DNA of 24,663 bases from a virus, in IMG/VR virus record IMGVR_UViG_3300017739_000104, positions 1-24,663 of that record. One strand, 5' to 3'. The notes under the pieces are model-generated. The model had not been told where the DNA came from. It saw only the letters and a list, made by a program, of their open reading frames with translations, and did not search any database. The translations under genes were made by a program, and so were the position numbers. Within the stretch, counting starts at the first letter, position 1. Every line of letters starts with the position of its first letter. Positions 1 to 24,663 of the stretch are shown one piece after another.

Positions 1-288
1 TGAGTTGTAGGGTTTGTAGAATAAATATACCCATTTGTTTGTTTGATTTTGTATTTGTTTCGTGGTCATAGGTTCCATATATTTATCAATGATTGATACT
101 GCTTTGAGTGCAGTTGATAGATCGACTCCATCACTAATAAGCTCACCTTCCCATTTCCACTTCCTGACATCTACATTTGGTAATGCATTCAGTTCAGTAA
201 TCAGAGATTCTGTCGCCTCTCTTGGCGAACTAAATACCAAAAGATCACGATCATTTTTTTTTAGTTCAATAACTTTTTTGTCTTCCAT
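1..288 (-). CDS. Hypothetical protein, 3' end cut by the window edge
   Basis: An open frame of 96 codons starts at ATG 288 and runs off the left edge without a stop. Upstream on the minus strand is GAAAGGATAAACA before the ATG, a usable Shine-Dalgarno sequence (AAAGGA). The visible protein begins MEDKKVIELKKNDRDLL and is soluble and charged, with a tryptophan pair around residues 44-46 (W-K-W). No family was recognised. Its start is only three bases from the stop of the nuclease gene upstream, so it is the next cistron of the same leftward operon. The product could be much longer than the part seen. Confidence 0.75.
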   Translation of the reverse strand, partial: MEDKKVIELKKNDRDLLVFSSPREATESLITELNALPNVDVRKWKWEGELISDGVDLSTALKAVSIIDKYMEPMTTKQIQNQTNKWVYLFYKPYNS

Positions 289-291
289 TGT

Positions 292-618
292 TTATCCTTT
301 CATTATGTTTTTGAATGTTGATTCCCATACTCGGTCACTAATTATTACACAGTATCGAGGGTCGCCAGTCTTGCGTTTACAGACAGCAATATCCCTATCT
401 TCGAGAAGATTAAATACGTTTGGGAACGAACTCTTATCTCGATACTTTACTTCTACAAAGAGAGTCTGACCATCTATTTCAATAGTCAGATCCCCTCTGT
501 ATTCACCACCTAGACTGCCCGATAGTGGTTGTTTCTTTGTTTTTATTCCTAAACTATTCCAAAGCTTTAAAAACCAGCGTTCGTGATAGCTTCCTTTCGC
601 TTTACTTTTGCTAACCAT
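292..618 (-). CDS. PD-(D/E)XK family endonuclease (Holliday-resolvase-like)
   Basis: The 108-residue protein has the layout of small phage PD-(D/E)XK nucleases. A conserved glutamate lies in an N-terminal helix (E13), an SGSLGGE stretch at 33-39 is followed by GDL (D43), and the E-x-K motif is VEVK with E56 and K58. These residues would bind metal and cleave phosphodiester bonds. Relatives in phages are usually annotated as Holliday junction resolvase-like or unspecified PDDEXK endonucleases. The natural substrate here, branched phage DNA or host DNA, cannot be read from sequence. The start at 618 is supported by GAGGAGGACAA directly before ATG. The gene overlaps the end of the upstream zinc-ribbon gene by 52 bases. 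Family assignment is good; the role is inferred. Confidence 0.82.
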   Translation of the reverse strand: MVSKSKAKGSYHERWFLKLWNSLGIKTKKQPLSGSLGGEYRGDLTIEIDGQTLFVEVKYRDKSSFPNVFNLLEDRDIAVCKRKTGDPRYCVIISDRVWESTFKNIMKG

Positions 619-785
619 TTGTCCTCCTCATAGCAAGTGAGGCAAACCAAATGTCCTGTTGCAAAGATAACGAAGTATGGTGTGACTTTATCACAAGCCA
701 TACATTTACTGCTTTGTCGTTGCTCTTCTGACTTGTATCTTTTCGATTTGTTGAATAGCTTTTTCAATTTTGATAGCAGTTCCAT
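567..785 (-). CDS. Small zinc-ribbon-like protein
   Basis: A 72-residue lysine-rich protein with two CxxC pairs, C28/C31 and C48/C51, spaced like a four-cysteine zinc ribbon. It probably binds one zinc ion; DNA, RNA or protein binding cannot be told apart. The start is uncertain. ATG 785 gives the full four-cysteine protein but overlaps the upstream HTH gene by 80 bases and has only a distant AAAGGA. A later ATG at 701 avoids the overlap but loses C28 and so breaks the ribbon. I prefer the long form for that reason. The 3' end overlaps the nuclease gene by 52 bases and carries that gene's Shine-Dalgarno sequence inside its coding frame. Confidence 0.55.
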   Translation of the reverse strand: MELLSKLKKLFNKSKRYKSEEQRQSSKCMACDKVTPYFVIFATGHLVCLTCYEEDKWLAKVKRKEAITNAGF

Positions 786-915
786 ATCTTAGATCAGTTC
801 CTTTGAGTTGCCGATAGTAAGTTGTCTTTGATAAACCAGCCCATTCAAATGCTTTACGCAATGATATGTTGTTGCTCTCCGTTAGATTTGTTAGTTGTTC
901 TAAATAACTTTTCAT
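706..915 (-). CDS. Small helix-turn-helix DNA-binding protein
   Basis: A protein of 69 residues from ATG 915, beginning MKSYLEQLTNL. The segment around NISLRKAFEWAGLSKTTYYR has the pattern of a helix-turn-helix: an alanine in the first helix, glycine at the turn, and a polar recognition helix. It resembles small phage regulators of the Cro/Xre kind. An upstream GTG at 933 keeps the frame open but would add only six residues. Neither start has a clear Shine-Dalgarno sequence. The start overlaps the end of the preceding wHTH gene by about 60 bases, so translation may depend on ribosomes finishing that gene. A regulatory role in the early region is inferred. Confidence 0.6.
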   Translation of the reverse strand: MKSYLEQLTNLTESNNISLRKAFEWAGLSKTTYYRQLKGTDLRYGTAIKIEKAIQQIEKIQVRRATTKQ

Positions 916-1246
916 AGAGAGAAGTTTTAGCACGACTAGCTTGTTGGAGCAAATGATAATTGACTGTTTTCTTACCCAATGCGGTAATGAAATATTTTCT
1001 TACTGTGCCAGGTGTTTTAGCATGTTTCTTTGCAAGCCAAGTTATATCAGCAACCTGAACAGATATTATAAATCCATACTTATGCTCGAGCTGGTTGAGT
1101 GTACATGATATTGTTCCTTGCTTCATATCTTGCAGCTCTTTTCTGATAATGCTACTTGTTATTGTTGGTGGTTTTGGTTTTGACTTGTCTGTATAAAGAG
1201 CTATAGTTGCAAGTATACGAAGTTGGTTTTTAGTTAGTGACTTCAT
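854..1246 (-). CDS. Winged-helix-like DNA-binding protein
   Basis: The 130-residue protein starts at ATG 1246 with AAAAGGATTATAC before it, a good Shine-Dalgarno sequence. Residues about 1-45 (KNQLRILATIALY, later IIRKEL and GTISCTLNQLE) look like a winged helix-turn-helix of the MarR/PadR type: two helices, a recognition helix, then a segment able to form the wing and a YFITALGKK stretch typical of wing ends. Such proteins bind operator DNA as dimers. Family membership is judged from pattern only. It follows a spacer that carries a strong hairpin, and is the first of three leftward genes here with DNA- or metal-binding features. An early transcription regulator is the likeliest role. Confidence 0.6.
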   Translation of the reverse strand: MKSLTKNQLRILATIALYTDKSKPKPPTITSSIIRKELQDMKQGTISCTLNQLEHKYGFIISVQVADITWLAKKHAKTPGTVRKYFITALGKKTVNYHLLQQASRAKTSLYEKLFRTTNKSNGEQQHIIA

Positions 1247-1263
1247 TGTATAATCCTTTTACT

Positions 1264-1284
1264 GGGGAGGTTTTTAGCCTCCCC
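1264..1284. terminator. Perfect 7-bp hairpin with a T-run on the + strand
   Basis: GGGGAGG (1264-1270) and CCTCCCC (1278-1284) form a perfect stem around a 7-base loop. On the + strand seven T residues follow (1285-1291), which is the form of a Rho-independent terminator for rightward transcription. On the minus strand, where all neighbouring genes lie, the stem is preceded by an A-run and has no U-tract. It sits between the stop of the gene at 1290 and the Shine-Dalgarno sequence of the gene starting at 1246. It could block antisense transcription, or act as an mRNA-stabilising or processing hairpin for the leftward transcript. Confidence 0.6.
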
Positions 1285-1289
1285 TTTTT

Positions 1290-1469
1290 TTATGGTTGCA
1301 TCCTTTGTTCGATTAAGAAATCAGATACTTTATCCATCAATTCTTCCATTGGCATTTCAGAAGTTTTGATTCCTACATCATCACAAAAGTTAAGAAGATC
1401 GAGGCAAGGCATAGCATTTACCTCGTCCTCGACCTGTGTTTTTATTTCATCATTTACTGGATGAGACAC
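1290..1469 (-). CDS. Hypothetical 59-residue protein with GTG start
   Basis: A frame of 59 codons begins with GTG at 1469 and ends with TAA at 1290. The GTG overlaps the TAG stop of the upstream gene by one base (TAGTG). A GGAG lies seven bases before it inside that upstream gene, so the start is convincing although it is not ATG. The protein begins with SHPVNDEIKTQVEDEV after the initiator and is acidic, with two cysteines (C22, C29) and a methionine-rich C-terminal helix. No family was recognised. The tight coupling on one side and the hairpin spacer on the other show it fills the gap between two better-defined genes. Confidence 0.65.
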   Translation of the reverse strand: MSHPVNDEIKTQVEDEVNAMPCLDLLNFCDDVGIKTSEMPMEELMDKVSDFLIEQRMQP

Positions 1470-1693
1470 TATTTATCTCCATAGTGTTTGTTATTTGTGA
1501 TAATAACTTCAGGTAAATTTTCTTCATGTCTTATCATATCAACAAACTCGAACTTCTCGATTATTGTTTTGATATACTGTGCAACTTTTTCAAACTCATA
1601 ACGATCTCCATATCTAGGAAAACGTTCTTTGTCATTACCCATAGCCTCATAATAAAGCATATCTTTTTTTAGTTTTGATTCTAGTGCAGTCAT
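1469..1693 (-). CDS. Hypothetical protein
   Basis: A 74-residue charged, mostly helical protein (MTALESKLKKDMLYYEAM at the start, a second helix around VAQYIKTIIEKFEFVDMI). ATG 1693 overlaps the TAA stop of the upstream gene (TAATG) and its TAG overlaps the GTG of the next gene, so it is a coupled member of the leftward operon. No cysteines, membrane segment or known catalytic motif is visible. I do not recognise a family. Confidence 0.7.
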   Translation of the reverse strand: MTALESKLKKDMLYYEAMGNDKERFPRYGDRYEFEKVAQYIKTIIEKFEFVDMIRHEENLPEVIITNNKHYGDK

Positions 1694-2025
1694 TAGAATA
1701 ACTCCTTTTGTTGTGGCTCATCGCCTAGTTTTGATTTTAAGCTGGACAGAAACTCCTCATTGCTTGTTGGTTTATCGCAATGAGTAGTGCCACCGTAATG
1801 CTCTGATCTTCTTGATATCATGTACGAACGATAGCCAGTTTCTGTCAGCGGACTCTTTACTTTGTTACCATTTACATCGGTTACATTCAGCTGGAAGTGA
1901 TCTACTACATAGGGCATACCTGATTCGGAATACCCTAAGTAGTCACGACAAACTGATACACTGTGTGTCAACTTGTTCCACACAAATGTTCCTATATCCT
2001 CATATGACTTGTGCATACTTGGCAT
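1693..2025 (-). CDS. Hypothetical protein
   Basis: The 110-residue frame runs from ATG 2025 to TAA 1693. A second ATG lies three codons later (2016), and neither start has a strong Shine-Dalgarno sequence. The 5' end overlaps the preceding HTH gene by 26 bases, so coupling is likely. The protein has a polar, histidine- and tyrosine-rich central part, an RRSEHYGGTTHC stretch around residues 72-83, and a charged tail ending QQKELF. I recognise no family and see no membrane segment. The H/C-rich stretch could be a metal site but the spacing fits no motif I know. Confidence 0.65.
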   Translation of the reverse strand: MPSMHKSYEDIGTFVWNKLTHSVSVCRDYLGYSESGMPYVVDHFQLNVTDVNGNKVKSPLTETGYRSYMISRRSEHYGGTTHCDKPTSNEEFLSSLKSKLGDEPQQKELF

Positions 2026-2335
2026 AATCTTTTTGCCAGAATGGTTTCATCTTAGGAGGTGTTGGTTGACCAGCAAGCTCTGCATTTAAGCTCAACTTTA
2101 GATCTTTCTCGTATGCTTCTCGAAACATATAGCGTGCAAAGTGTACACCATTTTTAGTTTCTCGAATAGCAATGATGTCTGCTCCGTTTTTGTTTAGATC
2201 ATGGATGCGTGATGCTAGTCTTCGACAACCAAACTCTAGTGCTTTTCTGTCTGTGATATAGCCATGCAAACGTATACATGCTAGAACTAATCCGCATTGT
2301 GTATCAGCTCTTGGTTCAATAAAATATTCATTCAT
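2000..2335 (-). CDS. Helix-turn-helix protein (HTH_39-like)
   Basis: From ATG 2335 this encodes 111 residues beginning MNEYFIEPRADTQCG. The part ADTQCGLVLACIRLHGYITD, then EFGCRRLASRIHDL, matches the pattern of the phage helix-turn-helix family HTH_39: a short helix, a G-x-IT turn, then a recognition helix with RLASRI. A longer frame to 2368 exists, but ATG 2335 has GGAG nine bases upstream and an 8-base ATGAATGA overlap with the previous gene's stop, so it is preferred. Proteins of this family are small DNA-binding candidates in phage early regions. The target is unknown. Confidence 0.72.
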   Translation of the reverse strand: MNEYFIEPRADTQCGLVLACIRLHGYITDRKALEFGCRRLASRIHDLNKNGADIIAIRETKNGVHFARYMFREAYEKDLKLSLNAELAGQPTPPKMKPFWQKDYAKYAQVI

Positions 2336-2747
2336 TAGTTTTCTCCATTGGTTTTGCAACATCAGCAACTAGTACTCCGTCTGATGGTGATGATAGTATT
2401 ACTTCTAAATCCTTTACCGGTGTTTTGTCTCCGCTCTCGATGTCTTGATCAAGTATGCGGCATAGTTCAGTAGCATAAACCATGTCTTTAGTCTCTACGA
2501 TATCACCATCTTTGTTGTAATATTTAATGGTGTAAGTATCAGACCAAGCAAGATCTACATCTACTCGACCTTGATGAAGGTGTCCAGTACACATCATTTT
2601 TATACCAGCTCTTCGTTCTTTTGATTCTGGTAACGCAAATAATGTATGACCTGGGACAACTCCCCAACACATCATAGCAGTTGGATCTGCTTTATTTATT
2701 TGATTGATGATAACCTTTGCATACGCAAGTGCTTCTGTTTTACTCAT
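2328..2747 (-). CDS. Hypothetical early phage protein
   Basis: A 139-residue protein with an excellent start: AAAGGAG, six bases, ATG 2747. The N-terminal helix (EALAYAKVIINQI) is followed by a β-rich middle with a WGVVPGHTLFALPES stretch, then VDLAWSDTYTIKYYNKDGDIV and a helix around MVYATELCRILDQDI. This order of a small helix, a β-meander and a helix recalls a widespread small phage protein of unknown function, but the likeness is loose and I would not transfer a name. The C-terminal tail is charged and disordered-looking. Its last codons overlap the start of the HTH_39-like gene. Confidence 0.72.
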   Translation of the reverse strand: MSKTEALAYAKVIINQINKADPTAMMCWGVVPGHTLFALPESKERRAGIKMMCTGHLHQGRVDVDLAWSDTYTIKYYNKDGDIVETKDMVYATELCRILDQDIESGDKTPVKDLEVILSSPSDGVLVADVAKPMEKTNE

Positions 2748-2784
2748 TGCTTTCTCCTTTGTTTAGTATAGTTGATTTTGATAC

Positions 2785-3024
2785 TTAGTTCAAACTGTTT
2801 ACTGATACTGTTCTGCCTAGACCATGTTCCATAGCTTCGGCAAGTGTGTCAAATGGCATCTGTTCATAATGCTTATCGTACCATTCAACGCATACGAATT
2901 TATTGTTTCTCGACCACCAATGTATTTCGATTGATGGATCACCACGCATCACATAAGCTCTTGTATCATTGATACTTGTCATCTTGCATGATTTGTAGTG
3001 TCGTCTTATATCAAGATAGTTCAT
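2785..3024 (-). CDS. Hypothetical protein
   Basis: A 79-residue protein starting at ATG 3024, which overlaps the TGA of the upstream gene (ATGA). Its Shine-Dalgarno sequence (GAGGAG) lies within the end of that gene. It contains a tryptophan- and histidine-rich core (IEIHWWSRNNKFVCVEWYDKHYE) and a short helix, DTLAEAMEHGL. It is probably a small compact α/β domain. No family was recognised. Confidence 0.7.
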   Translation of the reverse strand: MNYLDIRRHYKSCKMTSINDTRAYVMRGDPSIEIHWWSRNNKFVCVEWYDKHYEQMPFDTLAEAMEHGLGRTVSVNSLN

Positions 3025-3230
3025 AGTGACTCCTCTTCTTTTCTTGATAGTTGTTCTAATTGTTTCTTTACGTCTGCTTCAAACATTCTGATATATTCAT
3101 CGTTGATTCTTTTGAACAATGCTTTGCACTCTTTGAATTCTTGTGGATCATTTTCTCGATACAATTGCATTCGATCTGCAATTCCATCTGATAAGTGAAC
3201 CAATTGCTGCGGTGTAAATTCCATAGCCAT
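3021..3230 (-). CDS. Hypothetical protein, likely helical
   Basis: From ATG 3230 this is 69 residues, MAMEFTPQQLVHLSDGIADR onwards. The frame is open to ATG 3242, but that codon lies inside the Shine-Dalgarno sequence GGAGGT that sits five bases before ATG 3230, so the shorter form is chosen. The protein is charged and predicted to be mostly helix, with a possible coiled coil in its second half (EYIRMFEADVKKQLEQLSRKEEE). It is the first gene after a 151-base spacer rich in inverted repeats, so it may begin a new transcript or processed unit. Function unknown. Confidence 0.68.
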   Translation of the reverse strand: MAMEFTPQQLVHLSDGIADRMQLYRENDPQEFKECKALFKRINDEYIRMFEADVKKQLEQLSRKEEESL

Positions 3231-3265
3231 AATGACCTCCATTCATTAATGATGTTGTTGAATAA

Positions 3266-3305
3266 GCAATCGTTTGAAAACATCCAGACGTTAAGCCACG
3301 ATTGC
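3266..3305. repeat. 8-bp inverted repeat in the 3231-3381 spacer
   Basis: GCAATCGT (3266-3273) and ACGATTGC (3298-3305) are perfect reverse complements separated by 24 bases. Read on the minus strand the arms lie upstream of the gene starting at 3230. The loop is long for a terminator and no T-run follows, so an operator half-site pair or part of a larger RNA fold are both possible. Confidence 0.45.
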
Positions 3306-3340
3306 CAATGATAAAGTTTGGGGTAAACCCACCACCCTAA

Positions 3341-3371
3341 ACCAACTTGGATCATTACAAACCAAGCTGGT
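3341..3371 (-). other. 10-bp RNA hairpin downstream of the membrane peptide gene
   Basis: ACCAACTTGG (3341-3350) pairs with CCAAGCTGGT (3362-3371) over ten positions with one mismatch in DNA. In leftward RNA that position is a G-U wobble, so the stem is continuous there and the hairpin favours the minus-strand transcript. The loop is 11 bases. No U-tract follows. It begins 11 bases downstream of the stop at 3382. It may stabilise the 3' end of the upstream message or mark a processing site. Confidence 0.5.
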
Positions 3372-3381
3372 GTTTAGTTCT

Positions 3382-3465
3382 CTATTCTTCTGGTCTAGTT
3401 AGGTATACAATCCAACCTAGAAAACCAAAGGCAATAGCAAAATATATTATTACAAAGAGCATCAT
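3382..3465 (-). CDS. 27-residue single-span membrane peptide
   Basis: A tiny frame starts ATGATG at 3465 and stops with TAG at 3382. The first ATG overlaps the TGA stop of the upstream gene, whose end carries GGGAGAG, so a ribosome finishing that gene could restart here. The peptide is MMLFVIIYFAIAFGFLGWIV followed by YLTRPEE: one hydrophobic helix of about 19 residues and a short charged tail. That is the form of small phage membrane peptides such as holin-like or superinfection-related proteins, but none can be named. It was found by hand because of the coupling and the clean membrane segment. Confidence 0.55.
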   Translation of the reverse strand: MMLFVIIYFAIAFGFLGWIVYLTRPEE

Positions 3466-3644
3466 ATCTTTTCTCTCCCATATGCTAAGATTCTTAATAA
3501 GGATTCTTCGATGTCATATCTTGCTTCTCTAGGATAGATACAGCCATCTAATACTTTCACCATTCGTTCCATGATGATATCGCTCTGTGTTTTGATGAAT
3601 AAATCATCAGCGACAGTATAATCTAAGATCTCTTGTTTTTTCAT
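3462..3644 (-). CDS. Hypothetical protein
   Basis: A 60-residue acidic/basic helical protein with one of the best ribosome sites in the window: AAAGGAGGTGA six bases before ATG 3644. The protein (MKKQEILDYTVADDLFIK..., ending LLRILAYGREKI) has a single cysteine and no membrane segment. No family was recognised. Its stop overlaps the start of the 27-residue membrane peptide, so the two products are probably made together. Confidence 0.7.
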   Translation of the reverse strand: MKKQEILDYTVADDLFIKTQSDIIMERMVKVLDGCIYPREARYDIEESLLRILAYGREKI

Positions 3645-3698
3645 TTAATCACCTCCTTTCGATGTAGAGCAGTTTATCCTCTTGCTCAGGAGTGTAAG

Positions 3699-4097
3699 TT
3701 ACATATTTGGTTGTGAACTAGCTGGCTCAGCTGTCTTGATGTCACCCTCAACTACTCGTGGTGTGAAATCGCTGATGTGTCTGTTCGGATATTCCTCAAT
3801 GTTCAGAGTCTTCATTACTTTTCGAAGGGAATCTCTGATCTCAATAACTTCCTTTTCAGTATCTAAAGCATCAGCTAATCTAGAATCTAATTTCTCAAAC
3901 TTAGTAGAAAGAGTATTAGTTGTTTTGCATCTCTCTCTTTCATCTAGGTATTCTGCTTTTAGATCGGCAAGGTATTTGTTATTATCAATTTTCCATGTCA
4001 AGTCTTTTAGGATTTTGTTTATATGATATGTTCTTTGATAATCGTTCTTGATGTGGAGGAAAATTGCCGTCCAGCTTTGTTGTAATTCTTTACTCAT
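3699..4097 (-). CDS. Hypothetical coiled-coil-like protein, first gene of the leftward cluster
   Basis: A 132-residue, strongly charged protein starting at ATG 4097 with AAAGGAG upstream. Residues about 20-95 (NKILKDLTWKIDNN, YLADLKAEYLDERERC, then KFEKLDSRLADALDTEKEVI) have leucine/charge spacing typical of a coiled coil. The last 35 residues are proline-rich and probably disordered. It is the first leftward gene after the divergent region and so probably the first translated from the leftward promoter. No family was recognised; a dimeric structural or regulatory protein is a guess. Confidence 0.72.
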   Translation of the reverse strand: MSKELQQSWTAIFLHIKNDYQRTYHINKILKDLTWKIDNNKYLADLKAEYLDERERCKTTNTLSTKFEKLDSRLADALDTEKEVIEIRDSLRKVMKTLNIEEYPNRHISDFTPRVVEGDIKTAEPASSQPNM

Positions 4098-4114
4098 AAT
4101 ATACTCCTTTTTTC

Positions 4115-4142
4115 ATAATTAATGTTGATCAGCACCCATCAA
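4115..4142 (-). promoter_or_regulatory. Weak candidate promoter for the leftward operon
   Basis: On the minus strand TTGATG (4142-4137; 4 of 6 matches to TTGACA) is separated by 16 bases from AATTAT (4120-4115; 4 of 6 matches to TATAAT). Transcription would begin roughly 12 bases before the ATG at 4097, leaving room for the AAAGGAG. The match is modest and rests mainly on being in the right place between divergent genes. Confidence 0.3.
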
Positions 4143-4243
4143 GAAAAAGCGTTCGGACCAACAGCAAGAGCAGTAAACGACAGCATCCATGAGGCACAAA
4201 AGCCGAAGCAACCAAGAGCAATTAGTTCCCGAATCCTTTTTTT

Positions 4244-4252
4244 TGATATAAT
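4244..4252 (+). promoter_or_regulatory. Extended -10 promoter for the rightward genes
   Basis: TGATATAAT at 4244-4252 is an exact extended -10 element (TG, one base, TATAAT). It follows an 8-T run. No good -35 lies 16-18 bases upstream, as is usual for extended -10 promoters. It would start transcripts near 4259, about 10 bases before the ATG of the small membrane protein and upstream of the terminase genes. It is the best sigma-70-type signal found in the divergent region. Confidence 0.55.
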
Positions 4253-4268
4253 GGTGCAGACATTAATT

Positions 4269-4397
4269 ATGGAAAAAGATCAGAGTATATTGCAAATGAG
4301 TAAGAATTCAACAAACTGGACAAGGCGATTTGGGGGAGCATCAAGGGCGATTGTCATTGGGTGTGCATTGGGTGTTCTGCTGTTGTTTACGATATAG
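4269..4397 (+). CDS. Small protein with C-terminal membrane anchor, holin candidate by position
   Basis: From ATG 4269 this is 42 residues: a polar N-terminus, a basic NWTRRFGGASR segment, then a hydrophobic helix AIVIGCALGVLLLFTI to the end. This is a tail-anchored layout with positive charges before the membrane. The frame stays open back to ATG 4122 (91 residues) and ATG 4251, but those lie at or before the predicted transcript start, and no start has a Shine-Dalgarno sequence. It lies directly upstream of the small terminase gene, where T7 keeps its holin gene, which is the only reason to suggest lysis. Real coding is likely but not certain. Confidence 0.45.
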   Translation: MEKDQSILQMSKNSTNWTRRFGGASRAIVIGCALGVLLLFTI

Positions 4398-4480
4398 TGG
4401 AATTATCACCTTGACATGGGTAATTGATGATGGCAAATTCCTTGTTGAGCTAATAGCTAATAGCAAGATGAAAGGGAGAG

Positions 4481-4849
4481 ATGCAAAGCAACGGTCTTAC
4501 AAGCAAACAAAAGAAACTGGTTGATACAATCGTAGCAACTGATTGTTCTATTAAAAAAGCATCAGAAGAAGCTGGATATAGCAAAGGTGAAAGTGGTAGA
4601 GTTACTGCTACAAAGACTTTGAGACTACCACATGTGCAACAGTATATGATGCAGTTAGTTACACAAAGCATAGGATTAAATGCTACGAAAGCTTTGAGAA
4701 GGATAATGCACCTATCAGACAATGCTAAGAGTGAATATGTACAGCTTGAAGCAAGCAAAGATATACTAGATAGGGCTGGTTATAAAGCACCAGATAAGGT
4801 AATGCATAGCCATGTAGGTAACATCTCTGTCAACATAGACCTATCGTAA
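4481..4849 (+). CDS. terS: Terminase small subunit
   Basis: The 122-residue protein has the pattern of small terminase subunits of the Terminase_2 kind: an opening LTSKQKKLVD (6-15), a helix-turn-helix SIKKASEEAGYSK (23-35), a TLRLPHVQQYM segment (47-56) and a C-terminal LDRAGYKAPDK (96-106). It would recognise phage DNA and load the large subunit for packaging. ATG 4481 is preceded closely by AAAGGGAGAG, a short spacing. It follows the small membrane gene and is separated from the next clear gene by 187 bases, in which I see only a 13-codon frame (ATG 4905) and an ATATG-A-CATAT palindrome. Assignment rests on pattern plus position about 1.2 kb upstream of the large subunit gene. Confidence 0.8.
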   Translation: MQSNGLTSKQKKLVDTIVATDCSIKKASEEAGYSKGESGRVTATKTLRLPHVQQYMMQLVTQSIGLNATKALRRIMHLSDNAKSEYVQLEASKDILDRAGYKAPDKVMHSHVGNISVNIDLS

Positions 4850-5036
4850 TAGCTGGGCGTCTGTGTATAGATATGACATATACAAGGCACAGGGGGTCAA
4901 AAGTCATGGCGATAATAGTACAAGAGATACCGTACAAACATTTTTAGTGGAAAAAGCTCTATGAATATATTAACCTACATAAAAGGATTGCTTATGCGTG
5001 TAGCAGTATTAGTATCATCTTTAAGAGGAAGATTGA

Positions 5037-5348
5037 ATGGCAAAGACACCAGCTTGGCAGAGAAAGGCAGGGAAGAATCCAAAGGGAGGACTCAACGCAA
5101 AAGGTCGAGCAAGTTACAAGAAGGGAACTCTAAAAGCTCCAGTAAAGTCAGGGGACAACCCAAGAAGGGCAAGCTTTCTGGCAAGAATGGGGGGAATGCG
5201 AGGACCGGAAAAGGATTCAAAGGGACGACCAACTCGACTCCTTCTCAGCTTAAGAGCATGGGGAGCATCGAGCAAAGCCGACGCAAAGAAGAAAGCCGCG
5301 GCAATAAGCAGACGAAACAAAGCAAAAAAACTTAGAAAGAAAGGATAA
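5037..5348 (+). CDS. Highly basic protein (DUF6321-like)
   Basis: A 103-residue protein beginning MAKTPAWQRKAGKNPKGGLN, with a central RRASFLARMGGMRGP and a lysine/alanine-rich tail. About one third of residues are K or R against four acidic ones. The opening and the MGGMRGPEKDSKGRPTR part match a family very common in marine phages (DUF6321 from memory), whose function is unknown. AGAGGA lies seven bases before ATG 5037. The gene is richer in G+C than the structural genes (31/60 at 5161-5220) and strongly purine-biased on the + strand. Another frame (4961-5335) is open across it. Nucleic-acid binding is the obvious inference from charge. Confidence 0.82.
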   Translation: MAKTPAWQRKAGKNPKGGLNAKGRASYKKGTLKAPVKSGDNPRRASFLARMGGMRGPEKDSKGRPTRLLLSLRAWGASSKADAKKKAAAISRRNKAKKLRKKG

Positions 5349-5352
5349 CATC

Positions 5353-5493
5353 ATGCCTATGGGAAAAGGAACGTACGGATCTAAGAAGGGAAGACCGCCA
5401 GCAAAGAAGAATGGTTCTGGTATGACAGCAAAGCAGAAGACTCTACCAAAGAACCTTCAAGCTAAGATAATGGCTTCTAAAAAGAAAAAGTAA
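5353..5493 (+). CDS. Very basic 46-residue protein without acidic residues
   Basis: ATG 5353 to TAA 5493, with AAAGGA eight bases upstream inside the previous gene's end. The product starts MPMGKGTYGSKKGRPPAKK and ends in four lysines. I count 13 K, 1 R and no D or E. Low complexity and the KGRPPAKK stretch recall AT-hook and protamine-like peptides. Small proteins of this form occur beside terminase genes in marine phages, function unknown. The stop overlaps the next ATG (TAATG). Its clear ribosome site and coupling on both sides support a real gene. Confidence 0.7.
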   Translation: MPMGKGTYGSKKGRPPAKKNGSGMTAKQKTLPKNLQAKIMASKKKK

Positions 5494-5657
5494 TGGCAGT
5501 TAATGCGGCTGGAAACTATACGAAACCTAAGATGAGGGCATCGCTCTTTCGTAGGATAAAGGCTAGTGGCAAGGGTGGGAATCCTGGGCAATGGTCTGCA
5601 CGAAAGGCACAGATGTTAGCCAAGCAGTATAAAGCTAAAGGTGGTGGATATACCTGA
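5493..5657 (+). CDS. Basic 54-residue protein without acidic residues, marine-phage family
   Basis: ATG 5493 overlaps the upstream stop (TAATG) and TGA 5657 overlaps the next ATG (TGATG). The protein starts MAVNAAGNYTKPKMRASLF and carries GGNPGQWSARKAQMLAKQYK near its end. The P-x-x-R-x-x-L-F and PGQWSARKAQ-L-A-K-Y-K pattern is a conserved small family I recall from many marine phages, unnamed and without known function. It has 8 K, 4 R and no D or E. It is likely to bind nucleic acid or another acidic partner. Confidence 0.75.
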   Translation: MAVNAAGNYTKPKMRASLFRRIKASGKGGNPGQWSARKAQMLAKQYKAKGGGYT

Positions 5658-5905
5658 TGGCATTAGCAAAGAGCCAGAGAAGTCTTAAGGCATGGAGTCG
5701 TCAGAAATGGAGAACCAAATCTGGCAAACCCTCACTACAGACTGGCGAGAGATACCTCCCAGAGTCTGCAATTAAATCTTTATCTGATGCTGAATACAGA
5801 GCCACAACTCGGAAGAAAAGGGCGGCAATGCGTAAAGGTAAACAAGTTGCCAAACAACCCAAGAAGATTGCAAAGAAGACAGCATCCCATAGAAAGTTTA
5901 CATGA
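5657..5905 (+). CDS. Basic 82-residue protein (DUF5872-like)
   Basis: It starts at ATG 5657 within TGATG and overlaps the next gene by ATGA. The SLKAWSRQKWRTKSGKPS opening, TGERYLPESAIKSL and TTRKKRAAMRKGKQ blocks match a family frequent in marine phage genomes, which I believe is DUF5872. The name is from memory. Only four acidic residues are present against many K/R, concentrated in the C-terminal 35 residues. Function is unknown; together with its neighbours it forms a run of basic proteins directly upstream of the terminase. Confidence 0.78.
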   Translation: MALAKSQRSLKAWSRQKWRTKSGKPSLQTGERYLPESAIKSLSDAEYRATTRKKRAAMRKGKQVAKQPKKIAKKTASHRKFT

Positions 5906-6102
5906 GTTTTTTAAACACTCTTAAACCTGAAGAGCATAGGATGCTTCGTCAAATGGTAAGAGATATACACTTCCAATACTTTGATGAAAAACATGGAGCC
6001 TCCTTCATTACCAATAAAATGTTAGATAATATTATTGAGGTTCAAGGTAGAGAAGCTATAGAAAAATTATTGAAAGCTGGGATTGATAAAGGTCTGAGAT
6101 GA
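5902..6102 (+). CDS. Small helical protein upstream of terminase
   Basis: The 66-residue protein is coupled by ATGA overlaps on both sides. Unlike the basic genes before it, it has balanced charge and looks like three helices: PEEHRMLRQMVRDIHFQYF, NKMLDNIIEVQG and REAIEKLLKAGIDKGLR. I have seen similar small proteins before the large terminase in marine phages but know no function. A terminase accessory role is possible from position only. Confidence 0.72.
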   Translation: MSFLNTLKPEEHRMLRQMVRDIHFQYFDEKHGASFITNKMLDNIIEVQGREAIEKLLKAGIDKGLR

Positions 6103-7616
6103 AGTTTGCTTACAAACCTGATGGCAAAATTCTAAAAGATTTTATGAAGGACAATAGTTTTTTCCGTGGCGTTCGAGGTCCAGTTGGTTCTGGTAAATCT
6201 GTTGCGTGTTGTGTTGAGTTATTTAGAAGAGCCTTAGAGCAGAAGCCTAACAATGAGGGAATACGAAAATCACGCTGGTGTGTTATAAGAAATACCAATC
6301 CGCAACTTAGAACAACAACAATAAAGACTTGGCTAGATTGGTTTCCAGAAAGTGAATGGGGAAAGTTTCATTGGTCTGTTCCTTACACTCACCACATACA
6401 GATGAATGATCTCGACCTCGAAGTAATATTTTTAGCACTCGATAGACCAGAAGATGTAAAGAAACTTCTTTCTCTCGAACTTACTGGCATTTGGATAAAC
6501 GAGGCAAGAGAGATACCCAAGAGTATTATTGATGCGTGTACTATGCGTGTTGGTAGATTTCCAAGTATGCGAGAGGGTGGTGCTAGCTGGTCTGGTGTTA
6601 TCTGCGATACCAACGCACCAGAGGAAGATCATTGGTGGGCTATTATGGCTGGAGAAGTTCCTATCCCAGATCACATACCAAGAGAGCAAGCAGTAATGTT
6701 AGTTAAACCTGAGAACTGGAATTTTTATGTTCAACCTTCTGCAATGACAGAAACTAAGAATGAAAAGGGCGATGTTGCTGGATATAAGATGAACCCAAAG
6801 GCTGAGAATAAAAGCAACATTATTCAAACATATTACCCAAATATTATTAACGGCAAGACTAAAACATGGATTGATGTTTATGTAATGAACAGGCTTGGAA
6901 CAATACAAGAAGGTAAGCCAGTATATCCAGACTTTGTATCAGATACGCATCTTGCTGAAGAAGAGATACCAATTGCTATTGGGGTTCCTCTATACATTGG
7001 AATTGACTTTGGATTAACTCCTTCTGCTGTTTTTGGACAAAAGGTTCGAGGTCGATGGTTAATACAGTCTGAGATTGTAGCAGTTGATATGGGTATAGTT
7101 CGCTTTGCAGAGTTACTTAGACAAGAGATAGCAACACGTTTTTCTGGTCTTGATGTGTATATTTATGGTGATCCAGCTGGTGACTTTAGGGCGCAGACAG
7201 ATGAGTCTACTCCTTTTCAGATTATGAGAGGTGCTGGATTAAAAGCAGTACCAGCTCCAAGCAATAGTGTTGATCTTAGGTTAGAGTCTGTTTCTTCTCA
7301 ACTTACTAAAATGTCAGATGGGAAACCAGCATTCATGATAGATAGACGATGCCCTACTCTTATTAAAGGATTCCAAGGTGGCTACTGCTATAGAAGAATG
7401 CAAGTGTCTGGGGAGAGATATGATGATAAACCTGAGAAAAATATGTATTCTCATTGCCATGATGCCTTGCAATATCTAATGCTAGGTGCTGGAGAAGGAA
7501 GAAGTTTGATGACTGGTCAGCAACCAATCAAAGCGTTCAACGCAAGAAAAGGCTTTGATTTATTTAAAAGACCTAGTATTAGTAGAAATAGTGGTTCTTT
7601 TTGGAATAGATTATAG
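6099..7616 (+). CDS. terL: Terminase large subunit
   Basis: The 505-residue packaging motor has both expected domains. ATPase: Walker A GPVGSGKS at 27-34; Walker B GIWINEA at 130-136, with E135 as the likely catalytic glutamate; a DTNAP coupling-type motif at 169-173. Nuclease (RNase H-like): D302 in IGIDFG, D357 in YGDPAG and D454 in HCHDALQY, which would bind the two metals. It cuts concatemeric DNA and pumps it through the portal using ATP. The asparagine before the catalytic glutamate is a common phage variant of the usual aspartate. ATG 6099 overlaps the upstream stop. Length and motif order are normal and the gene looks intact. Confidence 0.96.
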   Translation: MKFAYKPDGKILKDFMKDNSFFRGVRGPVGSGKSVACCVELFRRALEQKPNNEGIRKSRWCVIRNTNPQLRTTTIKTWLDWFPESEWGKFHWSVPYTHHIQMNDLDLEVIFLALDRPEDVKKLLSLELTGIWINEAREIPKSIIDACTMRVGRFPSMREGGASWSGVICDTNAPEEDHWWAIMAGEVPIPDHIPREQAVMLVKPENWNFYVQPSAMTETKNEKGDVAGYKMNPKAENKSNIIQTYYPNIINGKTKTWIDVYVMNRLGTIQEGKPVYPDFVSDTHLAEEEIPIAIGVPLYIGIDFGLTPSAVFGQKVRGRWLIQSEIVAVDMGIVRFAELLRQEIATRFSGLDVYIYGDPAGDFRAQTDESTPFQIMRGAGLKAVPAPSNSVDLRLESVSSQLTKMSDGKPAFMIDRRCPTLIKGFQGGYCYRRMQVSGERYDDKPEKNMYSHCHDALQYLMLGAGEGRSLMTGQQPIKAFNARKGFDLFKRPSISRNSGSFWNRL

Positions 7617-7625
7617 GAGGGCAGA

Positions 7626-7919
7626 ATGTGTTTTGGTGGAAGTAGTAGTCCAACCCCTGAACCTAGACAAGAGGTGAAGGAAGAAACTAAAGCGGCAAAA
7701 GAAGAAGAAGAGGCAGTAAAGGTCGAGCAAAGACAAGAAGCCTTAGAAAAAGAAATAGAATCAAAACAGCCAGTTAAAACAAGTTTATTTTATGATGATG
7801 GTGGAGTTGTTTTTAGAAAGAAGAGAGGTAGAGGTTCTTTATTTACTTCATCCCCTGGAGGTTCTGGATTTCTTACACAAGGAGCTAAGACAAATCAATC
7901 AGGATTGATGAGTTATTAA
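7626..7919 (+). CDS. Small linker protein between terminase and portal
   Basis: A 97-residue protein with GGAGG before ATG 7626. It opens MCFGGSSSPTPEPRQ, has a glutamate/lysine-rich helix at about 15-50 likely to be a coiled coil, then a basic KKRGRG segment and a glycine/serine-rich end. Short genes with an M-C-F-G-G start next to portal or internal virion genes are common in marine podoviruses; no function is known to me. TAA overlaps the portal ATG (TAATG), suggesting it is made in step with the portal and may be a head or connector component. Confidence 0.72.
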   Translation: MCFGGSSSPTPEPRQEVKEETKAAKEEEEAVKVEQRQEALEKEIESKQPVKTSLFYDDGGVVFRKKRGRGSLFTSSPGGSGFLTQGAKTNQSGLMSY

Positions 7920-9505
7920 TGCTTCAATTTTTACCTGATACTGAAGAAAAACTTGCTCAATCCTTTCTTGAGAAGTTTGAAAAAGCAAAAACAATACGTC
8001 AGAACTTTGAAGATATATTTGATGAATGTTATGATTATGCTATGCCAATGCGTGAGCAGTTTAGATCAAAGACAGTTGGTGAACGTAGAGATGAAAAAAT
8101 ATTTGATGAAACTGCTGTTGTCGGAGTACAAGAATTTGCATCAAGACTCCAGCAAGGGCTTGTCCCCAACTTTGCTCGTTGGGCTGATCTTGTTGCTGGC
8201 TCAGAAGTCCCCCTTGAAGAAAGAGATGGATTAAACAATCAGTTAGATGATGTTACGGAATATGTTTTTGAGATACTACAGAACTCAAACTTTTCACAAG
8301 CAGTTCATGAATCGTTTATGGATTTGGCTATTGGTACTGGTGTTCTTTATGTTGATGAAGGTGATGCTATTAATCCAATCAGTTTTTCTGCCATACCTCT
8401 TCCACACGTTGTATTAGATGTTGGACCAAATGATAGAGTAGATCATGTATATCGAGAACGTAATGTTCGATACTCTGATCTTCCTTTTTTGTTTCCTGAT
8501 ACCGATCTTGGTCAAGAACTTACAAATTATGTAATGACTAGCCCTGATGCAAAAACAAAAATACTTGAAGTTGTTTGCAAGAATTACACAAAAATAAATG
8601 AAGACTCTTTTTATTGCGTGGTAATAGAAACAAAAACAAAAAAAATATTAAAGCAAGAAACACTTGATGGCACTGGGTCAAACCCATTTATATGTTTCCG
8701 TTGGATTACTTGTAGTGGTGAAGTTTATGGAAGAGGTCCACTTCTCAATACATTGAGTGCAATTAAAACTACCAATCTAACAATCCAATATATTCTTGAG
8801 AATGCCGCAATGTCTATTGCCGGTATATATCAAATGGATGATGATGGAGTCATTAATCCTGATACTATTAATCTAGTGCCTGGAACTGTAATTCCTAAAG
8901 CCCCAAACTCCGCTGGGTTACAGCCAATACGTCAAGCTGGATCAATGGATTTTGGAAACTTTGTATTGTCCGATATGAGGACAAACATAAAGAAAGCATT
9001 GTATAATGATATGCTTGGTAGTCCAGAAAGAACACCAGCTAGTGCAACTGAGATAGCAGAAAGAATGGCTGACTTAAGTAGACGTATTGGATCTGCTTTT
9101 GGGAAACTGCAAGCAGAAATGGTACAACCAATATTACAAAGAGTTGTTTATATACTTAAGAAGCAAGGCCGTATTGAGCTACCTACTCTCAACGGAAGCC
9201 AAGTAAAAATACGATCTGTTTCACCACTAGCACAATCACAAGCTAATGCTGATATAACTGCAATAGCAAGATGGTTAGAATTAATACAATCTCAGTTCGG
9301 ACCACAAGTTACTAATCTTCTTATTAATGCTGAAGAAACTGCCGCACATCTAGCGAAGAAATATGGAGTTCCTGATTCCTTAATAAGAGATCCTGAAGAG
9401 CGTAGACAAATAATAGAGCAAGCACAACAGATGGCACAAATGCAACAACAGATGCAACAAGCACAAGGAATGCAAGAAAGTATGGCAAATGAACAAGCAA
9501 ATTAA
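7919..9505 (+). CDS. Portal protein (head-to-tail connecting protein)
   Basis: The 528-residue protein belongs by pattern to the T7-type head-to-tail connecting proteins (about 500-560 residues). The N-terminal helix with FDECYDYAMPMREQF (34-48) is followed by the KIFDETAVVGVQEFASRLQ block (60-78) and LVPNFARWADL (81-91). A ring of twelve would sit at one vertex, bind the terminase during packaging and later the tail tube. The last 35 residues are glutamine- and methionine-rich (QAQQMAQMQQQMQQAQ) and probably form a helical barrel or a flexible tail. Translation is coupled to the gene before it. The end overlaps the next gene by 17 bases. Confidence 0.94.
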   Translation: MLQFLPDTEEKLAQSFLEKFEKAKTIRQNFEDIFDECYDYAMPMREQFRSKTVGERRDEKIFDETAVVGVQEFASRLQQGLVPNFARWADLVAGSEVPLEERDGLNNQLDDVTEYVFEILQNSNFSQAVHESFMDLAIGTGVLYVDEGDAINPISFSAIPLPHVVLDVGPNDRVDHVYRERNVRYSDLPFLFPDTDLGQELTNYVMTSPDAKTKILEVVCKNYTKINEDSFYCVVIETKTKKILKQETLDGTGSNPFICFRWITCSGEVYGRGPLLNTLSAIKTTNLTIQYILENAAMSIAGIYQMDDDGVINPDTINLVPGTVIPKAPNSAGLQPIRQAGSMDFGNFVLSDMRTNIKKALYNDMLGSPERTPASATEIAERMADLSRRIGSAFGKLQAEMVQPILQRVVYILKKQGRIELPTLNGSQVKIRSVSPLAQSQANADITAIARWLELIQSQFGPQVTNLLINAEETAAHLAKKYGVPDSLIRDPEERRQIIEQAQQMAQMQQQMQQAQGMQESMANEQAN

Positions 9506-9749
9506 ACTAAGTTCTTTAGATGGTTACCCAAGAGAACAATTAACAGATGAGCAAATATCTTTAAATTTTGCTTCTTTATTTAGCACTCCAAATGGTACGG
9601 AAGTATTAAAGTATTTAAGAAGTATAACTATAGAAGCTGTACATGGATCGGCTGTGACTGATGAAGTTTTACGTCATGCAGAGGGTAGTCGATACATTGT
9701 TGGTTTAATAGAAAGACGTATTCAACATGGACATAAGGTGAACAAATGA
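9489..9749 (+). CDS. Bbp19-like phage protein
   Basis: An 86-residue protein starting at ATG 9489 inside the portal's 3' end. The core FASLFSTPNGTEVLKYLRSI, then DEVLRHAEGSRYIVGLIERRI, matches the Bbp19-like family named after a Bordetella phage BPP-1 protein: F-x-T-P-x-G followed by a helix, and a LRHxEG...IxRRI helix. The function is unknown, but the gene nearly always sits directly behind the portal in such phages, as here. It supports relating this genome to the BPP-1/HMO-2011 type. ATGA overlap with the scaffold gene follows. Confidence 0.8.
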   Translation: MNKQIKLSSLDGYPREQLTDEQISLNFASLFSTPNGTEVLKYLRSITIEAVHGSAVTDEVLRHAEGSRYIVGLIERRIQHGHKVNK

Positions 9750-10522
9750 GTGAAGAAACAACACAAACAACAGTAAGCGAACAAGTAGAGTCTAATAATA
9801 CCCCTACAACCCCTACAACCCCTACAAGTGAACCAGCACCAACAACAGAAGATCAACCTATAAATTCAATGGGAGAAAGACCAGAATGGCTTCCAGAAAA
9901 GTTTAAATCAGCACAAGACATGGCAGAATCTTATTCTCAACTTGAAGGCAAGATAAGCCAAAAGGAAGAAGATATAAGAACAAATATAATGCAAGAGCTT
10001 GAGGCAGATGCATATAAAGATAGACCACCAACAAAAGGTGAGTACATATTACCTGAAGGTATTGATGATGAGTTAGCAAAAAGCAACGAGTTACTTGAGT
10101 GGTGGGCTGATCAGGCTTTTGAAAATGGATATAGCCAAGACGAGTTTGCTGAAGGCATTGAGATGTATAAGAAGGTAGCAAACATAGGCATGACAGATCC
10201 ACAGAAGGAAATGCAACAGCTTGGTGATAATGGACAGCAAAGAGTTCAAGCTGTCGAGATGTGGTCAAACAAGTTTTTCCCAGCAGAGCAACACGCAGAA
10301 ATAGCAAATCTTTGTGCAACTGCTGAAGGTGTTAAGGCTATGGAAACTGTTATGAATGCTTTAAAAGGCTCAAGTGTTCTTGCGAATACTGAGGTTGCCT
10401 CTAATCTTTCAGAAGAAAATTTAAGAACAATGATGTCTGATGAGAGATATTGGAATGTTGCAAAGCGTGATCCAGCTTTTGTAGCTCAAGTAGATGACGG
10501 TTTTAAAAAGTTATATAGATAA
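9746..10522 (+). CDS. Putative scaffolding protein
   Basis: The 258-residue acidic protein lies between portal and capsid genes, where scaffolds are found. It opens with a threonine/proline-rich disordered stretch of about 40 residues built partly on a DNA triplication (TPT repeated), then GERPEWLPEKFKSAQDMAESY, a short motif typical of T7-like and related scaffold proteins. A helical, E/Q-rich middle follows, and a C-terminus RDPAFVAQVDDGFKKLYR that could contact the capsid. The role would be to direct procapsid assembly and then leave. Start overlaps the previous stop (ATGA) and the end overlaps the next start (TAATG). Confidence 0.85.
   Translation: MSEETTQTTVSEQVESNNTPTTPTTPTSEPAPTTEDQPINSMGERPEWLPEKFKSAQDMAESYSQLEGKISQKEEDIRTNIMQELEADAYKDRPPTKGEYILPEGIDDELAKSNELLEWWADQAFENGYSQDEFAEGIEMYKKVANIGMTDPQKEMQQLGDNGQQRVQAVEMWSNKFFPAEQHAEIANLCATAEGVKAMETVMNALKGSSVLANTEVASNLSEENLRTMMSDERYWNVAKRDPAFVAQVDDGFKKLYR
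9801..9827 (+). repeat. Three perfect 9-bp tandem copies in the scaffold gene
   Basis: cccctacaa occurs three times in a row at 9801-9809, 9810-9818 and 9819-9827. It keeps the frame and encodes a threonine-proline-threonine repeat in the disordered N-terminus. Copy number could vary by slippage without breaking the gene. Confidence 0.85.
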
Positions 10523-11046
10523 TGAAACCACTCATACGCAAAGGTTCATTAGCTTTAAGACCTTGCCTACCTTCTGATGTAGACTTTATTGCAGACAATA
10601 TGAGATTACAAGATATTAGAGAGTGTGCTTTGGTTGGTGTTACTCCAAAGATGGCACTCGAAGTTCCTTTTGTTGAAGAAGGTGCAACTGGATTTACTAT
10701 TACTAATGAAGATATTCCTGTTGCTATGTGTGGAGTTACTCCATTAGATGATTATTATAAGATGGGTCGCATATGGTTTCTTGGGACAAAAGACCTAAAG
10801 AAAATGCCGTTAAGAGTATTTAAACATGCAAAGATTGCCTTATCATTTTTAGTAAAACACTATGATGAAGTGGAAAATTATGTGCCATCAGACCATTGGG
10901 AAAATGTTATGTGGCTTGCTGGTATTGGATTTCAGGTAGAAAAACAACCTTATTACCTAGATGACTTTCATTTTTATCGAGTTTTTTATTGCAATTTAGA
11001 TAAAATTGATACAAAGATAGATAAGTCAAGACCCATAATGCATTGA
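10522..11046 (+). CDS. T7 gp13-like protein with acetyltransferase-type fold
   Basis: The 174-residue protein (LALRPCLPSDVDFIADNMRLQDIREC at 10-35, then a β-strand pair around IPVAMCGVTPLDDYYKMGRIWFLGT) has the layout of the phage Gp13 family. T7 gp13 is an assembly-related internal virion protein, and the fold resembles GNAT N-acetyltransferases. The canonical acetyl-CoA R/Q-x-x-G-x-G/A loop is not evident, so enzymatic activity is doubtful. In T7 the gene is next to internal core genes; here it lies between scaffold and capsid, which suggests a role in head assembly. It begins within TAATG and is followed by a 79-base spacer. Confidence 0.75.
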   Translation: MKPLIRKGSLALRPCLPSDVDFIADNMRLQDIRECALVGVTPKMALEVPFVEEGATGFTITNEDIPVAMCGVTPLDDYYKMGRIWFLGTKDLKKMPLRVFKHAKIALSFLVKHYDEVENYVPSDHWENVMWLAGIGFQVEKQPYYLDDFHFYRVFYCNLDKIDTKIDKSRPIMH

Positions 11047-11125
11047 GTGACCCTTTGGGACAATCACATTGAGGTGCAAGAGGACAATCAAGGCGGTGAA
11101 AATTAACTTTTAATAGGAGCTTGAA

Positions 11126-11938
11126 ATGGCGAATACAATTGATGTAGCGTTCATTAAGCAGTTTGAGTCTGATGTTCACATGGCTTACCAGCGTATGGGT
11201 TCTAAACTAAGGAATACTGTGCGTACTGTTGGCAATGTAGCTGGAAACGTAGTCCGTTTTCAAAAGATTGGAACTGGTAGTGCATCTACAAAATCTAGAA
11301 ATGGTTTGGTTACACCAATGGAACTTGCACACACAACTGTGGAAGCAACCATGAGTGACTTTTATGCGGCTGAGTTCATTGATAAATTAGATGAACTTAA
11401 GACAAACATAGACGAGCGACAAGCTGTTGCAACTTCAGCGGCTGCTGCTCTTGGTAGAAAGACTGACGATATTCTTTATACTGCTATGGATGCTGGAGCT
11501 AACTCAACTCAAATACATGATACAAGTTCTGCTGTCGAGAAAGCAGATCTTTTAACTACATTTGAGACATTTGGATCAGCTAATATCCCAGAAGATGGTG
11601 GACGATATATTGCTATGCACCCAAAGGGATTTGCAGACTTATTCTTAATCAATGAGTTTGCATCATCTGACTTTGTTGGTGAGCAGAATCTTCCATTTGC
11701 TGGTGGTATGACAATGAAGCAGTTTCTTGGCTTCAACATATTCTCTACTTCTGCTGTTACAGCTGGTAAGAATATGGCTTATCATACAACCTCGATTGGT
11801 CTAGGTGTGAACTCTGATGTTTCTACAGAGATAAATTATGTCGCTGAAAGAGCATCACATCTTGCAACTTCAATGATGTCTATGGGTGCTGTTGTTATTG
11901 ATGACAATGGTATCTATGAACTTCTTGATAATAATTGA
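11126..11938 (+). CDS. Major capsid protein
   Basis: The 270-residue protein opens MANTIDVAFIKQFESDVHMA and contains VRFQKIGTGSASTKSRNG, ELAHTTVEATMSDFYAAEFIDKLDEL and AAAALGRKTDDILYTAMDAG, blocks shared by a capsid protein family of podoviruses and marine phages (Phage_capsid_2 from memory), expected to adopt the HK97 fold. It is the shell subunit, made in hundreds of copies. AGGAG seven bases before ATG 11126 and an independent 79-base leader set it apart from the coupled genes around it. The leader contains GGACAATCA twice (11058-11066 and 11082-11090) but no recognisable promoter. Position after scaffold agrees. Confidence 0.92.
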   Translation: MANTIDVAFIKQFESDVHMAYQRMGSKLRNTVRTVGNVAGNVVRFQKIGTGSASTKSRNGLVTPMELAHTTVEATMSDFYAAEFIDKLDELKTNIDERQAVATSAAAALGRKTDDILYTAMDAGANSTQIHDTSSAVEKADLLTTFETFGSANIPEDGGRYIAMHPKGFADLFLINEFASSDFVGEQNLPFAGGMTMKQFLGFNIFSTSAVTAGKNMAYHTTSIGLGVNSDVSTEINYVAERASHLATSMMSMGAVVIDDNGIYELLDNN

Positions 11939-11951
11939 TAGGAGATAATTA

Positions 11952-12215
11952 ATGGCTTATGCAGCAAGTGGATTATCCAGAATGGCTGGAGATTCCAATG
12001 GAAATTTGTGGACATATAATACCGCAGATGCAATCGGAACTGTCAATACATCTGGTTACTTTAATAGTGCCGCTAACATGTTGAAGGTTCGTGATACTAT
12101 CTATGTAAAAGATACCAACTCACCAACCACTCATCAGGTTAATGTATTGTCAAATACTGGTACTGTTGTAGACGTTTCTGATGGAACGGTTATAGTAGAA
12201 ACTGATGGCGATTAA
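11952..12215 (+). CDS. Small capsid-associated protein candidate
   Basis: An 87-residue β-rich protein with GGAG before ATG 11952. It opens MAYAASGLSRMAGDSNGNLW and contains WTYNTADAIGTVNTSGYF and NMLKVRDTIYV, a set of blocks I recall from small genes directly after capsid genes in many phages. Members are usually left unnamed; head decoration or fibre function is plausible from position, own ribosome site and lack of charge clusters, but not shown. It lies between the capsid gene and a strong RNA hairpin, so it would share the capsid message. Confidence 0.75.
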   Translation: MAYAASGLSRMAGDSNGNLWTYNTADAIGTVNTSGYFNSAANMLKVRDTIYVKDTNSPTTHQVNVLSNTGTVVDVSDGTVIVETDGD

Positions 12216-12218
12216 GGA

Positions 12219-12238
12219 TAGGGGGAGAAATCCCCCTA
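12219..12238 (+). other. GAAA-tetraloop hairpin between capsid and tail genes
   Basis: TAGGGGGA (12219-12226) and TCCCCCTA (12231-12238) form a perfect 8-bp stem closed by GAAA (12227-12230), a GNRA tetraloop. The bases after it are CTCTATT, so a U-tract for classical termination is missing. It lies between the stop at 12215 and the ATG at 12246. Its place matches the T7 terminator between the capsid gene 10 and tail gene 11. Partial termination, RNA processing or 3'-end protection of capsid mRNA are the possible roles. Confidence 0.75.
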
Positions 12239-12245
12239 CTCTATT

Positions 12246-12839
12246 ATGGCAGTAGTTAGTACCCACGCAGACTCAGCAATAGATATATGCAATAGAGGTT
12301 TGATCCTAATAGGTGCAGAGCCTATGACATCATTTGATGATGGGACAACTGAATCAAGAGTATCTGCAAACGTATATGAAGATATACTAAGAACTTCATT
12401 AACAAATGCTCGATGGAGATTCTCAACAAATCAAGAACAAGTAAATAGGCTAACTGATGCTCCTACAGCTCGATACGCTTTAGCTTATCAATTACCAACA
12501 GACACACTATTAGTTCATGCTGTAACTGTAAATGATACTCCAATAGAGTACCAAATATATGGATCAATGATATATGCTGATACTGCAACAAGTGATACAG
12601 TAGTAGCTGATTATACATTTAGAGTATCAGAAGAGTTTATGCCAAGTTATTTTACTATGGCTGTGTCTTATGCTTTAGCACAAGTATATGCAACATCAAT
12701 AGCAAGAGATGTATCTTTGGCAAATGGTATGGCTGGCATGGCAAACCAAATGATGCTCAAGGCAAGAAGTGTAGACTCACAACAGCAAACAACAAGAAAG
12801 CTAGTAACCAGTAGATTCTTAATTGATAGGAGAACATAA
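12246..12839 (+). CDS. Tail tubular protein A (T7 gp11-like)
   Basis: The 197-residue protein has the opening of tail tubular/adaptor proteins: DICNRGLILIGAEPMTSFDD, then VYEDILRTSLTNARWRFST, a gp11-like signature of a short helix, a G-x-x-P/M turn and an aromatic NARWRF. It also has a C-terminal helix rich in alanine and methionine. Twelve copies would form the ring joining the portal to the nozzle. Unlike its neighbours it has no Shine-Dalgarno sequence next to ATG 12246: the GGGGGAG lies about 20 bases upstream and is buried in the hairpin stem. Its end overlaps the next start (TAATG). Confidence 0.88.
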   Translation: MAVVSTHADSAIDICNRGLILIGAEPMTSFDDGTTESRVSANVYEDILRTSLTNARWRFSTNQEQVNRLTDAPTARYALAYQLPTDTLLVHAVTVNDTPIEYQIYGSMIYADTATSDTVVADYTFRVSEEFMPSYFTMAVSYALAQVYATSIARDVSLANGMAGMANQMMLKARSVDSQQQTTRKLVTSRFLIDRRT

Positions 12840-15103
12840 TGCGGAAGCTCAGAGTTCCTATCTCTAACTTTCAGTTTGGTGAAGTTAGTCCATCACTTAT
12901 ATCCAGAACAGATTCTCAAGTTTATCAAAACTCAGCTCAGAAAGTAGAGAATTTTTTTCTAAGAGCAGAGGGTGGTATTATAAAGCGTATGGGATTAAAG
13001 AATATTTATGAGTTTGATACCACAGTAAACACAGCAAAAGTCCAGCAACATAGGCTGGTTCCTTTTATTTTTTCTGATGATGAACGCTATATTGTTTCAT
13101 TAGAAAACTTAAAGATAAGAGTTTTTAGAGTGGATGCATCTTTTAGTGTTACTTTAGCGGCAACTGTAACACAAGATACAAGCAGTAGTGCTTTGCCTAT
13201 AACGCATGATAATATCCATGAGCTTACTTATGCTCAGTCTGGTGACACAATGTTTCTTGCTCATAATACATTTATGGTAAGAAAACTTGTGCGAACTGGT
13301 CTTACATCATTTCAAATGGAAACAAAAACATTTGATGGTAATTCTGCTAATACACTCATTCACCAACCTTACTTTGGATTTGCATCGGCTGGTGTAACAC
13401 TTGATCCTTCGGCATCGAGTGGGACAGGAATTACTCTTACAACTAGTTCTGCTTACTTTGATACAACTGGTTCGCAAAGTGGTGGGGATTACCCAGACTC
13501 TAAGCATGTTAATGTAACACTAAGATATTTTGGCTCTGAGATAAAGATAACATCTGTTCAGTCAGCAACTTCTGCAACTGGCACAGTATTTGGAAATTTA
13601 AAAAGAAGGATTACTGCTGATTCTTTTAGAACAACAGAGGGCGTTGGAACTGTTGAGGTGACATTAGTTAATCACGGATTTACTGCAAGTGATGCTTTTA
13701 CATTATCAAATGCTTCTTCTGCTGGGGGTATAGCACCAAGTAATCTCAATGGATCAAGAACTGTAGCAGAAGTAATAGACGAAAATAAATTTACATTTAC
13801 TGCTGGTGCAAATGCAACAAGTGCAACTGCTGGTGGAGGTACGCCTAATATAGAAACTCATGCACCAACAATAGAATTTAAAGAACAATCCTATTCTTCG
13901 CTACGAGGATTCCCTGGAGCAGTAGCTTTTCATCAGAATCGTTTATGGTATGGAGGCACACTTGGACAGCCTGATGGATTATGGGGAAGTAAGACTGGAA
14001 CATTCTTTAACTTTGATATAGGTGATGCTGAAGATAATGATGCTCTTGATCTTACTACTGCTATTGGTGAGATAAATACTATACGTCATATTATATCAAA
14101 CAAAGACTTACATGTATTTACATCAACTGATGAATTTATTATTCCAGCATTACAAGGACAAGTAACTACACCAACAAATGCATCTATAGAAAGACAAACA
14201 TCTTTTGGCTCTTCTTTTCTTCGACCTTATATATATGATGGAGCAACAGTATTTGTTGATAGTTCTGGATCAATGGTTAGAGAGTTTATATTTACTGACG
14301 CTGTAAAAGGTTATACTGGTAACTCTATTTCTACACTCTCAAGTCATTTAATAAAGACACCTGTACAAATGGCAATGTTATCAGGAGCTATAGGCAGAGC
14401 AGAAAACTATTTATTTATTGTGGATGCTGATGGTACACTTGCTGTATTTAATTCTAATAGAGTGGAGAAGAGAGCTGGTTATACGCAGTTTACATCACAA
14501 GGTAGTTTCCATTCTGTATGTGTTATAGATACTCATGTTTATGCTGTTGTTAAATTTGATAAAGGTGATGGCACGAATAAATATTTTTTGGTCGAGTTTG
14601 ACAATAGTTTTAATATGGATTTGGCTAAGACTTACTCTGGCTCAAATGGGGTCTTCAGCGTTAGTTCTGATTTCGCCAATGGAGCTGTGGTTGATGTGGT
14701 TAATGGTACTTTTTATCTTGGTTCATTTACTGTGTCTGGTGGCAATGTGGATGTTTCCTCGGTAGACTCTGCATTATCTTCTGCTGAGATTGGTTTAAAG
14801 TTTAATGTAAATTTAATTACTAATCCTATTGATGCTCAAGTAGCAGATGGTCCACTTACATCAGAACCAAGAACAGTACAGAGAGTTGTTCTCGATCTAA
14901 ACAATACGTTATCCGTCAACGTAAATAATAATGAATTGATTATTAGACAGGTAACAGATGATTTTAGTTTAGCTCGAACACCAGTTACAGGCAAAAAAGA
15001 ATTTAGATTGCTGGGATTTGGTGGTGATCCTCAAGTAACTGTATCGCAAACAGCACCATTATCATTACAAATAAATTCACTTATAGCGGAGATAGCATTC
15101 TAA
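12839..15103 (+). CDS. Tail tubular protein B (T7 gp12-like nozzle) with FCCH-like insertion
   Basis: The 754-residue protein begins MRKLRVPISNFQFGEVSPSL and has EGGIIKRMGLKNI, RLVPFIFSDDERYIV, and the characteristic RGFPGAVAFHQNRLWYGGT block at 356-374 followed by WGSKTGTFFNFDIGD. These are shared by tail tube B/nozzle proteins. Six copies would form the tip of the short tail. Residues about 265-335 (GTVEVTLVNHGFTASDAFTL, later NGSRTVAEVIDENKFTF) look like the small β-domain annotated as ubiquitin-activating-enzyme FCCH-like in other phage nozzle proteins; it is an insertion probably exposed on the surface. Translation is coupled to both neighbours. Confidence 0.92.
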   Translation: MRKLRVPISNFQFGEVSPSLISRTDSQVYQNSAQKVENFFLRAEGGIIKRMGLKNIYEFDTTVNTAKVQQHRLVPFIFSDDERYIVSLENLKIRVFRVDASFSVTLAATVTQDTSSSALPITHDNIHELTYAQSGDTMFLAHNTFMVRKLVRTGLTSFQMETKTFDGNSANTLIHQPYFGFASAGVTLDPSASSGTGITLTTSSAYFDTTGSQSGGDYPDSKHVNVTLRYFGSEIKITSVQSATSATGTVFGNLKRRITADSFRTTEGVGTVEVTLVNHGFTASDAFTLSNASSAGGIAPSNLNGSRTVAEVIDENKFTFTAGANATSATAGGGTPNIETHAPTIEFKEQSYSSLRGFPGAVAFHQNRLWYGGTLGQPDGLWGSKTGTFFNFDIGDAEDNDALDLTTAIGEINTIRHIISNKDLHVFTSTDEFIIPALQGQVTTPTNASIERQTSFGSSFLRPYIYDGATVFVDSSGSMVREFIFTDAVKGYTGNSISTLSSHLIKTPVQMAMLSGAIGRAENYLFIVDADGTLAVFNSNRVEKRAGYTQFTSQGSFHSVCVIDTHVYAVVKFDKGDGTNKYFLVEFDNSFNMDLAKTYSGSNGVFSVSSDFANGAVVDVVNGTFYLGSFTVSGGNVDVSSVDSALSSAEIGLKFNVNLITNPIDAQVADGPLTSEPRTVQRVVLDLNNTLSVNVNNNELIIRQVTDDFSLARTPVTGKKEFRLLGFGGDPQVTVSQTAPLSLQINSLIAEIAF

Positions 15104-15558
15104 TGCCAGTATTTTTACAACTATTATCAGCAGTAGGAACTGTTGCAAGCGTAATGGGAACAATGGCGGCAGCTGATGCAGCAAAAGCAGATGCCGACAG
15201 ACGAGCAAGAGAAATAGAAGAAGATAGAAAAAGAAATGCAATCAAGTATCTACAAATGCACAATGATAGAACAGATCAGTATCTTGAAGACACAAATATA
15301 AATGAAGCTAATTTATTTGGAGGCACAGGAAGAGATACTGGTGATCAAAGTTTAGGTGCATTCTTTGAAAAACAAAAAGCAAAGAAAGACGTTGATGTAA
15401 AGAGAATGGACAGACAAGCATTATTTACCGATGACAAATATCGTAGAGATGCAATAGGAACAAGGCAAGCTGGAGAAGAAAGACAGAAATATCTATACTT
15501 CAAAGCTGTAAGCACAGGTGTTCAAGGTTATTTTAATTATCAAAAATATAAGAGTTAA
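15103..15558 (+). CDS. Internal virion (ejection) protein, gp14-like by position
   Basis: A 151-residue protein with an alanine/glycine-rich hydrophobic N-terminal helix (FLQLLSAVGTVASVMGTMAA, 4-23), then a strongly charged helix KADADRRAREIEEDRKRNAI and a polar C-terminal half. One hydrophobic helix followed by charged coiled-coil-like helices is typical of T7 gp14-type ejection proteins, which enter the host outer membrane after adsorption. The first of three genes between nozzle and fibre, it matches the order gp14-gp15-gp16. No sequence motif proves the family. Coupled by TAATG at both ends. Confidence 0.72.
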   Translation: MPVFLQLLSAVGTVASVMGTMAAADAAKADADRRAREIEEDRKRNAIKYLQMHNDRTDQYLEDTNINEANLFGGTGRDTGDQSLGAFFEKQKAKKDVDVKRMDRQALFTDDKYRRDAIGTRQAGEERQKYLYFKAVSTGVQGYFNYQKYKS

Positions 15559-18500
15559 TGGCAAAAGTAATTAAACAAACAGTATCTTTTCAGAATCAAC
15601 CTATTGGTGTTCTTGCTCCTAACAGAGCAAAGGAACAAGCATTGCTGGGTATTGCTAATGAAGTAAACCAGCTAAATAATATTGCTTTCAAGGAGATGGA
15701 AAAGCAAGCTATCAAAAAGGGTGAAGAAGAAGCCCTTAAGATGCCACTAGAAAAGTTTTATACTTTAAACGAAGAAGGAAACTTTTCTGCGTATTCTACA
15801 GATGTCTTTATGAATATGGGTTCTGTTGCACAGGATGCTTTTCGCGCAGTATCAGAAAAGAAGTATTTGAGAAGTGTTGAGGATGATCTAAAGAAAACAG
15901 CTAAAGAATATCGAGTTAAGTATTCTGGTCAGGTAGGGTCGGCACAATCTTTTAATAGTGTAATGTCAAACTATTCTGAGCAAATAGTAAATCAAGCACC
16001 AGAAAAATTTAAAGAACTAATAACAGAAACTGCAAAGTATACTATAGCAGATCATGTTGCTGATTTAACTCTAAAGAATATTGCTGTAGCAAATGCTCGT
16101 CATTTAAATATGGCTCTTACAAAAGAAAATGAACTTGCTTTTGAGATTCAGAATACAACAGACCCAAAGTTAAAAGCCGCATTACTTGAGCAACTAAGAG
16201 ATACTATTGATGATTATCATAATATTGAATCATATAGTGGAGAAGCTAGAGCAAAGGGTGTTGCAAGTGCCGCTGAGAAAAGGTTTGATGCTTTAACTCT
16301 CCACAACCAAGCAACAAATATGATGCAAGAGTTTTCTCCAGATCTTGATTCTATATCAGAGCTTACAGCAGTTCAGCTATATTTAGAGCATGGTATTGGT
16401 GGAGATAATATAGCAAAGGTTGAGGAAGATGGGACAGTAACTGGTGACTTAGATCTTCTTGAAGAGCTTAAAGATATACGCAGTAAGTTTTCAATTTACA
16501 ATAAAAAAGAAGTAGTTGGTGTTGTTAATAGTATTATAGATCGAAAAAAATCATTTCTCAAAAGTACAAAAACAGAAGGGAAAGATAAGAACGCAAGAAA
16601 TAATATACTTCTTCAAGTAAATAAATTATCGGATGCAATTACAGAAAAGTCATTAAATGAAATTACGATGTCTGATATTAGTAATTTCCAAAATCAAGGA
16701 GAAAACTTAGCTTCAGGTTCTAATGGTTCGTATTCCATAGATAATGTTACTGCCGCAAAAAATAGAATGATTACAAAGATTGCAAATAAAGCGGCAAAAG
16801 AGTTTTCAAAAATGGGTTTGAACTCTCAACATTTTAATCTGCTACAGCAATATTTCAATTCTGGTAGAGAATCTGCTCTTAATGAAAATCCAGTTGGATT
16901 TGATTTAAAGCCTCTAGGTCCAATGACAGAAGAAGCTAAAGCATTGGCAAAAAAATTATATAATGAATTTGATGGTAAGATTGATTTTGCTCAATTCAAT
17001 CGTCCTATTATACAGCAGTTAGGGTCAACTAAAGAATTGAGAAATGATAATGAGCTGGCAATTGTAAGAGCATTAGAAAAAATAACTGATGAACAAACTC
17101 GTAAAAGAGTGCAAGAAGCGGCTCTTAGTTATCAGAACGAATACTATTCATTATCTGGTCGAGTAGAAGAATTATTTAAAGATGGTAAATTTGAAGAGGG
17201 ACAAGCTCTTGTTGATACATTTGTAACAAAAATAGAAAATGCATTTAAGAAAGGAAAAGAGTCTGAGATATCTTTAGCTCTAGTTGGAAGATATAAAACA
17301 ACATTTGAACAACTTCGAGCTGATGCTTCTGAAGATGACTTTATAAGTAAAGTATCACAAGTAGCTGGTGATGGAGTAAGGTTAGTTAGAGGAGAAGATG
17401 GTTTAGTTAGTATAAATACTGACAACATTCAAATGGTAAAAGATCTTATAAATTTTGTAAGATCTGATGGATCTGAAGAATTAAGATCAAAGATACCTCC
17501 TAATCTTATTGAGGCGTATGATCAGGTTTATAAAATACCGGGTTCTTCTGGATTGAACACAAAGCTAACTGCTCTTGTGGGTGCATTAAATACAGAAAGT
17601 GGTAGCTTAACAACAGCAATGAAGAATAGAAACTTTATTGTAAAAGTTATTGAAGGTTCTCATGTTCCAAAATCTGGAGATCGTGAAAAGATTGATAATC
17701 TTATATTAGAGCCACTTGTAAGAAATAACTGGGAAGACTACGATCCAACTCAAACTCCTGATGCTAACCTAATAAATTATTTAAAAAGTCCAGCCTCTCT
17801 ACAACCAATTACTGAAGACAACCCAATGATGGGTCAAATATATACTTTGATGCGTAACGGATATTTTAGTCAACAGTTCATGGCATTATTAGAAAATAAT
17901 GAGAATCTAAGTAATGATGAGCTTGGTGTAATGATGACTCATGTTGATAGATTAACGAGCATGAGAGATAAGCTAAGTAACAGACGTTTACCAGTTTTAG
18001 AGAATACAGAAGAGATTTCTAAGTTTCGTACCTTGTTGAGAGTTGCAAGAGTTACTGGAATGGTAACAGAAGATGATGATGGCAATGTTTCTGTTATGGA
18101 TCAATCGCCTTTGTTAAATACTTTTCGCAACTTAAATGCAATGAGTAATGAGGATATGCGGTCAAGTTTAAATACATTGGTGCGTCCTTTAGGTCTTGAT
18201 GTAGGGGATGGAGAAAATTTTAGAATAGATACTGTTGTTGATGCTTTGCTTAAAAAGACTGGTGCATTAAATAAAAATGCAGTTTTCCCAAAGGAAGTAA
18301 AAGACTTAGCAAAGTTTTACTGGGGTAATTTTATAATGACTCCAAACAGTCGAACAGAAAATCCAACAAAAGTATTTAAGGATTTTAAAAACTTTGTTCG
18401 TGAGTATATGGACACAGAGTTTCAAGAAACTGATGGAAACATTTTAGATTATAGCCAGCAAAATGTAAGAGGTATTAGGCATACTAAATATCATCTTAAT

Positions 18501-19028
18501 AAATATTTTACTGGTGAGCTGTATTTTGAAGCAATCAATTATATAAACAATACATTACCTGAAGGATTTTTATTTGATCCTGAAGTATCTATGTCTAAGG
18601 ATTTTATGGAAATCTTTGGTTCAAGATTTGATAGTGAAGTTCCTGAAGATCAACTTGCTGGGTTATCAAGTAGGTTTAGAGAACGCTATAAACGACAGCT
18701 TGCAAATTTAGAAGAAAAGTCACCAGAGGCAATTAAGAAGTTTCTTCAAGAAGAAGGTATTAAAAAAGTATTTCTTGTTGCTGAACCAACTAATCAACAA
18801 GATGAAGTTGTTTATCAAGCGTATTATTATGATGGTGTTCAAGGACAACCAAAACCAGTTCTTGTGCAAAATCAGCAAGATCAAACAGTTCCAATGATAT
18901 TTACAAGAAGAAGTATTGCCAATGCTTTTAACCAAGATGGTATATATGATGTAGCATTAGAAAGAATTTTAAGAGAAGCACAAAAAGAAAGACAAGAGAT
19001 ACTTCGTAAAAATGGAGTGACAGACTGA
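15558..19028 (+). CDS. Large internal virion protein, gp15-like by position
   Basis: The 1156-residue protein opens with a conserved-looking QTVSFQNQPIGVLAPNRAKEQALLGIANEVNQLN segment (split here by residues 7-41), after which it is almost entirely helical and charged, with several coiled-coil-like stretches and no membrane segment or catalytic motif that I can see. T7 gp15 is 747 residues, so this is larger. It would form the middle of the ejection channel through the cell envelope. It lacks a recognisable soluble lytic transglycosylase motif. Start is coupled (TAATG), and its TGA overlaps the next ATG (TGATG). Confidence 0.75.
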   Translation: MAKVIKQTVSFQNQPIGVLAPNRAKEQALLGIANEVNQLNNIAFKEMEKQAIKKGEEEALKMPLEKFYTLNEEGNFSAYSTDVFMNMGSVAQDAFRAVSEKKYLRSVEDDLKKTAKEYRVKYSGQVGSAQSFNSVMSNYSEQIVNQAPEKFKELITETAKYTIADHVADLTLKNIAVANARHLNMALTKENELAFEIQNTTDPKLKAALLEQLRDTIDDYHNIESYSGEARAKGVASAAEKRFDALTLHNQATNMMQEFSPDLDSISELTAVQLYLEHGIGGDNIAKVEEDGTVTGDLDLLEELKDIRSKFSIYNKKEVVGVVNSIIDRKKSFLKSTKTEGKDKNARNNILLQVNKLSDAITEKSLNEITMSDISNFQNQGENLASGSNGSYSIDNVTAAKNRMITKIANKAAKEFSKMGLNSQHFNLLQQYFNSGRESALNENPVGFDLKPLGPMTEEAKALAKKLYNEFDGKIDFAQFNRPIIQQLGSTKELRNDNELAIVRALEKITDEQTRKRVQEAALSYQNEYYSLSGRVEELFKDGKFEEGQALVDTFVTKIENAFKKGKESEISLALVGRYKTTFEQLRADASEDDFISKVSQVAGDGVRLVRGEDGLVSINTDNIQMVKDLINFVRSDGSEELRSKIPPNLIEAYDQVYKIPGSSGLNTKLTALVGALNTESGSLTTAMKNRNFIVKVIEGSHVPKSGDREKIDNLILEPLVRNNWEDYDPTQTPDANLINYLKSPASLQPITEDNPMMGQIYTLMRNGYFSQQFMALLENNENLSNDELGVMMTHVDRLTSMRDKLSNRRLPVLENTEEISKFRTLLRVARVTGMVTEDDDGNVSVMDQSPLLNTFRNLNAMSNEDMRSSLNTLVRPLGLDVGDGENFRIDTVVDALLKKTGALNKNAVFPKEVKDLAKFYWGNFIMTPNSRTENPTKVFKDFKNFVREYMDTEFQETDGNILDYSQQNVRGIRHTKYHLNKYFTGELYFEAINYINNTLPEGFLFDPEVSMSKDFMEIFGSRFDSEVPEDQLAGLSSRFRERYKRQLANLEEKSPEAIKKFLQEEGIKKVFLVAEPTNQQDEVVYQAYYYDGVQGQPKPVLVQNQQDQTVPMIFTRRSIANAFNQDGIYDVALERILREAQKERQEILRKNGVTD

Positions 19029-22000
19029 TGAGTGAACCAGTCTATAGCAATATTCTTGTTGACCAATTTTACTATCCAAGTGGAGAACCAAACTTTGAAG
19101 GCTTTAGTCAAAGAGAAAGATTAAATCCTACCTTTTGGGAAACAACAAAAGCTCAGTTTGGATTTAGTTATGATAGTCAAGTAGAAGCAATTAAAGAAGA
19201 TATGGAGTTTAATACTCTTGGTATTTTTAATAATCGAGCAAGATTATTTAGCGGTGAGATTGATGAACCAGAATTTGATCCTGACTTCAATCCTTTTGAC
19301 CCTGAGCTAATACAAGGGTATGAAGAGCATGCAGATTATTTTGCAAACACAAAGAACATAGAGCATTTTAATTTTAAAAAAAGAGTTCTTGATGAGAATA
19401 TTGCAAGAAGAGCAATAATTCAAGACTCTGGATTTTTTCAAAACTTAGGTGCGGCTTTTCTTGATCCTATTAATTTAGTTTCATTACCTTTTGGTGGTCC
19501 AACTATTGGCATGGCACGATCAGCAGTAAGAGTAGGGGTTGGTACAGCAGCAATAGTTGGTGCAGTTGAGGCTACTCGTTATCCCTTTGATCCTCTTGCG
19601 ACCCCTGGAGAAGTTGCAATGAGTGTTGGTTCAGCGGCAACATTTGGTGCATTGCTGGGTGGCGTTATAAGTATTCCATTAACACGCAGAGCAAGAATGA
19701 TAAGAGATCAAAACAATAGATTCATTGAAAAAGAAGCAAAGCTCAATGAAGAAGTTGATTTCACTACTTATGCTTTTGAGCAAGCAAATCTTAAAAACTC
19801 TGGAGCAAGAAATGTAGAAGATGTTGTGCCAACTTTCTACCGAAAAACAGATATTGATAATGTAAAAATAGAAGCAAAGAATGTAAAAAAGGGTATAGAG
19901 CAAAGAGAAAAAATACTCTCCTCTCCCCAACAAATAAAAGCACAGGCTAAAAAAGTTGATGAGCCTGTTGCAGAAACCGAAGCAAATATTCAAAGAGAAG
20001 TTGATGACTTAAAACAAAGACAACTTGAACTAGACTTTTCTCAAAACTCAAAGTTGTTTAAAGATTCTGAAGCTGTGCTAACTGGCAAAAAAGAAAAAAT
20101 AGTTATAAATAATAAAGAGTTTGATGCAAAGACTATAAAAACTCTTGATGATGCTGATCAACTTAAATCTGATAAAAAACATTTTGAAGTAGCAATACCA
20201 GCAATAAATAAAACAATAAAACAAGTTCAAGCAAAACTAGATAAACTTAAGCTAAGAGAAGCTTATAGATTAAAAGATGTGCAAGATAGAGGATTTCAAG
20301 GAAAAAAATATGGCAAAAAACTTAATGAAGATTATGACCCCAAAAACAAAGATCATCAGGCTCAAGCTCAAGGATATTTAAAACAAACTCCTTACGGTAT
20401 AGAAAAGAAACAGCTTGAAGACCAACTTGAAGCGTTACCTCTACGCAGAACTGAATTAATAAATCGTGAAAAAAATACTCTTCAAGAAATAAAGTTTCGT
20501 AGACAAGCTATTGATAAGCAAAGTGAAGAATTCAATTTTGATTCTAATATATACATTAATAGTCCTTTGTTTAAAGGAATATTTAATCCAATAAAAGATT
20601 TGCTTTTTGATAAGACTGCTACTGGTATAGCAAAATATAATATGTTGAACATTGGATTTGATAGCGGTTTGAATTTAGAAATGCATAAGCGTGGTAGGAT
20701 GCTAGGGAATAGTGTTTTTCAAAATAAGGCGGCTCATAAAGGCAGAATCAGAGATTTTGTAATGAATATGAGAAATCATTATTTAGAAAGCGTTGGTATG
20801 AGTAAGGTTGATACTGGCAACTTATTGTCTATGAGTCAGATTGAATGGCAAAAATATTATTTGAGTGCAAGAAAAAAGATGGGTGGCGGTCAACAACTAT
20901 CTGAAGAAGAGTTCTATGACAAAATTCTTACTCATTATATTACAAATACTGTTGCTGATTCTGATGCTGAAAATGGTGCTATTGCTTACATGAGAAAGCA
21001 TTGGGAAAAAGAAAGAATGGAGAAGGAAAGTTTAGGGTTGATTGGGGGAGAAACTTTTCTAAAAGCTAAGTTACCACGATTAGCATTAGACATAGATCAA
21101 AAACAAGTAGCTATAAGGGAACTTCGTGAAAAAATTGTAAATCCAGAAAGTAATTTAAAACCAAAAACTCTTGCAAAGTTTAATAAATATATTGAGCATT
21201 ATGAGGCACGAATAAAACAACTCAATGATGAGGTTGCTGATATTACTCTTGAGTTAGAGAATATTGCAAAGGGAAAAACATATTATGGTCATGAAAAGTC
21301 TGAGCCTTATTTTCCAAGAAATTATCATCATACAATGATTAGAAAACATAGAGATGAGTTTGAAAATATACTCATTGATGATTTGATAGAACGTCCATTT
21401 ATTATAATGAATAAAGGTAAAACTATTGAAAAAAATTTATCTCGAAAAGAAGCTACAGAACTAGCTAAAAAAGCAACAGATAGAATTTTATTAGAGGAAG
21501 AAGTAAATATTGATGAAATGTTTGTTGGTCAAGGTGTGTCAAAGCATTTGCGTCATAGAATATTAGATATTTCAAATGCAAAAATTCTTAAGTTTATTCA
21601 TAGAAATCCGATAGCAGTATATAAAAAATATGTAAATACAACTTCTGGTATGGTTGAGTTTAAAAAGAAGTTTGGTACGCAAAAAACTATTGACGATATA
21701 CAAGACGAGATATTTGAGTCTGCTCGAGAAGCTGGTCATACTGTAGCTGATGCACAACGACACTTTTTACAAGTACGATATATGTATGATCGAGTTGTTA
21801 CTGAGAGACTGCACAAGAATCCTTATTCTATGAATAACTATCTTGTTAATCTTGCAAGAACTGGTGCTCAATTGAGTTATCTTGGTCCAGTTATATTCTC
21901 TACTATTGCAGAACCAGCAATAAGTATGATGAATCATGGTGTTGGTAAATATTTGAAAACAATTCTTGATGCTTCAATAAACCCAGCAATGAAAAGAAAT

Positions 22001-23113
22001 ATAAAAAATATTGAAAAGCAAGGTGAAGCTATTGATATTACTCTTGGCACTTCTCAGCAAAGAGCAGTAAATGATATGAGCTTTAATAGCATGAGTGATT
22101 CATATATAGATCAAGCTAAGAATGGTTTTTATATTTTAAATGGATTAGCACCAGTTACTACTATTCTTAAAAGGCTTGATGGTTTGGCTCGAACAGATCA
22201 TTTTATTGAGTCAGCTATTAAGTGGGCTGATGGTAAAGTCAGTCCTTTTGAGAAAGAGTATTTGCTTCGATATAATATTGGATTGAGAGAAGCAAAAAAG
22301 ATAAAGAAATTATATGAAGATGGCGTAATAGAAAAAACGCCAAATGGTAATTATGTGGGGAATACTGATGCATGGGCTGATGCTGGTGAAGAAGCGTTGG
22401 CAGAAAGTTTTGGTAATAGTGTTTCAAGTGGTATTTTAAATGCTGTTCTTATGGGAACACCAGCAGACAAACCAAAGATTGTTGATGGAATTGTATTTTT
22501 TAGAGAAAGTACAATGCAAAAAGCTGGTCTTGGAGGATTGTTTAAACCAGATCCTGACTATCCGGGCTATGTAAAGTTTGATATTCCAATACTTGGTTTA
22601 CCGTTTCAATTTTATTCTTATGCTTTGGCGGCAACAAATAAAGTTACAGCGGCATATACACAAGGTGCTTTAAAAAGCAGAGTTATGGCTCCAATGGTTG
22701 GTATAGGGTTGGCATACTTTTCTCAATATCTTCGAACACCTGATTATATTTGGGATGAATTAGATCCTCAAGATAAGATGTTGAGAGCATTTGAGTATTC
22801 TGGATTGGCGGCAATATATACTGATTTGTTCTATGAATCTCTTCATACAATGCTTGCGGTTAATGATATGAATATAACTGGTGGATTTATTTCACCTAAA
22901 TATCAAGACTCTGCAATCGAGCAAGGTATTGGATTGATGGGTGCTGGACCTTCTTACGTTACTGATATTTATCAAGCTATTAATGAAATGGTTACTGGTG
23001 ATATGGGTAAAGGCATGGGAATGTTTCTTAAAAAAACCCCAGGATTCACATTGCCTTATATAAGGGGTCACGTTAATGATTGGGCTGCGGCTCTTGACGA
23101 AAAATTCGATTAA
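19028..23113 (+). CDS. Giant internal virion protein with membrane-active segment, gp16-like by position
   Basis: The largest gene in the window, 1361 residues, close to the length of T7 gp16 (1318). Residues about 136-218 are glycine/alanine-rich and hydrophobic (FLDPINLVSLPFGGPTIG, VGTAAIVGAVEATRYPF, SAATFGALLGGVISIPL), probably membrane inserting. About 220-520 is charged and coiled-coil-like. The C-terminal third contains LPFQFYSYALAATNKVTAAY and a hydrophobic MVGIGLAYFSQYL. T7 gp16 has an N-terminal transglycosylase domain; I see none here. Its probable role is the inner-membrane part of the DNA ejection channel. It begins within TGATG and ends 15 bases before the fibre gene. Confidence 0.78.
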   Translation: MSEPVYSNILVDQFYYPSGEPNFEGFSQRERLNPTFWETTKAQFGFSYDSQVEAIKEDMEFNTLGIFNNRARLFSGEIDEPEFDPDFNPFDPELIQGYEEHADYFANTKNIEHFNFKKRVLDENIARRAIIQDSGFFQNLGAAFLDPINLVSLPFGGPTIGMARSAVRVGVGTAAIVGAVEATRYPFDPLATPGEVAMSVGSAATFGALLGGVISIPLTRRARMIRDQNNRFIEKEAKLNEEVDFTTYAFEQANLKNSGARNVEDVVPTFYRKTDIDNVKIEAKNVKKGIEQREKILSSPQQIKAQAKKVDEPVAETEANIQREVDDLKQRQLELDFSQNSKLFKDSEAVLTGKKEKIVINNKEFDAKTIKTLDDADQLKSDKKHFEVAIPAINKTIKQVQAKLDKLKLREAYRLKDVQDRGFQGKKYGKKLNEDYDPKNKDHQAQAQGYLKQTPYGIEKKQLEDQLEALPLRRTELINREKNTLQEIKFRRQAIDKQSEEFNFDSNIYINSPLFKGIFNPIKDLLFDKTATGIAKYNMLNIGFDSGLNLEMHKRGRMLGNSVFQNKAAHKGRIRDFVMNMRNHYLESVGMSKVDTGNLLSMSQIEWQKYYLSARKKMGGGQQLSEEEFYDKILTHYITNTVADSDAENGAIAYMRKHWEKERMEKESLGLIGGETFLKAKLPRLALDIDQKQVAIRELREKIVNPESNLKPKTLAKFNKYIEHYEARIKQLNDEVADITLELENIAKGKTYYGHEKSEPYFPRNYHHTMIRKHRDEFENILIDDLIERPFIIMNKGKTIEKNLSRKEATELAKKATDRILLEEEVNIDEMFVGQGVSKHLRHRILDISNAKILKFIHRNPIAVYKKYVNTTSGMVEFKKKFGTQKTIDDIQDEIFESAREAGHTVADAQRHFLQVRYMYDRVVTERLHKNPYSMNNYLVNLARTGAQLSYLGPVIFSTIAEPAISMMNHGVGKYLKTILDASINPAMKRNIKNIEKQGEAIDITLGTSQQRAVNDMSFNSMSDSYIDQAKNGFYILNGLAPVTTILKRLDGLARTDHFIESAIKWADGKVSPFEKEYLLRYNIGLREAKKIKKLYEDGVIEKTPNGNYVGNTDAWADAGEEALAESFGNSVSSGILNAVLMGTPADKPKIVDGIVFFRESTMQKAGLGGLFKPDPDYPGYVKFDIPILGLPFQFYSYALAATNKVTAAYTQGALKSRVMAPMVGIGLAYFSQYLRTPDYIWDELDPQDKMLRAFEYSGLAAIYTDLFYESLHTMLAVNDMNITGGFISPKYQDSAIEQGIGLMGAGPSYVTDIYQAINEMVTGDMGKGMGMFLKKTPGFTLPYIRGHVNDWAAALDEKFD

Positions 23114-23128
23114 AGGTAAGGTTCAAAT

Positions 23129-24652
23129 ATGACAATAGCAGTAAATCAAAATGATCCCAGAGTTTCGTACTCTGTTTCACAAGGTCAAACAACTACATCT
23201 TTTGCAGTAACCTTTGAGTTTTTTGCAGATGCTGATTTAAAAGTATATGTTGATGATGTTCTTAAAACAATAACGACTCATTATACAGTTTCTGGTGGAA
23301 GTGGATCAACAGGAACGGTTACAATGTCTGTTACAGGAGCTTCTGGTGGATCAACAGTTGTAATTACAAGAGATATAGCTCTTGAGAGAACAACAGATTT
23401 TCCGTCATCAGGAGCATTTAATATATCCACTCTCAACACAGAGCTAGATAGATTAGTTGCTATTGATGCTGATAGAAATGATACGCTTAGTCGATCTATA
23501 CGTCTTCAAGATCAGGATTCTTCTGCATCTATGGAGCTACCTCTCAAAGCATCAAGAGTAGGCACAGTATTAGGATTTAATGCTACTACTGGTGCGGCAG
23601 AAGCTGGACCAACTATTACTGCTGTTCAATCTTTGTCAGCGGTTACAACATCTATAAATTTATTGGGTACTTCTGCTGTGGTAGAAGACATGGGCTTGCT
23701 TGCTACGTCAGCAGTTATAGAAGATATGGGATTGTTAGCTACATCGAGCAACATATCTGCTATGGCATTGTTGGGAACAAGTGCTGTTGTTACAGACATG
23801 GGATTATTAGGTACATCTGCTGTTGTAGAGGACATGGGATTTCTTGGAACATCTGCAAACGTAACAGCAATGGGTAATTTAGGAACATCTACTGTTGTAG
23901 GTCACATGGCGGCACTCAACGCATCAGGTGTTATATCAAACATATCAAGTGTGGCTACTGATATTTCTAATGTTAATTCTGTTGCAACGAATCTATCAAG
24001 TGTAAATGATTTTGCGGCTCGATACAGAGTAGCATCCTCTGAGCCTAGCTCTTCCCTCGATGTTGGTGACTTGGTATTTGATACTACAGCTAATCAACTT
24101 AAAGTGTATAAGTCTGGTGGGTGGGAAGCGGCAAGTGCTTTTGGTAATTTATCATCAGATAGTACACCGGAACTTGGTGGTAATCTAGATGTAGTTACGC
24201 ATAGCATTGTATCGGCAAGTAATAGAAACATATCAATAACACCAAATGGTACTGGAGTTGTACAGATTGATGGCAACGTAGATATATCAACTGGTGCTAT
24301 AGATTTAAAGAATGGTGGTGCTCAATCCTATATTAGATTTTATTGCGAAAGTTCTAATGCTCATTACGCACAGCTACAAGCACCAGCTCATTCTGCATTT
24401 AGCGGTAATATAACTCTTACAATGCCAGCAACAACTGGTACGATAGCTCTTACTTCTCAAATACCAACATCAGGAATATCAAGTGGCAATGTTGCTACGT
24501 TTACATCTGGTGTAGCTGACGATGATTTCTTGAAAGTAAGTGGTACTTCTATCGAGGGTAGGAGTGCGTCAGAATTATTAAGTGATATTGGTGCAACTAC
24601 CGAAGCAACTGCTGAAGCAAATTCGGTTGCATTGGCTATAGCTTTGGGATAA
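23129..24652 (+). CDS. Tail fibre with T7-type N-terminal attachment domain
   Basis: The 507-residue fibre begins with about 130 residues like the T7 gp17 N-terminal domain: YSVSQGQTTTSFAVTFEFFA, LKVYVDDVL, YTVSGGSGSTGTVTMS and ITRDIALERTTDFPSSGAFN, ending with AIDADRNDTLSRSIRLQ. This part joins the tail. A stalk of 12-residue repeats follows (residues 178-273), then a β-rich part with FDTTANQLKVYKSGGWE and LGGNLDV, and the end SELLSDIGATTEATAEANSV. It lacks a recognisable receptor-binding head or endosialidase-type domain, so another gene downstream may supply the tip. AAGGTAAGG is the ribosome site. Confidence 0.88.
   Translation: MTIAVNQNDPRVSYSVSQGQTTTSFAVTFEFFADADLKVYVDDVLKTITTHYTVSGGSGSTGTVTMSVTGASGGSTVVITRDIALERTTDFPSSGAFNISTLNTELDRLVAIDADRNDTLSRSIRLQDQDSSASMELPLKASRVGTVLGFNATTGAAEAGPTITAVQSLSAVTTSINLLGTSAVVEDMGLLATSAVIEDMGLLATSSNISAMALLGTSAVVTDMGLLGTSAVVEDMGFLGTSANVTAMGNLGTSTVVGHMAALNASGVISNISSVATDISNVNSVATNLSSVNDFAARYRVASSEPSSSLDVGDLVFDTTANQLKVYKSGGWEAASAFGNLSSDSTPELGGNLDVVTHSIVSASNRNISITPNGTGVVQIDGNVDISTGAIDLKNGGAQSYIRFYCESSNAHYAQLQAPAHSAFSGNITLTMPATTGTIALTSQIPTSGISSGNVATFTSGVADDDFLKVSGTSIEGRSASELLSDIGATTEATAEANSVALAIALG
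23660..23947 (+). repeat. Tandem 36-bp repeats coding a 12-residue fibre stalk
   Basis: Eight successive 36-base units begin at 23660, 23696, 23732, 23768, 23804, 23840, 23876 and 23912. Seven encode variants of LLGTSAVVEDMG (also LLATSAVIEDMG, LLATSSNISAMA, FLGTSANVTAMG, NLGTSTVVGHMA); the eighth is degenerate. Exact spacing with diverged codons shows old duplication kept by protein structure. Hydrophobic positions recur regularly, as expected for a trimeric stalk. Confidence 0.88.
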
Positions 24653-24657
24653 AGGAG
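24653..24657 (+). promoter_or_regulatory. Ribosome binding site of the next gene
   Basis: AGGAG directly after the fibre stop, with the window ending six bases later. It implies another rightward gene starts just beyond the edge, so the tail operon is not complete here. Confidence 0.6.
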
Positions 24658-24663
24658 AAATAA

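Follow-up and report, generated by a model that had tools for sequence, protein, structure and literature searches.

Small basic proteins in phages and other viruses

The internal proteins of phage T4 are basic, bind DNA at low salt, occur at ∼300 copies each per head and are ejected at infection (PMC9026906). Basic virion proteins of a Chlorella virus have been proposed to neutralise the packaged viral DNA; for phages, the same paper notes a prevailing view that cations and polyamines, not proteins, do this (PMC3281028). In marine phage genomes, many small basic proteins are annotated just as ‘hypothetical’ and have been given no role. Some belong to domain families already known in Pfam and PHROGs, without function. 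One such family, DUF6321, was neither mentioned nor given a function in the limited open-access literature that we searched. Another, DUF5872, also appears in a published listing for CpV-BQ1, an algal giant virus (PMC12085832).

Here we describe a cassette of small basic genes in a marine podovirus. Like T4 IPI–IPIII, it encodes small basic phage proteins, and relatives of these proteins are reported in virions; however, the cassette is far more conserved than the T4 internal proteins. We found no Pfam or PHROG match to the named T4 internal proteins, a comparison that could miss fast-evolving families, and the capsid-targeting propeptide of the T4 proteins would not be expected in a T7-like podovirus. 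The likeness to the Chlorella virus proteins is one of basic charge, with no homology shown. The phages concerned are among the commonest in the ocean. One recurring unit, together with virion reports, turns these DUFs into a testable hypothesis on DNA-binding head proteins.

A run of basic genes between terS and terL

The window, as we call the whole stretch of DNA analysed, is a 24,663-base virus record. Its cassette genes and their landmarks are as follows.

4481–4849, + strand: terS, terminase small subunit, the upstream landmark (Pfam PF03592, 3.5e-8; phrog_2538, 4.5e-12)
5037–5348, + strand: P1, 103 aa, a DUF6321 domain by sequence (aa 12–75) and a predicted basic C-terminal helix (Pfam PF19846, 3.9e-21; phrog_4689)
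5353–5493, + strand: P2, 46 aa, GTYG..KGRPP (AT-hook-like), then a helix-like KQKTLP tail (homologues, composition)
5493–5657, + strand: P3, 54 aa, distantly related to the N-terminal half of DUF5872 (phrog_17747, 4.7e-29; hhalign)
5657–5905, + strand: P4, 82 aa, distantly related to the C-terminal half of DUF5872 (phrog_14910, 1.2e-34; hhalign)
5902–6102, + strand: P5, 66 aa, near-neutral and outside the basic set (net charge +1; found at 54/54 loci)
6099–7616, + strand: terL, terminase large subunit (phrog_2, 6.6e-21; 65% identity to Pelagibacter phage Hodr)
7919–9505, + strand: portal or head-tail connector (T7-type), the downstream landmark (Pfam PF12236, 2.6e-91)

The P1–P4 open reading frames (ORFs) overlap or abut one another between terS and terL. 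An earlier sequence-only reading had described four consecutive small K/R-rich genes of 103, 46, 54 and 82 residues, and ORF coordinates and composition both agree with it. That reading also had the genes joined by TAATG and TGATG overlaps, which holds for P2/P3 (TAATG) and P3/P4 (TGATG); P1 and P2 are separated by a 4-nt gap and do not overlap. The one further small gene that it placed before terL is P5, which shares ATGA overlaps with both P4 and terL. An ORF at 4961–5335, overlapping P1, has no family match in Pfam or PHROG and was set aside as an overlap artefact. Hodr (EXVC031P) is the isolate nearest to the window, with a 65% identical TerL, and a SAR11-type host for the window phage is therefore likely.

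Net charges counted from the translations are +28, +14, +12 and +21 for P1 to P4, with K+R contents of 31%, 30%, 22% and 31% and pI values of 11.1–12.0. Neither P2 nor P3 contains a single D or E residue, as had been noted for the two middle proteins. Per residue, P1–P4 carry +0.22 to +0.30, compared with −0.10 to +0.04 for the 16 other window genes checked. In related loci, 7.5% of 4,382 roughly called ORFs reach at least +0.2 per residue; runs of four basic ORFs were observed 10 times there against ∼0.1 expected given independent charges, an expectation with a biased background because these loci were fetched for holding the cassette. Across 55 distinct loci the charges of P1, P3 and P4 are positive in every case examined (means +0.22, +0.22 and +0.24 per residue; minima +0.15, +0.18 and +0.17).

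P1–P4 are under purifying selection and behave as translated genes. Median dN/dS against the window sequence is 0.10 for P1, 0.28 for P2, 0.15 for P3 and 0.18 for P4, comparable to 0.09 for TerL and 0.22 for TerS; all of these values are rough because synonymous sites are near saturation.

Conservation of the cassette

We compared 54 related loci, mostly from IMG/VR, each with a full-length TerL homologue and no less than 2.5 kb of sequence ahead of it. P1 is present in 51 of them, P2 in 31, P3 and P4 in 49 each, P5 in 54 and terS in 51, with a few overlapping contigs counted twice. The exact order terS-P1-P2-P3-P4-P5 occurs in 27/54 loci and the same order minus P2 in 16. Of 46 adjacent P3/P4 pairs, 32 have a 1-nt or 4-nt overlap; elsewhere there are insertions of further small ORFs, many of them likewise basic. 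P4 is present in 16 of the 17 phage records with P3, and P3 in 17/17 with P4, counting the Hodr fusion (see next section). This synteny bears out the proposal of a conserved set next to the packaging motor, with most of its members coupled. Absence of the set outside the window genome had been named as one finding that would refute it, and the set proves to be conserved.

P2 is the most variable in presence. It has no Pfam match, and its homologues occur in HTVC022P and in cyanopodoviruses, where they are unannotated. The AT-hook core is R-G-R-P flanked by basic residues, whereas the window P2 core reads K-G-R-P-P. Among 47 distinct P2 homologues, 20 contain a GRP core and 15 contain [KR]GRP. 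P2 may be an AT-hook-like peptide, but with K in place of the first R of the core. In P-SCSP1 phages, which are cyanopodoviruses (e.g., OM416765, 11293–11340), unannotated P2-like frames are found in the space separating the capsid and DUF6321 genes.

Family identity and domain fusions

P1 matches DUF6321 (PF19846) over the entire profile (positions 1–72 of 72) with 75.9 bits against a cut-off of 28.5, and by this measure it is a DUF6321 member; the family name suggested earlier was right for P1. The domain is free-standing with a basic tail in P1, and forms the C-terminal domain of 165–839 aa proteins in cyanomyoviruses. The suggested likeness to DUF5872 (PF19197) holds at a distance for P3 and P4. 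P3, P4 and the Hodr P3-P4 fusion have no DUF5872 match at the Pfam gathering threshold, but profile-profile alignment pairs P3 and P4 with the two halves of phage proteins that do score for DUF5872. On these alignments P3 and P4 are best described as distant relatives of the DUF5872 halves, not as members, with the halves encoded as separate genes in the window. DUF6321- and DUF5872-type proteins were found across marine phages, in keeping with the suggestion that such families are common there. In cellular genomes, DUF6321 has 66 matches in 84,980 genomes, mostly on short MAG contigs, which we read as viral sequence. The label ‘RecA-like recombination protein’ on Greip gp45 (L007:3876-4127) and on a protein of MinM2 (L010:5001-5246) was rejected; the domain matches are to DUF6321 only, and the label looks like a propagated misannotation.

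Domains that are separate peptides in the window are joined elsewhere. Hodr and six other loci encode a single P3-P4 fusion protein, and a 310-aa freshwater phage protein (L129:7374-8306) carries DUF5872 (3.7e-16) and DUF6321 (2e-24) on a single chain. In hhalign comparisons, P3 pairs with the middle domain of this protein (92%, E 5.8e-7) and P4 with its first domain (E 1.5e-4); against the corresponding domains of a cyanomyovirus protein the values are E 7.2e-5 for P3 and E 2.4e-5 for P4. Eight profiles were compared in all, and apart from same-family pairs every remaining combination gave E > 0.01. The link of P4 to the fusion-protein domains is weaker than that of P3, and part of its support is that the pairing is consistent.

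The cyanomyovirus proteins of ACG-2014d, ACG-2014f, S-E7, Syn33 and S-SM1 share the order P4-like, P3-like, DUF6321. In S-SM1, Syn33 and S-E7, the three with cluster notes, the fusion protein is T4-GC 119. T4-GC 119 of T4-like cyanophages unites on one chain of 400–530 aa (839 aa in ACG-2014f), with extra linkers, three domains of kinds that the window encodes as separate peptides. Its gene follows gp16 (TerS) and, wherever gp17 (TerL) was covered, precedes it. Both kinds of fusion suggest that the pieces form one functional unit. We did not find this split and fused relation, its recurrence at the terminase locus or its link to virion proteomes described in a limited open-access search of the literature.

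Predicted structures

Protamines are short, Arg-dominated, unstructured chains. The cassette proteins had been called protamine-like, a description that fits their charge alone. Lysine and arginine are mixed in P1–P4, with Arg contents of just 2–15%, and folded domains are predicted for both P1 and P4, which argues against unstructured protamines. AlphaFold models P1 (pLDDT 90.7, pTM 0.76) as a small helical domain followed by a long basic helix. In a model of the P3-P4 fusion, the P4 part has a pLDDT of ∼91 and the P3 part is not confident. By composition and predicted fold, then, P1–P4 do not qualify as protamines.

The predicted folds have no recognisable counterpart in the PDB. Foldseek returned no match with E < 0.001 for P1 or the P3-P4 fusion model, and the best VIA-align Z scores against the PDB (2.7 for P1 and 4.2 for the fusion) indicate no meaningful match. 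A PDB sequence search likewise gave nothing credible, its matches being designed proteins over 11 residues. A viral structure library held unnamed relatives only, besides one non-significant match (E 6) to a 517-aa virion protein of S-SCSM1, equal in length to gp29 of that phage (see below).

Genomic setting in other phages

The cassette domains occur in phages of SAR11, Roseobacter, OM43, SAR116 and cyanobacteria, frequently near a terminase. In the cyanomyoviruses ACG-2014f, ACG-2014d, S-SM1, S-CREM2, S-SZBM1 and S-SCSM1 they lie between gp16 (TerS) and gp17 (TerL); in S-E7 and Syn33 the protein is encoded one gene after TerS, and TerL is outside the fetched stretch. P1, P3 and P4 adjoin a terL of another type in Methylophilales phage MEP401, and the fusion gene of a freshwater contig lies immediately downstream of terL. 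TerL profiles fall into four groups with no cross-group matches: the window type, the MEP401 type, the CRP/HMO-2011 type, and the cyanomyovirus and freshwater TerLs, which match each other. A TerL of one of these types, always on the same strand, lies within 6 kb at 23/62 and 39/60 P1 loci and at 21/55 P4 loci (a set that partly repeats contigs of the first P1 set). These counts are lower bounds, as they cover these terL types only and many of the loci are short.

The proposed adjacency to the packaging motor therefore applies to the window clade and to several phage groups, but not to all carriers. HTVC034P, HTVC035P, Lederberg and Greip have the genes far from terL, at the end of the late/lysis region and with a DnaA-like gene as neighbour. 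The genes lie beside lysozyme and amidase genes in HTVC033P, between scaffold and capsid in HTVC022P, and between capsid and tail-tube genes in P-SCSP1. The shared setting is the late module, of which the terminase is a frequent neighbour. The gene position suggests late expression, and the scaffold/capsid and capsid/tail-tube placements support a late, head-stage role. Infection RNA-seq exists for HTVC022P and HTVC027P (PMC12753301).

In HMO-2011 (L012:8665-11026), the P4 and P3 homologues flank a gene annotated as methanesulfonate monooxygenase. In the terS–terL interval of S-SZBM1, gp194 (L337:18253-20376; 707 aa, net charge +65) has a SAM-lyase-type domain (PF23780, 6.8e-8) and is possibly anti-restriction cargo.

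Relatives in purified virions

Virion proteomics had been proposed as a check, and published mass spectrometry places relatives, though not the window phage’s own proteins, in purified virions. S-CREM2 gp137, encoded between terS and terL, contains DUF6321 at residues 415–488 (3.5e-10) and was detected in the virion proteome with 4 unique peptides and 4.1% coverage (PMC10665884 Table 3); these peptides may fall outside DUF6321. S-SCSM1 gp29, likewise in the terS–terL interval, contains all three domains (DUF6321, 3e-22) and has the GenBank label ‘virion protein’. This label is used 48 times in the whole S-SCSM1 record, compared with 45 published virion proteins (PMC9602691), and terS and terL do not have it, which indicates that the labels track detection closely, not exactly. 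The DUF6321 protein of S-SZBM1, gp192, is not on the list of that phage’s virion proteins (PMC9146016), and the S-SM1 record calls the homologue hypothetical, without a virion flag. Reports of the DUF6321 protein in virions thus cover two of four cyanophages. Short K/R-rich proteins are easily missed with trypsin; conversely, free basic proteins could stick to virions during purification. Among the titles listed in a search on HMO-2011-type phages and pelagiphages, none was a virion proteome of a cassette-bearing podophage, and a limited open-access search found no work joining pelagiphages with lysine-rich proteins.

Possible functions

The cassette proteins probably bind phage DNA during or after packaging. 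We give about an even chance to a more specific proposal, made by analogy, that they are a late DNA-binding set of the head and packaging stage that works like the T4 internal proteins. P1–P4 would be expressed late as small, folded, strongly basic domains, would bind the phage’s own DNA at the packaging or head stage, coating or condensing it as it enters the head, and would remain in the virion as minor internal proteins. In the podovirus the domains would act as separate, translationally coupled peptides; in T4-like cyanophages three of them (P4-like, P3-like and DUF6321) would act on one chain encoded in the terS–terL interval. DNA as the ligand, a location inside the head and the carry-over from cyanophages to the window phage are our extrapolations from charge, gene setting and the virion reports. 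Weighing against this proposal, P1 and P4 lack a PDB fold match, virion evidence covers two of the four cyanophages, and the cassette is far from terL in several pelagiphages.

It is unlikely, though worth serious consideration, that the proteins act solely in the cell as accessories of packaging or late replication and never enter the virion. They might condense concatemers, clear host nucleoid DNA or aid TerS/TerL loading, as would suit genes between terS and terL and in the terminase neighbourhood of several phage groups, and their going unreported in two of four cyanophage virion proteomes. However, relatives are reported in two purified virions, and sites beside lysis or capsid and tail genes need no terminase role.

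We consider it quite improbable that the proteins are packaged mainly for ejection along with the DNA, so as to target the new host by anti-restriction or take-over, like T4 IPI. The presence of relatives in virions, the strongly basic SAM-lyase-domain protein gp194 in the S-SZBM1 terS–terL interval, the variable membership of the cassette and the extra basic ORFs of relatives would all be compatible with such cargo. But the core domains are strongly conserved across hosts, whereas the T4 internal proteins are poorly conserved (PMC9026906), and we found no homology to a known inhibitor in Pfam or PHROG. A role as RNA-binding or ribosome-directed late proteins is very doubtful: the composition resembles that of small ribosomal proteins, and P2 and P3 lack acidic residues, but there is no ribosomal or RNA-binding match in Pfam or PHROG, and the late-module location and virion reports point elsewhere. 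Finally, although over-calling does happen with very short genes, it is hardly credible that the basic ORFs follow one another by chance or are reading frames that go unused, given the purifying selection on P1–P4, the Pfam and PHROG family matches and the conserved gene order.

A broader conjecture, which we regard as rather unlikely, is that DUF6321 and the two DUF5872 halves are modular, virus-wide genome-binding domains that have been shuffled, split and fused among marine tailed phages unrelated to one another, DUF5872 being present in algal giant viruses too. They would both form a kind of chromatin at the packaging stage and act as a DNA-tethering tag by which larger proteins are brought into the head. 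If true, this would contradict the usual view that tailed phages rely on cations and polyamines only.

Other genes of the terS–terL interval

Several further proteins share the interval. P5 is its most constant gene (54/54 loci), lies directly upstream of terL throughout the clade, and has no convincing family match. Some relatives encode a 51-aa basic, His/Lys/Met-rich family (L026:3092-3247, L053:5751-5906 and L001:4298-4453; motif KHHT.KHM..M...M..G.SFT..HK.A.KK.GK) between P3 and P4, or ahead of both where they are fused. Others have a basic protein of 270–300 aa between P1 and P3 (L173:4033-4893, L170:6927-7811 and L180:914-1738), with a net charge of +0.13 to +0.17 per residue and a shared KKYG.THN.DG.P motif. 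In S-SZBM1, the gene directly after terS encodes gp195 (L337:20378-20641), a near-neutral protein of 87 aa with no family match, which has the third-highest emPAI (2.66) in the published virion proteome.
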